Assembly (NCBI RefSeq): GCF_000701365.1
Contig: NZ_JNIK01000021.1
Coordinates: 1 to 64,000 of the forward strand
DNA: 64,000 bases
Origin: Blastococcus sp. URHD0036
GTDB lineage: Bacteria; Actinomycetota; Actinomycetes; Mycobacteriales; Geodermatophilaceae
Direction of reading: 5' to 3'
The notes beneath the pieces were generated by a model. The model was given only the letters and a program-made list of their open reading frames with translations. It did no database searches and was not told the DNA's origin. Positions within the stretch are counted from its first letter, which is position 1. The number at the start of each line of letters is the position of its first letter. The position numbers and the translations under genes were made by a program. Positions 1-64,000 of this stretch are shown piece after piece.

Positions 1-374
1 GCGCCCGGCTGCAGCCGGCGCAGCACGTGGAACAGCGCGATGAAGATCGGGATCTGCGGCAGGATCGGCAGACAGCCGGCCAGCGGGTTGACCCCGCGCT
101 CCTTCTGCAGCTTCATCATGGCCTCGGAGAAGCCCTGCCGGTCCGACCCGTACTGCTTGCGCAGCTTCTGGATCTCCGGCTGGAGCTCCTGCATCGCCCG
201 CTGGCTCTTCACCTGCTTGATGAACAACCGGAACAGCAGGATCCGGATCGTGACCACCAGCATCACGATCGACAACGCCCAGGTGATGCCCGAGGCGGGA
301 TCCAGGAACGTGGAGAACAGTGCGTGCCACTGCTTCATCACCCACGCGATCGCGGTGTACAGCCAATCGAGCAT
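1..374 (-). CDS. yidC: Membrane protein insertase YidC/Oxa1 family (5' part, runs off the window)
   Basis: Inserts and folds inner-membrane proteins, alone or with SecYEG. About 124 N-terminal residues are visible, starting at the ATG at 374. They contain a hydrophobic segment near residues 30-50, then the basic cytoplasmic stretch FIKQVKSQRAMQELQPEIQK, a KYGSDR-like turn, and the start of the next segment (PLAGCLPILPQIPIFIALFH), all typical of the YidC core. The upstream neighbours are a DUF6412-like gene and grpB rather than yidD, rnpA and rpmH, so this is probably a second YidC paralogue and not the copy near the replication origin. The 3' part lies outside the window. Confidence 0.9.
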   Translation of the reverse strand, partial: MLDWLYTAIAWVMKQWHALFSTFLDPASGITWALSIVMLVVTIRILLFRLFIKQVKSQRAMQELQPEIQKLRKQYGSDRQGFSEAMMKLQKERGVNPLAGCLPILPQIPIFIALFHVLRRLQPG

Positions 375-458
375 GAACGAACCTGCCTATCCGTCGAGAG
401 GGCATGACTGACGGACGGCTGAACCCAGGGGCGCGCTACGCGCTCGGCGATCGGGGGG

Positions 459-746
459 TCAGCCGCGGCAGGGCTGCGGTGCGCGCGGGAGCGGTCTCCC
501 GGGCGCCGACGGATGACTCACCCGCTGGAAGACACCCTGTCGGTGCTGTTCCTCGCCGGAGACGCGAACGCCGGCGCGCAGCGAGGGCGCCTCACGTCGG
601 ACGGCACCCAGGGCGCGCGCCACGACGCTCGCGATGACGACCCCGAGAACTGCGATGCCCGAGACCGTGGAGGACTCGACCGGTGCCGCGCTGACCAAGA
701 AGGGCAGCGTCATCAGCGCGACGAGGATCCCCGACCACTCACTCAT
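459..746 (-). CDS. Small membrane protein, DUF6412-like
   Basis: A 95-residue protein of unknown function. The N-terminal half has two short hydrophobic segments (about residues 4-20 and 28-45). The C-terminus ends in a Pro/Arg-rich tail containing SAPGRPLPRAP, which resembles the tail of the actinobacterial DUF6412 family that accompanies yidC. It lies 84 bp upstream of yidC on the same strand and may be co-transcribed with it. The start was taken at ATG 746; an in-frame upstream start at 809 would add 21 residues. The family assignment is from memory of the tail motif and is tentative. Confidence 0.6.
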   Translation of the reverse strand: MSEWSGILVALMTLPFLVSAAPVESSTVSGIAVLGVVIASVVARALGAVRREAPSLRAGVRVSGEEQHRQGVFQRVSHPSAPGRPLPRAPQPCRG

Positions 747-894
747 GGCTGGGCGCGCGGGCACGTCGACAGTGTCTCGGGCTCCCCCCGGTTCCACAAC
801 CGCCTGCACCCGCCCGTATGGCGCGACGATTCGGACCTGAGCGGCTCCCTGAGCGACCGGCTCGAGGACACGACCGTCCCCCGAGGAGCCGCCG

Positions 895-1410
895 TCAACT
901 GGCGACTATCCGCTGCACGAAGTCGGCCTTGCGAGCCGTGTACTCGCTCCAGTCGTCGGTCGATCGGGCGATCTCCCGCTTCAGCGCCACGTACGCCTCG
1001 AGCAGTGCCCGGTCCGCTCGCAGCGCGTCGCGGAACCTCGTCCGGCGACGCCACTCCGCCCCAGCGAGGTCCACGACGTGCACCACCGTCACGCGCTGCT
1101 GATCGACCATCCGTGCCAGCCAGGAGTGGCGTTCGCCCTCTGCCGTACGGCGTATCCCGTCCAGCTGGTAGCCCGCCTGCCTGAGGCGGGTTATCGCGGA
1201 GTCGTGCTGCTCGGGCTCGACGCCCACGAGGACGTCGACGACGTCCTTGCTCTCGATCGCCAACGCCGTCGAACCGATGTGTTCGATCTCCGGCACGTGC
1301 CCGAGACTCGCGCGGAGCACGGCCATCTCGTGGTCGAACCGGCGCGACCAGCCGGCGTCGTCTGGAGGGACCAACCGCACAGGGCACGGTAGAACGGACG
1401 CGCCGAGCAC
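895..1410 (-). CDS. GrpB family protein
   Basis: A member of the GrpB/UPF0157 family, which has a nucleotidyltransferase-like fold. Its cellular role is poorly defined; some members are fused to or annotated with CoaE. The N-terminus RLVPPDDAGWSRRF and the signature EHIGSTALAIESKDVVDVLV match the family's conserved GST...(K)..iDi core. The length of 161-171 residues is normal. Two GTG starts are possible (1410 and 1380); neither has a clear Shine-Dalgarno sequence, and the longer form is given. It is on the same strand as its neighbours but with loose spacing, so an operon is not evident. Confidence 0.8.
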   Translation of the reverse strand: MLGASVLPCPVRLVPPDDAGWSRRFDHEMAVLRASLGHVPEIEHIGSTALAIESKDVVDVLVGVEPEQHDSAITRLRQAGYQLDGIRRTAEGERHSWLARMVDQQRVTVVHVVDLAGAEWRRRTRFRDALRADRALLEAYVALKREIARSTDDWSEYTARKADFVQRIVAS

Positions 1411-1513
1411 ATCGCTCGAGCAGCCGACGGGGTGCGCGGAAGCCGCACTTTCCGCCTGGACATGCGGCCTCAGCGCACACGCTCGAGAACCGCCGAGTGC
1501 GTGGTGGCCGAAC

Positions 1514-2248
1514 CTAGAAGCGGCGCTCGCCGGGATCGGTCTGCAGGGTCTGGCCCGACTCCGCGGGGCTCCCGGCCGGCAAGGCCTGGTCGCGACCCGC
1601 TTCCGGGGTGCGGCCGAGGTCCTCTCCGGCGGCCAGGAGAGTGGCCACCACGTAGACCAGGACGGCGACGAACGGGGCCACGGCCAGGGCCGGCATCGAC
1701 GCCAGCTCCAGCCGCGTGGTGACCGTCGCGCCGACGTCGGTGAGGTCCTCGGCGGTCGGGCCGGGTCCCAGCAGCTCCCCCAGCTGCCAGGCCAGCACCC
1801 CGGCCAGGCCCGTGCCGACCGCGAGGGCGGCCAGCAGGGTGACCCCGCGCCGGCGGCGCAGCAGCCAGCCGCCGATCCCGGCCAGCAGGCCGAGCCCACC
1901 CAGGATCAGCACGAAGACGCCGTCGTCGGCGGCGAACAGCTCCGAGGACGTGTCGCCCAGCGCCTGCACCGCGCCGTCGGCGAGGACGCGGTAGTCCTCG
2001 CGCGGAGCCAGCAGCCACCACAGGAGGCCGGCGGGGATCCCGGCGAGCACGAGGACGGCGGTCAGCCGCAGCGCCGGCGCGAGGTCGGCACGCAGCTCGG
2101 CCACCCCGCCCCAGCGGCCGGCGACGGCAGCCGCCCGTCGCTCGACGTGCCGTCCGACGGTGGCCGGAACCCCCGCTTCCGGGGCAGCCGGCAGCGGACC
2201 GGCGGTGTCACTCACCCCTCCAGTGAACCCTCCCGAGCTGGACGTCAT
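1514..2248 (-). CDS. Four-helix membrane protein (DUF2567-like)
   Basis: A 244-residue protein with about four membrane segments: LRLTAVLVLAGIPAGLLWWL, the FVLILGGLGLLAGIGGWLL region, an Ala/Leu segment after the RRRRG loop, and a final one near MPALAVAPFVAVLVYVV. The topology and the PAGLLWWLLAP motif resemble actinobacterial DUF2567 membrane proteins, whose function is unknown. It begins 10 bp after the dnaE1 stop, so it is very likely in the dnaE1 transcript. The start was placed at ATG 2248 because the longer frame runs into dnaE1. The family name is tentative. Confidence 0.7.
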   Translation of the reverse strand: MTSSSGGFTGGVSDTAGPLPAAPEAGVPATVGRHVERRAAAVAGRWGGVAELRADLAPALRLTAVLVLAGIPAGLLWWLLAPREDYRVLADGAVQALGDTSSELFAADDGVFVLILGGLGLLAGIGGWLLRRRRGVTLLAALAVGTGLAGVLAWQLGELLGPGPTAEDLTDVGATVTTRLELASMPALAVAPFVAVLVYVVATLLAAGEDLGRTPEAGRDQALPAGSPAESGQTLQTDPGERRF

Positions 2249-2258
2249 CGGCAGGGGC

Positions 2259-5200
2259 TCAGAGCAGCGCGACGCTGGTCGGCCCGAGCAGTGCCTTGAT
2301 GTCACCCATCAGCGCGGTGCTCGGCCGCACCCGCAGCCCCTGGTCCAGCCGCAGCACCGTCTCGCGGGCGCCGTTGACCAGCTTGAGCTGCACCTCGGTG
2401 GTCCCCGGGTGGCTGCCGAGGACCTCGCGGAGCCGCTCGACCACCGGCGGGGTGCATCGGGCGGCCGGCATGGAGACGAGCACCGGCCCGCGCGGCCCCT
2501 CGGTGAGCTCGGGGACGGTCACCTCGGACCCGAAGAGCGACGGCTGGTCGTCGCGCCGGCTGATCCGGCCCTTGACCACGACGATCTGGTCGCGGACGAC
2601 CTTCTCCGACACCTCGGCCCAGGTCTTGGGGAAGAACAGCACCTCGATGCCGGACTCGAGGTCCTCCAGCGTGGCGATGGCCCACGGTGCGCCCTGCTTG
2701 TTGGTGCGCGGGGAGACCGCAGTGAGGATGCCGGCGATCGTCACGTTCGCGCCGTCCTCGACGCCGCCGGCGTTGATCTCGGCGATCGGGGTGTCGGCGT
2801 GCGAGGTGAGCACGTGCTCGACCCCGTGCAGCGGGTGGTCGGAGACGTAGAGGCCGAGCATGTCGCGCTCGAACATCAGCCGCTCGTTCTTCGACCAGTC
2901 CGCCGTCGGGATGGTGATGTCCAGGGCCCCGGCGAACGGGTCGTCGGCCGGGTCGTCGCCGCCGAAGCTGCCGAAGAGGTCGAACTGGCCCTCGGCCTCC
3001 TTGCGCTTGAGGCCCATCGCGGAGTCGACGGCCTGCGCGTGCACGGCGACGATCCCCTGCCGGGAGTGCCCCATGGAGTCGAACGCGCCGGCCTTGGCCA
3101 GGGACTCGATGACCTTCTTGTTGCAGGCCACCGTGTCGATCTTCTTCATGAAGTCGGCGAAGTCCTTGAAGGCGCCCTTCTCCTCACGGGCCCGGACGAT
3201 CGAGTCGACGACGTTGTGGCCGACGTTGCGCACCGAGGCGAGCCCGAACCGGATGTCGGTGCCGACGGCGGTGAAGTCCCAGGACGACTCGTTCACGTCC
3301 GGCGGCAGCACCTTGATGCCCATCCGCCGGCACTCGGCCAGGTAGACGGGACGGCGGTCCTTGTCGTCCTGGACGCTGGTGAGCAGACCGGCCATGTACT
3401 CGGCCGGGTAGTTGGCCTTGAGGTACGCCGTCCAGTAGGAGACCAGGCCGTAGGCGGCCGAGTGCGCCTTGTTGAACGCGTAGTCGGCGAACGGGACGAG
3501 GATGTCCCACAGCGTCTTGACCGCCGCGGCCGAGAAGCCGTTCTCCTTCATGCCGGCCTCGAAGCCGACGTACTCGGCGTCCAGGACCGACTTCTTCTTC
3601 TTGCCCATCGCGCGGCGCAGCAGGTCGGCCTTGCCGAGGGAGTACCCGGCGACCTTCTGCGCGATCGCCATGACCTGCTCCTGGTAGACGATCAGGCCGT
3701 AGGTCTGGCCGAGGATCTCCTCCAGCGGCTCGGCGAGCTCCGGGTGGATCGGCGTGATCTCCTGCTGGCCGTTCTTGCGCAGCGCGTAGTTCGTGTGCGA
3801 GTTCGCGCCCATCGGACCGGGCCGGTAGAGCGCGCCGACGGCGGAGATGTCCTCGAAGTTGTCCGGCCGCATGAGGCGCAGCAGCGAGCGCATCGGCCCG
3901 CCGTCGAACTGGAAGACCCCGAGCGTCTCGCCCCGGGACAGCAGCGCGTAGGTCGCCGGGTCGGTGAGGTCCTTGCTGATCTCGTCGAGGTCGATCGCGT
4001 CCTTGCCGTTGGCCACGATGTTGCGCAGCGCGTCGTCGATCACCGTGAGGTTGCGCAGCCCCAGGAAGTCCATCTTGAGCAGCCCGAGCGTCTCGCACGT
4101 CGGGTAGTCGAACTGCGTGATGATCGCGCCGTCGGCCTCGCGGCGCATGATCGGGATGCTGTCGATCAGCGGGTAGCGGCCGATGATGACGCCGGCCGCG
4201 TGCACGCCCCACTGGCGCTTCAGGCCCTCGAGCTTGCGCGCCTGGTCGACGACCTCGGCGGCACCGGGGTCGGACTCGTAGCGGGCGCGGAACTCCGCGG
4301 CCTCCTTGTAGCGGTCGTGCTTGGGGTCGAAGACGCCCGACAGCGGGATGCCCTTGCCCATCACGTCCGGCGGCATGAGCTTGGTCAGCTCGTCGCCCAC
4401 CGAGAAGGGCCGGTCGAGCACGCGGGCGGCGTCCTTGATGGCGGCCTTGGCCTTGATCGTGCCGTAGGTGACGATCTGGCTGACCCGCTCCTCGCCGTAC
4501 TTCTGCGAGACGTACTGGATGACCTCGCCGCGGCGGCGGTCGTCGAAGTCGATGTCGACGTCGGGCATGGAGACGCGCTCGGGGTTGAGGAAGCGCTCGA
4601 AGATCAGCCCGTGGGCCAGCGGGTCGAGGTCGGTGATGCCCATGGCGTAGGCGGCCAGCGAGCCGGCGGCCGAGCCACGGCCCGGACCGACGCGGATGCC
4701 GTTGTCCTTGGCCCAGTTGATGAAGTCGGCGACCACGAGGAAGTACCCCGGGAAGCCCATCTGGCAGATGATCCCGGTCTCGTAGTCGGCCTGCTTGCGC
4801 ACGTGGTCGGGGATGCCGCCGGGGTAGCGCTTGTGCAGCCCGCGCTCGACCTCCTTGATGAACCAGGAGGTCTCGTCCTCGCCCTCCGGCAGCGGGAAGC
4901 GGGGCATGAGGTCCGCGCCCTCGGTGAACTGGACCTCGCACTGCTCGGCGATCAGGAGGGTGTTGTCGCAGGCCTCGGGCATCTCGGCGAACAGCGACCG
5001 CATCTCCGCGGGGCTCTTGAGGTAGTACCCGTCCCCGTTGAACCGGAAGCGGTTGGTCTCGTTCAGCCGCGACCCGGTCTGGATGCACAGGAGCGCGTCG
5101 TGGGCCTGCGCGTCCTCCTTGTGCGTGTAGTGCAGGTCGTTGGTGCCCAGCAGCGGGATGCCGAGGTCCTTGGCGATGGCCAGCAGCGCCGGCTTGGTCT

Positions 5201-5816
5201 TCTTCTCGATGGACAGCCCGTGGTCCATCACCTCGGCGTAGAAGTTCTCCTTGCCGAAGATGTCCTGGAAGTCCGCTGCGGCCTGGCGGGCCTTGTCCTC
5301 CTTGCCGGCACGCAGCCACATGTTGACCTCGCCCGAGGGGCAGCCGGTCGTGGCGATCAGGCCCTTGCCGTAGCGCTCCAGCAGGTCACGGTCGAAGCGC
5401 GGCTTGCGGTACTGGCCCTCCAGGCTGGCCAGCGAGGAGATGCGGAAGAGGTTGTGCATGCCCTCGGTGGTGCGGGCCAGCAGCGTCATGTGGGTGTACG
5501 CGGCCTTGCCGCGGTTGTTCCCGCCGTCGCCCTCCTCGTCGATCAGCTTGTCGCCGAAGTCGAACGGCGCCCGGTCGAAGCGGGAGCCGGGCGTGTAGTA
5601 GCCCTCCATGCCGATGATCGGCTTCACACCGGCCGCGTTGGCCTGCTTGTAGAAGTCGTAGGCGCCGAACACGTTGCCGTGGTCGGTCATCGCCAGCGCC
5701 GGCATCCCGTGCTCGGCGGCGGCCTTGGTCACCTCCGGGAGCTTCGCCGCGCCGTCCAGCATCGAGTACTCGGTGTGGACGTGCAGGTGGACGAAGGAGT
5801 CGGGGGTGCTGCTCAC
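2259..5816 (-). CDS. dnaE1: DNA polymerase III alpha subunit, replicative (DnaE1)
   Basis: The catalytic subunit of the replicative polymerase. The 1185-residue protein begins with an intact PHP domain (H10, H12 and H14 in VHLHVHTEYSMLDGA), which in actinobacterial DnaE1 supplies 3'-5' proofreading. The polymerase core carries the catalytic acidic motif PDVDIDFDDRRRG (about residues 416-430). A helix-hairpin-helix and an OB-fold (around ANVTIAGILTAV, residue 1025) follow. The start is GTG 5816. A 193-bp gap separates it from the GNAT gene upstream, so it probably has its own promoter there. No LexA box was seen in that gap, in contrast to dnaE2 at 49221-53045. Confidence 0.98.
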   Translation of the reverse strand: MSSTPDSFVHLHVHTEYSMLDGAAKLPEVTKAAAEHGMPALAMTDHGNVFGAYDFYKQANAAGVKPIIGMEGYYTPGSRFDRAPFDFGDKLIDEEGDGGNNRGKAAYTHMTLLARTTEGMHNLFRISSLASLEGQYRKPRFDRDLLERYGKGLIATTGCPSGEVNMWLRAGKEDKARQAAADFQDIFGKENFYAEVMDHGLSIEKKTKPALLAIAKDLGIPLLGTNDLHYTHKEDAQAHDALLCIQTGSRLNETNRFRFNGDGYYLKSPAEMRSLFAEMPEACDNTLLIAEQCEVQFTEGADLMPRFPLPEGEDETSWFIKEVERGLHKRYPGGIPDHVRKQADYETGIICQMGFPGYFLVVADFINWAKDNGIRVGPGRGSAAGSLAAYAMGITDLDPLAHGLIFERFLNPERVSMPDVDIDFDDRRRGEVIQYVSQKYGEERVSQIVTYGTIKAKAAIKDAARVLDRPFSVGDELTKLMPPDVMGKGIPLSGVFDPKHDRYKEAAEFRARYESDPGAAEVVDQARKLEGLKRQWGVHAAGVIIGRYPLIDSIPIMRREADGAIITQFDYPTCETLGLLKMDFLGLRNLTVIDDALRNIVANGKDAIDLDEISKDLTDPATYALLSRGETLGVFQFDGGPMRSLLRLMRPDNFEDISAVGALYRPGPMGANSHTNYALRKNGQQEITPIHPELAEPLEEILGQTYGLIVYQEQVMAIAQKVAGYSLGKADLLRRAMGKKKKSVLDAEYVGFEAGMKENGFSAAAVKTLWDILVPFADYAFNKAHSAAYGLVSYWTAYLKANYPAEYMAGLLTSVQDDKDRRPVYLAECRRMGIKVLPPDVNESSWDFTAVGTDIRFGLASVRNVGHNVVDSIVRAREEKGAFKDFADFMKKIDTVACNKKVIESLAKAGAFDSMGHSRQGIVAVHAQAVDSAMGLKRKEAEGQFDLFGSFGGDDPADDPFAGALDITIPTADWSKNERLMFERDMLGLYVSDHPLHGVEHVLTSHADTPIAEINAGGVEDGANVTIAGILTAVSPRTNKQGAPWAIATLEDLESGIEVLFFPKTWAEVSEKVVRDQIVVVKGRISRRDDQPSLFGSEVTVPELTEGPRGPVLVSMPAARCTPPVVERLREVLGSHPGTTEVQLKLVNGARETVLRLDQGLRVRPSTALMGDIKALLGPTSVALL

Positions 5817-6009
5817 GGACGGTCGTGCTCCTCAGTGGTCGTGCCTGCCCGCCGTCGGGATCCGGCGGACGACCGGCGGGGAAGACCGGTGCTGCGGGTG
5901 CCCTGTGTGTCGCCGAGGGCGGGGTCGGACGGTGCCCCGATCCTCGCACCGAAGAGGTCTACTCCGGGGGACCGACAGGAAGGTGTCTCGACACAGTCGG
6001 ACCGATCCC

Positions 6010-6432
6010 TCACAGCACCCGGCGCATGGTGACGTGCCGGATCCCCGCCTCCTCGAACTCCTCACCCACCGCCGTGTAGCCGGCCCGCTCCCAGAAGCCA
6101 CGCGCCCCCACCTGCGCGTGGATCTCCACCTCCGGCAGGCCCCGCCGGGCCGCTTCGGCGTGCAGCACCGCGAGCACCGCGGCACCGTGGCCGCCGCCGC
6201 GGGCGCCGGCGTCGACCGCCATCCGGCCGATCACGCCTCTGCCGTCCCGCTCGAACAGCCGGCCGGTGGCGACGACCCGGCCGGAGTCGTCCCGGCCGAC
6301 CGCGTGCACCGCCACGGCGTCGGTGGCGTCCTGCTCCATCTCCGGCGGCACGCCCTGCTCCTGCACGAAGACGCGGGTGCGCAGCGCCACCACCTCCGGC
6401 ATGTCCGCCGGCTGCGCGACCGCCGCGCTCAC
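6010..6432 (-). CDS. GNAT family N-acetyltransferase (ElaA-like)
   Basis: A 140-residue acetyltransferase; the substrate is unknown. It has the GNAT core: an N-terminal VFVQEQGVPPEMEQD region typical of ElaA/YjcF-like members, the acetyl-CoA loop near VIGRMAVDAGARGGGHGAAV, and the C-terminal HAQVGARGFWERAGYTAVGEEF motif. The GTG start at 6432 overlaps the stop of the CPBP protease gene by 4 bp (GTGA), which implies translational coupling. The acceptor-binding region gives no substrate clue. Confidence 0.88.
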   Translation of the reverse strand: MSAAVAQPADMPEVVALRTRVFVQEQGVPPEMEQDATDAVAVHAVGRDDSGRVVATGRLFERDGRGVIGRMAVDAGARGGGHGAAVLAVLHAEAARRGLPEVEIHAQVGARGFWERAGYTAVGEEFEEAGIRHVTMRRVL

Positions 6433-7211
6433 CGCACGCCCGCCGAGGGCAGCGCCCGGCTGGGGACGGCGAGGAAGCGGAGGTCGATCAGCGCGTGGAG
6501 CAGGACGGGCAGCAGCAGCGAGCCGGTGTCGAGGTACAGCGCCGCCATGACCGCGCCGAGGACGGCGGTCGTCAGCACACCGCCCACCCCCTGGTAGGCG
6601 TGGGCCAGCCCGAACGCGACCGCGGCCACGGCCACCAGCGCGAGGTCGGGCAGGTCCCCGGCGATCGCCGTGACCACCGCCAGGAAGAAGCCGCGGTAGA
6701 GCCACTCCTCGCAGATGCCGGCGGTGAGCCCGACCACGGTGAACAGCCGCCGCTCCGACCGCGTCCGCGGCAGCAGCGCCAGGGTGGCGTGCACGGGCAG
6801 CTCCGCGTGCCGACCGGCCGCCGCGTCCGCCGCCGGCGCGGGGAGCTCGTGGAGCACGCCGCCGCGCAGCGCGCGGGTGGAGGCGACGACGAAGACGACG
6901 ACCAGCAGCGCCAGCCCGCCGGCGACGGGGCCGGGCCAGCCGTCGGGCCAGGCCAGCCCCACCGCGGCGGCGTCGACGTCCGGCGCCGACCACCAGATGA
7001 CCAGCGCCAGCAGCGCCAGCCCCCACTCCAGGATCAGCAGCCGGAGGTAGAAGGAGCGCCGCGCCCCGGCGTCGGTGCGCAGCCGCCCCTCGAAGCGGCG
7101 GTGCAGCACCGCGCCGACCACCGGTTCCCCGGCGACGAGGTAGACGGCGACGGCGACGGCCGACAGCGCCGCCGGACCGTAGTCGGCGAGCGACGTCGGC
7201 AGCCCGTCCAT
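6429..7211 (-). CDS. CPBP family intramembrane glutamic endopeptidase
   Basis: A 260-residue membrane protein of the CPBP (Abi/CAAX) protease family, which cleaves within or next to membranes. It has roughly seven to eight hydrophobic segments and the catalytic motif EEWLYRG (EExxxR), followed by conserved histidines in LAHAYQGVGG and HALIDL. The ATG start at 7211 is 14 bp downstream of the rluD stop. It overlaps the GNAT gene by 4 bp, so the two probably act or are expressed together. The natural substrate cannot be deduced. Confidence 0.88.
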   Translation of the reverse strand: MDGLPTSLADYGPAALSAVAVAVYLVAGEPVVGAVLHRRFEGRLRTDAGARRSFYLRLLILEWGLALLALVIWWSAPDVDAAAVGLAWPDGWPGPVAGGLALLVVVFVVASTRALRGGVLHELPAPAADAAAGRHAELPVHATLALLPRTRSERRLFTVVGLTAGICEEWLYRGFFLAVVTAIAGDLPDLALVAVAAVAFGLAHAYQGVGGVLTTAVLGAVMAALYLDTGSLLLPVLLHALIDLRFLAVPSRALPSAGVR

Positions 7212-7225
7212 CCCTGACCCCGGTC

Positions 7226-8164
7226 CTACCCCTGGGCCTCGGCCCGGAGGATCGCCAGGGCGCCGGCCAGGTCGGCGGGGTAGTCGCTGGTGAACTCCAC
7301 CCACCGGCCGTCCGCCGGGTGCGCGAAGCCGAGCCGGACGGCGTGCAGCCACTGCCGCGACACCCCGAGCCGGGCGGACAGGGTCGGGTCGGCGCCGTAG
7401 AGCGGATCGCCCACGCACGGGTGGCGCATCGCGGCGAAGTGCACCCGGATCTGGTGGGTGCGGCCGGTCTCGAGGTGGACGTCGACCAGGCTCGCGGCCC
7501 GGAAGGCCTCGATCACCTCGTAGTGGGTCACCGACGGCCGGCCGCCGCTGACGACGGCGAACTTCCAGTCGTGCTTCGGATGCCGGTCGATGGGCGCGTC
7601 GATGGTGCCCTTCGTCGGGTCGGGGTGGCCCTGCACGAGGGCGTGGTAGCCCTTGTCGACCGTCCGCTCCTTGAACGCCGCCTTGAGCGCGGTGTAGGCC
7701 CGCTCGCTCTTCGCCACGACCATCAGCCCGGTCGTGGCGGCGTCCAGCCGGTGGACGACGCCCTGGCGCTCGGCGGCACCGGAGGTGGAGACGCGGTAGC
7801 CCGCGGCCGCGAGCCCGCCGATCACGGTCGGCCCGTCCCAGCCCGGGGAGGGGTGGGCGGCGACCCCGACCGGCTTGTCGACGACGACGAGGTCGTCGTC
7901 GTCGTACACGACCGCCATGCCGGGGACCGGCTGCGGCGCGGCGGGCTCACCGGGCGGCGGCGGGAGCTCGACCTCCAGCCAGCTGCCGCCGGACAGCCGG
8001 TCGCCCTTGTCGCGCACCCGCCCGTCGACGACCACCGCGCCGGCGTCGGCGAGGTCCGCGGCGGCGGTCCGGGTCAGCCCGAACAGCCGGCTGAGCGCCT
8101 GGTCGACCCGCTGGCCCTCCAGCCCGTCCGGCACCGGCAGCGCGCGGTGCAGGCCGGAGGTCAC
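7226..8164 (-). CDS. rluD: Ribosomal large-subunit pseudouridine synthase, RluA/RluD family
   Basis: Converts specific uridines in 23S rRNA to pseudouridine. The 312-residue protein has an N-terminal S4 RNA-binding domain (about residues 15-65, with [14 protein letters not shown]) and a catalytic domain. The catalytic aspartate lies in the [15 protein letters not shown] motif (about residue 140), followed by [16 protein letters not shown]. The GTG start is at 8164, 54 bp after lspA. The lspA-rluD order is common in actinobacteria, which supports the RluD assignment, although the exact modified site is not evident from sequence. Confidence 0.95.
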
Positions 8165-8218
8165 GAGTCCATTGTGACCGGTGGGAGCGACAGCCGGACC
8201 CCGCTCGACGGACGCGGC

Positions 8219-8815
8219 TCAGCCACGGTCGCCGTCCGCATCGCCCGCGCCCGCCCGCGACCCGTCGAACTCGATCCCCCGCAGCGCCAGCACCGCACCC
8301 AGGATCCCGCCGCAGGTGATCGCCGAGTCGGCGAGGTTGAAGATCGGGAAGAACTCGCCACCCGGCGCGAACACCGAGATGAAGTCGACGACGCCACCGC
8401 GCAGGAACCCGGGATCGCGGAACACCCGGTCCAGCAGGTTGCCCACGGCGCCGCCGAGCACCAGGCCGAGCGCGATCGCCCAGCCCAGGGAGAACAACCG
8501 GCGGGACGCGCGCACGATGACGACCGCGACGGCCACGGCGATCAGCGTGAACACCACGGTGAAGCCCTCGGCGAAGGAGAACGCGGCGCCGGTGTTGCGT
8601 GCGTGGGTGAGGTGCAGCGCCCCGCCCAGCAGCCGGACGTCCTCCCCGCGGTCGAGGGTGGCGACCACGATCAGCTTGCTGGCGATGTCGAGCAGCAGGA
8701 CGCCGGCGGCGATCGCCAGCAGCAGCCGGGTCCGGGGCCGGCGCTCCGGCGCGGTGCTCGCCGGGGTGGCTCCCGGCTCGTCGCCACGGGCGTCCTCGGA
8801 CTCAGCGGACAGCAC
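8219..8815 (-). CDS. lspA: Lipoprotein signal peptidase (signal peptidase II)
   Basis: Cleaves the signal peptide of prolipoproteins in the cytoplasmic membrane after lipidation. The 198-residue protein has a roughly 28-residue polar N-terminal extension and then four membrane segments. The two catalytic aspartates are in GNLLDR (about residue 128) and FNLADS (about 160), and ARNTGAAFSF is also conserved. A Gly/Asp-rich tail follows the last helix. The GTG start at 8815 sits in a 226-bp divergent gap shared with mqo. Confidence 0.96.
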   Translation of the reverse strand: MLSAESEDARGDEPGATPASTAPERRPRTRLLLAIAAGVLLLDIASKLIVVATLDRGEDVRLLGGALHLTHARNTGAAFSFAEGFTVVFTLIAVAVAVVIVRASRRLFSLGWAIALGLVLGGAVGNLLDRVFRDPGFLRGGVVDFISVFAPGGEFFPIFNLADSAITCGGILGAVLALRGIEFDGSRAGAGDADGDRG

Positions 8816-9041
8816 GCGCTCCAGGGATCTCGGGGGCCGGAGGTGGCCGGCCGGCGGCCCGACCTTACCGTTGAGCGGGTTCCCGCCCGGCCCGCCGCGG
8901 CCGGTCCCGGCGTACCACCGGCGTCCGCGTGATCCATGTCATGACGGGTACGACGCATCTCACACCGATGAGGGAGCGTGCCCGGGCCTGCGAGGGCCGA
9001 TGGTCGGTGTTGGACCTTCTACCCGGCCAGAGAGGCAACGC

Positions 9042-10535
9042 GTGTCCACCGAGCTCGCCCCCGTCACCGATCCCGACGTAGTCCTCGTCGGCGGCGGAAT
9101 CATGAGCGCGACCCTCGCGTCGCTGCTCGGCATCGTCGCTCCCGACTGGAGCGTCGCGGTCTTCGAGTCCGGCCCCTCGGTGGCCGAGGAGAGCTCCGGC
9201 CCGTGGAACAACGCCGGGACCGGCCACGCCGCGCTCTGCGAGCTCAACTACACGCCCGCCGGGCCCGACGGCCGGGTCGACGCGACCAAGGCCGCGACCA
9301 TCAACGAGCAGTTCCAGCTGTCGCGCCAGTTCTGGTCGCACCTGGTCCGCCGCGGCATGACCGGCTCGCCCAAGGACTTCATCACCCCGGTCCCGCACAT
9401 CAGCTTCGTGACGGGCGAGAAGGGTCGCGCGTACATGCGCAACCGGTACACCTCGCTCGTCGCGCACCCGCTGTTCGAGGGCATGGAGTACACCGACGAC
9501 CCGTCGACGTTCGCCGAGTGGGTCCCGCTGATGATGGCCGGCCGCGACCCGGCCGAGGTGATCGCCGCGACGCGCGCCGTCGCCGGCACCGACGTCAACT
9601 TCGGCGCGCTCACCCGGCTGCAGCTGGAGGACGCGGAGAACCGCGGGGTGCACGTCCACGTCGGCCAGCGGGTCGACGACCTCGAGCGCATGGACGACGG
9701 CCGCTGGAAGGTGACCGTCGAGGACGCCGTCACCGGCGAGCACCGCACGGTGCGGGCCCGCTTCGTCTTCGTGGGCGCCGGCGGCGGCGCGCTGCCCCTG
9801 CTGCAGAAGGCCGGGATCCCGGAGATCGGCGGCTTCGGCGGCTTCCCGGTCAGCGGCCAGTTCCTGCGCACCCGCTCCCCCGAGCTCGTCTCCCGCCACC
9901 AGGCCAAGGTGTACGGCCAGGCCGCCGTCGGCGCACCGCCGATGTCCGTGCCGCACCTGGACCTGCGCCTGGTCGACGGCGAGTACTCGCTGCTGTTCGG
10001 CCCCTACGCGGGCTTCTCCCCCAAGTTCCTTAAGGCCGGGTCGATGTTCGACCTGCCGCTGTCGGTGAAGCCCAACAACCTGGGCTCGATGCTGGGCGTG
10101 GCCCGCACCGAGCTGGCGCTGACGCGCTACCTGATCGGCGAGCTGCTGCAGTCCCGCGCCGCCCGCCACCGCACGCTGCAGGGCTTCGTGCCGCTGGCCG
10201 AGCAGGGCGACTGGGACATGATCACCGCCGGTCAGCGGGTGCAGGTCATCAAGAAGGACCCGAACAGCGGCAAGGGCATCCTGCAGTTCGGCACCGAGCT
10301 CATCACCGGCGCCGACGGCAGCATCGCCGGTCTGCTCGGCGCCTCCCCCGGCGCGTCGACCGCGGTGTCGGCGATGCTCACGCTGATGGAGCGTTGCTTC
10401 CCCCAGCAGATCGACGGCTGGCGGCCGGCGCTGCAGGAGGCCATCCCCTCCTACGGCCGCAGCCTCGCCACCGACCTGACGCTGCTGCGCGAGGTCCGCG
10501 ACGAGACGACGAAGACCCTGGAACTGGTGGGCTGA
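9042..10535 (+). CDS. mqo: Malate:quinone oxidoreductase (malate dehydrogenase, quinone)
   Basis: A membrane-associated FAD enzyme that oxidises malate to oxaloacetate and passes electrons to the quinone pool, linking the TCA cycle to respiration. The 497-residue length is normal. The FAD-binding glycine motif VLVGGGIMSATL (residues 15-25) and the family stretches PWNNAGTGHAALCELNYTP, VGAGGGALPLLQ and LLGASPGASTAV are present. The GTG start at 9042 is preceded by AGAGG about 7 bases away, which decides against longer frames. It is transcribed alone, divergent from lspA and convergent with the antiporter. Confidence 0.97.
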   Translation: MSTELAPVTDPDVVLVGGGIMSATLASLLGIVAPDWSVAVFESGPSVAEESSGPWNNAGTGHAALCELNYTPAGPDGRVDATKAATINEQFQLSRQFWSHLVRRGMTGSPKDFITPVPHISFVTGEKGRAYMRNRYTSLVAHPLFEGMEYTDDPSTFAEWVPLMMAGRDPAEVIAATRAVAGTDVNFGALTRLQLEDAENRGVHVHVGQRVDDLERMDDGRWKVTVEDAVTGEHRTVRARFVFVGAGGGALPLLQKAGIPEIGGFGGFPVSGQFLRTRSPELVSRHQAKVYGQAAVGAPPMSVPHLDLRLVDGEYSLLFGPYAGFSPKFLKAGSMFDLPLSVKPNNLGSMLGVARTELALTRYLIGELLQSRAARHRTLQGFVPLAEQGDWDMITAGQRVQVIKKDPNSGKGILQFGTELITGADGSIAGLLGASPGASTAVSAMLTLMERCFPQQIDGWRPALQEAIPSYGRSLATDLTLLREVRDETTKTLELVG

Positions 10536-10536
10536 C

Positions 10537-10566
10537 ACCGAGCGACTCCGCTCAGTCGGCCTCGGT
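10537..10566. terminator. Hairpin between convergent mqo and antiporter genes
   Basis: ACCGAG CGACT (10537-10547), a six-base loop, AGTCG (10554-10558), a two-base bulge, then CTCGGT (10561-10566): an 11-bp stem directly after the mqo stop and overlapping the end of the antiporter gene. No T-tract, as is usual in GC-rich actinobacteria. Probably bidirectional. Confidence 0.55.
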
Positions 10567-12063
10567 GGGGCTGCCGGTCTCGCCGCGCCAGGTCGCCAGG
10601 CGGCCGGCGCGGCTGACCGCCCGCAGCCGGCGCTCGGCCTCGGCCCGCGACCGCCGCGCCGACACCAGCAGCGCCTGGTCCCCCCGCATCAGCCGGGTGG
10701 TCGCGTCGGGCACGAACGACCGGCCCGCGCGCACGATGAGGACGACGGCGGCGTCCTCGGGCAACCGCAGCTCCGGCAGGTAGACGCCGTGCAATCGCGA
10801 CCCCGCCGGCACGGTCAGCTGCATGAGCTCGGCGTCCAGCTCCTCCAGGGGCGCGGACTCCACCTGGACCTCGCGCGGGGTGATCGGCGCGGCGATGCCC
10901 AGCCGGCGGGCCACCCACGGCAGCGAGCGGCCCTGGATCAGCGTGAAGACGACGACCAGCACGAAGACGGTGTCGAAGACCTGCGTCGCCTCGGGGACGC
11001 CGGCCGCGACCGGGAACGTGGCGAGCACGATCGGCACCGCACCGCGCAGGCCCGCCCACGAGATGAAGGCCATCTGCGAGAACGGCATCCGGAACGGCGC
11101 CAGGCTGGCCACCACCGACAGCGGCCGCGCCACCAGCAGCAGCGCCCCGCCGACGACGAGCGCCGGCCCGAGCGCGTCGAGCAGCCGCTCCGGTGAGGCG
11201 AGCAGTCCCAGCAGCACGAACAGCCCGATCTGGGCCAGCGACGCCATGCCCTCGGCGAAGCCGATGCTCGCCGACCGGTGCGGCAGCGGCGCGTTGCCGA
11301 GCACCAGCGCGCACAGGTAGACGGCTACGAACCCGGAGGTGTGCAGCAGGTCGGCCGAGGCGAACGCCAGCACGCACAGCGCCAGGGTCGCCAACGGGTA
11401 GAAGCCCGACAGCGGCAGCGCCGAGCGGCGCAGGAGCCACGCGCCCGCCGCCCCGAGCGCGACGCCGATCACCGCTCCCCCGGCGAGCTCGCCCACCACC
11501 TCGAGCAGCGTCACCCACCAGGCGGCCGGCTCACCGCCGGTGAGCCGCTCGGCGAGGACGACGACGAGGAGGATGACCGGCGCGTCGTTGAGCCCGCTCT
11601 CCACCTCCAGGGCGGCGACCATCCGGCGGGGCAGCGGGAGCCGGCGGAGGGTGGCGAACACGGCCGCGGCGTCGGTGGAGCTGACGACGGCGCCGAGCAG
11701 CAGGGCGGAGGCCCAGGAGAGGTCGAGCAGGGCGACCCCGATCGCCCCGGTGACGGCCACGCTCACCGCGACGCCGACCGTGGACAGCGCGATCCCCGGC
11801 CCCACCGCGCGGCGCACGTCGGCCCACCGGGTGGTCAGGCCGCCCTCGGCGAGGATGACCACGAGCGCGGCGACCCCCAGCGTCTGGGTCAGCTCGACGT
11901 CCTCGAACTGGACCCCCGCGCCGCTCTCCCCCAGGGCCACCCCGAGCGCCAGGTACAGCAGCAGGCTGGGCAACCCCAGCCGGTCGGCCAGCCGCAGCGC
12001 CACCGCGGCGACGAGGACCACGAGGGCACCGACAGCGAGCGCGACGGTGACCGTCGTGTTCAC
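10552..12063 (-). CDS. Potassium/proton antiporter, CPA family with C-terminal TrkA_C domain
   Basis: A 503-residue monovalent cation:proton antiporter (CvrA/NhaP2 type) that probably exports K+ (or Na+) in exchange for protons. About twelve membrane segments occupy residues 5-395. They include the exchanger motifs VVSSTDAAAVFATLR (D131) and EVESGLNDAPVI (N159, D160) and the conserved AFISWAGLRGAVPIVLA. A cytosolic TrkA_C-like domain (about 405-490) follows and may sense a regulatory ligand. The GTG start at 12063 is 97 bp from the divergent ileS start. Ion selectivity is inferred from family only. Confidence 0.9.
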   Translation of the reverse strand: MNTTVTVALAVGALVVLVAAVALRLADRLGLPSLLLYLALGVALGESGAGVQFEDVELTQTLGVAALVVILAEGGLTTRWADVRRAVGPGIALSTVGVAVSVAVTGAIGVALLDLSWASALLLGAVVSSTDAAAVFATLRRLPLPRRMVAALEVESGLNDAPVILLVVVLAERLTGGEPAAWWVTLLEVVGELAGGAVIGVALGAAGAWLLRRSALPLSGFYPLATLALCVLAFASADLLHTSGFVAVYLCALVLGNAPLPHRSASIGFAEGMASLAQIGLFVLLGLLASPERLLDALGPALVVGGALLLVARPLSVVASLAPFRMPFSQMAFISWAGLRGAVPIVLATFPVAAGVPEATQVFDTVFVLVVVFTLIQGRSLPWVARRLGIAAPITPREVQVESAPLEELDAELMQLTVPAGSRLHGVYLPELRLPEDAAVVLIVRAGRSFVPDATTRLMRGDQALLVSARRSRAEAERRLRAVSRAGRLATWRGETGSPTEAD

Positions 12064-12160
12064 CGCCCGGCCCCCGTCACGGGGGCAGTCTCCCGTACGC
12101 GCGTGTCGGTCCTGTTCCACCAGTGCGGGAGCCGCTCGACGCCTCGGGGACAATGGGAGC

Positions 12161-15100
12161 GTGAGCTCTCCCGGCCCCTTCCGCGCGCTGCCCCCGCAGG
12201 TCGACCTGCCCGCCCTGGAGCACGACGTCCTGCGCCGCTGGGAGGAGGCGGAGGTGTTCGCCCGGAGCGTGGCGGAGTCGCAGGGCCGGCCGCAGTGGAA
12301 CGTGTACGAGGGTCCGCCCACGGCGAACGGCCGGCCGGGCACCCACCACATCGAGGCCCGCGCGTTCAAGGACGTCTTCCCCCGCTTCAAGACGATGCAG
12401 GGCTGGCACGTGCCCCGCCGCGCCGGGTGGGACTGCCACGGCCTGCCCGTCGAGATCGCCGTCGAGCAGGAGCTGGGCTTCGCCGGGAAGCCCGACATCG
12501 AGCGGTTCGGCATCGCGGAGTTCAACGCGAAGTGCCGGGAGTCCGTGCTGCGGCACGTCGACTCGTTCTCCGAGCTCACCCGCCGGATGGGCTACTGGGT
12601 CGACATGTCCACCGCCTACTGGACGATGGACCCGCAGTACGTCGAGAGCGTCTGGTGGTCGCTCAAGCAGGTGTTCGAGAAGGGCCTGCTGGTCGAGGAC
12701 CACCGGGTGGCGCCCTACTGCCCGCGCTGCGGCACCGGGCTGTCCGACCACGAGGTGGCCCAGGGCTACGAGTCGATCACCGACCCCTCGGTGTACGTCA
12801 GCCTCCCCGTCACCAGCGGCGAGTGGGCCGGCCGGGCCGACCTGCTGATCTGGACGACGACGCCGTGGACGCTGCCGTCCAACACCGCCGTCGCGGTCAA
12901 CCCCGACGTGACCTACCTCGTCGTCCGCACCACGCACGACGGCCGGGAGCGCACCGTCGTCGTCGCCGAACCGCTGGTGGACGCCGTCCTCGGTGCCGAC
13001 ACCCCGCGCGAGGTCCTGGCCACCACGACGGGCCGCGACTGGGAGCGCGTGCACTACCAGCGGCCGTTCGAGCTCGTCGACTTCCCCGAGGGCGACGCGC
13101 ACTACGTCGTCCTCGCCGACTACGTGACCACCGACGACGGCACCGGCCTGGTCCACCAGTCCCCCGCGTTCGGCGCCGACGACCTCACCGTCTGCCGCGG
13201 CTACGGGCTGCCGGTCGTCAACCCGATCGACTCCAGCGGGCACTTCCTCGCCGAGGTCCCCCTGGTGGGCGGGCACTTCTTCAAGGCCGCCGACGACCGG
13301 CTCGTGGTCGACATGACCGAGCGTGGGGTGCTGTGGCGCGAGCAGCGCTACGAGCACAGCTACCCGCACTGCTGGCGCTGCCACACGCCGCTCATGTACT
13401 ACGCCCAGCCGTCCTGGTACATCCGGACCAGCACCGTCAAGGACCAGCTGCTGGCGGAGAACGAGAAGACCCGCTGGTACCCCGAGACCATCCAGTGGGG
13501 CCGGTACGGCGACTGGCTGCACAACAACGTCGACTGGGCGCTGTCCCGCGACCGCTACTGGGGCACCCCGCTGCCGATCTGGCGCAACGACGCCGACCCG
13601 ACGCGCGTGGTCGCCGTCGGCTCGCTCGCCGAGCTGTCGGAGCTGACCGGGCGCGACCTGTCCGACCTGGACCCGCACCGGCCGTTCATCGACGAGATCA
13701 CCTTCACGCTGGACGGCGAGGAGGGCACCTTCCGCCGGGTGCCGCAGGTCATCGACGCCTGGTACGACTCCGGCTCGATGCCGTTCGCCCAGTGGGGGGC
13801 GCCGTACCGCAACCAGGAACAGTTCGAGGCCGCCTACCCGGCGCAGTTCATCTGCGAGGCGATCGACCAGACCCGCGGCTGGTTCTACTCGCTGATGGCG
13901 GTCGGCACGCTGGTGTTCGGGCAGAACTCCTACGAGAACGTCCTGTGCCTGGGCCACATCCTCGCCGAGGACGGCCGCAAGATGAGCAAGCACCTGGGCA
14001 ACATCCTCGAGCCCATCCCCCTGATGGACCGGCACGGCGCCGACGCCGTCCGCTGGTTCATGCTGGCCGGCGGGTCGCCGTGGTCGGCCCGGCGCGTGGG
14101 GCACGAGACGCTGTCCGAGGTGGTCCGCAAGGTCCTGCTGACCTACTGGAACACCGCGAGCTTCTTCACCCTCTACGCCGAGACCAACGGCTGGGACCCG
14201 GCCACGACGCCGGCACCGCCGCGCGCCGAACGGCCGCTGCTGGACCGCTGGGCACTGGCCACGCTCGCCGAGGTCACCGAGGGCGTCACCGCCGCGCTCG
14301 AGGACTTCGACACCCAGGGTGCCGGCCGGCAGCTGGCGCAGTTCGTCGACGACCTCTCCAACTGGTACGTCCGCCGCTCCCGCCGCCGCTTCTGGGACGG
14401 CGACCCGGCGGCGCTGGGCACGCTGCACGAGGTGCTCGACGGGCTGACCCGCCTCATGGCGCCGTTCACGCCGTTCGTCACCGACGAGGTGTGGTCACGG
14501 GCGGTGGTCGCCGGTCGCGCGGGCGCCGTCGACTCCGTGCACCTGGCCACCTGGCCGACCGTCGACGCCGAGGCCCGGGACCCCCAGCTGGTCGAGCAGA
14601 TCGCCCTGGTCCGCCGGCTGGTGGAGCTCGGCCGCTCGGCGCGGACGTCGTCGAAGGTCCGCACCCGCCAGCCGCTGGCCCGTGCGCTGGTCGCCGCCCC
14701 CGGCTGGTCCTCGTTGCCCACGGACCTGAAGGCCGAGCTCGCCGACGAGCTGAACGTGCAGGCGACCACCGAGCTGGCGGCCGAGGGCGGGCTCGTCGAC
14801 GTCAGCGTGAAGGTGGACTTCCGGGCCGTCGGCCGGCGGCTGGGCAAGCAGGTCCAGGCCGTGGCCCAGGCCGTCGCCGCGGCCGACGCCGTCGGGCTCG
14901 TCGCGGCCTACCGCGCCGGGACGGCGTCGGTCGAGGTCGACGGCGCACCGGTGCCGCTGGAGGACGGCGACCTGGTCGTCACCGAGACCCCGCGCGAGGG
15001 GTGGACGGTCGCCAGCGGCGGCGGCCTCACCGTGGCGCTGGACCTCACGCTCACCCCGGAGCTGGAGCGCGCCGGGCTGGTCCGCGAGGCGGTGCGGCTG

Positions 15101-15319
15101 GTGCAGGAGGCCCGCAAGGCCACCGGCCTCGCGGTCAGCGACCGGATCGAGCTGCGCTGGACCGGCGAGGGCGCCATCGCCCAGGCGCTGACCGAGCAGG
15201 CGGACCCGGTGGCGGCCGAGGTGCTGGCCGTCGCCGTGCACGCGCAGACGGCGGGCGAGGGGCCGGGCATCGACGGCCCCGGCGGGTCGCGCTTCTGGGT
15301 GGCCCGCGCCGAGGGGTGA
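12161..15319 (+). CDS. ileS: Isoleucyl-tRNA synthetase, type-2 like, with altered HIGH motif
   Basis: Charges tRNA-Ile. The 1052-residue class I synthetase begins at GTG 12161. The class I HIGH motif is replaced by GTHH (residues 60-63, in TANGRPGTHHIEARAF). The second motif is KMSKH (about 607-611). The editing (CP1) insertion lies around residues 190-400, and an anticodon-binding domain with a C-terminal domain follows. RYWGTPLPIW and GWDCHGLPVE are intact. The GTHH form is described for some mupirocin-resistant IleRS2 enzymes. The neighbours are a divergent antiporter and, convergently, a membrane protein; wag31 is nearby, as in Streptomyces. Confidence 0.97.
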   Translation: MSSPGPFRALPPQVDLPALEHDVLRRWEEAEVFARSVAESQGRPQWNVYEGPPTANGRPGTHHIEARAFKDVFPRFKTMQGWHVPRRAGWDCHGLPVEIAVEQELGFAGKPDIERFGIAEFNAKCRESVLRHVDSFSELTRRMGYWVDMSTAYWTMDPQYVESVWWSLKQVFEKGLLVEDHRVAPYCPRCGTGLSDHEVAQGYESITDPSVYVSLPVTSGEWAGRADLLIWTTTPWTLPSNTAVAVNPDVTYLVVRTTHDGRERTVVVAEPLVDAVLGADTPREVLATTTGRDWERVHYQRPFELVDFPEGDAHYVVLADYVTTDDGTGLVHQSPAFGADDLTVCRGYGLPVVNPIDSSGHFLAEVPLVGGHFFKAADDRLVVDMTERGVLWREQRYEHSYPHCWRCHTPLMYYAQPSWYIRTSTVKDQLLAENEKTRWYPETIQWGRYGDWLHNNVDWALSRDRYWGTPLPIWRNDADPTRVVAVGSLAELSELTGRDLSDLDPHRPFIDEITFTLDGEEGTFRRVPQVIDAWYDSGSMPFAQWGAPYRNQEQFEAAYPAQFICEAIDQTRGWFYSLMAVGTLVFGQNSYENVLCLGHILAEDGRKMSKHLGNILEPIPLMDRHGADAVRWFMLAGGSPWSARRVGHETLSEVVRKVLLTYWNTASFFTLYAETNGWDPATTPAPPRAERPLLDRWALATLAEVTEGVTAALEDFDTQGAGRQLAQFVDDLSNWYVRRSRRRFWDGDPAALGTLHEVLDGLTRLMAPFTPFVTDEVWSRAVVAGRAGAVDSVHLATWPTVDAEARDPQLVEQIALVRRLVELGRSARTSSKVRTRQPLARALVAAPGWSSLPTDLKAELADELNVQATTELAAEGGLVDVSVKVDFRAVGRRLGKQVQAVAQAVAAADAVGLVAAYRAGTASVEVDGAPVPLEDGDLVVTETPREGWTVASGGGLTVALDLTLTPELERAGLVREAVRLVQEARKATGLAVSDRIELRWTGEGAIAQALTEQADPVAAEVLAVAVHAQTAGEGPGIDGPGGSRFWVARAEG

Positions 15320-15352
15320 CGGAGCCGATCCCGGGGCCCGGGCCGCGCGGAG

Positions 15353-16093
15353 CTACTTCTGCGCGGCCCTGCGGGCGCGGGCGATCTCGGCGAGGTGGCC
15401 GTCGGGGCAGCACACCGCGCACGGCGTGAAGCCGTCGCTGCGCGCCTCGGCGACCGGGAGCGGGATGGTCGCCCGCCCGCGCAGCCAGCGGCAGTCCGCC
15501 AGGTGGTAGCGCGGGTGCTCGTCGACGACGAGGACCTGGTCGCGCATGTCGACGACCATGAGCAGGTCGGTGAACTCGACCTCCTCCTCCGCGGGGTCAC
15601 CCCCGTCGGAGTCCGGGCCCGCGTGCTGGCGGGAGGACCGGGCGGCGGAGCGTCCGGCCGCGACCGGCTCACCGGCGGTGGGGGTCTCCCCGGTCGCGGC
15701 GCCGGCCCGGTCGGAGTGCCGCCCGGTGGGCGCCTCCGGCTCCTGGGCGGGTGCCGCGTCGCGCTCGGAGAGCACCGGGGGGACGGTGATCGGCGGAGTG
15801 GTGGTCGGCCCCCGCGTCACCGGAGGGGTGGGCGGCGGCGCCGAGCGGGCCGCGAGCCGTTCCCGTGCGGCCCGGTCCTCGGCCTCCCGGCGCTCCTCGT
15901 CCGACGCCTCCGGGGCACGCGGGGCCACCCGCACGAGGACGAGGAGCGCGGCGGCCAGCGCACAGCAGGCGACGCACCCCCAGTAGAAGCTCGTCGTCCC
16001 GGTGGCGAGGCCACCCACGAACAGACCCAGTCCCGCGAGGACCAGCAGTCCGGCCGCCAAGATCACCGTTCGACTGTAGCGGCGGACGTCCAC
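15353..16093 (-). CDS. Membrane protein with C-terminal Cys-rich (Ada-like zinc-site) motif, function unknown
   Basis: A 246-residue protein that I cannot name. Two membrane segments (about residues 9-28 and 36-54) are followed by a charged, Pro/Thr-rich linker (about 60-165). A compact C-terminal domain holds YHLADCRWLRGR and GFTPCAVCCPDGHL; this H/C...CxxC arrangement resembles small zinc-binding modules such as the Ada-type site. The start is GTG 16093. It lies downstream of wag31 on the same strand, but the strong hairpin at 16130-16166 stands between them, so it is probably transcribed separately. Its cellular role is open. Confidence 0.75.
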   Translation of the reverse strand: MDVRRYSRTVILAAGLLVLAGLGLFVGGLATGTTSFYWGCVACCALAAALLVLVRVAPRAPEASDEERREAEDRAARERLAARSAPPPTPPVTRGPTTTPPITVPPVLSERDAAPAQEPEAPTGRHSDRAGAATGETPTAGEPVAAGRSAARSSRQHAGPDSDGGDPAEEEVEFTDLLMVVDMRDQVLVVDEHPRYHLADCRWLRGRATIPLPVAEARSDGFTPCAVCCPDGHLAEIARARRAAQK

Positions 16094-16129
16094 GCGGCGC
16101 GCCTCGAGGCTGCCCCGGCCGTGGACGCA

Positions 16130-16166
16130 CGAGGGCCCCCGGACCGATGCGGTCCGGGGGCCCTCG
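16130..16166. terminator. Strong hairpin terminator after wag31
   Basis: A perfect 16-bp stem (16130-16145 paired with 16151-16166) with a five-base loop, 16 bp beyond the wag31 stop. There is no T-run, but the stem is very stable. It probably marks the 3' end of the dcw transcript. Confidence 0.8.
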
Positions 16167-16182
16167 TCGGGCGGTGCGGGCG

Positions 16183-16905
16183 TCAGGCCGACGCGTGCTG
16201 GTTCTGCCGGCCGGCCGGGGCGGGCTCGGCGGAGCCGCGGCCGTCCAGGTCGCGCAGGTGCGACTCGAGGTAGGACCGCAGGCGGGTGCGGTACTCGCGC
16301 TCGTAGGTACGCAGCTCCTCGATCTTGCGCTCGAGGCTGCTGCGCTTCTGCTCGAGGCCGCTGACGGCCTCGGAGTGCCGCCGCTCGGCGTCCTGCTCCA
16401 GGGCGGCGGCCTTGGCGCGCGACTCGCGCTCCAGGGTCTCCGCGCGGGTGCGGGCGTCGCCGAGCATCGTGTCGGCGCGCATCTTGGCCTCGCTGACCAT
16501 CTGGTCGCTCTTGGCCCGGGCGTCGGACAGCAGCCGCTCGCTGTTGGTCTTGGCACCGGCCAGCATCTCGTCGGCCTGGGCCTTGGCCTCGTTGACGTAC
16601 CGGTCGGCCGTCTCCGTGGCCAGGGCCAGCATCCGGGAGGCGCGGGCGCTGTCGTCCTCGCGCGGCGCGGCCGGCGGCGGCGCCTGCACGGGGGCGGGGG
16701 CCGGGGCGGGCGCGGGCTGCTCGACGACGGTCGCGGGCGCGCGGCCGGTGGTGGCGCGCAGCTCGTTGTTCTCCTCGATCAGCCGGGCGAGCTCGGCCTC
16801 GACCACGTCGAGGAAGGCGTCGACCTCGTCCTCGTCATAGCCGCGCTTGCCGATCGGCGGCTTCTTGAAGACGACGTTGTGGACGTCGGCAGGCGTGAGT
16901 GGCAA
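16183..16905 (-). CDS. wag31: DivIVA-domain polar growth protein Wag31
   Basis: A coiled-coil scaffold that recruits the cell-wall synthesis machinery to poles or septa. The 240-residue protein has the N-terminal DivIVA membrane-binding domain ([20 protein letters not shown], residues 2-21, then the first coil [18 protein letters not shown]). A Pro/Ala linker at about 75-90 and a long coiled coil rich in Ala/Glu/Arg follow to about residue 225. The start codon is TTG at 16905, fixed by the family's [10 protein letters not shown] terminus and a GAGGTG Shine-Dalgarno six bases upstream. It is the last gene of the sepF-yggT-wag31 segment and is followed by a terminator. Confidence 0.96.
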
Positions 16906-17009
16906 CTAGCTCACCTCGGGTCGGACGGCGGGAACAGGGACGTTCTCGGACGGGCGGCGGCAGCCACCAGCCGACACGCGGCGACGCCGCGACGGGGACA
17001 GGGAGGCGC

Positions 17010-17306
17010 TCACGCGCGGAACGCCAGCCCGTCCACGATCCCCTTCAGGATGAACACGGCTATCAGGAGCACCATAAACCCGAGGTCCAGCCGGATGGCC
17101 CCCAGGTTGAGTGGCGGGATCACCTTGCGGACGGCCTTCAGCGGTGGGTCCGTGGTCGAGTAGACGACCTCCAGACCCGCCGCGACCAGCCCGGACGGGC
17201 GCCAGCTGCGGGCCAGCACCATCACCCAGTCGACGACGAACCGCGCGAACAGCAGGATGAGGAAGACGAGCAGCACTGCTGACAGGATCTCCCAGAAAAC
17301 GGCCAC
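17010..17306 (-). CDS. YggT family membrane protein
   Basis: A 98-residue protein with two YggT-type hydrophobic regions: residues 3-30 (WEILSAVLLVFLILLFARF) and 70-92. Between them lies the conserved STTDPPLKAVRKVIPPLNLG. YggT proteins sit between sepF and divIVA in most actinobacteria and in cyanobacteria. They are linked to division or osmotic tolerance, but the biochemical role is unresolved. The start is GTG 17306. It is 66 bp after sepF and 104 bp before wag31. Confidence 0.92.
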   Translation of the reverse strand: MAVFWEILSAVLLVFLILLFARFVVDWVMVLARSWRPSGLVAAGLEVVYSTTDPPLKAVRKVIPPLNLGAIRLDLGFMVLLIAVFILKGIVDGLAFRA

Positions 17307-17372
17307 GGTCCTCGTTCGTCCAAGGGCACAGGCGTGCCGCGGTGACCACCGGCCACGTGCGGCCGATGGCGC

Positions 17373-18095
17373 CTAGGACTGGTTGAAGAAGCCGCCCTCG
17401 CGGATCTTCGCCTTGTCCTCGGCGGTCACGTCGACGTCCCGCGGACTGAGCAGGAACACCTTCGCCGTGACGCGCTCGATACTACCGCGCAGCCCGAACG
17501 ACAGACCCGCAGCGAAGTCGACCAGGCGCTTGGCGTCGGCGTCGTCCATCTCGGTCAGGTTCATGATCACGGGCCTGCCTTCGCGGAAGCTCTCGCCGAT
17601 CTGGCGGGCCTCGTTGTAGGTGCGCGGGTGCAGCGTCGTGATGCGGTAGGGCTGCGGAGCCGGAGCCGGCTCGGGCACCGCGACGGCCACCGGCTCGCGC
17701 ACCTGGGCGACCGCGGCACTCCCGGCCGACCCCAGCGAGGACCCGCCGGAGGAGCCGGTCGAGGACATCGGCGACGAGGCGGCCAGCCGGCCGGCCGCGG
17801 TCGAGCCGGCGGCGGGCGCGACACCGAGGCTCCGGGCGGAGCCGCCGCGACGCAGCACCACGGGCTCGGGCGCCGGCGGCGGCTCGGGCGCGGCCAGCTC
17901 CTCCTCGTAGTACTCGTAGTGGTCGCGACCCTCGAGGTGCCCGTCGTCGTAGCCGTCCTCGGGGAGGTATCGGCCGTAGCGGCGGTCGTCGTAGCGGTCG
18001 TCGGACTGGCGGGCGTCGTACCGGCCGTAGGCGCGGGCGTCGTCGTCCTCGACGAGCCCCAGGTAGATGCCCATCTTCCGCATGGCTCCGGCCAT
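17373..18095 (-). CDS. sepF: Cell division protein SepF
   Basis: A membrane anchor and bundler for FtsZ, essential in actinobacteria, which lack FtsA. The N-terminal amphipathic helix [17 protein letters not shown] is the lipid anchor. A long Tyr/Asp/Arg- then Gly/Ser-rich linker (about residues 20-145) precedes the SepF core ([52 protein letters not shown]). At 240 residues it is long because of the linker. ATG 18095 was chosen because of the GGGAGG Shine-Dalgarno and the conserved N-terminus; an upstream in-frame start at 18215 lies inside yggS. Confidence 0.96.
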
Positions 18096-18108
18096 CGGAC
18101 CTCCCCCT

Positions 18109-18867
18109 CTACTCGGACCCCCGGGGTCCGTGTGACTGGTGTGACTCGCGTGGCTGGTGAGCCGCATCTGACGGGGAGGGTAGAAGCCGCCGGCCGAAGA
18201 TCGCGGTTCCGACACGCACGACGGTGCTGCCGGCCGCGACCGCCGCCTCGAGGTCGCCGCTCATCCCGGCCGAGATCCCGACGGCCTCCGGGTGGTCGGC
18301 GCGCACCCGCGCGGAGAGCTCGGCCAGCCGCCCGAACGCCGCCGCCGGCTCCTCGCCCCGGGGCGCCACCGCCATGAGCCCGGCCAGCCGCAGCCCGGCT
18401 TGTCCGGCGACGGCGTCGGCCAGCGCGGGGACGTCGCCCGGCGCGGCTCCACCGCGGGCGGCGAGCTCCCCCTCCGGGCCGCCGAGGTCCACCTGGACGT
18501 AGACCTCCACCGGACGACCGGCCTCCTCCCCCACCCGGCCCAGGACCGCCACCAGTGCCTCCCGGTCCAGGGAGTGCACGACGGCCCCGAGACGGGCGAC
18601 GGCGGCGGCCTTGTTGCGCTGCAGCTGGCCGACGAAGTGCCAGCGGACGGCCACACCCTCCAGCTCCCGCGCCTTCGCGACGAGCTCCTGGACGCGGTTC
18701 TCGCCGAAGTCGCGCTGCCCGAGCGCGGCGAGGGAGGCCACGTCGTCGGCCGGCCAGGTCTTGCTGACCGCCAGCAGCGCGACCGAGGCCGGGTCGCGGC
18801 CGGCCGCCCGGGCGGCGGCGTCGACCCGGGCCCGCACGGTGCGCAGGTGCTCGGCGAGCTCGCTCAT
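18109..18867 (-). CDS. YggS family pyridoxal-phosphate homeostasis protein
   Basis: A 252-residue PLP-binding protein with an alanine-racemase-type barrel but no known enzymatic activity; it buffers PLP. The lysine motif [10 protein letters not shown] (K about residue 36), [26 protein letters not shown] and [20 protein letters not shown] are all family hallmarks. The C-terminus has an atypical His/Ser-rich tail ([16 protein letters not shown]). It lies between pgeF and sepF (gaps of 33 and 13 bp), the normal place in actinobacterial division clusters. Confidence 0.95.
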
Positions 18868-18900
18868 GCCGGGATCATCCCCGGCCGCGCGAGCGGGCCC

Positions 18901-19632
18901 TCACCCGAGCCAGACCACCCCGGCCTGTCGGCCGGTGACCCCGTCGCGTCGGTGGGAGAACAGCTGCCGGTCCTCGACGGTGCAGCGCGGGTCGTGCACC
19001 ACCTCCGGGATGCCGGCCCGGCGGAGGATCTCCTCCACCCCGGCGCGCAGGTCCAGCCCCGGGGTGCCCTTCCGCGTCGGGACGGCCGCTGCGGGCGCCA
19101 CCCGAGCCACCTCGGCCTGCATCTGCTCGGGCACCTCGTAGCACGCGCCGCACACCGCGGGGCCCAGCAGCGCCGACACGTGCCGCGCGCGGGCCCCCAG
19201 GCTCGCCATCGCCGACAGCGCGGCGGGGACGACGCCCTGGCGCAACCCCTCGCGGCCGGCGTGCACCGCGGCGACCACCCCGGCCTCGGGGTCCACCAGC
19301 AGGATCGGCACGCAGTCGGCGACCAGCACGCACAGCACGAGCCCGGGGGTCGCCGTCACCACGGCGTCGGTGGCCGGCAGCGGGCCCTCCACCGGCCCGT
19401 CGACGACGGCCACGCCGCGGCCGTGCACCTGGTCCATCCAGACCAGCCGGTCGCCGGGCACGCCGATCTCCCGGGCGAGCCGCTCCCGGTTGGCGGCGAC
19501 CGCGGCCGGGTCGTCGCCGACGTGCCCGCCGAGGTTGAACGTGTCGTAGGGAGACGAGGACCGGCCGCCCCGTCGGTCGGTGACGACCCGGCGGGGTCGC
19601 ACCGCCGAGGGGGCGGCCGGTACGGAACTCAT
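18901..19632 (-). CDS. pgeF: Peptidoglycan editing factor PgeF (laccase-domain, YfiH family)
   Basis: A 243-residue protein of the YfiH/DUF152 family. It is known to correct mis-incorporated residues in peptidoglycan precursors and also shows polyphenol oxidase-like or purine nucleoside activity in some members. It has the metal/active-site pattern: WMDQVHGRGV, the CVLVADCVPILLVD cysteine motif, AVHAGREGL and LGPAVCGACYEV. The usual W in the HAGW motif is R here. The ATG at 19632 is 25 bp downstream of ftsZ. Co-transcription with ftsZ suits a cell-wall quality-control role. Confidence 0.92.
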   Translation of the reverse strand: MSSVPAAPSAVRPRRVVTDRRGGRSSSPYDTFNLGGHVGDDPAAVAANRERLAREIGVPGDRLVWMDQVHGRGVAVVDGPVEGPLPATDAVVTATPGLVLCVLVADCVPILLVDPEAGVVAAVHAGREGLRQGVVPAALSAMASLGARARHVSALLGPAVCGACYEVPEQMQAEVARVAPAAAVPTRKGTPGLDLRAGVEEILRRAGIPEVVHDPRCTVEDRQLFSHRRDGVTGRQAGVVWLG

Positions 19633-19657
19633 GGGCCCGACGCTACCGGGCTCCTCC

Positions 19658-20953
19658 TCACTGGCGGAGGAACTCCGGGATGTCCAGCTCCTCCTCGAAG
19701 TCCTCGCTCGACAGCGGTCGCCGGCCGGCCGTGCTCGCCGACACCGGACCCGGGATGGGCGGCAGGGGCGGAACGGTGATCCCGCCGCCCTGCGTGCCCG
19801 GACGGGCCGCCACGGGTGCCGGAGCCGGAGCGGGCGCCGGAGCCGGCGCGGGGGCCTGCGGCAGCAGCCGCTCCCCCGTCGCCGCCGGGGCCGTCGCCGG
19901 GCGGACCGGCTGCGGCACGGCGGCCGGCCGCTGGGCCGTGGCCGGCGGAGCCGCCGGCGCCGCCGGCGTCACCGCCCCGAAGCTCGGGTCCTTGCGGGCG
20001 CTGGGGCGGCCGCTGTCGAACCCGGCCGCGATGACCGTGACCCGGACCTCGTCACCGAGGGCGTCGTCGATGACGGCGCCGAAGATGATGTTGGCGTCGG
20101 CGTGCGCGGCGTCGGAGACCAGCGAGGCGGCCTCGTTGATCTCGAACAGGCCCAGGTCCGAGCCGCCGGAGATCGACAGCAGGACGCCGTGGGCGCCCTC
20201 CATCGAGGCCTCCAGCAGCGGGCTGGCGATCGCTTGCTCCGCGGCCAGCAGCGCACGGTTGTCCCCGCGGGCGCTGCCGATGCCCATCAGCGCCGAGCCC
20301 GCCCCGGACATGACCGACTTGACGTCGGCGAAGTCCAGGTTGATCAGCCCGGGCGTGGTGATCAGGTCCGTGATGCCCTGGACACCGGACAGCAGCACCT
20401 GATCGGCGGTGCGGAACGCGTCCATGACGCTGACGTTGCGGTCACCGAGCTGCAGCAGCCGGTCGTTCGGGATCACGATGAGCGTGTCGCACTCGTTGCG
20501 CAGCTCCTCGATCCCCGACTCGGCCTGCACGGCCCGCCGCTTCCCCTCGAAGGAGAACGGGCGCGTGACGACGCCGATGGTGAGCGCGCCGAGCTTGCGG
20601 GCGATCGACGCCACGACGGGCGCCCCGCCGGTGCCGGTGCCACCACCCTCGCCGGCGGTGACGAAGACCATGTCGGCGCCCTTGAGCACTTCCTCGATCT
20701 CTTCGCGGTGGTCCTCGGCGGCCTGCCGTCCGACGTCGGGCTGCGCGCCCGCGCCGAGGCCGCGGGTGAGTTCGCGGCCGACGTCGAGCTTCACGTCGGC
20801 GTCGCTCATCAGCAACGCCTGGGCGTCGGTGTTGATGGCGATGAACTCGACCCCCTTGAGGCCGACCTCGATCATCCGATTGACCGCGTTCACCCCGCCG
20901 CCGCCGATGCCGACGACCTTGATGACCGCGAGGTAGTTGTGCGGAGGTGTCAT
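19658..20953 (-). CDS. ftsZ: Cell division protein FtsZ
   Basis: A tubulin-like GTPase that forms the Z-ring. The 431-residue protein begins at ATG 20953 with the conserved [24 protein letters not shown] lies upstream as a Shine-Dalgarno. The GTP signature [10 protein letters not shown] is at residues 101-110, and the catalytic T7 region ([11 protein letters not shown]) is present. A roughly 100-residue Ala/Pro linker, including an (AP)n run, leads to the C-terminal peptide LDIPEFLRQ, which should bind SepF and FtsW. It has a long 327-bp upstream region of its own after ftsQ. Confidence 0.99.
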
Positions 20954-21280
20954 GTTGGGGCTCCCGACCTCGACCCTCATCCTCAAGTAAAGCCTTATAG
21001 TTATGTCAACTGGGTCGACGCGGACGAAGCTAGGTGGGGCCAGAGGGGCCTACAAGCACCCTCACCGATGCGGCGTGTCGCACGGGCCAGACCTCACCGG
21101 GATCAGGCGGCGCAATCGTCACAACAACACCACTGATGGTGACGACCCGCTGCCCATCCGTCTCATGTGCGGGTGCAGCCCACCGGTCCCGCCGTCGGTG
21201 GCATCACCGCAGAACCTTTTTCGTGTCGGGCGTGTCGCGGGGCCGCGCGTGTCGGTGCGCAGGCCGTGCCGACGCCCGGG
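20954..21280 (-). promoter_or_regulatory. ftsZ upstream region (327 bp without a gene)
   Basis: No coding sequence is supported here. Close to ftsZ is an unusually AT-rich stretch (about 20980-21010). On the minus strand it contains TTGACA (21004-21009) followed directly by TAACTATAAG and CTTTACTTGAGG, which looks like a conserved promoter/leader segment. The -35-like TTGACA is not followed by a good -10 at 17 bp, so the exact promoter is uncertain. A small CACCA-CTGA-TGGTG hairpin lies further upstream. The gap implies that ftsZ can be transcribed independently of ftsQ. Confidence 0.55.
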
Positions 21281-22063
21281 TCAGCGCAGGACGACGGCGG
21301 ACGGCGCGCTGACGTCGATGGTCGCGGCCGGTTCCAGCGCCCCGGAGGCGATCTGGCCCAGCAGGGCGACCAGGACGTCGGCCTTCTCGCCGGACTCCTC
21401 CGCCGTGCCCCACAGCACGGTGGTGCCGTCGGTCAGCGTCAGCGTCACGTCGTTGGCCGACCGCGCGGTGACCGAGGCGAGCTGACCGCGCACGTCCCGG
21501 GGCAGCTCCACCAGTGCGGCGAGACCGGCGCGGGTCGCCTCGTCGTCGGGGCCGGGATCGGCGACCTCGAGCGGCACCGCCCCGGCCGGCGGCGCACCGG
21601 TGACGGTGTCGAACAGCACACCGTCGGCGTCCACCAGCGACCGCGTCCCCGCCCGCTCGACCACGGCGACGGCCACCCGCTCCTGCACGGTGACCACCAC
21701 CGTCTGCGGCCAGCCGCGGGTCACCTGCACCGAGGCGACCTGGGGCAGCTGCGCGACGCGGGCGGCGGCGGCGTCGACGTCGACCCGCAGCAACGGCGTC
21801 CCGTCGGCGATCCCCGCCGCGGCCCGGACCTGGTCGGCGGTCAGCGACCCGGCGCCGTCCACCCGCACGGCGTCGACCGCCAGCAGCGGACTCCCCCACA
21901 CGACCCACACCGCGGCGACCACCGCGGTCAGCGCCAGGCCGATGCGGACGGCGAGCCGGCGGCGGGGGTCCAGCGGGCGACGCCGGCGCGGCGACCGGTC
22001 CGGACGGCGGGCCTCGGGAGGCGCGCCCCGCGACCGGTCGCGGGTGGTGGCGGCCCGGCTCAC
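21281..22063 (-). CDS. ftsQ: Cell division protein FtsQ/DivIB
   Basis: A bitopic divisome protein that links FtsL/FtsB to early components. The 260-residue protein has an Arg/Pro-rich cytoplasmic tail (residues 1-40), one membrane helix (about 41-57), then the POTRA domain (VDAVRVDGAGSLTADQVRAA) and the FtsQ beta domain with RGWPQTVVVTVQERV and LVDADGVLF. The GTG start at 22063 overlaps the murC stop by 4 bp. Longer frames upstream are shadows of murC. Confidence 0.95.
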   Translation of the reverse strand: MSRAATTRDRSRGAPPEARRPDRSPRRRRPLDPRRRLAVRIGLALTAVVAAVWVVWGSPLLAVDAVRVDGAGSLTADQVRAAAGIADGTPLLRVDVDAAAARVAQLPQVASVQVTRGWPQTVVVTVQERVAVAVVERAGTRSLVDADGVLFDTVTGAPPAGAVPLEVADPGPDDEATRAGLAALVELPRDVRGQLASVTARSANDVTLTLTDGTTVLWGTAEESGEKADVLVALLGQIASGALEPAATIDVSAPSAVVLR

Positions 22064-23544
22064 CGGCCCGGGGCCGCGTCGCCGGGCGGCACGGCCTGGG
22101 CGCGCGGCGACGGAGGCGCCCCGGTGTCGCGGGCGGTCAGCGCCGCGATCACCTCGGGACCCACCATGGACACGTTGCCGGCCCCCATCGTGATCACCAG
22201 GTCGCCGGGCCGGGCACGGTCGGCCAGCGCCGGGGCCGTCGCCGACCACGAGGGCTCGAAGTGCACCCGCCCGGCCGGCAGCGGCACGGCGTCGGCCACC
22301 AGCGCGCCGGTGATCCCGGGCACCGGGTCCTCGCGGGCGCCGTAGACGTCCATCACCACGACCTCGTCTGCCAGCCCCAGGGCCTCCCCGAAGCCGGCGG
22401 CGAACTCCCGTGTCCGGCTGTACAGGTGTGGCTGGAACGCCACGACGACCCGCCCCGCCCCCGCCACGGCCCGGGCGGCCAGCAGCTGGGCACGCACCTC
22501 GGTCGGGTGGTGGGCGTAGTCGTCGTACACGCGGACGCCGCCCACGACGCCCTTGAGCTCGAACCGGCGGTGCACGCCGCCGAAACGGCCCAGCCCGGCG
22601 ATCAGCCCGTCGGCCGGCAGCCCGAGCTCGAGGCCGGCCAGGAGCGCGGCGGCGCTGTTGCGGGCCATGTGCTCACCGGGCACGAGGATCGAGATCCGGC
22701 CGAGGGTCTCCCCGTCGAGCACCGCCGTCCAGGTCGTGGTCTCCGCGCCGACCTCGATGTCGACCATCCGCAGGTCGGCGTCGGGGTGGGTGCCGTAGGT
22801 GCGCACCCGGGCCGGCGTCGGCACCGACCGCAGGCGGGCCGCACCCGGGTCGTCGGCGCACAGGACGAGGAAGCCGTCGGGAGCCAGCGTGCCGAGGAAC
22901 CTGTCGAAGGCCTCCTCGACGGCGGCGAGGTCCCCGTAGTTGTCGAGGTGGTCGGCCTCCACGTTGGTGACGATCGCGCCGTGCGGGGCCAGCAGCAGGA
23001 ACGACCGGTCGCTCTCGTCGGCCTCGGCGACGAAGACGTCGCCCTGGCCTGCGTGGGCGTTGCTGCCGGACTCGTTCAGGTCGCCCCCGATGGCGAACGA
23101 GGGGTCCGCGCCGCAGGCCTGCACCGCGACGGTGAGCATCGACGTGGTCGAGGTCTTGCCGTGGGTACCGGCCACGGCCACGCTCCGCCGGCCGGCCATG
23201 ACGGCGGCCAGCGCCACCGCCCGCGGGATCACCCGCAGCCCGCGCTCGCGGGCGGCGGCCAGCTCGGGGTTGTCGTCGCGGATCGCGGTCGAGACGACGA
23301 CGGTGTCGGCGTCGCCGAGGTTCTCCGGCGCGTGGCCGAGGACGACCCGCGCGCCCAGCGCCCGCAGGGCCAGCAGCGTCGGGGTGTCGCGCCGGTCGGT
23401 GCCCGACACCCGCACACCGCGGGCCAGCATGATCCGGGCGATGCCGCTCATGCCGGCTCCCCCGATGCCCACGAAGTGGACGGCGCCCAGGTCGGCCAGC
23501 GCGGGGATCGGGTCCTTCCAGGCAGCCACCGCTGCGGCACTCAC
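22060..23544 (-). CDS. murC: UDP-N-acetylmuramate--L-alanine ligase
   Basis: Adds L-Ala to UDP-MurNAc, the first peptide step of peptidoglycan synthesis. The 494-residue protein shows the N-terminal UDP-binding [15 protein letters not shown] (residues 27-41), the ATP loop AGTHGKTST (125-133), EADESDRSF, the metal-binding [11 protein letters not shown] and [10 protein letters not shown]. It overlaps murG and ftsQ by 4 bp on each side (GTGA), so the three are translationally coupled. The C-terminus has a short Pro/Ala-rich extension. Confidence 0.98.
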
Positions 23545-24659
23545 GGTCTCGCCACCTCCAGCACGATGTCGGCCAGCCGCTCGTCGGCGTCCGGGACGCC
23601 GGTGGCCGCGGCGTGCGCGGAGTACCCGGCCAGGGCCGACGGATCGGTCAGGAGCGGCACCAGGTGCTCGGTGATCCAGGCCGGGGACAGGTCGGCGTCC
23701 TCCACCAGCATGCCTCCCCCGGCCTCGACGACGGGCAGCGCGTTGCGGCGCTGCTCCCCGTTGCCGATGGGCAGCGGCACGAACGCCGCGGGCAGGCCGA
23801 CCGCGGAGAGCTCCGCGACGGTCACGGCCCCGGCCCGGCACAGTGCCAGGTCCGCGGCGGCGTAGGCGAGGTCCATCCGCTCCAGGTAGTCCACGACCAC
23901 GTACGGCGCCTCCCCGGCCGGGCGGGCGGGCACGGTGACGTCGGTGTTCTTCGGGCCCCGGGCGTGCAGCACCTGGACCCCCGCGGCGGTCAGCGCGTCG
24001 GCCGCACCGGTGGCCGCCCGGTTGAGCGAGGCCGCGCCCTGGGACCCCCCGAAGACCAGCAGCGTGGGCCGGTCGGCGTCCAGGCCGAAGGCGGCCCGCG
24101 CCTCCGCCCGACGTGCCGGGCGGTCCAGGGAGCTGATCGCCGTCCGCAGCGGCATGCCCACGTGCTCGCCGCGGTGCAGCGGCGTCCCGGGCATGGTGAC
24201 CGCGACGCGGGCGGCGAGCCGCGCGCCGATCCGGTTGGCCAGCCCCGGCAGCGCGTTCTGCTCGTGCACCACGATCGGCACCCGCCCCCGGGCGGCGAGG
24301 TAGGCGGGCAGCGCCACGTAGCCACCGAACCCGACGACGACGTCCGCGGACAGTTCCCCGAGCAGGTCGCGGGTCTCCCGGACGGCGCGGCGGACCCGGC
24401 CGGGCACCCGCAGCAGGTCCGGCGTCGGCTTGCGCGGCAGCGGCACCGGCGGGATCAGCCGCAGGTCGTAGCCGCGGGCCGGCACCAGCCGGGTCTCCAT
24501 GCCGCGGGCGGTGCCCAGGCAGGTCACCCGCACGCCGCCGGGGACGGCGCCGGCGCGGCGCAGCAGTGCGTCGGCCAGCGAGAGCATCGGCTCGATGTGG
24601 CCGCCGGTGCCGCCACCGGCGAGCACCACGCTGAGGGGCCGCCCGGTCGCACCGCTCAC
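23541..24659 (-). CDS. murG: Undecaprenyl-PP-MurNAc-pentapeptide GlcNAc transferase (MurG)
   Basis: Transfers GlcNAc to lipid I to make lipid II at the inner face of the membrane. The 372-residue GT28 enzyme has the donor/acceptor motif [12 protein letters not shown] (residues 15-26), [28 protein letters not shown], the second glycine motif FGGSQGA, and the C-terminal [17 protein letters not shown]. The GTG start overlaps the ftsW stop by 4 bp, so production is coupled to the SEDS polymerase/flippase partner. Confidence 0.98.
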
Positions 24660-26119
24660 CGGGGACGCCTCGGGACGTCCGGTGCCGCGGCGCGGGCCCG
24701 GGCCGGCGGCTGGCGGCGCGCCTCCCCGGCCCGCGGGCGCTCGGGCACGGACCGCCGGTCGCGCGGCGCCGCGGCGCGGGGAGCCGCGGAGCCCCGGGCG
24801 GACGGCGCGGGCGGGACGCGCACGACGGTGCGGGCGCCCGCCGCCTGCCGGCGGGACGGCGGCTCGGCCGGCCGCCGCCGGCTGCGCGGGCGGACCGGCT
24901 CGACGGCGACGGTGGGGATCGGCAGGAGCAGCCGGCCCAGGCGGCCGGTCTCCCGCTGCTGCAGGTACTCGACGGCCGCGGGCTCGGACCGGGCGAAGCG
25001 GATCAGCAGGCCCACGATGAAGAGGGTGAGGACCAGCGAGGTGCCGCCGGCCGAGATCAGCGGCAGCGTCACGCCGGTCACCGGCCCCAGTCCCACCACG
25101 TACCCCATGTTCATCGCTGCCTGGCCGACCAGCCACACGGTGATGGCCACGCTCGACATCTGCACGAACCGGTCGGCCGAGCGGCGGGCGATCCGGAAGC
25201 CGGCCCAGGCCAGCACGCCGTAGAGCGAGACGACGACGAGGCAGCCCAGGAAGCCCAGCTCCTCGCCGATGATGGCGAAGATGTAGTCCGACTCCGCCTC
25301 GGGGAGCAGGTTCCACTTCATGGCGCTGTTGCCCAGGCCCACGCCCCAGAAGCCGCCGGTCGCCAGGGCGTAGAAGCCCCGGATCGCCTGGAACCCGGCG
25401 TTGGTCGGGTCGGCCTCGGGGTTCAGGAACGACGTCAGCCGCTCGAACCGGTAGGACGCCGACGTGACCAGGACGGCGGCGCCCACGGCGCCGGCGAGCA
25501 GGAGACCGGCCCACACCCGCCACGGGGCGCCGGCGGCCAGCAGCAGCCCGCACAGCACCAGGCCGAGGGTGACGCTCGCGCCGAAGTCCGGCTCCAGCAT
25601 GAACAGCGCGCAGATCAGCACGAACACCGGGACGAGCGGCACGAGCAGGCTCTTCACGGTGAGGTAGCGGGCCCGCAGCGCCAGCATGTGCGCACCCCAC
25701 AGGGCGAAGACGAGCTTGGCCACCTCGGAGGGCTGGAAGTTGGTGAAGCCGAGGTCGAACCAGGCGCGCGACCCGTTCAGCTCGGTGCCGATCCCGGGGA
25801 CGGCGACCAGCAGCAGCAGCCCGAGGACGGCGAGCAGCGCGATCGGCGCCCAGCGCCGGAGGACCGCGGTCGGCAGCCGGACCGCCACCAGCAGGGCGAC
25901 CACGCCGATGGCGGCGAAGACGAGCTGGTCGACGCCCGGTCGCCAGGCGGGCTGGTCGGCGAGTGCGGCCTCGATGGCCGAGGCGGAGAAGACCATCACC
26001 AGGCCGATGGCCAGCAGCATGCCGGCCGCCCCGATCACCAGGTGGCTGCTGGTCATCGGGCCGTCGATCCACCGGGGCAGCGCGAGCGCGCGCCGGCGGC
26101 GACCGTCGGTGGGGTCCAT
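24656..26119 (-). CDS. ftsW: SEDS peptidoglycan polymerase FtsW
   Basis: A septal glycan-strand polymerase working with FtsI. The 487-residue protein has ten predicted membrane segments within residues 25-385, with SEDS motifs [20 protein letters not shown] (111-130) and LEPDFG, and the C-terminal [11 protein letters not shown] roughly 100-residue cytoplasmic tail, extremely rich in Arg, Pro and Ala (about 388-487), is long compared with most FtsW and may bind partners. The ATG is at 26119. It follows mraY by 104 bp with no murD between. Confidence 0.97.
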
Positions 26120-26223
26120 CCCGCCATCGTCGCCGGTACGGGCCGTCGCGCCCGGGAGCCGCCGGGCGTGTCGCGTGGGAGTCGAGTGGTGTGCGTGACT
26201 GGCGGGGGCCCCGGAGGCCGGCC

Positions 26224-27300
26224 TCACAGGCCGGTGAACGACAGCCAGTCGGCGTAGAAGAGCCCCAGCCCGAAGGCCACCGCCATCGCCGTGACCAGCC
26301 AGAACCGGACGATCACGGTGTTCTCCGTCCAGCCGGCCAGCTCGAAGTGGTGGTGCAACGGGGCCATCCGGAACACCCGCCTGCGGGTGGCGCGGAAGAA
26401 GGCCACCTGGATCACCACCGAGAGCGTCACCGCGACGAACAGGCCGCCCAGGACGACGAGCAGCAGCTCGGTCCGGGTGACGATCGCCAGCCCCGACATC
26501 AACCCGCCGAGGGCGAGCGAACCCGTGTCGCCCATGAAGATCTTGGCCGGGCTGGTGTTCCACCAGAGGAAGCCCAGGCAGGCGCCCATGGCGGCCGTCG
26601 CGACCAGCGTGACGTCCAGCGGGTCGCGCACCTCGTAGCAGCCCTCGACGGCTGCGGTCGCGCAGTCGTGGGTGAACTGCCAGAACGAGATGACGACGTA
26701 GGAGCCGAACACCATCGCCGAGGCGCCGGCGGCCAGCCCGTCGAGACCGTCGGTCAGGTTCACCGCGTTGGAGAAGCCGGCGATGAACAGGTACGCCAGG
26801 ACGACGAAGAGCACCGGACCGAGTGCGAGAGGGGCGATGTCGCGGACGTAGGAGACCCAGGTCGAGGCGGGGGTGACCCCGTCGGACGAGAAGTTGATCG
26901 CCAGCACCGCGAAGGTCACGCCGACGACGAGCTGGCCGACCAGCTTCGCCGTCTTGTTCAGGCCCAGGCTGCGGCGGTAGCGGATCTTGAGGTAGTCGTC
27001 GAGGAAGCCGACGGTGCCCAGGCCCGCCATCAGGAAGAGCAGCAGCAGGCCGGTGGCGGTGACCCCACGGCCCTCCTGTCCGGCCAGGAACAGGTGCGCG
27101 ACCAGGTAGCCGCCGACGGTCGCCCCGACGATGACGGTGCCGCCCATCGTGGGCGTGCCCTTCTTCGACAGGTGGCTCTCGGGGCCGTCGTCGCGGATCT
27201 CCTGGCCGAAGCCGAGCCGGCGGAACCGGTGCACGGCCACCGGAGTGGCCAGGATCGAGAAGATGAGCCCGAAGGCCCCGGCGATGAGGACGGACTTCAC
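26224..27300 (-). CDS. mraY: Phospho-MurNAc-pentapeptide transferase MraY
   Basis: Moves phospho-MurNAc-pentapeptide onto undecaprenyl phosphate, forming lipid I. The 358-residue, ten-helix membrane enzyme has the catalytic DD pair in GFLDDYLKI (D101, D102), [13 protein letters not shown] and [11 protein letters not shown]; the cytoplasmic KKGTPTMGG loop is present near residue 47. The GTG start at 27300 overlaps murF by 4 bp. The gene order downstream is unusual: ftsW follows directly. Confidence 0.98.
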
Positions 27301-28694
27301 GCGGTCGTCCCGTCGTCGAGCAGGTCGGCGGCGAGCAGCTCCAGCCCGTAGGCACGGCTGGCCTTGACCAGCACGACGTCGCCGGGCACGAGCACCTCCG
27401 TCAGCAGCGCTCGGGCGGCAGCCCGGTCCGGCACGTGCACCGACCCCTCTCCGTCCGGGGCACCCGCGGCGCGGGCCCCGGTCGCTATCCCTACCGCATC
27501 GGGGCCCACGGCCACGACGATCTCGACGCCGGCGGCGATCGCGTCGCGGCCCAGCCGCTCGTGCTCCTCGGCCGCCGTGGGCCCCAGCTCACCCATCGCA
27601 CCGAGGACGGCGACGCGGCGGGTGCCGCTCATCCCGGTCACCGCGGCCAGGGCGGCGCGCATGGACTCGGGGTTGGCGTTGTAGGCGTCGTTGACCACGG
27701 TCACGCCGTCGGCCCGGCGGGTGACCTCCATCCGCCAGCGGCTGCGCACCTGCGCGGCCGACAGCGCGGTGGCCACCGCGGCGGGCGCCATGCCGGCGGC
27801 GAGGGCGGCGCCGGCGGCGGACAGGGCGTTCGCGACCTGGTGCCCGCCGACCACCTGCAGCCTCACCGGGTGCTGCTCGCCGGCGGCGACGAGGGTGAAC
27901 GCGGCACGCCCCTCGCCGTCGAGCGCGACGTCGACCGCCCGCACGTCGGCGCGGTCGCCGAGGCCGGTGGTGAGCACCTGCGCGCGGGTGCGGGAGGCCA
28001 TGCCGATCACCCGCGGGTCGTCGGCGTTCAGGACGGCGGTGCCGTCGGCCGGCAGCGCCTCCACGAGCTCGCCCTTGGCCTGGGCGGTGCCCTCCGGGGA
28101 GCCGAACTCGCCGAGGTGGGCCGAGCCGACGTTGAGGACGACGCCGATGCGGGGCCGGGCCACGGCGCAGAGTCGGGCGATGTGCCCGATGCCGCGGGCG
28201 CCCATCTCCAGGACCAGGTAGCGGGTGGCGGCGTCGGCGGAGAGCACGGTCAGCGGCAGGCCGATGTCGTTGTTGAAGGAGCCGGGCGGGCTCACCGTGG
28301 GGCCGTCGGCGGCGAGCACCTGGCCGAGCAGGTCCTTGGTGGAGGTCTTGCCCGAGGACCCGGTGATGCCCAGCGTGACCAGGCCGTCGCCGGTCAGCCG
28401 GCCGTGGACGGCGGTGGCGAGCCGGCCCAGGGCGGCGACCGGGTCGTCGACGACGACGACGGGCAGCGCGTCGTCGGCGCGGGTGGCCAGGGCCCCGGCG
28501 GCGCCGGCGGCGGCCGCGGCGGGGAGGAAGTCGGCCCCGTCGACCCGCTCGCCCGGCAGCGCCACGAACAGGTCACCGGCGCCGACCGTGCGGGAGTCGA
28601 TCGTGACAGCGCCGGTCACCGGCGCGCCGGCGTCCCCGCCGGTGAGCCGGCCGCCCACGGCGTCGGCCACCTCGGCCAGCGTCAGGGCGATCAC
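27297..28694 (-). CDS. murF: UDP-MurNAc-tripeptide--D-Ala-D-Ala ligase
   Basis: Adds D-Ala-D-Ala to complete the UDP-MurNAc-pentapeptide. The 465-residue Mur ligase has an N-terminal domain starting LTLAEVADAVGGRL, the ATP loop TGSSGKTSTKDL (residues 111-122), the conserved PGSFNNDIGLPLTVL and VVNDAYNANPESM. It is coupled by GTGA overlaps to murE upstream and mraY downstream, a compact precursor-synthesis block. Confidence 0.98.
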   Translation of the reverse strand: MIALTLAEVADAVGGRLTGGDAGAPVTGAVTIDSRTVGAGDLFVALPGERVDGADFLPAAAAAGAAGALATRADDALPVVVVDDPVAALGRLATAVHGRLTGDGLVTLGITGSSGKTSTKDLLGQVLAADGPTVSPPGSFNNDIGLPLTVLSADAATRYLVLEMGARGIGHIARLCAVARPRIGVVLNVGSAHLGEFGSPEGTAQAKGELVEALPADGTAVLNADDPRVIGMASRTRAQVLTTGLGDRADVRAVDVALDGEGRAAFTLVAAGEQHPVRLQVVGGHQVANALSAAGAALAAGMAPAAVATALSAAQVRSRWRMEVTRRADGVTVVNDAYNANPESMRAALAAVTGMSGTRRVAVLGAMGELGPTAAEEHERLGRDAIAAGVEIVVAVGPDAVGIATGARAAGAPDGEGSVHVPDRAAARALLTEVLVPGDVVLVKASRAYGLELLAADLLDDGTTA

Positions 28695-30235
28695 GGGGCA
28701 CCGACCCGGGTGAGCGCCTCGCGGAGCACCTCGCGGTCGTCGAACGGCGTCACCACTCCGGCGGTCTCCTGCCCGGTCTCGTGCCCCTTGCCGGCGACCA
28801 GCACGGTGTCACCGGGCCGCGCCCGGGACACGGCCTCGGCGATCGCGGCCCGCCGGTCGCCGATCTCCACGACGGCGGAGCGACGGTCGGCGGGCACACC
28901 GGCGAGCATGGCGGCGCGGACGGCGGCCGGCTCCTCGGAGCGCGGGTTGTCGTCGGTGACCACGAGCAGGTCGCTGCCGGTCGCGGCGGCGGCACCCATC
29001 GCCGGCCGCTTGCCCGGGTCGCGGTCGCCGCCGCAGCCGAGCACGGTGATCAGCCGCCCGGGAGTGGCGCCGCGCAGGGCCGCCAGCGCGGTGGCGACGG
29101 CGTCGGGGGTGTGCGCGTAGTCGACGACGGCGACGAACGGCTGGCCGGCGTCCACCGGCTCCATGCGGCCGGGGACGACCGTGCCGGCGATCCCCTCCAG
29201 GGCGGCGTCCACGGGCACGCCGACGGCGTCCAGCAGCGCGACGGCCAGCACCGCGTTGGCGACGTTGAACCGGCCGGGCAGCCGCAGCGCGGCCGGCCAG
29301 GACCGGCCGCCGGGGCCGTGCAGGGTGAACGTGGAGCCCCCGCCCGGAGCAGGCGCCAGGTCCGACGCCGTCCAGTCCGCGGGGCGCTCGCCGGCGCTCG
29401 CGACGGTCACCGCGCGGCGGCCGCCGAGCATGCCGGTGAGCCGCCGGCCATGGGCGTCGTCGACGTCGACCACCTCGACCGCGGCGCGGCCGTCGAACAG
29501 CAGCGCCTTGGCCTGGAAGTAGTCCTCGAGGTCGCGGTGGAAGTCCAGGTGGTCCTGGCTGAGGTTGGTGAAGCCGGCGGCGGCGAACGCCACACCGCCG
29601 ACCCGGCCCAGCACCAGCGCGTGGCTGGAGACCTCCATGACCACCGACTCGACGCCGGACTCCGCCATCCCGGCCAGGAGCGCGTGCAGCACCGGCGCCT
29701 CGGGGGTGGTCCGGGCGCTCGGGATCGCCGTCGGCTCCGCGCCGGGCAGCCGGGTGCGCATCTGCACCGTGCCGATGAGCCCCGTGCCCCGGCCGGCGGC
29801 GACGAGGCCGGCCTCGACCAGGTACGCCGTCGTCGTCTTGCCGTTCGTCCCGGTGATGCCGATGACCTGCAGCCGGCGGGCCGGTTCCCCGTACACGCGG
29901 GCGGCGACGGCGCCGAGCGCCGCGCGGGGGTCGTCGGTCACGCAGACCGGCAGGCCGGTGGCGCAGGCGTCGTCCCGCCCGGTGGGGTCGGTGAGCAGCG
30001 CGCGGGCCCCGCGGGCAGCGGCGTCGGCGGCGAACCGGACGCCGTGGGTGCGGGCGCCGGGGAGGGCCGCGTAGAGGTCACCGGGGCGCACGTCGTCCGA
30101 CGCGAGGGTGACGCCGGTGACCGCCGTGGCGGGGTCGCCCTGCACGGGCGCACCGATCAGGTCGGCGAGATCGGCGAGGGGCAGGGGCGCGGTCCCCGCG
30201 GGCCGGGGGGCCGCCCCGGGCGCGGTCGGGGTCAC
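28691..30235 (-). CDS. murE: UDP-MurNAc-L-Ala-D-Glu--2,6-diaminopimelate ligase
   Basis: Adds the third amino acid of the stem peptide. The 514-residue protein has the ATP loop GITGTNGKTTTAY (about residues 127-139), SSHALVLGRVGGVAF, NLSQDHLDFHRD, and the DNPRSE motif (DDNPRSEEP) that marks enzymes using meso-diaminopimelate rather than lysine. The GTG start is at 30235. A hairpin at 30298-30332 separates it from ftsI, so murE may be expressed partly from read-through or from a promoter in the 117-bp gap. Confidence 0.98.
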   Translation of the reverse strand: MTPTAPGAAPRPAGTAPLPLADLADLIGAPVQGDPATAVTGVTLASDDVRPGDLYAALPGARTHGVRFAADAAARGARALLTDPTGRDDACATGLPVCVTDDPRAALGAVAARVYGEPARRLQVIGITGTNGKTTTAYLVEAGLVAAGRGTGLIGTVQMRTRLPGAEPTAIPSARTTPEAPVLHALLAGMAESGVESVVMEVSSHALVLGRVGGVAFAAAGFTNLSQDHLDFHRDLEDYFQAKALLFDGRAAVEVVDVDDAHGRRLTGMLGGRRAVTVASAGERPADWTASDLAPAPGGGSTFTLHGPGGRSWPAALRLPGRFNVANAVLAVALLDAVGVPVDAALEGIAGTVVPGRMEPVDAGQPFVAVVDYAHTPDAVATALAALRGATPGRLITVLGCGGDRDPGKRPAMGAAAATGSDLLVVTDDNPRSEEPAAVRAAMLAGVPADRRSAVVEIGDRRAAIAEAVSRARPGDTVLVAGKGHETGQETAGVVTPFDDREVLREALTRVGAP

Positions 30236-30297
30236 GGGGCTCCAATCTACCGGCGTACCGACCGGCGGCTGTGCAGCGCACGCGGGCAGAGCACGGC

Positions 30298-30332
30298 CCC
30301 CTCGCAGGGGCCCGCCGCGAGCCTGCGAGGGG
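30298..30332. terminator. Hairpin between ftsI and murE
   Basis: CCCCTCGCAGG (30298-30308) and CCTGCGAGGGG (30322-30332) form a perfect 11-bp stem with a 13-base loop in the 117-bp ftsI-murE gap. It could be a partial terminator or attenuator within the dcw transcript, or an mRNA processing/stability element. Confidence 0.5.
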
Positions 30333-30352
30333 TGGGGGGCGAGGGGGTCCTT

Positions 30353-32212
30353 CTAGTCGCCGGCGGTGAGGACGAACTCGGGCCGGGCGGTGCCGGAGGG
30401 GACGACGCCCCCGGCGGTGAGGGCGTAGCGCATGACGTCGGCGAAGACCGGCGCGGCGACCTGACCGCCCTCGGCGGAGCTGGTCGGCCGCTCGAGGTCG
30501 ACGGCGACGACGTACTGCGGGTCGTCGGCCGGGGCGAAGCCTACGAACGTCGTCACGTACCCGCCGCCGTCGTAGCAGCCGCACTCGGGGTTGGCCCGCT
30601 GGGCGGTCCCGGTCTTGCCGGCCACGCGGAACCCGTCGACCTGGCCGAGCGGGGCGGTGCCGCCGGGGCCGACCACCGCCTCGAGCATGTAGGCGAGGTC
30701 GTCGGCGGTGTCCTCGCTGACCACCCGCGTGGGCTCCGGCTGCTCGACCGGGGTGACGGTGCCGTCGGCGGCGGTGACCGAGGAGACCAGGCGGGGCTCG
30801 ACGCGGACGCCGCCGTTGGCGATGGCCTGGTACACCGAGGCCATCTGCAGGGTGGTGACCGAGACGCCCTGCCCGATCGGCACGTTCGCCGCGCGGCTGG
30901 CCGTCCAGTCCTCCGCCGGCTCGAGGATGCCGGCGCTCTCCCCCGGCAGCTCGACGCCGGTGGCGGCGCCGACGCCGAAGGCCCGCAGGTACTCCTCGAG
31001 CTTCTCGTCGCCCAGCCGGCGGGCCAGCATGATCGTGCCGACGTTGCTGGACTTGGCGAGGATGCCGGTCACGGTCCAGTCGACGGGGGCGTGGTCGTGG
31101 GCGTCGGTGACGACGGCGTCGCCGGCCTGGATGTGCCCGGGAACGGAGATCACCTCGTCGGGGGTGGTGAGCCCCTCCTCGATCGCGCCGGCCATGGTGA
31201 CGGCCTTCATCACCGAGCCGGGCTCGAAGACCTGGGAGACCACCGGGTTGCCCAGCAGATCGGGGTCGGTGCTGCGGGCCGCGCCCGGGTCGTAGCCCGG
31301 ACAGCTGCCCATCGCGACCACCTCGCCGGTGTGCACGTCGAGGACGACCGCCGAGGCGCGGGTGGTGGCGCCGTCGCTGCACGCCGCGGCCAGCCGCTGC
31401 TCCATCACGTACTGCACGTCCTCGTCGAGCGTCAGCTGCACCGAGCTGCCGTCGACGGCCGGGGTGGACTCGTCGATGCCCGACGGGATGGGGTTGCCGC
31501 CGCTGCCGACCTCGACGCGGCGCTCGCCGTCGGTGCCGGACAGCTGCGCGTCGAAGCGCTGCTCGATGCCGGCCAGCCCCTCGCCGTCGCGGCCGATGAA
31601 CCCGACGACCTGGCCGCCCACGAAGCCGGCCGGGTAGAGCCGCATCGGCTCGTCCTCGAAGCGGATCCCGTCGAGCTCGAGGTCCTCGATCGCCGAGACC
31701 GTCTCCGGGGTCACCTGGTGGGCGAGCTCCACGTACCGGCCGTCGCGCTCCAGCAGCTCGGTGAGCTCCGACGCGGGGACGTCGAGCAGCGTGGTGAGGG
31801 CCAGCGCCGTCCGCTGGGGGTCGGCGACCAGCGAGGGGTCGGCGACGACGAGCGAGGCGTCGACGGTGTAGGCGAGCAGGTTGCCGTCGCGGTCGAGGAC
31901 CTGGCCCCGCAGCGCCGCGATGTCCACGGTGCGCAGCCGCGCCTGGGACGCGGCCTCGGCGTACTGCGCGCCGTCCACGCCCTGCAGCAGGACGAGCTTC
32001 CCGGTCACCAGCAGCAGGGCGGCGGCGATGAGTGCCATGCCGACCCGCAGGCCGCGGGGACGGAGGACCGGCAGCGTCTCGCGCCGGCGGCGGCCCGGGT
32101 CGCGGCGGGGCACGAAGGCGCCCGTCGAGCGGGGCGGGACGTCCGATCCGGAGCGGACGGTGCGGCCCGGCGCCGGGCGGCGGCCGGGCGGCGGGCGGTG
32201 CGGAGTGGACAC
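30353..32212 (-). CDS. ftsI: Septal penicillin-binding protein, transpeptidase FtsI (PBP3)
   Basis: Crosslinks septal peptidoglycan together with FtsW. The 619-residue class B PBP has a Pro/Arg-rich cytoplasmic tail, one membrane helix (about residues 57-75), the PBP dimerisation/pedestal region, and the transpeptidase domain. The catalytic serine is in EPGSVMKAV (S333, K336), followed by AKSSNVGT and AGKTGTAQ (K533). The GTG start at 32212 is two bases after the ftsL stop. Penicillin binding is expected from the intact triad. Confidence 0.98.
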   Translation of the reverse strand: MSTPHRPPPGRRPAPGRTVRSGSDVPPRSTGAFVPRRDPGRRRRETLPVLRPRGLRVGMALIAAALLLVTGKLVLLQGVDGAQYAEAASQARLRTVDIAALRGQVLDRDGNLLAYTVDASLVVADPSLVADPQRTALALTTLLDVPASELTELLERDGRYVELAHQVTPETVSAIEDLELDGIRFEDEPMRLYPAGFVGGQVVGFIGRDGEGLAGIEQRFDAQLSGTDGERRVEVGSGGNPIPSGIDESTPAVDGSSVQLTLDEDVQYVMEQRLAAACSDGATTRASAVVLDVHTGEVVAMGSCPGYDPGAARSTDPDLLGNPVVSQVFEPGSVMKAVTMAGAIEEGLTTPDEVISVPGHIQAGDAVVTDAHDHAPVDWTVTGILAKSSNVGTIMLARRLGDEKLEEYLRAFGVGAATGVELPGESAGILEPAEDWTASRAANVPIGQGVSVTTLQMASVYQAIANGGVRVEPRLVSSVTAADGTVTPVEQPEPTRVVSEDTADDLAYMLEAVVGPGGTAPLGQVDGFRVAGKTGTAQRANPECGCYDGGGYVTTFVGFAPADDPQYVVAVDLERPTSSAEGGQVAAPVFADVMRYALTAGGVVPSGTARPEFVLTAGD

Positions 32213-32214
32213 GG

Positions 32215-32946
32215 TCAGCCGCCGGGAGCCGGTGCGGGGGCGGGAGCCGGTGCGGGGGCGGGGGGCTCAGGGGCGGGCGGCGCCTCGGCGGGCACGGGCG
32301 CGCCGCGCAGCACGACCGCGCCGTCGGCGCCCAGCACGAGGTAGCCGGCGGTCCCGGCGGGGACGAGACCCGCCGCGGCGGCGGCAGCGGCCATGGCGGT
32401 CGGGGTGCCCGCGTCCACGACCTGCTGCTCGAGCTGCTCCAACCGCTGGGTGCGCTCGGTGTTGGCGGTGCGCGCCTCCGTGGCCTTGAGCGAGTTGACC
32501 GCGATCGCGGTGTTGAGGAACAGCAGCGCCAGGGTGGTGCCCAGCAGGAGGCCCACGACGAGCAGCACGAAGGGCGCCCGACGGGCGCTGGACCCGGCGG
32601 CGGCCAGCCGGCGACGACGGCTCGCGGGAGCGGCCACGGGCGCCGGGACCTCGCGGGGCACGGCCGCCGGGCGGGCGCGGACGGGGCCGGTGCGGACCGG
32701 CGCCGAGTGGGCGCGCCCCCGGACGGGAGCCGCCCCCGCGGCCGGTCGGGACGGTGCAGCGGTCCGGGGCGTGGCCGTCGTGGACGTCGCCTTCGGAGGC
32801 GCGGCCGTCGTGGCCGCCTTGGGCGTGGCGGTCCGCGGGGTGGCGGTCCGCGCGCTGGTGGCGCGGGCCGTGCCGATCCGGGAGCGGGGGGTGCCGGACC
32901 GCGGGCCGTCGTCCTCGGGACGGGCGGCGCGGGCGGCGGCGCTCAT
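32215..32946 (-). CDS. ftsL: FtsL/FtsB-like septum formation protein with long disordered tail
   Basis: A bitopic divisome protein in the ftsL position between rsmH and ftsI. The 243-residue protein has a cytoplasmic tail of about 120 residues, rich in Ala, Thr, Pro and Arg with TPRTATP/TPKAAT-type repeats. One membrane helix ([19 protein letters not shown]) and a short coiled coil ([20 protein letters not shown]) follow, and the protein ends in a Pro/Ala repeat. The tail is far longer than in FtsL of most bacteria. The ATG overlaps rsmH by 4 bp. Assigned by position and topology; sequence identity in this family is always low. Confidence 0.85.
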
Positions 32947-33935
32947 GCCGCCCGCCGGATGCGCTGGGCGGCGCGGACCCGCGCCGAGGCGGCCCGCGGA
33001 TTGGCCGCGAGCTCGGCGTCGGAGGGGCCCTCTCCCCCGCGGGTGACCAGCTGCAGGACCGGGGCGAGCTCCGGCACCGGCAGCGGGAACTCCGGCGGGG
33101 TGCGGTCGGCGGCGCCGGCGGCGAGGACCTGCTTGACGATGCGGTCCTCGAGCGAGTGGAAGGTGATGACGACGACGCGGCCGCCCACGGCCAGGGCGTC
33201 GAGCGCCGCCGGCAGGGCCCGCTCGAGCACGCCGAGCTCGTCGTTGACCTCGATGCGCAGCGCCTGGAAGGTCCGCTTGGCGGGGTGGCCGCCGGTGCGC
33301 CGGGTCGCCGCGGGGATCGAGGCGCGCACCAGCTCGGCGAGCCGGCCGGTGCGGGTGAACGGCTCGGTGCGGCGCTCGCGCTCGATGGCGGCGGCGATCC
33401 GGCCGGCGAAACGCTCCTCGCCGTAGACGCGCAGCACGCGCGCGAGCTCGCCGGCGCTGTAGGTGTTCACCACGTCGGCGGCGGTGCGTCCGGTGCTCGG
33501 GTCCATGCGCATGTCGAGGGGGGCGTCGGCGGAGTAGCTGAAGCCGCGGTCGGGCCGGTCCAGCTGCAGAGACGAGACGCCGAGGTCGAACAGGACGCCC
33601 TGCACCTCGTCGATGCCCAGGTCCTCGAGCACCTGCGGCAGCTCGTCGAAGACGGCGGGCACGAGGGTGGCGCGGTCGGCGTGACCGGCGGCGGCGATCC
33701 GGCGGCCGGCCTCCGCGCGGGCGTCGGGGTCGCGGTCGAGGCCGACCAGGCGCAGGCCGGGGTGGGCGTCGAGCATCGCGAGGGAGTGACCGGCCAGGCC
33801 GAGGGTCGCGTCGACGAGGACGGCGCCGGGCGCGGCGCAGGCGGGGGCGAGGAGCTCGGTCACCCGCTCCAGCAGGACCGGGACGTGCACCGGGTCAGGG
33901 CGCGCGGAGCCCTGCGCGGGCTCGTCGCTGCTCAT
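32943..33935 (-). CDS. rsmH: 16S rRNA (cytosine(1402)-N4)-methyltransferase RsmH
   Basis: Methylates C1402 in the ribosomal P site. The protein shows HVPVLLERV at the N-terminus, the AdoMet loop [42 protein letters not shown] and the C-terminal [13 protein letters not shown], all conserved. ATG 33935 (330 residues) is preferred because GAGGAG lies nine bases upstream; an alternative ATG at 33977 (344 residues) has no Shine-Dalgarno. It overlaps ftsL by 4 bp and lies downstream of mraZ after a 369-bp structured gap. Confidence 0.96.
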
Positions 33936-34304
33936 CGTCGGCTGCTCCTCGAACGGGTCGGATGCGGGCTCGTCCATGGTGGCGCGGAGCGGGGCGTCGG
34001 CGGTGTCAGCGGCCGGGCGGGTCGCCGGGAATTCCGGGAGGCCGGGGAGTGCGGGGGCGGGTCCCGGGCGCCCCGCGGAGCGTTCGCCTGGCGCCGGGGA
34101 AGTGCGTCAGGAGGAGTGCTCCGCGGGGGCGCCGGAGTCCGCGACCCGGCCGGGTGGCCGGGGAGCGACGTGCCGACCGGGGTCGGCGGATCCGCGCGGG
34201 GTGGACCGAGTTGCGGGGAAGGCGACTCGGGCCGGAGCCGGTCGAGCCGCGGGGAAGGCGGCTCGGTCGGACGGGGCGCGGAGGAGGTCGCGGGGCGGGG
34301 CGGC
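33936..34304. other. Structured, non-coding mraZ-rsmH gap with three stem-loops sharing one loop
   Basis: No convincing gene is seen in these 369 bases. Three hairpins share the plus-strand loop CGGGGAAG(G/T) on different stems: 34087-34111 (CCTGGCGC/GCGTCAGG), 34206-34230 (CCGAGTTG/CGACTCGG) and 34243-34265 (CGAGCCG/CGGCTCG). The first is nested inside a second stem, 34067-34081 paired with 34118-34133 (15 pairs, one bulged base). The two non-Watson-Crick stem positions are G-U when read as plus-strand RNA but A-C when read as minus-strand RNA. That points to a rightward transcript, opposite to mraZ-rsmH. Function unknown. Confidence 0.65.
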
Positions 34305-34739
34305 TCAGGACAGGGTGGGCATCCCCTCGCTCTCCATCGCGGCGTACGCGGCTTCCTGCTCGGCCACGTAGGTGTCCCACATGGCGGAGTCCCAGATCTC
34401 GAACCGGGTGTCGACGCCCACGACGACGACGTCACGGTCCAGACCGGCGTACTCGCGCAGGCTCGCCGGGATGGTGATGCGGCCGGTCTTGTCCGGCTCG
34501 ACCTCGACCATGGAGCCGAAGCTCATGCGGGCGCGCATGCGCGCCGCGGCGGTGTCGGAGGGGGCCATCGCGGCGGCGGTGGCGCTCTGCTCGGCGACCC
34601 GGGCCATGGTGAGGCCGTAGATGCAGCGCTCCTGGCCCTTCTTGATCACCATGCCGTCGCCGACCTGCTCGCGGAAGCGCACCGGGAGGGCGAGCCGGCC
34701 CTTCTCGTCGAGGCGCAACGGGTAGCTGCCGACGAACAC
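34305..34739 (-). CDS. mraZ: Transcriptional regulator MraZ
   Basis: A DNA-binding AbrB-fold protein that regulates the dcw cluster. It has 144 residues with two SpoVT/AbrB-like repeats: FVGSYPLRLDEKGRLALPVR at the N-terminus and VEVEPDKTGRITIPASLREY in the second half, each with the DxxGR turn. The GTG start at 34739 is set by the family's xFxGxYxhxLDxKGR beginning and a very strong GGGGGAGGTG Shine-Dalgarno. Three AGTGG boxes upstream (34824-34848) are a likely autoregulatory operator. Confidence 0.97.
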   Translation of the reverse strand: MFVGSYPLRLDEKGRLALPVRFREQVGDGMVIKKGQERCIYGLTMARVAEQSATAAAMAPSDTAAARMRARMSFGSMVEVEPDKTGRITIPASLREYAGLDRDVVVVGVDTRFEIWDSAMWDTYVAEQEAAYAAMESEGMPTLS

Positions 34740-34823
34740 CGGATCACCTCCCCCATGGGTCCTCCCTGCCATCCGCGGGGACCCCGGGATGGGCCCTGCC
34801 TCCCCACCGGGCCACACAGTAAC

Positions 34824-34858
34824 CCACTACGCCCCACTGGACACCACTCGACACCATG
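34824..34858 (-). promoter_or_regulatory. MraZ operator: three AGTGG boxes at 10-bp spacing
   Basis: On the minus strand AGTGG occurs at 34844-34848, 34834-34838 and 34824-34828, each exactly 10 bp apart, with a degenerate fourth (CATGG) at 34854-34858. AGTGG-N5 direct repeats are the described MraZ recognition pattern in corynebacteria. The boxes lie 85-120 bp upstream of the mraZ start, in position for promoter control. Confidence 0.85.
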
Positions 34859-35018
34859 TCGTGATTCCGCTCCCCCACCGCGCGCACCGGCCGCCCCCGT
34901 GCAGGTCAGACGGACGCCGCAGCAGCGCCCCTCGGCGGCTCGCGGGGGTCTCCGAGCACCTCCCGAGGGGGCCGCGACCGCCCTGCGACGCCCGGCGAGG
35001 AGGCCCGGTGGACCCCGG

Positions 35019-35123
35019 GTGGGGACCGGTGGGGCGGCCGGGAGGTCCGGGGAGGGAGAGCCGTGGGGCGCGGTGGGGCCGGAGGTGGGGCGGAGTGGGG
35101 ACGCCCGGTGGGGCGGGGTGGGG
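35019..35123 (+). repeat. Phased GTGGGG array upstream of moxR
   Basis: Eight copies of GTGGGG start at 35019, 35029, 35063, 35073, 35085, 35095, 35108 and 35118. They form four pairs, each pair exactly 10 bp apart (GTGGGG-N4). The pattern TGGG(G)-N5 resembles the MraZ site described in E. coli. A G-quadruplex-prone tract is an alternative reading. Confidence 0.6.
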
Positions 35124-35201
35124 ACGCCGGGAGGGACAGGGGCCCAGGCCCCGTGTGCGGAAGGCCCCCCGGCGTGGCGCGCGGCACGTACCGTGGTGCC
35201 G

Positions 35202-36170
<969 letters not shown>

Positions 36171-36175
36171 GACCG

Positions 36176-37510
36176 GTGCCGGGACCCGTCGGCCGGGCGC
36201 TGTCGTCCCTCACCGTGCGCGGCCGCTGCCTGATCGCGGTGGGGCTGGCGCTGCTCGCGCTCGGCGCCCTGCTCGGTGAGCTGTCCCTGGTCCAGGTGGC
36301 CGTCTTCGTGCTCGCGCTGCCGCTGCTGTCGACGCTGAGCGTCGCCCGCCGGCGGTTCCGGCTCTCCACCCGCCGCACCGTGACCCCGGGCCGGGTGCCG
36401 CGCGGCGCGGTGTCCGACGTCCTGCTCGAGGTCACCAACGCCGATCGGCGGGCCGGGGGCCTGTGGCTGCTCACCGAGCCCGTGCCGCCCGAGCTCGGCC
36501 GGTCCCCGAGCTTCGTCCTGGAGCGGCTCCCTGCCGGCGCCACGGCCTCCCTCCCCTACCGCGTCGCCGGCTCCCGGCGGGGCCGGTACCCCCTGGGACC
36601 CCTGCGGCTGCGGCTGGTCGACCCCTTCGGCCTCGTGCTGCGCTCGGTCTCCGGCACGGACGCCGGCTCGCTGCTCGTGGTGCCCCGGGTGCGCCCCCTC
36701 TCCGCGGGCGGGCTGACCGGCGGCGCCGGCCGCACCGGCATCGGCGCCCGCCGCTCGATCGCCGTCCACGGCGAGGACGACGTCAGCACCCGCGCCTACC
36801 GGTCCGGCGACGACCTGCGGAAGGTGCACTGGCGGGCGACCGCGCGGACCGGCGAGCTGATGGTGCGCCTCGAGGAGCGTCCCTGGCGCTCGTCGGCCAC
36901 CCTCGTGCTCGACACCCGGATCCGCGCCCACCTGCTCGCCCCGACCGGGTCGGCCCCGGCCGGCGACGACCCGGTGGACAGCCTCGAGTGGCTGGTCGAG
37001 GCGGCCGCGAGCATCGGCAGCGCGCTGGCCACCGGCGGAGCGGCGCTGCGGGTCGTCACCGACGCCGGCGAGCTGACCCCCGCCGATCCGCGCCGCGGGC
37101 TGGACGCAGAAGGGCTGCTCGACCGGCTCGCCGTCCTGCAGCCCTCGCGGCGCCCGGATCTCGCGGTCGCGGCCGAGCACCTGACCCGGGCCGGCGCGGA
37201 CGGCCCGGTGGTGGCGTTGCTGGGCGCCGTCGGCACCGACGACGCCGCCCGCCTGGCACACGCCCGGTCGGGGCCGGGCGCGGACCTGGCCGTGCTGGTC
37301 GACGTCGGCGGCTACGGCGCGACCGGGGGGCGCAGCCGCCGTTCCTCGACCGAGGCCGCGCGCACGCTGCTGACCCGCCAGCAGGACGAGGTCACCACAC
37401 TCCTCCGGGACGCCGGCTGGCAGGTGGCCGTCGCCCGCGCCGGGCAGCCCGTGGAGGACGTGTGGGCCGCCCTCACCGGCGCCCGGGGCGTGCTCGGGGT
37501 GGGCGCGTGA
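36176..37510 (+). CDS. DUF58 domain-containing membrane protein
   Basis: A 444-residue partner of MoxR. Two N-terminal hydrophobic segments (about residues 18-50) are followed by a beta-rich domain and the DUF58 signature RAYRSGDDLRKVHWRATART (about 205-224) within a VWA-like fold. Its role is not established; the MoxR-DUF58-transglutaminase trio is linked to envelope or peptidoglycan-associated functions in several bacteria. The GTG start is 5 bp after moxR, and it overlaps the next gene by 4 bp. Confidence 0.92.
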   Translation: MPGPVGRALSSLTVRGRCLIAVGLALLALGALLGELSLVQVAVFVLALPLLSTLSVARRRFRLSTRRTVTPGRVPRGAVSDVLLEVTNADRRAGGLWLLTEPVPPELGRSPSFVLERLPAGATASLPYRVAGSRRGRYPLGPLRLRLVDPFGLVLRSVSGTDAGSLLVVPRVRPLSAGGLTGGAGRTGIGARRSIAVHGEDDVSTRAYRSGDDLRKVHWRATARTGELMVRLEERPWRSSATLVLDTRIRAHLLAPTGSAPAGDDPVDSLEWLVEAAASIGSALATGGAALRVVTDAGELTPADPRRGLDAEGLLDRLAVLQPSRRPDLAVAAEHLTRAGADGPVVALLGAVGTDDAARLAHARSGPGADLAVLVDVGGYGATGGRSRRSSTEAARTLLTRQQDEVTTLLRDAGWQVAVARAGQPVEDVWAALTGARGVLGVGA

Positions 37511-39921
37511 GCGGGGTCGTGGGCGAACGAGCGGCCCTGGCCGCGGTCGCGCGGGAGGACGCCGGGGCGACGCTGGCCGCCGCCGTGGCCACCGCGCTGG
37601 GGTCGGCGGCGCTGGCCCCGGTCTTCAGCGCGGCCGACTGGGTGCCGGGCGTGCTGGCGGCGGTCGCGGCGGTCGCGCTCAGCGGCCTGGCGCTCCGGCT
37701 GGCCGGCCCGGCGCTGTGGGCCGGGGTCTCCCGGAACGCCCCCGCGCCGGGATGGGCGGCACTCGCCGTCCCGCTCGTCGCCGTCGGGCAGCTGCTCGCG
37801 CTGGGGTGCGCGCTGACCGCCGTGTTCGCCTCGGACCAGGCGGTCCTGGGCGTCATCCCGACCCCGGGGAGCGTGGCCGACCTGGGCGGCGTCCTCGTCG
37901 ACGGCAGCGCCCAGCTGCGCGAGCAGTTCACCCCCGCCGCACCGCTTCCCGGGCTGTGCGCCCTCACCGCGCTCATGGTCGGGGTCGTCGCGGTCGTGGT
38001 GGACCTCGTGGCGGTCGCCGGCCGGCAGCCGGCGCTGGCCGCCCCGGCGCTGCTCGCCCTGTTCTGCGTTCCGCTGGTCACGGTGACCGGCGGCGTGGGA
38101 CTGGCCGCCGTCGCCCTCCCGACCGCCGGCCTCGCGCTGCTGCTGTGGTCCGACCAGCACCTCCGGCTGACCCGCGGCCCCCGTCGTCCCGGCGGGCCGC
38201 GGGCGGCGACCGGCGCCCTCACCGCCGTCCGCACCGCCCTGCTGGCTCTGACGGCGGCCCTGGTGCTCGGGTCGATGGTGCCGATCCTCGGGGAGGGCGA
38301 GCTGGCCGACCGGTGGGGCTCGGGCTCGGGTGGCCGCAGTTCCACCGGCACGTCGCTGGACCCGGCGGCCGCGCTGCAGGGCGAGCTGACCCGGGAGGAC
38401 CCGATCGACCTCCTCCGGGTGCAGGCCTCCGTGCCGGACCCGGGATACCTCCGTGCGGTCGCCCTCGACGCCTACGACCCCGAGCGCGGCTGGGTCCTCG
38501 ACGGCGACCTCGGCGACGCGCCGTCGCTGGAGGAGATCGGCGCGCTCGCCCCGCTCCCCCGGGGACTGCCGCGGCGGGTGGTCGACGCGACCGTGACGGT
38601 GCTCGAGCACGACGACCGGTTCCTCCCGGTCCTCTCCTCCCCCGTCGCCGTGCAGATCGCCGACGCCGGCGACTGGTCGTTCGACCCCGCCTCCGCGACC
38701 GTGTCCGGCATCGACGGGACGAGCACCTCCGAGGGGCTCACCTACGGCACCAGCGGTGAGGACCCCCGCCCGCTCCCGGAGCAGCTGGCCGGGGCGCCGG
38801 CGGTGTCCCCGGCGCGGCCGGAGGCGGCACTGGCCGACCCGCCGCAGCTGGACCCCTCGGTCACCGACCTCGTCAGCGAGGTGACGGGCGGGGCGGACAC
38901 CACCGCGGAGGTCGTGCAGGCGATCTACGGCTTCATGACCGACCCGGCCAACGGCTGGGTGTACAGCCTCGCCACCGACCCCGGCACCACCGGCGACGAC
39001 CTCGCCGACTTCCTGCAGAACCGGCGGGGCTACTGCGAGCAGTACGCCGGCGCGATGGCGGTGATGGTCCGCGAGGCCGGGGTGCCGGCCCGCGTGGTGC
39101 TGGGCTACACGCCCGGGCTGGTGCAGCCCGACGGCAGCCGGCTGGTCACCAGCAACGACGCGCACGCCTGGGTCGAGGTCTACTTCGAGGGCCTCGGCTG
39201 GGTGCCCTACGACCCCACCCCGATCGACAGCGACCGCGCCGTGACGCTGCCCTGGGCGCCCCGCCCGCCGGACCAGGAGGTGGACCCGCGGACCGACATC
39301 CCCGCGGCACCGCTGCCCGCGCCCGCACCGATCGCGCCGGAGGTCGACGCCGGCGCCGAGGACTCCGCCCGGGCCGCGGGCGCGGACGACTCGCTGGACT
39401 GGACCGGCACGGTGCTCCCGGCGACGGCCGCCGCGCTGCTCGGGGCGGCACTGCTGGCCGCGCCGGCCACGGCGCGGGGAGCGCAGCGGCGCCGTCGGCT
39501 GGCGACGGGCAGCGCGGCCGCCGCCTGGGACGAGCTCGCCGCCACGGCACTGGACCTCGGCCTGCCGTGGAACTCGTGGCAGACGCCTCGTCAGATCGGT
39601 GTCCGGCTGGGCCAGTGCCTGCCGACGCCGCCGCCCGCCGTCCGGGGCGCCGGCCCCTCCGACCCCGCCGCTGAGGCGCGTGCGGCGATCGCGTACCTGG
39701 CCCGTGCGGAGGAGGCCGCCAGCTTCGCCGCACCGGGTGCCGGGCCGGCCCCGGACGAGCTCGCCCAGGCGGTGCACCGCGCCCGCCGGGGGCTGCTGGC
39801 CGCGGCGGAGCGCGGGACGCGGCTGCGGGCGCTGCTCTGGCCGGCGTCCCTGCCGGCCACCGTGCTGGCCGACGCCGGGCGCGGTCGGGGACTGCTGCGG
39901 CGGCTGCGCCCGTCGTCCTGA
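37507..39921 (+). CDS. Transglutaminase-like membrane protein (TgpA-type, DUF3488)
   Basis: An 804-residue protein. About six membrane helices occupy residues 20-265; a large extracytoplasmic part then carries the transglutaminase core, with catalytic C510 (RRGYCEQYAG), H553 (SNDAHAWVEV) and D569 (VPYDPTP). A Pro/Ala linker, one further membrane helix (about 635-655) and a cytoplasmic DUF4129-like tail follow. It probably crosslinks or cleaves peptides at the cell surface. GTGA overlap with DUF58 shows tight coupling. The substrate is unknown. Confidence 0.93.
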   Translation: MSGVVGERAALAAVAREDAGATLAAAVATALGSAALAPVFSAADWVPGVLAAVAAVALSGLALRLAGPALWAGVSRNAPAPGWAALAVPLVAVGQLLALGCALTAVFASDQAVLGVIPTPGSVADLGGVLVDGSAQLREQFTPAAPLPGLCALTALMVGVVAVVVDLVAVAGRQPALAAPALLALFCVPLVTVTGGVGLAAVALPTAGLALLLWSDQHLRLTRGPRRPGGPRAATGALTAVRTALLALTAALVLGSMVPILGEGELADRWGSGSGGRSSTGTSLDPAAALQGELTREDPIDLLRVQASVPDPGYLRAVALDAYDPERGWVLDGDLGDAPSLEEIGALAPLPRGLPRRVVDATVTVLEHDDRFLPVLSSPVAVQIADAGDWSFDPASATVSGIDGTSTSEGLTYGTSGEDPRPLPEQLAGAPAVSPARPEAALADPPQLDPSVTDLVSEVTGGADTTAEVVQAIYGFMTDPANGWVYSLATDPGTTGDDLADFLQNRRGYCEQYAGAMAVMVREAGVPARVVLGYTPGLVQPDGSRLVTSNDAHAWVEVYFEGLGWVPYDPTPIDSDRAVTLPWAPRPPDQEVDPRTDIPAAPLPAPAPIAPEVDAGAEDSARAAGADDSLDWTGTVLPATAAALLGAALLAAPATARGAQRRRRLATGSAAAAWDELAATALDLGLPWNSWQTPRQIGVRLGQCLPTPPPAVRGAGPSDPAAEARAAIAYLARAEEAASFAAPGAGPAPDELAQAVHRARRGLLAAAERGTRLRALLWPASLPATVLADAGRGRGLLRRLRPSS

Positions 39922-39957
39922 CGGCCGGCCGGGCTCCCGGCGGTCTCCCGGGAACGA

Positions 39958-39995
39958 CGGCAGCCGCCGTCCCTCAGGGGGGACGGCGGCTGCCG
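39958..39995. terminator. Bidirectional hairpin terminator after the MoxR operon
   Basis: A perfect 16-bp stem (39958-39973 with 39980-39995) and six-base loop lie between the convergent transglutaminase and DUF3040 genes, 36 bp and 21 bp from their respective stops. No T-tract. Confidence 0.8.
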
Positions 39996-40016
39996 GGAGT
40001 GCGGGGCTGGTGGTCG

Positions 40017-40418
40017 CTACTGGTCGTAGCGGCGGCGGAAGCGCTCCTCGAGCCGGCTCTTCAGCGGCTGCCGACGGGCCTTCCCCGCGCGGCCGCGGCC
40101 GGCGGGGCCGCTCGCGCCCGGTGCGGCGCCGGACGCCTGCTCGGGCGCACCGGTGGCCGATCGGTAGTTGAGGACGGCGAGCGCCGCGCCGGCGAACATC
40201 ACGAGGAAGCCGACGACCCCGAGCGGGATCCACTTCGCGACGCCGCCGATGAGCAGGCCCAGGCCGATCAGCACCAGCAGGGCGCCGAGTTGCAGCTTTC
40301 GCCGGGCCTTGAGCCGGCGGTCGCCGGTCCGTACGGAGGAGGCGAACTTGGGATCGTCGTCGACGAGGGCGCGCTCGATCTGCTCCAGCAGTCGCTGCTC
40401 GTGCTCTGAGAGCGGCAC
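40017..40418 (-). CDS. DUF3040 membrane protein
   Basis: A 133-residue actinobacterial DUF3040 protein of unknown function. It begins with the family N-terminus PLSEHEQRLLEQIERALVDD, then the FASSVRTGDRRLKARRKLQL region, two membrane helices (about residues 48-67 and 70-88) and a basic tail (KSRLEERFRRRYDQ). GTG 40418 was chosen because the family starts at MPLSEHEQ and GGAGG lies five bases upstream; longer starts at 40430 or 40538 lack this. The neighbour dinB is on the same strand, 227 bp upstream. Confidence 0.9.
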   Translation of the reverse strand: MPLSEHEQRLLEQIERALVDDDPKFASSVRTGDRRLKARRKLQLGALLVLIGLGLLIGGVAKWIPLGVVGFLVMFAGAALAVLNYRSATGAPEQASGAAPGASGPAGRGRAGKARRQPLKSRLEERFRRRYDQ

Positions 40419-40645
40419 CGGGACCTCCATGTGGGCGGAGCCATGGCCGTCGGAGGCTCCCGCCGACGGTGACACCGAGGATACGAGCCGTTCGCGGGGC
40501 GCGAAAGGCGAGTCTGCCTCGACCCGCCGAGTAGACACCCGAGATCACTCCCGGGGGGTGACTCCGGAGCTCCTCCGGGGCCTCCGCGCGGGGTCGCGGC
40601 GGCCTCGGGGTGGGTTTCGGGGCGGTTCGTGGCTGGTTCGTGGCC

Positions 40646-41932
40646 TCAGGGGATCCGACGAGCGGGAGGGGCCTGGGGTTCCCGGCGGCCGGGCACGCTC
40701 CGGTCCCGGTCCGGCGACCCGGTCCGGTCCCCCGCACGGTGCAGCAGCGTCGCGGGGCGCACCGCCCCGGCACCGAACCGGCGGGCGGCCCGGTCGGCGG
40801 CGAGCTCGGCGTCCCGGCGGCCGTGCTCGCGGGCTCCGAGCTCGAGCTGCTGGGGCGCGGAGCCGGCGTCGACCAGGCGCTCGGCGCGCACCCCGACCAG
40901 CCGGATCCGGGCCCGGTCCAGCCCCAGCGCGTCGAACAGCGCCCGGGCGGTGTCGTAGAGCTCCTGCCCGACGTCGGTCGGCACGTCGAGGGTGCGACTG
41001 CGGGTGATCGTGGCGAAGTCGGCGAAGCGGACCTTGATGCTCACCGTGCGCGCCAGCCAGCCGCCGGACCGGAGCCGGCCGGCGGTGCGCTCGGCCAGCC
41101 GCAGCAGCTCCCGGTGGATGACGACGGGGTCGTCGACGTCGGTGCCGAAGGTCTCCTCGTGACCGGCCGACTTCTCCGGCTCGCCGGGGACGACCCGGCG
41201 GGGGTCGCGACCCCACGCCAGCTCGTGCAGGTGGCTGCCGGCGGCCGCGCCGACCGCCCGCTGCAGCGTCCGGGCGGGCACGTGCGCCAGGTCGCCCACG
41301 GTGCGCAGGCCCAGCCGCAGGAGCACCTCCTCGGTCTTGGCCCCGACCCCCCACAGCGCGCCCACCGGCAGCGGGTGGAGGAAGTCCATGACCTCCGCGG
41401 GACGGACCACCCGCAGCCCGTCGGGCTTGGCGGAGGTGGAGGCGAGCTTGGCGACGAACTTGGTGCCCGCCACGCCCACCGAGCACGTGATGCCCTGCTC
41501 GTCGAAGACCCGCGCCCGGATGTACTCCCCGATCGCGACGGCGTCGCCGAGCCGGCGCCCGGCGCCGGAGACGTCGAGGAAGGCCTCGTCCAGCGACAGC
41601 GGCTCGACCAGTGGCGTGATCGACCGGAAGAGGGCCATGACCGAGCGCGAGACCTCCCCGTAGAGCGCGAGGTCCCCCGGCAGCACCGTGGCGGTCGGGC
41701 ACAGCCGCAGCGCGCGGGCGGTCGGCATCGCGGCGTGCACCCCGTAGCGGCGCGCCTCGTAGGTGGCGGAGGTGACCACGCCGCGGTTGCCCTGCCCGCC
41801 GACGATCACCGGCGTGCCCGCCAGCTCCGGGTGCCGGCGCACCTCCACGCTGGCGAAGAAGGCGTCCATGTCCACGTGCAGCACGGTGCATCCCGCTGCG
41901 CGCTCCCCCGTACGCCCGACCGCCCGGACCAC
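40646..41932 (-). CDS. dinB: DNA polymerase IV (Y-family translesion polymerase)
   Basis: A translesion DNA polymerase. The 428-residue protein has the Y-family catalytic residues D21 and D23 (HVDMDAFFASVE) and D115-E116 (SLDEAFLD), the helix-hairpin-helix region near VGAKTEEVLLRLG, and the little-finger domain to about residue 350; a Pro/Arg-rich tail follows. GTG 41932 is set by GGAGG six bases upstream. A perfect LexA box (41950-41965) overlaps the promoter region, so damage induction is predicted. No beta-clamp peptide was confidently recognised in the tail. Confidence 0.96.
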   Translation of the reverse strand: MVRAVGRTGERAAGCTVLHVDMDAFFASVEVRRHPELAGTPVIVGGQGNRGVVTSATYEARRYGVHAAMPTARALRLCPTATVLPGDLALYGEVSRSVMALFRSITPLVEPLSLDEAFLDVSGAGRRLGDAVAIGEYIRARVFDEQGITCSVGVAGTKFVAKLASTSAKPDGLRVVRPAEVMDFLHPLPVGALWGVGAKTEEVLLRLGLRTVGDLAHVPARTLQRAVGAAAGSHLHELAWGRDPRRVVPGEPEKSAGHEETFGTDVDDPVVIHRELLRLAERTAGRLRSGGWLARTVSIKVRFADFATITRSRTLDVPTDVGQELYDTARALFDALGLDRARIRLVGVRAERLVDAGSAPQQLELGAREHGRRDAELAADRAARRFGAGAVRPATLLHRAGDRTGSPDRDRSVPGRREPQAPPARRIP

Positions 41933-41949
41933 CCCGCACCTCCACTCTC

Positions 41950-41965
41950 TCGAACTGGTGTTCGA
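41950..41965. promoter_or_regulatory. LexA (SOS) box upstream of dinB
   Basis: TCGAACTGGTGTTCGA is a perfect match to the actinobacterial SOS palindrome TCGAAC-N4-GTTCGA. It lies 18 bp upstream of the dinB start codon. It sits in the shared divergent region with the DGGA-repeat gene, 190 bp from that start. Confidence 0.92.
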
Positions 41966-42117
41966 CCCGATGGGAGGACAGTACGGCCCGTCCGGTCCGT
42001 CCGGCACGTCGGCGGCGTGTCGTGACCGACCCGTTGCCCCGCCCTCTCCCGGGCCGGATCTCCGCTGGTCAGCGCCTGTGTGTGAGGGCACGATGATCGA
42101 GGTAAGGCAGGTTCGGC

Positions 42118-42137
42118 GGGCCACCGTTCGGTGGCCC
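42118..42137 (+). promoter_or_regulatory. Leader stem-loop before the DGGA-repeat gene
   Basis: GGGCCACC (42118-42125), loop GTTC, GGTGGCCC (42130-42137): a perfect 8-bp stem 18 bases before the ATG and just upstream of the GGGAG ribosome-binding site (about 42147-42151). It may affect translation or mark the 5' end of the mRNA. Confidence 0.55.
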
Positions 42138-42155
42138 ACGACGGATGGGAGCAGC

Positions 42156-42425
42156 ATGGCGCTCGACGACGAGGACATGACCAGCACCGAGGGCCCGGCC
42201 GACGGCGGCGCCGTCGGCGGCGGTTCCGACGGCGGTGCTGACGGCGGTGCGGACGGCGGTGCCGACGGCGGCGCGGACGGCGGCGCGGACAGCGGTGCCG
42301 GTGACGGTGGCGCCGACGGCGGTGCCGACAGCGGCGCGAAGCACGGCCCGGCCGACGGTGGTGCCGGTGGCGGCGACGGCGGTGCCGACGGTGGGGCCGA
42401 CGGCGGCGCGGACGGTTCCGCCTGA
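42156..42425 (+). CDS. Asp-Gly-Gly-Ala repeat small protein, function unknown
   Basis: An 89-residue acidic, hydrophobic-poor protein. After a short head (MALDDEDMTSTEGPA) it consists of twelve exact DGGA units plus DSGA and DGSA variants, encoded by a 12-bp DNA repeat (GAC GGC GGT GCC and variants). It has 18 Asp, one Lys, one His and no aromatic or Cys residues. There is no signal peptide or membrane segment. ATG 42156 follows GGGAG. Its stop TGA overlaps the first codon of the JmjC oxygenase frame (CTGA), suggesting coupled translation. It could be a modification substrate, a precursor peptide or a Ca2+-binding repeat protein; none is proven. Confidence 0.75.
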   Translation: MALDDEDMTSTEGPADGGAVGGGSDGGADGGADGGADGGADGGADSGAGDGGADGGADSGAKHGPADGGAGGGDGGADGGADGGADGSA

Positions 42426-43702
42426 CCTCCGACCTCACCGGACGGGGCCGGCCGGTCGTCGACCGGCCGGCCCTGCGCCGGTGCACCTCCCTCGACCCGC
42501 GGACCTTCGCCGCGGAGCACTGGGCCCGCCGGCCCCTGCTGACCCGTGCCGCCGACACCGGCGCGGACTTCTCCGACCTGCTCGACCTCGCCGCGATCGA
42601 CGAGTTGCTGTCCCGGCGCGGCCTGCGGACGCCGTTCCTGCGCATCGCCAAGGACGGCGCCGTCGTCGACGCGAAGCGCTTCACCACCTCCGGCGGCGCG
42701 GGCGCCGAGGTCGCCGACCAGGTCTCCTCCGACGCGGTGCTGCGGCTGTTCGCGGAGGGCAGCACCGTCGTCCTCCAGGGGCTGCACCGGCTCTGGCCGC
42801 CGCTGATCGAGTTCGCCGACCAGCTCGCCGCCGACCTGGGGCACCCCACGCAGGTCAACGCCTACGTGACCCCGCCGTCGTCGCGCGGGTTCGCCGCCCA
42901 CTACGACGTGCACGACGTGTTCGTGCTGCAGATCGCCGGCGAGAAGCACTGGCGCATCCACCCCCCGGTGCACCCCGACCCGCTGCGCTCCCAGCCCTGG
43001 GAGCAGCACCGCGACGAGGTCGCCGCCGCGGCCGAGGGCGAGCCGGTGATCGACGCGGTGCTGCGCCCCGGCGACGTCCTCTACCTGCCGCGCGGCTACC
43101 TGCACGCCGCCACCGCGCTCGGCGAGATCAGCGCCCACCTGACCGTCGGCGTGCACTCGGTCACCCGGTGGTCCGCGGCCGAGGCCGCGCTGGACCTCGT
43201 CCGCGAGCTCGCCGCCGACGACGTGGAGCTCCGCCGGTCGCTGCCCCTGGGCGTGGACCTGGCCGACCCGGACGCGACCACCGACGACGTGGCCGCCGTC
43301 CTCTCCGGGCTGCGGGACTGGCTGGACCGGGTGGACCCGGCCGAGGTCGCCGACCGGCTGCGCGGGCACGCCTGGGCGCAGGTCCGCCCCGAGCCGGTCT
43401 CCCCGCTGACCCAGGCCACGGCGGTCGCCGCCCTGTCGGCCGACACCGTGCTCACCCTGCGCACCCGGCTGCGCTGCCAGCTCCGCGAGCCCGACGGCGG
43501 CCGGGTCGTGCTCGTCGCGGGCCGCCGCCGGCACGACTTCCCCGCGGACACCGGGCCGGCACTGGCCGCTCTGCTCACGACCGGTGAGCTGAAGGTCGCC
43601 GACCTCCCGGGCCTCGACCGGGACGACCAGCTGACGCTGGCGCGCCGCCTGCTGACCGAGTCGATCGCGGTCGTCGCCGACGCGGTGCTGCCTCCCGCGT
43701 GA
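42422..43702 (+). CDS. JmjC/cupin-type Fe(II) oxygenase (ribosomal-oxygenase-like), apparent CTG start
   Basis: A probable 2-oxoglutarate/Fe(II) hydroxylase acting on protein or peptide side chains. The cupin_4/JmjC core has the iron triad H160, D162 (HYDVHDVFVLQ) and H228 (RGYLHAA), and GEKHWRIHPP between. The conserved N-terminus FAAEHWARRPLLTRA (about residues 31-45) shows that coding begins near 42422, yet this frame has no ATG, GTG or TTG from its last stop (42302) until TTG 42605. The only coupled start is CTG 42422, overlapping the upstream TGA. A winged-helix-like C-terminal region follows. The substrate is unknown; the adjacent DGGA protein is a candidate. Confidence 0.85.
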   Translation: MTSDLTGRGRPVVDRPALRRCTSLDPRTFAAEHWARRPLLTRAADTGADFSDLLDLAAIDELLSRRGLRTPFLRIAKDGAVVDAKRFTTSGGAGAEVADQVSSDAVLRLFAEGSTVVLQGLHRLWPPLIEFADQLAADLGHPTQVNAYVTPPSSRGFAAHYDVHDVFVLQIAGEKHWRIHPPVHPDPLRSQPWEQHRDEVAAAAEGEPVIDAVLRPGDVLYLPRGYLHAATALGEISAHLTVGVHSVTRWSAAEAALDLVRELAADDVELRRSLPLGVDLADPDATTDDVAAVLSGLRDWLDRVDPAEVADRLRGHAWAQVRPEPVSPLTQATAVAALSADTVLTLRTRLRCQLREPDGGRVVLVAGRRRHDFPADTGPALAALLTTGELKVADLPGLDRDDQLTLARRLLTESIAVVADAVLPPA

Positions 43703-43715
43703 GGCGCGGTGCACG

Positions 43716-44720
43716 ATGGGCCCCGTGACGGCGCTCGCGGGACAGGACGGGGACACGCCCGCCCCCCGCTCCCCCCGCCCGGCCGGGAAGCTCGACGAGA
43801 CCCGGTGCTCGGTGCGGGCGGCGAACCGGGGCGACTCCCCCACCGCCACCGCCGCCCCGGCTCAGCGCTGGGTGCTGGTGGAGCAGCCCGGCCCGTGGGG
43901 GCGGGACGCGCTCCTGCAGTCGCGGATCGACCCGCTGGTGGCGGCCCGGCTGGCGCAGCGGGCGCGGTCGGAGGGCGTGCGGGTGCTGCTCATCCGGCGT
44001 CCGGACGCACGCGCGGGCGAGACCGGGCACCGCTGGGCCTACGTCGACGGCCGCCCGGGCCGGCAGGGCGCCTGGTGGTCGGTGCGCGGGTCCGACGCCG
44101 AGATCGCCGATGCGCCGTGGGACGGCAGCGTCGGCGAGCGCCGCGACGAGCTCAGCTACCTGGTCTGCAGCCACGGCGGGCACGACGCCTGCTGCGCCCT
44201 GCGCGGCCGGCCGGTGGCGCGCGGACTGCTCGAGGCCGGTGCGGACGTCTGGGAGTGCAGCCACCTGGGCGGCGACCGGTTCGCCGCCAACGTCGTCGTC
44301 CTGCCGCTGGGCGTCTACTACGGGCGGGTGCCCGGGGACGGCGCGGAACTGCTCGCCGCGCACGCGAAGGACCAGGTGGCGCTGCCCTGGCTGCGCGGGC
44401 GCGCCGGGCTGCCGCCGGCGGTGCAGGCCGCGCAGCACCACGCGCGGACCGAGCTCGGGCTGCTCGGCGTCGACGACCTGCCCGCCCGGCGGGCGACCCG
44501 GGTGACCCCCGCCGGCCAGCCCGTCGAGCGCTGGGAGGTCGCGCTCGCGGGGGCCGACGGCGACGTCCTCGTGACGGTCGAGTGCCGGCCGACCGAGCAA
44601 GCGTTCCGGCTGACCTGCTCGGCCACCCACGAGGCGCACGCCCGCGTGTGGGAGGTGGTCTCGACCGCCGTCTCCTCGGGCGGCCGGACGACGACCTCGA
44701 CGGAGCGCCGCCGGCTCTAG
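43716..44720 (+). CDS. Sucrase/ferredoxin-like (thioredoxin-fold [2Fe-2S]) protein
   Basis: A 334-residue member of the Suc_Fer-like family. The N-terminal part holds C31. The ferredoxin-like C-half holds YLVCSHGGHDACCALRG (C151, C159, C160) and WECSHLGGDRFAAN (C181), a cysteine set suited to an iron-sulfur cluster. It begins 13 bp after the JmjC gene on the same strand and probably belongs to the same operon. It could supply electrons to the oxygenase or act in related redox chemistry. Its stop shares CTAG with the convergent YdeI gene. Physiological role unproven. Confidence 0.88.
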   Translation: MGPVTALAGQDGDTPAPRSPRPAGKLDETRCSVRAANRGDSPTATAAPAQRWVLVEQPGPWGRDALLQSRIDPLVAARLAQRARSEGVRVLLIRRPDARAGETGHRWAYVDGRPGRQGAWWSVRGSDAEIADAPWDGSVGERRDELSYLVCSHGGHDACCALRGRPVARGLLEAGADVWECSHLGGDRFAANVVVLPLGVYYGRVPGDGAELLAAHAKDQVALPWLRGRAGLPPAVQAAQHHARTELGLLGVDDLPARRATRVTPAGQPVERWEVALAGADGDVLVTVECRPTEQAFRLTCSATHEAHARVWEVVSTAVSSGGRTTTSTERRRL

Positions 44721-45181
44721 CGCTGCTTGCCCTCGCGGAACAGCGCGAGCGCCTTGTCGATCCGCCGCTGCCGCGTCTCGGCCGTCTTCGCGCCGGTGAC
44801 CTGGTCGCAGTGGTAGCGCTGCAGGCTGTTGGACAGGCCCGCGAAGAAGGCGCCGGCCGGAGGGTCAGCGGCGAGTGCCGCCGCGAGGTCGTCCGGGACG
44901 TCGACCTCGCGCGGGGTGTCGGCGACGGTCAGCGTGACGGTGACCGGGTCGCCGCCGGCCAGGCCGGTGGCCTTCCGGACGGCGGCGCTGACGCTCACCA
45001 TCGCGGTGCCGCCCATGACGCCGACGGTGGTGCGGTACCCGTGGCCGTCCAGGTCGACCAGCACGGGCGGCCGCTTGCCGGCACCGAGCTCGGCGATCAG
45101 CTCGGCGGGCACTTCGATGCCGGTGTTGTTGCCGACCGCGGTGACGGTGGTCTGGAAGGTGACGCTCTTCGGCGCGGTCAT
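44717..45181 (-). CDS. DUF1905 / YdeI (OmdA-like) domain protein
   Basis: A 154-residue protein with an N-terminal DUF1905 beta-barrel-like domain (about residues 1-95; FQTTVTAVGNNTGIEVPAEL) and a C-terminal YdeI/OmpD-associated helical segment (LSNSLQRYHCDQVTGAKTAE...RIDKALALFREGK). YdeI proteins are linked to resistance to cationic peptides in enteric bacteria; the role in actinobacteria is unknown. ATG 45181. It lies 16 bp downstream of the phosphodiesterase gene and its 3' end overlaps the Suc_Fer gene by 4 bp. Confidence 0.88.
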   Translation of the reverse strand: MTAPKSVTFQTTVTAVGNNTGIEVPAELIAELGAGKRPPVLVDLDGHGYRTTVGVMGGTAMVSVSAAVRKATGLAGGDPVTVTLTVADTPREVDVPDDLAAALAADPPAGAFFAGLSNSLQRYHCDQVTGAKTAETRQRRIDKALALFREGKQR

Positions 45182-45197
45182 GGGGTTCTCCTCGTCG

Positions 45198-46388
45198 TCA
45201 CTGCAGAGCCCGGCCGCGGGCGAGCAACAGCGGGATGGCGAGCTCCACCCCGGTGAGGGAGCCGTGGTAGGCGGCGAGCCGGCTGGGACCGGGCTCCTGA
45301 CGGGTGGCGGTGAGCGCCCAGCTGCCGCGGGCGAGAGCGACGACGTCGCCGATCCGGGCGGCCAGGGCGTCCTCGACCGGACCGAACACCCCGGAGGCGA
45401 CGGCCTCCTCCCGCGAGACGACCCACGCCCGGTCACCGAGGACGGCGCGCCAGCGCTGCACCAGGTCCTCGGCGGCACCGGGGACGGCGTGCACGTAGCG
45501 GGCGCGCGGCTCGCCGGCGAGCAGCCGGACGCCCTCGAGCAGCTCCGGCTCGTCGTCGACGTCGAACCGGGTGTACTCGGGGACGTCGAGCATCCCGTGG
45601 TCGGCGGTGACCAGCAGGGCCGCGTCGTCGGGCAGGCCGGCGAGGACCTGCTCGACCAGGCGGTCGACCAGCGCCAGCTGGGCCCGCCAGGCCGGCGAGT
45701 CGACGCCGCGGACGTGCCCGGTGAGGTCCAGCTCGGGCGTGTAGCCGTAGGCGAGGGCGCGCGGGCCGGCCGCGAGCGCCTGCACCAGGCCGGCGGCGAG
45801 GTCGCCCGCGCCGACGGTGCCGCTGTAGGCCGCGCCCCGGTAGGCGGCGTCGGACAGGCCCGAGCCGCGGTAGGCGTAGGGCGCCACGGCCGTGACGGCG
45901 ATGCCGGCGTCGGCGGCCTGCTCGAAGACCGTGCGCTGCGACTGCCACGCGCGCGGGTCGGGGTCGTCGGCCCACTGCGTGTGGTTGAGCGCGCGGTCCT
46001 CACCGGGAACCGCCGTCACGAAGCCGAGGATCCCGTGGCTGCCCGGCGGCAGGCCGGTGCCGAGCGTGGTGAGGCTGACCGGGGTGGTGCTCGGGCAGGG
46101 GGCGGTGAGGTCGCCGGCGGGGGTGTCGAGCGCGGCGAGCGTGGGCGCGATGCCCGCGTGCTGCCGCAGGAGGTCAGCGCCCAGCCCGTCGACCAGGAGG
46201 ACGGCGACGCGGCGGGCACCGGCCAGGGCGCCCGTGAGGCCCAGGGGGTCGGGGGGCAGGTCCCCGCGGCGCACCGTCGCGCCGAGGGCGGTGGCTACGC
46301 CGGGCAGGACGTCGGCCAGCGTCGAGCGCCCGTAGGCGGGGGCGGCCAGGTCTGCGGGGAGGGCCGTGCTCACGGGCGGGTGGCTCAC
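45198..46388 (-). CDS. Alkaline-phosphatase-superfamily nucleotide pyrophosphatase/phosphodiesterase
   Basis: A 396-residue metal-dependent phosphodiesterase. It shows the superfamily's metal ligands and nucleophile: VAVLLVDGLGADLL (Asp), PSTTPVSLTTLGTG (nucleophile Thr), LVTADHGMLDV (Asp-His) and YHGSLTGVE (His). No signal peptide or membrane helix is seen, so it is probably cytosolic. GTG 46388 overlaps the methyltransferase stop by GTGA; GTG 46373 is an alternative five codons later. The substrate is unknown. Confidence 0.88.
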   Translation of the reverse strand: MSHPPVSTALPADLAAPAYGRSTLADVLPGVATALGATVRRGDLPPDPLGLTGALAGARRVAVLLVDGLGADLLRQHAGIAPTLAALDTPAGDLTAPCPSTTPVSLTTLGTGLPPGSHGILGFVTAVPGEDRALNHTQWADDPDPRAWQSQRTVFEQAADAGIAVTAVAPYAYRGSGLSDAAYRGAAYSGTVGAGDLAAGLVQALAAGPRALAYGYTPELDLTGHVRGVDSPAWRAQLALVDRLVEQVLAGLPDDAALLVTADHGMLDVPEYTRFDVDDEPELLEGVRLLAGEPRARYVHAVPGAAEDLVQRWRAVLGDRAWVVSREEAVASGVFGPVEDALAARIGDVVALARGSWALTATRQEPGPSRLAAYHGSLTGVELAIPLLLARGRALQ

Positions 46389-47134
46389 GGGCGGGTGGCG
46401 AGGACGTGCAGGCCGGCGGCGGCGTCCCGGTAGGGCGAGACCTCCGCCAGCCGGAGCTCCAGCCGGCGCACGGCGTCGGAGTCGGCACCGGAGGCGGCCC
46501 CGAGCAGGTCGGCGACGACGGAGACGCCGCGCCACTCCCCCGGCTCCAGTCCGGCGTCGCGGACGAGCGCCAGCAGGTCCCCGGGTGCGAAGCGGCGGGC
46601 GGCCGGACGGCTGCGGCCCGGCGCCGGGTCGCGGTCGTCGACCAGGGCGAGCGCCTCCACCGGGTGGCCGGCGAGCGCCCGCGCGAGGACGGCGCCGGCG
46701 CGGTTGGCGGTGGCGACGCTGACCGTGCCGCCGGAGCGGACGGCGCGGGCGACCTCGCCAAGGGTGACGGCGGGGTCGTCGACGACCTCGAGCACCGCGT
46801 GGCACAGCGCGAGGTCGTAGTCGCCCGCGGCGCCGCCGAGGGGCAGCTCGTGCAACCGGTCGCCGTCGCCCTGGACGGCGTGGACGTTGTCGCCCACCCC
46901 GGCGGTGTCGGCGCGGCGGCGCAGGGTGGCGAGGGCGTCGGCGCTCGGGTCGACGACGGTCACCTGGTGGCCGAGCCGGGCCAGCGGGACCGCGAGGGTG
47001 CCGCTGCCGCCGCCGACGTCGAGGACCCGGAGCGACGTGCCGCCGGCGACGAGCGGGTCGAGGGCGGCCCAGACGGCGGCGGTACGGGCGGGCAGCTGCT
47101 CCCCGGCGGGTGTGGCGGAGGCGGAGGGCGGCAC
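46385..47134 (-). CDS. SAM-dependent methyltransferase (class I)
   Basis: A 249-residue class I methyltransferase. AdoMet motif I is VLDVGGGSGTLAVPLA (about residues 37-52), motif II HQVTVVDPSADAL, and the post-motif region YDLALCHAVLEVVDDP. The substrate is unknown; the fold resembles small-molecule or tRNA-cmo5U-type methyltransferases. GTG 47134 start; 42 bp downstream of the VOC gene and coupled to the phosphodiesterase by 4-bp overlap. Confidence 0.85.
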   Translation of the reverse strand: MPPSASATPAGEQLPARTAAVWAALDPLVAGGTSLRVLDVGGGSGTLAVPLARLGHQVTVVDPSADALATLRRRADTAGVGDNVHAVQGDGDRLHELPLGGAAGDYDLALCHAVLEVVDDPAVTLGEVARAVRSGGTVSVATANRAGAVLARALAGHPVEALALVDDRDPAPGRSRPAARRFAPGDLLALVRDAGLEPGEWRGVSVVADLLGAASGADSDAVRRLELRLAEVSPYRDAAAGLHVLATRP

Positions 47135-47176
47135 CCGTCCGAGCCTAGTGCCGCCGTCCCCGACCGGCCGGAGACC

Positions 47177-47659
47177 TCAGGCCGGCACCGCGTCGGCGGC
47201 GCGCTCCAGGTCGGCGATGACGATCTTGCGCATCGTGAACATCGCCTGGACGGCGCGCTGGCGGCGGTCCGGGTCGGGGTCGGCCTGGAGCTCCATCAGC
47301 CGGGTGGGCACGACCTGCCAGGAGACGCCGAAGCGGTCCTTCAGCCAGCCGCACTGGCTCTCCTCGCCGCCGTCGGTCAGCCGGTCCCAGTAGTGGTCGA
47401 CCTCGGCCTGGTCGGCGCACATGATCTGGAAGGAGATGGCCTCGCTGAAGGCCCAGTCCTGCTTCCCGCCGTTGAGGCCCATGTACTCGGTGTCGCCCAG
47501 ACGCCAGCTCACGGTGAGCGGCTCGCCCTCCCGCTCCGGGTCCTCCTCGCCGTAGGTGAGGTCGTCGAGGATCTCGGAGTCGGGCCAGACGGAGGTGTAG
47601 AAGCGCGCCGCCTCCACGGCCTCGGTGTCGAACCACAGGCAGATCACGGTCTTCGGCAT
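47177..47659 (-). CDS. VOC family protein, PhnB / 3-demethylubiquinone methyltransferase-like fold
   Basis: A 160-residue vicinal-oxygen-chelate protein of the PhnB-like group (Pfam 3-dmu-9_3-mt). KTVICLWFDTEAVEAARFYT at the N-terminus, AISFQIMCADQAEVDHYWDRLT and CGWLKDRFGVSWQVVP are family features. The name in databases is misleading; most members are probably lyases, isomerases or resistance-like binders rather than methyltransferases. The ATG is at 47659. Confidence 0.88.
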   Translation of the reverse strand: MPKTVICLWFDTEAVEAARFYTSVWPDSEILDDLTYGEEDPEREGEPLTVSWRLGDTEYMGLNGGKQDWAFSEAISFQIMCADQAEVDHYWDRLTDGGEESQCGWLKDRFGVSWQVVPTRLMELQADPDPDRRQRAVQAMFTMRKIVIADLERAADAVPA

Positions 47660-47720
47660 GGTGTCGTCCTTCTCTTCTGCGTGTCCCGGGCAGAGGTAGG
47701 ACGTCCCGGGGGTGGCGGAC

Positions 47721-48329
47721 TCATCGCGGTCCGGCGAGCCACCGCTCCCAGTGCGGGGAGACGAGGTCGGCCAGCACCGCGTAGCCGGCCGACCCGGGGT
47801 GGGCGCCGTCGCCGGTGGCGACCTCCCGCCGCCAGGTCGGGTCGGCGGCGAGCGCCCGCGCGACCGGGACGTAAGGCACGCCGGAGTCGGCGCAGACGCT
47901 GCCGAAGCGGTCGTCGAGGGCGGCGATCCGCTGGTTCTGGGCGTCGTCGGCCACGGACGGCGGGCCGACCACGAGGACCGGCCAGCCGGCGGAGGCCGCG
48001 CCGGTGAGCATCTCGCCCAGGGCGGCGACCGACCGCGCCGGCGCCAACCGCGGGGCGCCGTCCTCCTCCGTCGTGTCGTTGACGCCGAGGGAGAGCACCA
48101 CCCGCGACTCCCAGTCCCCGCCGGTCAGGCGGGGCGCGCACTCGGCCGCCCACCGGGCGGCGATCTCGGCGCTGGTCTGCCGGCGGACGCCGAGGACGTA
48201 GCGGGTGAGCGGCCGGCCGTCGCGCTCGCTGCGGGCGGCCAGCCGGCCGGTCCAGCCGAGGTGCTCGGGGTCGCCGACGCCGGCCACGAAGGAGTCGCCG
48301 ACGAAGCAGACGCGCAGGTCCCGGGTCAC
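47721..48329 (-). CDS. SGNH/GDSL hydrolase (esterase/lipase type)
   Basis: A 202-residue hydrolase with the SGNH blocks: VGDSFVAG (nucleophile S13), SLGVNDTTE (Gly/Asn block) and DGAHPGSAGY (Asp/His pair) near the C-terminus. It lacks a signal peptide and is likely cytosolic. GTG 48329 start, divergent from the SnoaL-like gene with a 51-bp gap. The substrate is not predictable. Confidence 0.9.
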   Translation of the reverse strand: MTRDLRVCFVGDSFVAGVGDPEHLGWTGRLAARSERDGRPLTRYVLGVRRQTSAEIAARWAAECAPRLTGGDWESRVVLSLGVNDTTEEDGAPRLAPARSVAALGEMLTGAASAGWPVLVVGPPSVADDAQNQRIAALDDRFGSVCADSGVPYVPVARALAADPTWRREVATGDGAHPGSAGYAVLADLVSPHWERWLAGPR

Positions 48330-48380
48330 GGCTCCATCCTGACGGTCCGGGGATGCGTGCGTTTCGCATACATTGGGCTC

Positions 48381-48776
48381 ATGGACGTCGAGGAGGACGG
48401 AGTCGTGCGCCGGTGGCACGCCGCGGTGAACGCGGGGAACACCGCGGCGGCGATGCGCACGGTGACCGATCCGGTGGTGGTCAGCGGGCCGCGCGGTGCG
48501 GGACGAGTTCCGGCCGAGGAGTTCGTCGCCTGGATCGAGCGGTCGCGGATCTCGATGGACGCGCGGCGCTGGCACCCGGTGGGCGCGCGGGTGACCGTGG
48601 TCGAGCAGCACGCCACCTGGCCCGAGGACCCGGAGGGGGCCGAGATCGCCACCTGCTTCGTCACCGCGGGCGAGCGGGTGTGCGCGGCGCTGCGGTACCC
48701 GTCCGCCCAGGAGGCGCTGCAGGTGGCGTCGGCGCTCGCGGAGGTCCTGGCGCTCGAGTCCGGCCTGCGGCCGTGA
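48381..48776 (+). CDS. SnoaL/NTF2-like fold protein
   Basis: A 131-residue protein with a cone-shaped NTF2-like fold suggested by VRRWHAAVNAGNTAAAMRTVTDP at the N-terminus and the alternating strands after it. It could bind or isomerise a small ligand; no catalytic residues are identifiable. The ATG at 48381 lacks a Shine-Dalgarno and lies close to a TACATT -10-like element, so the mRNA may be leaderless. It is coupled by GTGA to the MarR regulator. Confidence 0.78.
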   Translation: MDVEEDGVVRRWHAAVNAGNTAAAMRTVTDPVVVSGPRGAGRVPAEEFVAWIERSRISMDARRWHPVGARVTVVEQHATWPEDPEGAEIATCFVTAGERVCAALRYPSAQEALQVASALAEVLALESGLRP

Positions 48777-49207
48777 CCGGGCCGGAGCCGCCCGGTCCGG
48801 GGCAGACGCTGTTCCGGTTCGTCCGCCACTGGTCGCGCCGCTGGACGGCGACCGGGGAGGCGGCCGGATCGGTGCGGGGCCGGGACGTGATGGCCGTCGA
48901 GGCGGTCTCGACCCGGGCGCCGGCAGCCGCGTCGGTGCGCGACGTCGCCGAACACCTGGGACTGGACCACTCCGGAGCCAGCCGCCTGGTCGCCGAGGCG
49001 GTCGGCCGAGGGCTGCTCGCGGACACGGCGGCCCGCGGGGACCGGCGGCAGCGACGGGTCGTGGTGACCGCCGCGGGCGAGCACCTGGTCGAGGCCGCCC
49101 ACCGGTGGCAGGAGGAGGTGTTCGGCCGGCTCACCCAGGACTGGCACCCCGAGGAGGTCCGGCACTTCCACCGGCTCATGGCCCGGCTGATCGACGGCGG
49201 GTCCTGA
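48773..49207 (+). CDS. MarR family transcriptional regulator
   Basis: A 144-residue winged-helix protein. The recognition region VRDVAEHLGLDHSGASRLVAEAVGRGLL and the wing RGDRRQRRVVVTAAGEHLV are typical of MarR regulators. It is co-translated with the NTF2-like gene (4-bp overlap) and probably controls this pair and/or the divergent SGNH hydrolase. The ligand is unknown. Confidence 0.9.
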   Translation: MTGPEPPGPGQTLFRFVRHWSRRWTATGEAAGSVRGRDVMAVEAVSTRAPAAASVRDVAEHLGLDHSGASRLVAEAVGRGLLADTAARGDRRQRRVVVTAAGEHLVEAAHRWQEEVFGRLTQDWHPEEVRHFHRLMARLIDGGS

Positions 49208-49220
49208 GCTCCGCCGTCGG

Positions 49221-52200
49221 TCAGTGGCCACTGCTGCCGGGGCTGGAGTGCCACAGCTTCCGGGGCGCGGACGCCGCAGCCCGTCGCGCGGCGGTCCCGG
49301 CGTCCTCCCCGGCGGGCTTGATGTCGGCGTAGGGCGACATCCGGAAACCGGTGGGGTGGACGAGCACCGGCTTGACCACCACCGGCCGCGAGCCGTGCGA
49401 GGCGGCGGCCCCGGCGATGGCCTGCTCGGTGTAGGCGCCCGGTGCGGCCATCTGCTCGGCGACCGCGGCCAGGCCGCCGGTCTCCCAGGACTCGTACAGG
49501 GCCGGCAGCTCCCACGCCCCGGTGGCCCGGATCGACACCCCGCGCGGGCCGGTGCGCCGCAGCACCCCGCGGATCACCAGCAGCCACGAGTGGAAGACCG
49601 TCGCGGCGTAGGGCCCCTGCACGTCCTCGAAGAAGGTGGAGTCGGTGCAGCCGGTTCCGTCGTCGAGGGTCACGAAGACCACCCGGCGCCCGGAGCGGAT
49701 GGGCGGGGTCTGGGTGGCCACCTTCACGCCGGCGACGAGCACCTCCGACCCGCTCCGGCAGCCCAGCAGCTCCCCGGCCGGCACCGCCCCGATGGCCGAC
49801 AGGAAGCGGCGGTAGAAGTCGACGACGTGCCGGCTGGCGTCCAGGCCGAGCACCTCGAGCTCGGCGCGGACCAGTTCGGCGTCGGTGAACTCGGGCAGCC
49901 CGCTGCCGGCCGCCCAGCCGAGCGCGGTCTCCTCCGGCTCCCCGGTCCCGCTCGCGTCGGCCTCCGCCTCGTCGGGCAGGTCGACACCGAGCAGGTCGAG
50001 GCTCAGCTGGCCGACCGCACCGGCCCGGGCGCCGCTGCGGCTCCACCGGTCCAGCTCGCTGATCTGCAGCAGCAGGTCGCGGCGGGTGACCGCGGTACGG
50101 CTGCGGGTGGGCCGGCCGGCCTCGCGGTCGCGCACGCCGAAGCCGTAGAGGGAGTCGAACCCGCCGGCCAGCACCAGCCGCTCGACGACCGGCCGGGACA
50201 CCGACGCGCGCTGCCAGAAGTCGTTGAGCGAGCGGTAGGGCTGGCCGGCGACGACCCGGGACACCTCGTCGCCGGAGATGCCCTTGACGTCGGCGAGGGA
50301 GAGCCGGATGCCGTGCCGGGAGGGGTCGGGCACCGCCGGTGGCATCCACTCCGGCCGCCGCCACCCGCGCGGGGCCTCCTCGTCGTCCTCCGGCCGGCCG
50401 GGCTCCACCCGCTCCACGCGGTAGGTGGCGCCGGAGGCGTTGACGTCCAGCCCGAGCACGCGGACGCCGAAGTTGCGGGCGTCGTCGAGGATCAGCCGCT
50501 TCGGGTACATGCCGGGGTCGTGGGTGAGCACCCCGGCGAGGAAGGCCGCGGTGTGGTGGGTCTTCAGCCACGCCGACTGGTAGGTGGGCAGGGCGAAGGC
50601 CGCGGCGTGGGCCTTGCAGAAGCCGAACGAGCCGAAGGCGACCAGGACCTGCCACACCTGCTCGACCACCTCGACCGGGTAGCGCCGCAGCGCCACCGGC
50701 ATGAACCAGGTGCGCACCTCCTCGTGCAGGTCGCGGTCGCCCAGTGCGCGGCGGGCCTCGTCGGCCTGGGCGAGGTCGCAGCCGGTCATCTGCGACACGA
50801 TCTGCAGCACCTGCTCGTGGAAGACCACCACCCCCGCGGTCTGCTCGAGGTAGGGCGCGAGGTCGGGGTGCGGGTACACCGGCTCCCGCCAGCCGTTCCG
50901 GGCCATGAGGAACGGGGTCACCATGTCGCTCTTCACCGGTCCGGGACGGAACAGCGAGATGTCGATGACGATGTCCTCGAACGACTCCGGCCCGAACTTG
51001 CCGACCAGCTCGCGCTGGCCGGGCGACTCGATCTGGAACATGCCGAGGGTGCGGGTGCTGCGGATCAGCTCGAACGTGGTCGGGTCGTCGCGCGGGATCG
51101 CGTCGATGTCGACGGTCTCCCCGTCGACTCGCGCCACCTCGTCGAGGGCGTGCGCGATCGCCGACTGCATGCGGATGCCGAGCAGGTCGAGCTTGAGCAG
51201 CCCCAGCTCCTCGACGTCGTCCTTGTCGAACTGGCTCATCGGGTAGCCGAGGTAGCTGTTCTCGACCGGGGTGCGGTCGAGCAGCGTGGCGTCGGACAGC
51301 AGCACGCCGCAGGGGTGCAGCGCGATGTGCCGGGGCAGCCCGTCGAGCCGGGCGACGAGGTCGAACAGCAGGTCGAGGTCGCCGGAGCCGCCGCCGCGCT
51401 TGGAGCCCATCCGGCTGGCGCGCAGCTCCGGGAGGTCCTTGAGCGCGGCGTGCACCTGGTTGGCCCGGATGTGCGGGAAGGCCTTGGCCACCGCGTCGAC
51501 CTCGGCCGGGGGCAGCCCCAGGGCGGCGCCGACGTCGCGGATGGCGTGGCGCACCCGGTAGGTGTCCATCATCGAGATGCAGCTGACCCGGTGGGCGCCG
51601 AAGCGGTCGATCACCGCGTCGTAGACCTCCATGCGGCGGGCGGACTCCACGTCGATGTCGACGTCGGGCAGCTGGTGGCGCAGCGGGGAGAGGAAGCGCT
51701 CCATCAGCAGGCCGTAGCGCAGCGGGTCGACGTCGGAGATGCCCAGCAGGTAGGTGACCAGGCTGCCCGCACCGGATCCGCGCGCCGCCGCCCGGACCCT
51801 CAAGCTCTTGATGAGGTCGACGACGTCGGCGACGGTGAGGAAGTAGGAGGGGTAGCCGAGCTGCTCGATGACGGCGAGCTCCTCGTCCAGCCGCCGCTCG
51901 ACCTGCTGCGACAGGGGCATCCCGCGCCGGCCCAGCCCCGCCTCGCAGCGGGCGCGCAGCACCTGCGCCGGGCCCATCCCGGCCTCGGCGGGCGTGGTGA
52001 CGACGTCGAGCTCGGGGTAGCGCACGGTGCCGATGCCGAGGTCCTCCCGGACGTCGACCACGCACTGCTCGGCCAGCCGGGCGGTGCGCTCGAGGAGGCG
52101 GAGCGCGGCGGCGCGGTCGGGGCCGACGAGGTCCTCGGCGACGTCGGCCATCTCCTTGCCCGACTTCAGGTAGCCCTCGGCGGTGCGCCGGTCGACGTGC

Positions 52201-53045
52201 CGCTGGTCGAGGGCGACCAGGCGCCGGGAGGCGTCGAGCACGTCGGCAGTGGGCGCGTCCATGGCGTCGACGTACCGGACGGCGTTGCTGAGCACCACCG
52301 GCATGCCGGTCTCGTTGGCGAACCGCAGCATCGCCTGCGCCCGGGAGCGGTCGCCGCGACCGCGGTGGTGCACGACCTCCAGGGCCAACTGCCCGGGCCC
52401 GAACACCGCACGCCAGGCCGACAGGCGGGCGGCGGCGACGTCGGCCCGGCCGGCGGTCAGTGCCCGGCCCACCGGGGAGTCCGGCCCGAGCAGCGCGACC
52501 AGCCCGAGCGGGTGCTCGGCGGCCATCGCCAGCGAGCTGACCGGCTCGCCGCGGGTGCCGCGCAGGTGGGTGGCGCTGGTGAGCCGGCACAGCGACCGCC
52601 AGCCGGCGCCGTCGCGGGCCAGGAAGGTGACCCGGGGCAGGCGTGGGTCCACGCTGGCCCCGCCGCGGGCCGGTGACCGGCGGGGACTGCGCCAACTCTC
52701 ACCCTCTCCCTGATCGTCCGGGTCGGGCGGGAGCGGCCGGCGCGCGCGGTGCCGGGCTCCCGCCACCCCCGACGGTCCGGTGCCGAGGGCGTGCGCGAGC
52801 GCCGGGGGGACGCTGCTGTCGACCGAGGCGGTGACGGCGAGGTCCACGCCGAACAGCGGGCGGATGTCGGCCGCCCGGCAGGCCAGCGCGAACTTGACCG
52901 CGCCGTAGAGGCCGTCGCGGTCGGTCAGCGCCAGCGCCTGCATGCCGTGCTCGGCGGCGCGGGTGACCAGGTCAGCGGGGTGGTTGGCCCCGTAGCGCAT
53001 GGAGTAGCCCGAGGCGACGTGCAGGTGGACGAAGGGGTCGCTCAC
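49221..53045 (-). CDS. dnaE2: Error-prone DNA polymerase DnaE2
   Basis: A translesion/mutagenic C-family polymerase. It has 1274 residues. The PHP domain is degenerate: VHLHVASGYSMRYGA has H7 and H9 but Ala11 where DnaE1 has His14. The polymerase motif PDVDIDVESARRM (about residue 461) and the OB-fold near the end are present. It is the last gene of the operon DUF6504-HEPN-dnaE2, with GTGA overlap, controlled by the LexA box at 53998-54013. No imuA' or imuB lies alongside, unlike the mycobacterial mutasome; dinB at 40646-41932 is the nearest Y-family gene. Confidence 0.95.
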   Translation of the reverse strand: MSDPFVHLHVASGYSMRYGANHPADLVTRAAEHGMQALALTDRDGLYGAVKFALACRAADIRPLFGVDLAVTASVDSSVPPALAHALGTGPSGVAGARHRARRPLPPDPDDQGEGESWRSPRRSPARGGASVDPRLPRVTFLARDGAGWRSLCRLTSATHLRGTRGEPVSSLAMAAEHPLGLVALLGPDSPVGRALTAGRADVAAARLSAWRAVFGPGQLALEVVHHRGRGDRSRAQAMLRFANETGMPVVLSNAVRYVDAMDAPTADVLDASRRLVALDQRHVDRRTAEGYLKSGKEMADVAEDLVGPDRAAALRLLERTARLAEQCVVDVREDLGIGTVRYPELDVVTTPAEAGMGPAQVLRARCEAGLGRRGMPLSQQVERRLDEELAVIEQLGYPSYFLTVADVVDLIKSLRVRAAARGSGAGSLVTYLLGISDVDPLRYGLLMERFLSPLRHQLPDVDIDVESARRMEVYDAVIDRFGAHRVSCISMMDTYRVRHAIRDVGAALGLPPAEVDAVAKAFPHIRANQVHAALKDLPELRASRMGSKRGGGSGDLDLLFDLVARLDGLPRHIALHPCGVLLSDATLLDRTPVENSYLGYPMSQFDKDDVEELGLLKLDLLGIRMQSAIAHALDEVARVDGETVDIDAIPRDDPTTFELIRSTRTLGMFQIESPGQRELVGKFGPESFEDIVIDISLFRPGPVKSDMVTPFLMARNGWREPVYPHPDLAPYLEQTAGVVVFHEQVLQIVSQMTGCDLAQADEARRALGDRDLHEEVRTWFMPVALRRYPVEVVEQVWQVLVAFGSFGFCKAHAAAFALPTYQSAWLKTHHTAAFLAGVLTHDPGMYPKRLILDDARNFGVRVLGLDVNASGATYRVERVEPGRPEDDEEAPRGWRRPEWMPPAVPDPSRHGIRLSLADVKGISGDEVSRVVAGQPYRSLNDFWQRASVSRPVVERLVLAGGFDSLYGFGVRDREAGRPTRSRTAVTRRDLLLQISELDRWSRSGARAGAVGQLSLDLLGVDLPDEAEADASGTGEPEETALGWAAGSGLPEFTDAELVRAELEVLGLDASRHVVDFYRRFLSAIGAVPAGELLGCRSGSEVLVAGVKVATQTPPIRSGRRVVFVTLDDGTGCTDSTFFEDVQGPYAATVFHSWLLVIRGVLRRTGPRGVSIRATGAWELPALYESWETGGLAAVAEQMAAPGAYTEQAIAGAAASHGSRPVVVKPVLVHPTGFRMSPYADIKPAGEDAGTAARRAAASAPRKLWHSSPGSSGH

Positions 53046-53587
53046 CGCCGGGGACGGGTGCCGCTGCCGGAGACACCGCCGCGGTGGGCGGTGCCGCCGA
53101 CCACCCGGGGCCGGGGAGCCGGCTCCGGGAGCTGCGTCAGACCGGTCTCGAGCACGCCGAGGAAGGCCTCGACGTCGCGGACCAGGTCGTCGGCCTCGCG
53201 CTCGGTGACCGCGTGGGACAACCCGGCCTCGGCCGCGGCCCGCTTGGCGGCACCGGCGGCGAAGAAGGTGGCCCACTCCCCCATCTCGGGAGCGACCTCG
53301 CCGAGCAGCACCCAGGCGCTGCGCGGCCGCCGGCGGCCGCTCTCGGGCCGGGTGCGGGCGGCCAGCATCGCCGCGGCGCCCCGCAGCGCCGCGAGGTGCG
53401 CGGTGGCGTACCGCTCCCGCGGATCGGTCGCGGCGGCGGCCTCGATCAGCCCGCGCCGGGCCTGGTCGAGCAACCCGGCGGCGGCCGCCGGCACCGGCGG
53501 GGGCAGCGGCAGCTGACCGTCGGACCGGTCGTAGGCCAGACGCTCGTAGGACGGGCGGTCGTAGGGCATGGCTCGCAGCGCGCCCAT
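53042..53587 (-). CDS. SAV_6107-like HEPN-domain protein
   Basis: A 181-residue protein of the actinobacterial SAV_6107 type found next to dnaE2. The helical core contains R59-x4-H64 (ERYATAHLAALRGAAAML), the Rx4H pattern typical of HEPN RNases, and a helical C-half followed by a Pro/Arg-rich tail. It is embedded in the SOS operon (one-base overlap with DUF6504, 4-bp overlap with dnaE2). An RNase or a structural partner role are both possible. Confidence 0.8.
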   Translation of the reverse strand: MGALRAMPYDRPSYERLAYDRSDGQLPLPPPVPAAAAGLLDQARRGLIEAAAATDPRERYATAHLAALRGAAAMLAARTRPESGRRRPRSAWVLLGEVAPEMGEWATFFAAGAAKRAAAEAGLSHAVTEREADDLVRDVEAFLGVLETGLTQLPEPAPRPRVVGGTAHRGGVSGSGTRPRR

Positions 53588-53907
53588 CAGTCGTGCACCC
53601 GCACGAGGGACCAGCGGTTCTCCGTGGCATCCCAGGACAGGTCGTAGACACCGGCGAAGCTCATCCGCGACCGGCCGGCCCGCACCGCCTCCAACCGCCA
53701 CACCTCCCGCGTGGAGACCAGGTCACCCGAGGCGCCGCCGGCGGTCGCGCGCTGCCACCAGGCCGGGGTCTCCACCCACGAGTCGAGCAGCTCCCCCACG
53801 ACGTAGCGGGACTCGCCGCGCCAGAACTGGACCGGGCCGAGCGGGCCGCGCTCGACCTGGACCTCCTCGCCGACCCGACCGCCGACCTCGCTCAGCACCC
53901 GGCTCAT
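53587..53907 (-). CDS. DUF6504 family protein, first gene of the dnaE2 operon
   Basis: A 106-residue Trp-rich protein of unknown function (GPVQFWRGESRYVVGELLDSW, TPAWWQRA, DLSWDATENRWSLVRVHD). The ATG at 53907 has the excellent Shine-Dalgarno GGGGAGG five bases upstream. It leads the damage-inducible operon and is 91 bp from the LexA box. Members of this family sit with dnaE2 or dinB in actinobacteria, which suggests a role in translesion synthesis. Confidence 0.85.
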   Translation of the reverse strand: MSRVLSEVGGRVGEEVQVERGPLGPVQFWRGESRYVVGELLDSWVETPAWWQRATAGGASGDLVSTREVWRLEAVRAGRSRMSFAGVYDLSWDATENRWSLVRVHD

Positions 53908-53997
53908 GTCAGCCTCCCCACCGCTCGCACCCGGCGCGTCGACCCGCACCACGACCGCCGAGGGGGAAGACCCGGTGGACGCGGGGAGCGACGCTGT

Positions 53998-54013
53998 TCG
54001 AACGCGTGTTCGA
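53998..54013. promoter_or_regulatory. LexA (SOS) box upstream of the dnaE2 operon
   Basis: TCGAACGCGTGTTCGA is a perfect actinobacterial SOS palindrome, 91 bp upstream of the DUF6504 start in the 211-bp gap after the HNH gene. No other perfect box was seen in the window except 41950-41965. Confidence 0.93.
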
Positions 54014-54118
54014 ACACGACGAGTAGACCCGACCCCCGCGACGCCGTCAAGCCGGACGCGCCCATCTGGGGACACCGCCCCGGACGCCACCTCCGGGACC
54101 GCACGGCAGCCATCCCGG

Positions 54119-55615
54119 TCACCGGCGGCCCGGGTCGGGTGGGGCGGTCTCGTCGAGCCAGGGTGGGTCGGGTTCGGGGTCGTGGGCCCAGCCGGGTGGT
54201 CGGGTGGTGCGGGTGACCCCTGCGGGGGTGCGGACGACGAGCCGGCCGTCGGGCAGCAGGGTGAAGGCCCAGCCGCGGGCGAAGGTCTTGATGCGGTGGT
54301 GGCGGCGGCACAGGCAGCACAGGTTCTCGCAGGCGGTGGGCCCGCCGTCGGCGTACGCCGTGACGTGGTCGAGGTCGCAGCGGCCGGGTGGTCGACGGCA
54401 GCCGGGCATGCGGCAGTGCCGGTCGCGGGTGGTCACAAGTCGGTGCTGGGCGGCGGTGTGGCGGTAGGCCGGCGTAGCTGGTGGCAGCCGCAGCCCCGGC
54501 CCGTCCGCGGTGTCGCGCTCGGGGCGGGTGCGGCCTCGGCGGCGGATGCGGCGGCCGGTCCCGGCTGCCCGCTTCAGTTCGGCGCGGGTGGCCACGGCGA
54601 CGGTCTGGCCGGTGGTGGGGTCGTCGAGGGCGATGAGGATCGAGCCGCCGGTCGGCGGTGCGGTCAGGTCGAGCATGTCGAGGTCGGCCAGGACCTCGCG
54701 GCACTGGGCGGCCGTGACCACCTGCCCGTCCAGCTCAGCCGGCGGGGCGTCTGCCGCCGCGTCGGAACGCAGTGACGGGATCGCGGCGTGCACGGTCAGG
54801 ACGGCGGTGACCGGCGGCCGAGAGGTGTCCCACGGGCGCAGGATCAGGTCGAAGGCCGTCGTCGACCGCAGCACGCCGATCGGACGGGCATCGCCGTCGG
54901 CGCGCCGCCAGCGGGCGTGCTGACCCAGCGCGTCGCGGGCGGCGTGCACCAGCGGAAGCGGGCCGTCGATGACCAGCTGGCCCATCCCCTCCGTCGTGCG
55001 CTCGACGTGGATGTCGGCCCTGCTCTCCGCCTCCCGGCGGCGACGGTCCTTCGCCTCGGCGTCGGCCCGGTAGAGGTGGTAGCGGGCCCGGTCGGCCAGC
55101 CGGGACGGCTCGCACTCCTCCGCAGCCGGGAGCACCTTCGCCTGCACGTACGCGGCCACCTCGTCCGACGCATCGCCGAGCAGGTCGAGCAGGATCCGTG
55201 CCTTGCGGATGGTGATCCGCCCGCACCACAGCTCCGACCAGGTCGCGGCCAGCTTGCCGGTCAACACGAGCGCCTCGACGGCCAACTTCGAGGCCTCGCC
55301 GTCCGAGCAGCCGCGGATGACGGCCAGCTCGGTCACGAAGTCCTCGGACACATCGGCCAGCGCAGCCGGCCGCACCGCCTGCGCATCCTGACCCGCCCCG
55401 CCGCGCGGCCCGGAGTCCGCATCCCGCGACACCCGCCGTCGCCGGGCGAGCTCGGCGATGACCGCCGCCTGCTTCGCGTGCTCGCGAGCCATGTGGGCGT
55501 CGGTGGACCAGATGTCGGCGACCAGCTCCAGGTCCGCCGACCGCGCCGACACCACCTCCGACGGCGACACCGCGACCGGCACGCCGACCAGCCGCGGCAC
55601 CGACCCGATCGACAT
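54119..55615 (-). CDS. DUF222 / HNH endonuclease domain protein
   Basis: A 498-residue protein of the DUF222-HNH (13E12 repeat) family, which is abundant and multi-copy in actinobacteria. An N-terminal helical DUF222 region (about residues 20-330) is followed by the HNH motif: HCRMPGCRR, CDLDHVTAYADGG and CENLCCLCRRHHR (about 410-455), with paired cysteines for a zinc site. It may be mobile or self-spreading, but no terminal repeats or duplicated target were seen. The ATG is at 55615. Confidence 0.92.
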   Translation of the reverse strand: MSIGSVPRLVGVPVAVSPSEVVSARSADLELVADIWSTDAHMAREHAKQAAVIAELARRRRVSRDADSGPRGGAGQDAQAVRPAALADVSEDFVTELAVIRGCSDGEASKLAVEALVLTGKLAATWSELWCGRITIRKARILLDLLGDASDEVAAYVQAKVLPAAEECEPSRLADRARYHLYRADAEAKDRRRREAESRADIHVERTTEGMGQLVIDGPLPLVHAARDALGQHARWRRADGDARPIGVLRSTTAFDLILRPWDTSRPPVTAVLTVHAAIPSLRSDAAADAPPAELDGQVVTAAQCREVLADLDMLDLTAPPTGGSILIALDDPTTGQTVAVATRAELKRAAGTGRRIRRRGRTRPERDTADGPGLRLPPATPAYRHTAAQHRLVTTRDRHCRMPGCRRPPGRCDLDHVTAYADGGPTACENLCCLCRRHHRIKTFARGWAFTLLPDGRLVVRTPAGVTRTTRPPGWAHDPEPDPPWLDETAPPDPGRR

Positions 55616-55709
55616 ACCCGCACGCTAGGCCGGGGGTACGACAGTTCCCGCAGCTCAGGAGGCCGATTGGCGTCCCGTCGTCCCCCACTCGTCGGTGCCG
55701 GCTGACAAC

Positions 55710-56357
55710 ATGCGCGACGTGGACGAGACGACCGCCTGGACCACCATCGCCGCCGAGCGCACGGCCCTCGCCGACCTGCTGGAGACGCTGACGCCCGAGC
55801 AGTGGGCCACGCCGAGCCTCTGCGAGGGCTGGACGGTCCGACACGTGGCCGCGCACCTGATGGTCGGCCCCACCGGCTCGACACCCGGCTTCATCCGCGC
55901 GCTGGTCCGCGGCCGGGGTTCGTTCGCGCGCGCGAACACCCTCCTGGCCGACGATCGCGCGCAGCTCCCCACGCAGACGCTCGTCGACGACCTCCGCACC
56001 CGCGCCGGGAGCCGGTTCACCCCGCCCGGCATGGACTGGCACGCCCCGCTCACCGACCTGTTGGTCCACCGGCTGGACATCACCGTCCCGCTCGGCCTCG
56101 ACCACGGCCGTCCGCTGCAGCCGTGGGCCGACGCCCTGGACCTCCTCACCAGCAAGCGCGCCTCTCCCGCCTTCATCCCGAAGGGCCTGCCCCACCTGAC
56201 CTACGCCGCTCCGGAGATCGACTGGTCCCGCGGGAGCGGGGTCCGAGTCGAGGGGCCGGCCGAGGCCATCGCGCTCGCCGTCACCCGCCGCCCCGTCCGC
56301 CTCGAGCAGCTGACCGGTCCCGGTAGCGCGGCACTCAAGACCTGGGCCCGCGGCTGA
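55710..56357 (+). CDS. Maleylpyruvate isomerase (mycothiol-dependent, MDMPI) family protein
   Basis: A 215-residue protein with a DinB-like four-helix N-terminal domain: TTIAAERTALADLLETLTPE, then SLCEGWTVRHVAAHLMVG with the metal-binding His, and a distal HAPLTDLLVHRLD. MDMPI family members use mycothiol or bind metal in detoxification or transfer reactions; the substrate here is unknown. ATG 55710 was chosen; GTG 55695 is possible. It is divergent from the HNH gene. Confidence 0.88.
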   Translation: MRDVDETTAWTTIAAERTALADLLETLTPEQWATPSLCEGWTVRHVAAHLMVGPTGSTPGFIRALVRGRGSFARANTLLADDRAQLPTQTLVDDLRTRAGSRFTPPGMDWHAPLTDLLVHRLDITVPLGLDHGRPLQPWADALDLLTSKRASPAFIPKGLPHLTYAAPEIDWSRGSGVRVEGPAEAIALAVTRRPVRLEQLTGPGSAALKTWARG

Positions 56358-56363
56358 CGGTCC

Positions 56364-56726
56364 TCACCAGGCGGTGGTCGGCTGGAGCACCGCCTCGGTG
56401 AGCGCCTCGGTGCGGAAGCGGGTGAACTGCTGGTACTCCGGGTCGGCCACCATCCGGCTGAACGCCTCGCGGCTGGGATAGCGCACGAGCAGCACCGCGT
56501 CCCACGCCTGCCCCTCCTCGGCGACCAGCGGGGTGGCGCCGTCGCCGGCATAGACGACCTCGGCGCCGTATCGCGGGAGGAACGTCTCGCGGATCGCCGT
56601 CGCGTACGTCGCGTAGGACTCCCGGCCGCCTTCGGTGAACCGGAGCAGGTTGAGCATGACGACGGGTTCGCCCGGTTCCTCCTGGAGGAACCGCTTGAGG
56701 TCGGCGCCGCGCGGGTCGATGGCCAT
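56364..56726 (-). CDS. DUF1330 domain protein
   Basis: A 120-residue ferredoxin-like (dimeric alpha-beta barrel) fold protein of the DUF1330 family, function unknown. EPVVMLNLLRFTEGGRESYA, AEVVYAGDG and WDAVLLVRYPSREAFSRMV are family hallmarks. The ATG is at 56726. It is convergent with the MDMPI gene (6 bp apart) and divergent from the ybaK-carotenoid operon. Confidence 0.88.
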   Translation of the reverse strand: MAIDPRGADLKRFLQEEPGEPVVMLNLLRFTEGGRESYATYATAIRETFLPRYGAEVVYAGDGATPLVAEEGQAWDAVLLVRYPSREAFSRMVADPEYQQFTRFRTEALTEAVLQPTTAW

Positions 56727-56806
56727 GGCCGGACGCTAGCCGGGGCAGCCCCGGAGCGGGTCGCCCACCCGACCGCACCCCGGGAACGGGTGGGAGGATC
56801 GCCGGC

Positions 56807-57325
56807 ATGCCTGCCGCCGACTCCCCCCGGGTCGCCGAGGTCGTCCGCCGGCTCCGCGCGGCCGGTGCGACCGGCGAGGTGCGCGAGCTCGCCGAGAACG
56901 CCCGGACGGCCGCGCTGGCGGCGGCCCAGCTGGGCGTCCCCGTCGGGGCGATCGCGAACAGCCTGGTCTTCGACGTCGGCGGGAACCCGCTGCTCGTGCT
57001 GACCAGCGGCGCGCACCGCGTCGACACCCGGCAGGTCGCCGAGCTGCTCGGCGTCCCCGAGGTGCGGGTCGCGCGGGCCGACTTCGTCCGCGAGCACACC
57101 GGCCAGGCGATCGGCGGCGTCGCCCCGGTCGGCCACCCCGAGCCGATCGGCACGCTGGTCGACGTCGAACTGGCCCGCCACGAGACGGTGTGGGCCGCCG
57201 CCGGCCATCCGCACACCGTCTTCCCGACCACCTACGACGAGCTCCTCCGGCTCACCGACGGCACTCCGGCCGAGGTCGGTCCCGGACCGGCGGAGACGCT
57301 CTCCCCCGAGGCGGTACAGGCATGA
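56807..57325 (+). CDS. YbaK/EbsC-like aminoacyl-tRNA deacylase homologue lacking the usual Lys
   Basis: A 172-residue protein of the YbaK/ProXp superfamily that hydrolyses mischarged tRNA or binds it. The VGAIANSLVFDVGG segment has Asn51 at the place of the family's conserved catalytic/binding Lys, while GQAIGGVAPVGHP is intact. This is therefore probably not a standard Cys-tRNA(Pro) deacylase. It overlaps the GNAT gene by ATGA and heads the carotenoid operon. Confidence 0.85.
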   Translation: MPAADSPRVAEVVRRLRAAGATGEVRELAENARTAALAAAQLGVPVGAIANSLVFDVGGNPLLVLTSGAHRVDTRQVAELLGVPEVRVARADFVREHTGQAIGGVAPVGHPEPIGTLVDVELARHETVWAAAGHPHTVFPTTYDELLRLTDGTPAEVGPGPAETLSPEAVQA

Positions 57326-57915
57326 CCGGCACCAAGCCCGCCACGCGGGTCACCCAGCTGCCCACGGACTGGATCCGTGACCACATGCACGAGGCCCTCG
57401 CGATCTACGGCGCGGCCATGGGCTACTCGTCCTCGGTCGTCGCCGGCCGCTACGGCTACGCCATCCAGCACACCGAGCGGCCGGGCTTCCGCGCCGTCGG
57501 GGCGTTCGTCGCCGATCCCGACGGCGAGCGGATGGCCGGGTTCGGCTACGGGTACGAGGTCGCCCCCGGCCAGTGGTGGCACGACCAGGTCCGCGCCGCG
57601 CTGGACCGGCGGACGGCGAAGCGGTGGCTCCCGGGCGCCTTCGAGGTGTGCGAGCTGCACGTCCACCCCGACGCCCAGAGCGGCGGACTCGGCCGCCGGC
57701 TGCTGCACGCGCTGGTCGCCGACCTGCCCAACCCGGTGGCGCTGCTCTCGACCCCCGACGCCGACACCAAGGCCTTCCGGCTGTACCACGCCGACGGGTT
57801 CGTCGACCTCGCCCGCGGCCACCACTTCCCCGGCGACGCGCGGCCCTTCGCGATCCTCGGCGCGCACCTCCCGCTGCATCCACGGCCCCCCGCGGTACCG
57901 AACGACGAGGCGTGA
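57322..57915 (+). CDS. GNAT family N-acetyltransferase in the carotenoid operon
   Basis: A 197-residue GNAT acyltransferase. The acetyl-CoA binding part is HVHPDAQSGGLGRRLLHALV (about residues 113-132) followed by the C-terminal FRLYHADGFVDLARG. It is coupled on both sides by 4-bp overlaps to YbaK and the CrtO-like gene, so its role is probably tied to this operon, but a substrate (including carotenoid-linked sugar) is only a guess. Confidence 0.88.
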   Translation: MTGTKPATRVTQLPTDWIRDHMHEALAIYGAAMGYSSSVVAGRYGYAIQHTERPGFRAVGAFVADPDGERMAGFGYGYEVAPGQWWHDQVRAALDRRTAKRWLPGAFEVCELHVHPDAQSGGLGRRLLHALVADLPNPVALLSTPDADTKAFRLYHADGFVDLARGHHFPGDARPFAILGAHLPLHPRPPAVPNDEA

Positions 57916-59555
57916 CCCCCGCCGATCCGCCGTCCCGCACCAGCGACCTCGACGCGATCGTCGTCGGCTCCGGCCACAACGGGCTGGTCGCTGCCTGCTA
58001 CCTGGCCGCGGCCGGGCTGACCGTCGAGGTCGTCGAGCGCGACGAGGTCCTGGGCGGCGCGGTCTCCACCGTCGAGCGCTGGCCGGGCGTCCGCGTGGAC
58101 CGCGGGTCGAGCGCGCACGTGATCGTGCGGCACAGTGGCATCGTCGAGGAGCTCGACCTCGCCGCCCACGGGCTGGACTACGTCGACTGCGACCCCTGGG
58201 GGTTCGCCCCGGCGCCGGTGCCCGGGGACGACGGTCCGGACGGGCGCCCCCTGGTCTTCTCGGTCGACCTCGACGCCACGTGCGCCTCCATCGCGGCCGC
58301 CTGCGGAGCGGCCGACGCCGCCGCCTACCGCCGGTTCGTCGCCGAGTGGGGCCCGCGCAGCCGCGCGGTCGTCGCCTCGTTCGGCGGCCCGCCCAGCCCC
58401 GGCCGGCTGGTGCGGGCGTTCTGGCCGCTGGGCGCCCCGCGCGACGGGCGGCCACGCACGTCCGGCGGCGACCTCGCGGTCGACTTCCTCTCCTCCGGCG
58501 ACGCGCTGCTGGACCGCTGGTTCGCCAGCGAGCGGCTCAAGGCCGCCCTCGCCTGGTTCGGCGCGCAGTCGGGGCCGCCGATGAGCGAGCCCGGGACCGC
58601 GGCGATGGTCGGCTGGGTGGCGCTGCTGCACGACGTCCCCCCGGGACATCCCGTGGGTGGCTCCGGTGGACTGACCGCGGCCCTGCGCCGGCGGCTGGAG
58701 GCCGACGGCGGCCGGGTGGTCCTCGAGGACGCCGCGCAGCGGCTGCTGGTCGAGGACGGTCGCGTCGCCGGCGTGCGGACGGCGTCCGGGCGGGAGCTGC
58801 GCGCGCCGGTCGTGGTCGCCGCCTGCCACGTGCTGGCCACCCGCGACCTGGCCGGAGCTGCCGCTCCCCCCGCCCTCGCCGACGCCGCTCCGCCGCTGGG
58901 CAACGGGTTCGGCCTGGTGCTGCGCGCGCTGACCGACGCGCCGCCGTCCTACCCCGGCGTCCCGGACGAGCTCGCGCAGGGCGGGCTGCAGCTGCTGTGC
59001 ACCGACCGCGCGCAGCTGGCCGCCGCCCACGGCGACTTCGCCGCCGGCCGCCTCCCGCGCGAACCGGTGCCGCTCGCGATGTGCTTCTCCGCGACCGACG
59101 ACACCCTCGCCCCGCCCGGGCAGCACGTGGTGACCGTCTGGGGTCAGTGGTACCCGTACGACCTGGCCTCGGGCGAGGACTGGGACGCCCTCGCCCAGCC
59201 CGCGGCCCGGCAACTGCTGGCCGCCGTCGACGCGTACGCGCCGGGGTTCGCCGACTCGGTGCGGAGGCTGCACGTGCAGACGCCGGTGCTGCTGGAGCGC
59301 GAGCTGTCGCTGCCGCGTGGCAACGTCATGCACGTGGAGATGGGCCTGGCGAGCATGTTCTCGCTGCGACCCACGCCCGCGCTGTCGGGTCAGCGGGTGC
59401 CCGGCCTGCCCGGCCTCTACCTCGCCGGGGCCTCCACGCACCCCGGCGGCGGCGTCTCGGGCAACTCCGGGCGGACGGCGGCGCGGCTGGTGCTGGACGA
59501 CCGCCGCCGCGTCCCGCGCGCCCGGCGGGCCCTGGCCGCCCGCCTCCGCCGATGA
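57912..59555 (+). CDS. CrtO-like carotenoid oxygenase/desaturase-family FAD oxidoreductase
   Basis: A 547-residue FAD-dependent oxidoreductase of the phytoene desaturase/CrtO family. The nucleotide-binding motif IVVGSGHNGLVAACYLAAAG (residues 16-35) and the C-terminal LYLAGASTHPGGGVSGNSGR are typical. The CrtO type (beta-carotene 4-ketolase, as in Deinococcus and cyanobacteria) fits the CruF and CruG neighbours better than CrtI, but the reaction is inferred. GTGA/ATGA overlaps link it to the GNAT and cruF genes. Confidence 0.85.
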   Translation: MTPADPPSRTSDLDAIVVGSGHNGLVAACYLAAAGLTVEVVERDEVLGGAVSTVERWPGVRVDRGSSAHVIVRHSGIVEELDLAAHGLDYVDCDPWGFAPAPVPGDDGPDGRPLVFSVDLDATCASIAAACGAADAAAYRRFVAEWGPRSRAVVASFGGPPSPGRLVRAFWPLGAPRDGRPRTSGGDLAVDFLSSGDALLDRWFASERLKAALAWFGAQSGPPMSEPGTAAMVGWVALLHDVPPGHPVGGSGGLTAALRRRLEADGGRVVLEDAAQRLLVEDGRVAGVRTASGRELRAPVVVAACHVLATRDLAGAAAPPALADAAPPLGNGFGLVLRALTDAPPSYPGVPDELAQGGLQLLCTDRAQLAAAHGDFAAGRLPREPVPLAMCFSATDDTLAPPGQHVVTVWGQWYPYDLASGEDWDALAQPAARQLLAAVDAYAPGFADSVRRLHVQTPVLLERELSLPRGNVMHVEMGLASMFSLRPTPALSGQRVPGLPGLYLAGASTHPGGGVSGNSGRTAARLVLDDRRRVPRARRALAARLRR

Positions 59556-60346
59556 CCGCGGTCCTCGGGGCGCGCACCGCGGGGCTGCGCGCGCTGGTGC
59601 CCTGGGCGCTGACCGCCCTGCTGGTGCTGACGGCCATCGCCTACCCGCTGACCGACGGCGACGCGCGCAACGCCGTGAGCTGGGCGATCGTGCTGCTGGG
59701 CGCCACGCTCTCGGTCACCCACGCCGCGCTGAGCCGTGGACTGCGCACCGGCGCCGGGGTGCTCGCGCTGGTCGCCGGTACCGCGATCGTGTTCGAGTCG
59801 CTCGGCCTGGCCACCGGCTTCCCCTACGGCGAGTACACCTACAGCGGCGACCTCGGACCGACCCTGCTCGGCGTGCCGTTCCTCGTCCCGCTGGCCTGGC
59901 TGATGATGGCCTGGCCCGCCTGGTTGCTGGGGGCGCTGCTGACCCGCGGCATGCGGACGGGCCGGCGCCCGGCGCGGGTGGGCGCCGCCGCGTTCGTCTT
60001 CGCCGCGTGGGACGTCGTCCTGGACCCGCAGATGGTGCAGGCCGGCTACTGGACGTGGGCGCACCCCTCCCCCGGCCTGCCCGGCATCGACACCGTGCCG
60101 CTGACCAACCTGGCCGGCTGGCTGCTCGCCGGGCTGGTGCTCATGGGCCTGCTCGACGTGCTCGTCGCCCGCACCGCCAGCAGGCCTCGGATCGGGGACG
60201 GCGCCCCGCTGGCCGCGCTCGCCTGGATGACCCTCGGCGGCGCGCTGGCCCACGCCGGGTGGCTGGACCTCCCCGGTTCCGCCGCGTGGGGGGCGCTCCT
60301 GGCGGTCCCCGTGCTGGTCGCGCTCGTGCTCCAGGCGCGCCGGTGA
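59552..60346 (+). CDS. cruF: CruF-like carotenoid 1,2-hydratase family membrane protein
   Basis: A 264-residue protein with seven to eight membrane segments. The family segments GFPYGEYTYSGDLGP and AFVFAAWDVVLDPQMV, with WTWAHPSPGLPGI, mark the CruF/DUF422 group that adds water across the terminal 1',2' double bond of acyclic carotenoid ends. ATG start in an ATGA overlap. Next to CruG it suggests a hydroxylated and glycosylated carotenoid. Confidence 0.85.
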   Translation: MTAVLGARTAGLRALVPWALTALLVLTAIAYPLTDGDARNAVSWAIVLLGATLSVTHAALSRGLRTGAGVLALVAGTAIVFESLGLATGFPYGEYTYSGDLGPTLLGVPFLVPLAWLMMAWPAWLLGALLTRGMRTGRRPARVGAAAFVFAAWDVVLDPQMVQAGYWTWAHPSPGLPGIDTVPLTNLAGWLLAGLVLMGLLDVLVARTASRPRIGDGAPLAALAWMTLGGALAHAGWLDLPGSAAWGALLAVPVLVALVLQARR

Positions 60347-61446
60347 GCGGCCGCCTGGTCCGCGGGCTGTCGGCCGCGGCGGTGGTGATGGCCGCGCACG
60401 CGGCGGTGAACGTCCGGCTGCTGCGGCGGCCGCCCGAGCGGCACCCGCCGGTCATGCGGCCGGTGACGGTGGTGCTGCCGGTGCGCGACGAGGAGCGGCA
60501 CGTCGGCGAGTGCCTCACCGCCGTCCTCGCGCAGCGCGGCGTGCCGGACCTGACGGTGGTCGTGGTGGACGACGGCTCCACCGACGGCACCGCCGACGCC
60601 GTCCGCGCCGTCGGCGACCCCCGGGTCCGGCTGGTGACGGCACCGCCGCCGCCGGCGGGGTGGCTGGGGAAGCCGCATGCCTGCGCGATCGGCGTCGCGG
60701 AGGTGCCGGCGGACCCCGACGGGGTGCTGGTGTTCCTCGACGCCGACGTCCGGCTGTTCCCCGACGCGGTGGCCCGCGCGGTCGCCGTCCTCGACGCGCA
60801 CGCGCTCGACCTGGTCTCCCCGTGGCCGCGGCCGCTGGCCGGCACCCTGGCCGAGCGGCTGGTGCAGCCCCTGTCGCCCTGGCTGTGGGCGACGACGCTG
60901 CCGCTGCGACTGGCCGAGCGCTCCCCCCGTCCCTCGCTGACCGCGGCCAACGGCCAGTTCCTGGTGCTGACCGTGCCCGCGTACCTGGCGGCCGGCGGCC
61001 ACGCCGCGGTGCGCGGCGAGGTCCTCGAGGACGTCGCGCTCGCCCGGGCGGTCAAGCGGGCCGGCGGGCGGGCGGTCCCCGTGGCCGGCGCGGAGCTCGC
61101 CGCCTGCCGGATGTACGACGGGTGGCCGGCGCTCTCGGCGGGCTACGCCAAGTCGCTCTGGGCCGCGGTCGGCGGCTCCCCGGCGGCGAGCGTCGGCGCC
61201 GCGGCGGTGCTCACCGCCATCGGCGTCGTCCCCGCCGTGGCCGCGCTGCGCGGGTCCCGGGCCGGCCTGGTCGGCTACGCGGCCGGGGTGGCCGGGCGGG
61301 CGGTGAGCGCGGCCGCGACCGGCAGCCGGGTGTGGCCCGACGCCCTGGCGCAGCCGGTCTCGCTCCTGGCCTTCGACGTGCTGCTGGCCCGCTCGGTCGC
61401 CGGGCACCGCCGCGGCACGCTCACCTGGCGCGGCCGCCCCGTCTGA
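60343..61446 (+). CDS. cruG: CruG-like glycosyltransferase family 2
   Basis: A 367-residue GT2 enzyme with an N-terminal membrane segment. VVLPVRDEERHVGECLTAVL and VVVDDGSTDGTADAV are the nucleotide-sugar motifs; VFLDADVRLFPDAV has the DxD; GEVLEDVALARAVK is the EDxx acceptor region; hydrophobic segments follow at the C-terminus. CruG is the glycosyltransferase partner of CruF in myxoxanthophyll-type pathways. The assignment rests largely on the cruF neighbour. The stop is directly adjacent (zero bp) to the convergent VOC stop (TGATCA). Confidence 0.82.
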   Translation: MSGRLVRGLSAAAVVMAAHAAVNVRLLRRPPERHPPVMRPVTVVLPVRDEERHVGECLTAVLAQRGVPDLTVVVVDDGSTDGTADAVRAVGDPRVRLVTAPPPPAGWLGKPHACAIGVAEVPADPDGVLVFLDADVRLFPDAVARAVAVLDAHALDLVSPWPRPLAGTLAERLVQPLSPWLWATTLPLRLAERSPRPSLTAANGQFLVLTVPAYLAAGGHAAVRGEVLEDVALARAVKRAGGRAVPVAGAELAACRMYDGWPALSAGYAKSLWAAVGGSPAASVGAAAVLTAIGVVPAVAALRGSRAGLVGYAAGVAGRAVSAAATGSRVWPDALAQPVSLLAFDVLLARSVAGHRRGTLTWRGRPV

Positions 61447-61812
61447 TCAGGGCTGCTCCTCCAGGTAGACCAGCCCGTTCCCATCCGGGTCGAGGAACGA
61501 GAACATCGGCGGCATCCCGTCCAGGCGCAGCACCTCGCCGTTGTGCAGCACCACCCCGGCCTCCCGGATGCGGGCGTGCGCGGCGTCGGCGTCCGGGGTG
61601 CCCAGCCGGACGGCGATCGGGATCTCGCTGTCCGGGGGGAGCAGCAGGATCGCGACCGACGAGCCGGGCGGCGTGACCTCCACCAGCCGGGTCCCGGGCC
61701 AGATCTCCGCGTCGAGCGTGAGCTCGCACCCCAGCACGCCGGTGTAGAAGGCGATGGCCTCGTCCTGGTCCCGCACCGGCACGGTCACGCTGATCACCCT
61801 GGTCGTCGTCAT
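61447..61812 (-). CDS. VOC/glyoxalase family protein
   Basis: A 121-residue VOC-fold protein: VTVPVRDQDEAIAFYTGVLG at the N-terminus, RLVEVTPPGSSVAILLL, and the C-terminal SFLDPDGNGLVYLEEQ with a metal-ligand Glu. The family includes glyoxalases, dioxygenases and antibiotic-binding proteins; the substrate is unknown. ATG 61812; the longer frame upstream is a shadow. Confidence 0.9.
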   Translation of the reverse strand: MTTTRVISVTVPVRDQDEAIAFYTGVLGCELTLDAEIWPGTRLVEVTPPGSSVAILLLPPDSEIPIAVRLGTPDADAAHARIREAGVVLHNGEVLRLDGMPPMFSFLDPDGNGLVYLEEQP

Positions 61813-61890
61813 GCAGCAGGGACGGCGGGCGCGGCCGGAACTCATCGGACCCGGCGCGCTGCGGCCGGCCCGGTGGCAGAGGATGACCGG

Positions 61891-62541
61891 GTGACGGAGC
61901 AGCGCGAGCGGACCACCTTCGACCCGACGGCCATGGAGACGCGGGCCTTCTACCGGGTCCTGAACTCGGTGGTGGTGCCGCGGCCCATCGCGTGGGTGTG
62001 CAGCCGCTCCGCCGAGGGGGTGCACAACCTGGCGCCGCACTCCTTCTACACGGTCGCGTGCGTCGACCCGCCGGTCGTGCAGTTCACCTCGGTCGGCCGC
62101 AAGGACTCGCTGAACAACGTCGAGGCCACCGGGGACTTCACGATCAACCTGACGCCCGAGCCGCTGTTCGAGCAGGTCAACGCGACCGGCACCGACTTCC
62201 CGCCGGACCACAGCGAGGCCGAGCACACCGGGGTGCGCCTGGAGCCCAGCGAGACGGTGACGGCGCTCCGGGTGGCCGAGTCGCCGGTGTCGATCGAGTG
62301 CACGCTGCACTCGACCCTGCGGCTGGGCGACAGCACGGTGGTCTTCGGGCGGGTGCAGGCCATCAGCGCCTGGAGCAGCGCCGTGCGCGACGGCCGCCCG
62401 CGGATCGAGGAGCTGCGGCCGCTGGCCCGGCTCGGCGGCAACGAGTGGTCGACGATCGGCGAGGTGCTGGAGATCTCGCGGATCCCCTTCCGCGCCTGGG
62501 CCGAGGACCCCTCCATCGGCGAGAAGGTCCGCGACCGCTGA
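61891..62541 (+). CDS. Flavin reductase-like FMN-binding split-barrel protein
   Basis: A 216-residue flavin reductase of the DIM6/NTAB-like group. YRVLNSVVVPRPIAWVCSRS and NLAPHSFYTVACVDPPVVQF form the FMN-binding split barrel. A conserved C-terminal cap (RIEELRPLARLGGNEWSTIG) follows. It could supply reduced FMN to monooxygenases or act as an oxidoreductase; no partner oxygenase is adjacent. GTG 61891 has AGAGGAT upstream. Confidence 0.9.
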   Translation: MTEQRERTTFDPTAMETRAFYRVLNSVVVPRPIAWVCSRSAEGVHNLAPHSFYTVACVDPPVVQFTSVGRKDSLNNVEATGDFTINLTPEPLFEQVNATGTDFPPDHSEAEHTGVRLEPSETVTALRVAESPVSIECTLHSTLRLGDSTVVFGRVQAISAWSSAVRDGRPRIEELRPLARLGGNEWSTIGEVLEISRIPFRAWAEDPSIGEKVRDR

Positions 62542-62608
62542 GCGCGGGTGCTCCGACGTCCTCCCTCGCCGTGCGGTGTCCTCCCGCGCCGCAGACCGTG
62601 AGGCAGGA

Positions 62609-62641
62609 CGCGCGGGGATCAGGTCACCTGATCCCGGCGCG
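62609..62641. terminator. Bidirectional hairpin between flavin reductase and adoK
   Basis: GGGATCAGG (62615-62623), loop TCA, CCTGATCCC (62627-62635), with five further outer pairs after one G-G mismatch. It sits between two convergent genes and just before the adoK stop. Confidence 0.75.
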
Positions 62642-62647
62642 GCCCCG

Positions 62648-63625
62648 TCAGGCCGGGAGGTGCTCGGCGATCTCCGCGGCGGCGCCGGGACCGAAGGCCT
62701 CGGCGAAGCGGGCGAGGAACGGCTCCCGGTGCAGCTCGTACTCCTGGGTGCCGATCACCTCGACCGCCTCGGTCGCCACGGCCGAGCCCAGCTGGGTGGC
62801 CCGCTCGAGCGACAGCCCCCACGCGCGTCCGGCGATGAAGCCGGCGCGCAGGGCGTCACCGCCGCCGGTGGGCTCGACCGGCTTGGTCTCCGGCACCGCC
62901 TTGACCTCGATCGGCTCCGCGCCGGCCGTGCGGACGAGGACGCCGTCCGCGGCCCGGGTGGTGACCCACTGGCCCACGCGGGCGAGCACCTCGGCGTCGG
63001 TCCAGCCGGTCTTCTGCAGCAGCAGGTGGGACTCGTACTCGTTGGTGAACAGCAGCTCCGCGCCCTCGACGAGCTGCCGGATCATGGCGCCGTCGGCCCA
63101 CGCCAGCTGCTGGCTGGGGTCGGCGGCGAAGGCGTAGCCGCGCTGCCGGCACTCCTCGGTGTGCCGGACCATCGCGGTCGGGTCGTTCGGCCCGATCACG
63201 ACGAGGTCCAGCGACCCCACCCGGTCGGCCACCGGCGCGAGCTCGATCTCGCAGGCCTCGGCCATCGCGCCCGAGTAGAACGACGCGATCTGGTTGTTGA
63301 CCTGGTCGGTGGTGCACACGAAGCGGGCGGTGTGCTTGAACTCCGACCAGTGCACGCTCGCGGTGTCGACGCCGTGGCGCTGGAGCCAGGCCTCGTAGTC
63401 GGCGAAGTCGCTGCCGACCGCGCCCACGAGGACCGGGCCGACGCCGAGCAGGCCCAGCCCGTACGCCATGTTGGCGCCGGCGCCACCCCGGTGCTGGACG
63501 AGGTCGTCGACGAGGAAGGAGAGCGAGACGTTCTCCATCTGGCCCTCGACGAACTGCTCGGTGAACTTCCCGGGGAAGGTCATGAGGTGGTCGGTGGCGA
63601 TGGAGCCGGTGACGGCGACGGGCAC
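62648..63625 (-). CDS. adoK: Adenosine kinase, PfkB family
   Basis: Phosphorylates adenosine to AMP (purine salvage). The 325-residue protein begins VAVTGSIATDHLMTFPGKF, essentially the terminus of mycobacterial AdoK (Rv2202c), and has LSFLVDDLVQHRGGAGANM and HTEECRQRGYAFAADPSQQL. The catalytic aspartate is D257 in TGGGDALRAG; the family's GVGD is GGGD here. GTG 63625 has GAGGAG upstream. Not a sugar kinase, judging by this close resemblance. Confidence 0.93.
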   Translation of the reverse strand: MPVAVTGSIATDHLMTFPGKFTEQFVEGQMENVSLSFLVDDLVQHRGGAGANMAYGLGLLGVGPVLVGAVGSDFADYEAWLQRHGVDTASVHWSEFKHTARFVCTTDQVNNQIASFYSGAMAEACEIELAPVADRVGSLDLVVIGPNDPTAMVRHTEECRQRGYAFAADPSQQLAWADGAMIRQLVEGAELLFTNEYESHLLLQKTGWTDAEVLARVGQWVTTRAADGVLVRTAGAEPIEVKAVPETKPVEPTGGGDALRAGFIAGRAWGLSLERATQLGSAVATEAVEVIGTQEYELHREPFLARFAEAFGPGAAAEIAEHLPA

Positions 63626-63691
63626 GAGCGCTCCTCGACTGGGAGACCAGCGCCGGCGGCGCGGGATCGGGCCCGCCAAGAGTAGGAGAAC

Positions 63692-64000
63692 TCAGTCCGG
63701 AAGTGCCCGCCGGATGCCGCGGCTGAGTTGAGCGACCGCCACGACGCCGAGCAGCGCCCCCACCGCGGTCCCCGCGGTGACCACGACCGCCGGCACGTCC
63801 GGGCCGACTCCGGCCACGACGCCGGCGCCGCCGAGGGTCATCCCGGCCATGGCCACGCGGGTGGGCCGCTCCCAGACCGAGATGTCCCCGGTCTCGTCGA
63901 CCCCGGCCTGACCGGCGCGGGCCCGCAGGTAGTCGGGCAGCCAGCACAGCGCCCCGAAGACGACGGCGAGCCAGCCCGGCGCACCGGCGGCCCAGAGCGC
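63692..64000 (-). CDS. CDP-alcohol phosphatidyltransferase-like protein (3' part)
   Basis: The C-terminal 102 residues of a membrane protein whose start lies outside the window. Hydrophobic segments flank LPDYLRARAGQAGV and SVWERPTRVAMAG, resembling the Y-x-x-ARAEGLG...xERPxR region of CDP-alcohol phosphatidyltransferases that make phospholipid headgroups. The CDP-binding DGxxAR motif would be upstream, outside the window, so the assignment is tentative. Confidence 0.6.
   Translation of the reverse strand, partial: ALWAAGAPGWLAVVFGALCWLPDYLRARAGQAGVDETGDISVWERPTRVAMAGMTLGGAGVVAGVGPDVPAVVVTAGTAVGALLGVVAVAQLSRGIRRALPD

Follow-up and report, generated by a model that had tools for sequence, protein, structure and literature searches.

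A compact actinobacterial operon encoding an aspartate-rich repeat peptide and a JmjC-type oxygenase as its candidate modifying enzyme

In many soil actinobacteria, a small peptide built of aspartate-rich repeats is encoded together with a JmjC-type oxygenase, often with a ferredoxin-like protein as well, which suggests a peptide-modifying system that has gone unstudied. We describe the operon here from a window of 64,000 nucleotides of Blastococcus sp. URHD0036 (contig NZ_JNIK01000021.1, positions 1 to 64,000; host genome size 5.18 Mb) and from homologous loci across Actinomycetota. An Asp-rich peptide accompanies the oxygenase in nearly all loci with sufficient upstream sequence, and the few oxygenases that lack it are among the least similar to that of the window. 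We lean towards a reading in which the peptide is a dedicated substrate, multiply β-hydroxylated on Asp by the JmjC enzyme encoded beside it, while the ferredoxin would act as reductant.

Results

Three consecutive genes on the plus strand of the window encode, in this order, the peptide, a JmjC_2 oxygenase and a Suc_Fer-like protein. An initial annotation, made from the letters of the sequence, had claimed three genes at 42156-44720, and the open reading frames and Pfam matches confirm that all of them are real at these coordinates. The peptide gene (42156..42425, + strand) starts with ATG downstream of a GGGAG sequence resembling a ribosome-binding site (42147..42151, +), and its product is the anticipated DGGA-repeat protein of 89 residues, our proposed substrate. 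It is followed by the oxygenase gene (42422..43702, +), encoding an Fe(II)/2-oxoglutarate oxygenase of the NO66-MINA-YcfD type by homology, and by the gene for the Suc_Fer-like protein (43716..44720, +). The spacing and overlap of the three genes suggest that they share one transcript.

The oxygenase is found at E 1e-10 or better in 108 of the 112 genomes of the family Geodermatophilaceae. Enzymes of Geodermatophilus, Blastococcus, Modestobacter and Klenkia are 73-82% identical to that of the window, and a DGGA peptide lies directly upstream in 30 of 30 family loci among the matches listed (the window's own included). On a wider scale, 177 of 298 genomes of an order-wide sample (matches at 1e-20, distant homologues included) and 57 of 396 genomes of a phylum-wide sample match the oxygenase, pointing to a system that is common but patchy. 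Beyond these, we read another 20 family loci, 20 order-wide loci, 80 named loci and all 61 places of the phylum sample; the family and order samples were read in part. The named loci include Geodermatophilus, Blastococcus, Modestobacter, Klenkia, Pseudonocardia, Actinokineospora, Amycolatopsis, Saccharopolyspora, Micromonospora, Actinoplanes, Kribbella, Cellulomonas, Marmoricola and Cryobacterium, among others. This gave 203 distinct loci, of which 14 with less than 450 nt of upstream sequence were set aside, leaving 189 informative ones. A peptide was scored by composition (Asp at least 12%, small residues at least 65%) with its stop codon between -260 and +75 nt relative to where the oxygenase is estimated to start. 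By this test, an Asp-rich small-residue peptide ends near the oxygenase start in 180 of the 189 informative loci, against 5 of 380 decoy positions. The regular occurrence of homologous oxygenases without the repeat protein, which had been named beforehand as evidence against a link, is thus not what we observed. Two of the loci that pass the composition test, L098 and L202, have acidic peptides of neither the DGGA nor the DxDx kind, that of L098 being non-repeated.

Nine loci did not pass. One of them (L167) carries its peptide further upstream, before an extended oxygenase, and the other eight oxygenases are the homologues furthest from that of the window, with identities of 28.2-33.3%; peptide-bearing oxygenases begin at 33.2% identity, and similarity thus barely separates the two sets. 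None of the eight has an adjoining Suc_Fer gene. The HxDxHD motif is present in all 180 peptide-bearing oxygenases, but it fails as a marker of such enzymes, being retained in six of the eight homologues that lack the peptide. The eight were labelled as paralogues after the absence of the peptide was known, so the split into peptide-bearing and peptide-less enzymes is no independent test, and none of them was excluded from the 189. In a tree of 61 oxygenases, the eight peptide-less rows require three changes, in three places and on long branches, with an unsure root: six group together (89/79), L199 stands beside the peptide-bearing L110, and L195 forms a very long branch. With a peptide at 180 loci and the misses being the least similar enzymes, there is good support for a functional link of the peptide to the oxygenase, and hence for this part of the proposal in the initial annotation.

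A similar association is seen at the level of whole genomes. Among 247 genomes of the order outside the family, at least three matches to a looser DGGA pattern were found in 92 of 113 oxygenase-bearing genomes vs. 2 of 134 genomes without the oxygenase, counting an oxygenase at E 1e-50 or better and 13 genomes with weak matches as being without (the counts were transcribed by hand from two order-wide searches). One of the two exceptions (G194) contains the peptide and the first part of an oxygenase that is cut off by a contig end, while the other (G186) has three scattered, unrelated single matches. Fewer than three matches were found in 21 genomes that have the oxygenase, and 11 of these come from one family (f10). 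The two zero-match genomes whose loci were read (L094 and L216) encode a DxDx-type peptide instead.

The oxygenase had been described as a JmjC-type enzyme with intact H160, D162 and H228. Indeed, the triad is present when residues are counted from the CTG at 42422, and the protein matches Pfam JmjC_2 (PF08007) at E 6.8e-29, with 100.4 bits vs. a gathering score of 22. The three residues, together with K175, which we take to be the 2-oxoglutarate lysine from its role in NO66 and YcfD, are the same in all 26 homologues that we aligned. Along most of its length, the structure model (pLDDT 90) matches NO66, MINA and YcfD, including a full-length fold match to NO66 at TM 0.65 (Foldseek 4ccm_B, E 3.8e-27, TMq 0.65). 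The model thus indicates an Fe(II)/2-oxoglutarate JmjC enzyme of ribosomal-oxygenase architecture. The nearest relatives that have been characterised thus hydroxylate His or Arg in ribosomal proteins (NO66 and MINA being named as histidyl hydroxylases), which counts somewhat against Asp as the target. In favour of Asp, on the other hand, enzymes of the NO66/MINA/YcfD type hydroxylate a β-carbon.

The peptides themselves also speak for Asp. In the window peptide, 18 of the 89 residues are Asp, 15 of which lie beyond residue 14; it has a single His and a pI of 4.05. We derived the core composition across lineages from 153 distinct peptides under a stricter N-terminal rule (175 of 206 loci), some of the starts being internal. 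In the groups close to the window and at middle distance the unit is (A)DGG(A), with Asp mostly every 4 residues, while the deep lineages have sequences such as DGDATDGTDG or DADASDADA, with Asp mostly every 2-3 residues. Asp occurs in all middle and deep cores and in 98% of the close ones, His in 87% of close, 78% of middle and 31% of deep cores, and Cys in none; as judged from these sequences, Asp is the one reactive residue common to essentially all peptides. The 14-residue N-terminal segment of the window peptide (MALDDEDMTSTEGP; 42156..42197, +), a proposed recognition segment, is similar in the family loci, and a short acidic N-terminal segment recurs more widely (DDDMTST, DDDITTS, DEDIETV), with the DDDI and DEDI kinds appearing in distant loci. 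The locus L216 is informative as to what the repeat type follows: the other loci read in its family have DGGA peptides, but its own oxygenase is of the deep type and its peptide is DADADST. Repeat type therefore appears to track the oxygenase lineage rather than the host.

The near one-to-one conservation of peptide and oxygenase and their matching change of type make it highly probable that the peptide is the substrate of the oxygenase, and Asp is probably the residue that is modified. It is unlikely, in our estimate, that the peptide is a substrate with a target other than Asp, such as the His in PGxHDGG or Ser/Thr, or that Asp hydroxylation is a step en route to dehydration or a crosslink. 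The kinship with the histidyl hydroxylases NO66 and MINA and the frequency of His in close and middle cores would fit a non-Asp target, but the low share of His-containing cores in the deep lineages and the one His among 15 core Asp in the window peptide argue against His. Likewise, the ribosomal-oxygenase fold, and acidic peptides with few hydrophobic residues, would be compatible with the oxygenase acting on a ribosomal protein and the peptide serving it as acidic partner, inhibitor or scaffold. We consider this quite unlikely: the number and type of repeats vary freely while the Asp periodicity stays, which fits a repeated substrate better.

The expression signals of the operon point to tight coupling. 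The oxygenase frame contains no ATG, GTG or TTG before position 42605, which is already within the conserved domain, and the start that agrees with homology is the CTG at 42422, placed on the peptide stop codon in a CTGA overlap (42422..42425, +). Of 65 distinct close loci, 60 have this overlap in frame and 51 offer no ATG, GTG or TTG alternative nearby, from which we infer a conserved CTG start and a tight coupling of peptide and oxygenase. As the overlap is kept in 60 of the 65 loci, we prefer reinitiation at the CTG to a frameshift fusion of the two proteins, and no slippery heptamer was seen by eye at the overlap. In the 5' untranslated region, a perfect 9-bp inverted repeat (42118..42137, +) ends 18 nt before the peptide start, so that the hairpin is placed just ahead of the ribosome-binding site of the peptide. 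A stem of at least 6 bp ending 15-36 nt before the peptide start (a range set after a first look at the data) was found in 61 of 142 loci, compared to 10 expected. We also searched upstream for an IdeR/DmdR1 iron box and discarded regulation by iron through such a box, as the best matches were no better than those in shuffled sequence.

The tight CTGA overlap, the non-standard start and the 5' hairpin are also what would be expected if the upstream reading frame were an expression-control leader of the oxygenase with an inert product. However, in the 12 DGGA units of the window peptide the first and second codon positions are identical and variation is confined to third positions, and this, together with the phylum-wide composition of the peptides, points to selection on the protein, making a leader very improbable. 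The codon pattern of DGGADGGA (GAYGGNGGNGCNGAYGGNGGNGCN) has seven matches genome-wide, all inside the peptide reading frame, while its reversed control has none. Although GC is locally ~77%, the chance that a GC-rich low-complexity sequence has been misread as a gene is negligible in view of this genome-wide uniqueness, the third-position variation, the decoy rate and the conservation. No model of the peptide family was found in Pfam or NCBIfam. A phage origin was considered as well and rejected, as seven stretches in viral_contigs matched a pattern but none encoded a relative.

Turning to the third gene, the claim of a sucrase/ferredoxin-like protein is upheld by a match to PF06999 (E 7.7e-17, 62.4 bits vs. 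34.9), a family with, to our knowledge, little assigned function in bacteria. Its recurring motifs are C-x-[HN]-x2-HD-x-CC and, later, HxGG[D/C/E]RFA. A thioredoxin-like [2Fe-2S] ferredoxin core is predicted, the seven best structural matches of the model all being ferredoxins of this kind (TMt 0.65-0.69, E 1.7e-3 or worse); a search by sequence found no solved structure for Suc_Fer. Where downstream sequence sufficed, 174 peptide-bearing loci could be scored: the gene comes immediately after that of the oxygenase in 63 of 63 loci of the close group, 45 of 73 of the middle group and 34 of 38 of the deep group, which leaves 32 without an adjoining Suc_Fer gene, as in several loci of the Micromonospora and Actinoplanes type. 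Suc_Fer would thus be a frequent helper that is not indispensable. Related Suc_Fer proteins also occur in genomes without the oxygenase, and together with the 32 absences this suggests that Suc_Fer may serve something else.

The surroundings of the operon are not conserved. In 51 of 64 close loci, the opposite strand upstream carries a gene resembling that of DNA polymerase IV, which was seen there in 1 of 77 middle and 0 of 40 deep loci. We surveyed 131 neighbouring reading frames at 23 loci, both with and without an adjoining Suc_Fer gene, and no other Pfam family was present in more than three of them, meaning that the peptide-oxygenase unit stays together while its surroundings change. Neither a protease nor an exporter family recurs beside the unit in this survey; the neighbours thus give no hint that the peptide is cut down to a small product, although a protease encoded at a distance may exist.

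Discussion

In the mechanism that we propose, the small acidic repeat protein would be made first, and its N-terminal DDxDM/I segment would probably be recognised by the oxygenase, itself translated by coupling from the CTG over the peptide stop codon. Coupled translation from a CTG would probably keep the oxygenase scarce relative to its substrate. The enzyme would most likely β-hydroxylate the Asp of the repeats, for which the core of the window peptide offers up to about 15 sites. Suc_Fer would most likely re-reduce the oxygenase iron after uncoupled turnover, although we hold a role as reductant to be a slightly less than balanced call. Within the cell, the resulting poly-β-hydroxyaspartyl peptide would serve as a ligand of hard metal ions, but metal binding by the product is a doubtful part of the scheme. 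Tentatively, then, these may be ancient ribosomal peptides, found across the phylum Actinomycetota, whose tandem Asp repeats a JmjC enzyme of the ribosomal-oxygenase type, with a ferredoxin of its own, turns into a poly-β-hydroxyaspartyl intracellular metal ligand or buffer.

By analogy, peptide and oxygenase would work like a RiPP tailoring pair and are candidates for this class; one of its traits, an encoded precursor beside a modifying enzyme, would correspond to the arrangement present in 180 of the 189 informative loci. The β-hydroxylation of Asp by CinX and CanE in RiPPs, and by FIH on ankyrin repeats, is the chemistry that we propose, although these cases involve other enzyme families or substrates. 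DSBH dioxygenases were reportedly linked by Iyer et al. in 2010 to peptide metabolites and to glycine-rich, collagen-like bacterial proteins. Apart from this possible prior art, our check of the literature, which was incomplete, found neither a description nor an assay of the operon, and the string DGGADGG was not found in the literature searched. BipG and PbsQ of the biphenomycin family are described as ornithine hydroxylases (PMC12707348, PMC12257519). BipG, BpmG and PbsQ resemble the present system in that a JmjC or cupin-like enzyme is linked to a ribosomal peptide, but they belong to a large cluster with an MNIO, a B12-rSAM enzyme and a TldD-type peptidase, whereas here we find two or three genes and an Asp peptide of many repeats.

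With NO66, MINA53 and YcfD (PF08007), the window enzyme shares the full-length fold, the HxD...H iron triad and the 2-oxoglutarate lysine. It differs from NO66 in sequence (~23% identity in the structure match) and at H164-D165, invariant in 26 of 26 sequences here, where the NO66 alignment shows I-E, and it differs from all three in its genetic linkage to a small repeat peptide. Provided that this peptide is the substrate, peptide, oxygenase and usually one ferredoxin would make up a widespread and very compact modification system, a bacterial and genetically tractable counterpart of the eukaryotic ribosomal oxygenases, as well as a natural many-site substrate for measuring the processivity of JmjC hydroxylases. 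Should the poly-β-hydroxyaspartyl reading be true, it would also point to an evolutionary connection of eukaryotic NO66 and MINA with oxygenases that tailor peptides.

For the third protein, the nearest comparison is with Suc_Fer and thioredoxin-like ferredoxins such as Apd1, Aim32 and SCO5830, with which it would share PF06999 and a predicted thioredoxin-like ferredoxin core; SCO5830 and Apd1 are members of this family. SCO5830 is described as a thioredoxin-like ferredoxin among the DmdR1-linked genes that is induced by copper overload (PMC12161575). Unlike these proteins, that of the window is genetically tied to a JmjC enzyme, and PF06999 thereby gains a concrete partner to test. At the position where the proteins described here carry HxGG[D/C/E], Apd1 presumably has a second His.

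Conservation of the oxygenase start codon and the region upstream of the peptide gene

The JmjC-type oxygenase is predicted to start at a CTG codon (42422–42424), and this start is kept across the family, with the CTGA overlap with the gene for the DGGA-repeat peptide found in frame at 60 of 65 distinct loci with close homologues. Immediately 5' of the peptide's ribosome-binding site lies a perfect 9-bp hairpin (42118–42137). Comparable hairpins of altered sequence (stems of at least 6 bp ending 15–36 nt before the peptide start, a range set after a first look at the data) are present in 61 of 142 related loci, compared with 10 expected. Further upstream, on the minus strand and thus opposite to the operon, we found a DNA polymerase IV-like gene (approximately 40646–41889). 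It neighbours the operon at 51/64 loci with close oxygenase homologues, but at only 1/117 other loci.

Variation in the composition of the locus

The Suc_Fer motif (43716–44720 for the protein in the window) reads HxGGD, with C or E sometimes in place of the D; yeast Apd1 has a second His ligand here. The Suc_Fer protein may thus possess an unusual [2Fe-2S] ligation. At several Micromonosporaceae loci (L084–L086, L151, L155, L146), Suc_Fer does not adjoin, while peptide and oxygenase are retained. Distant oxygenase homologues, 28–33% identical (L113, L114, L195–L200), occur with neither peptide nor Suc_Fer.

Single loci showed further variants. L056 has, in addition to the main peptide, a second DGGA-repeat ORF (75 aa, with differing ends) situated ~320 nt further upstream. 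In a Kribbella locus (L167), the oxygenase reading frame is extended at its N-terminus by a long run of GNPANLG-like repeats, which lies between the peptide and the oxygenase domain, and the peptide 5' of a deep-branch oxygenase (L202) is built on another tandem unit, PTEDDENLDAPGEHSQDTGDE.
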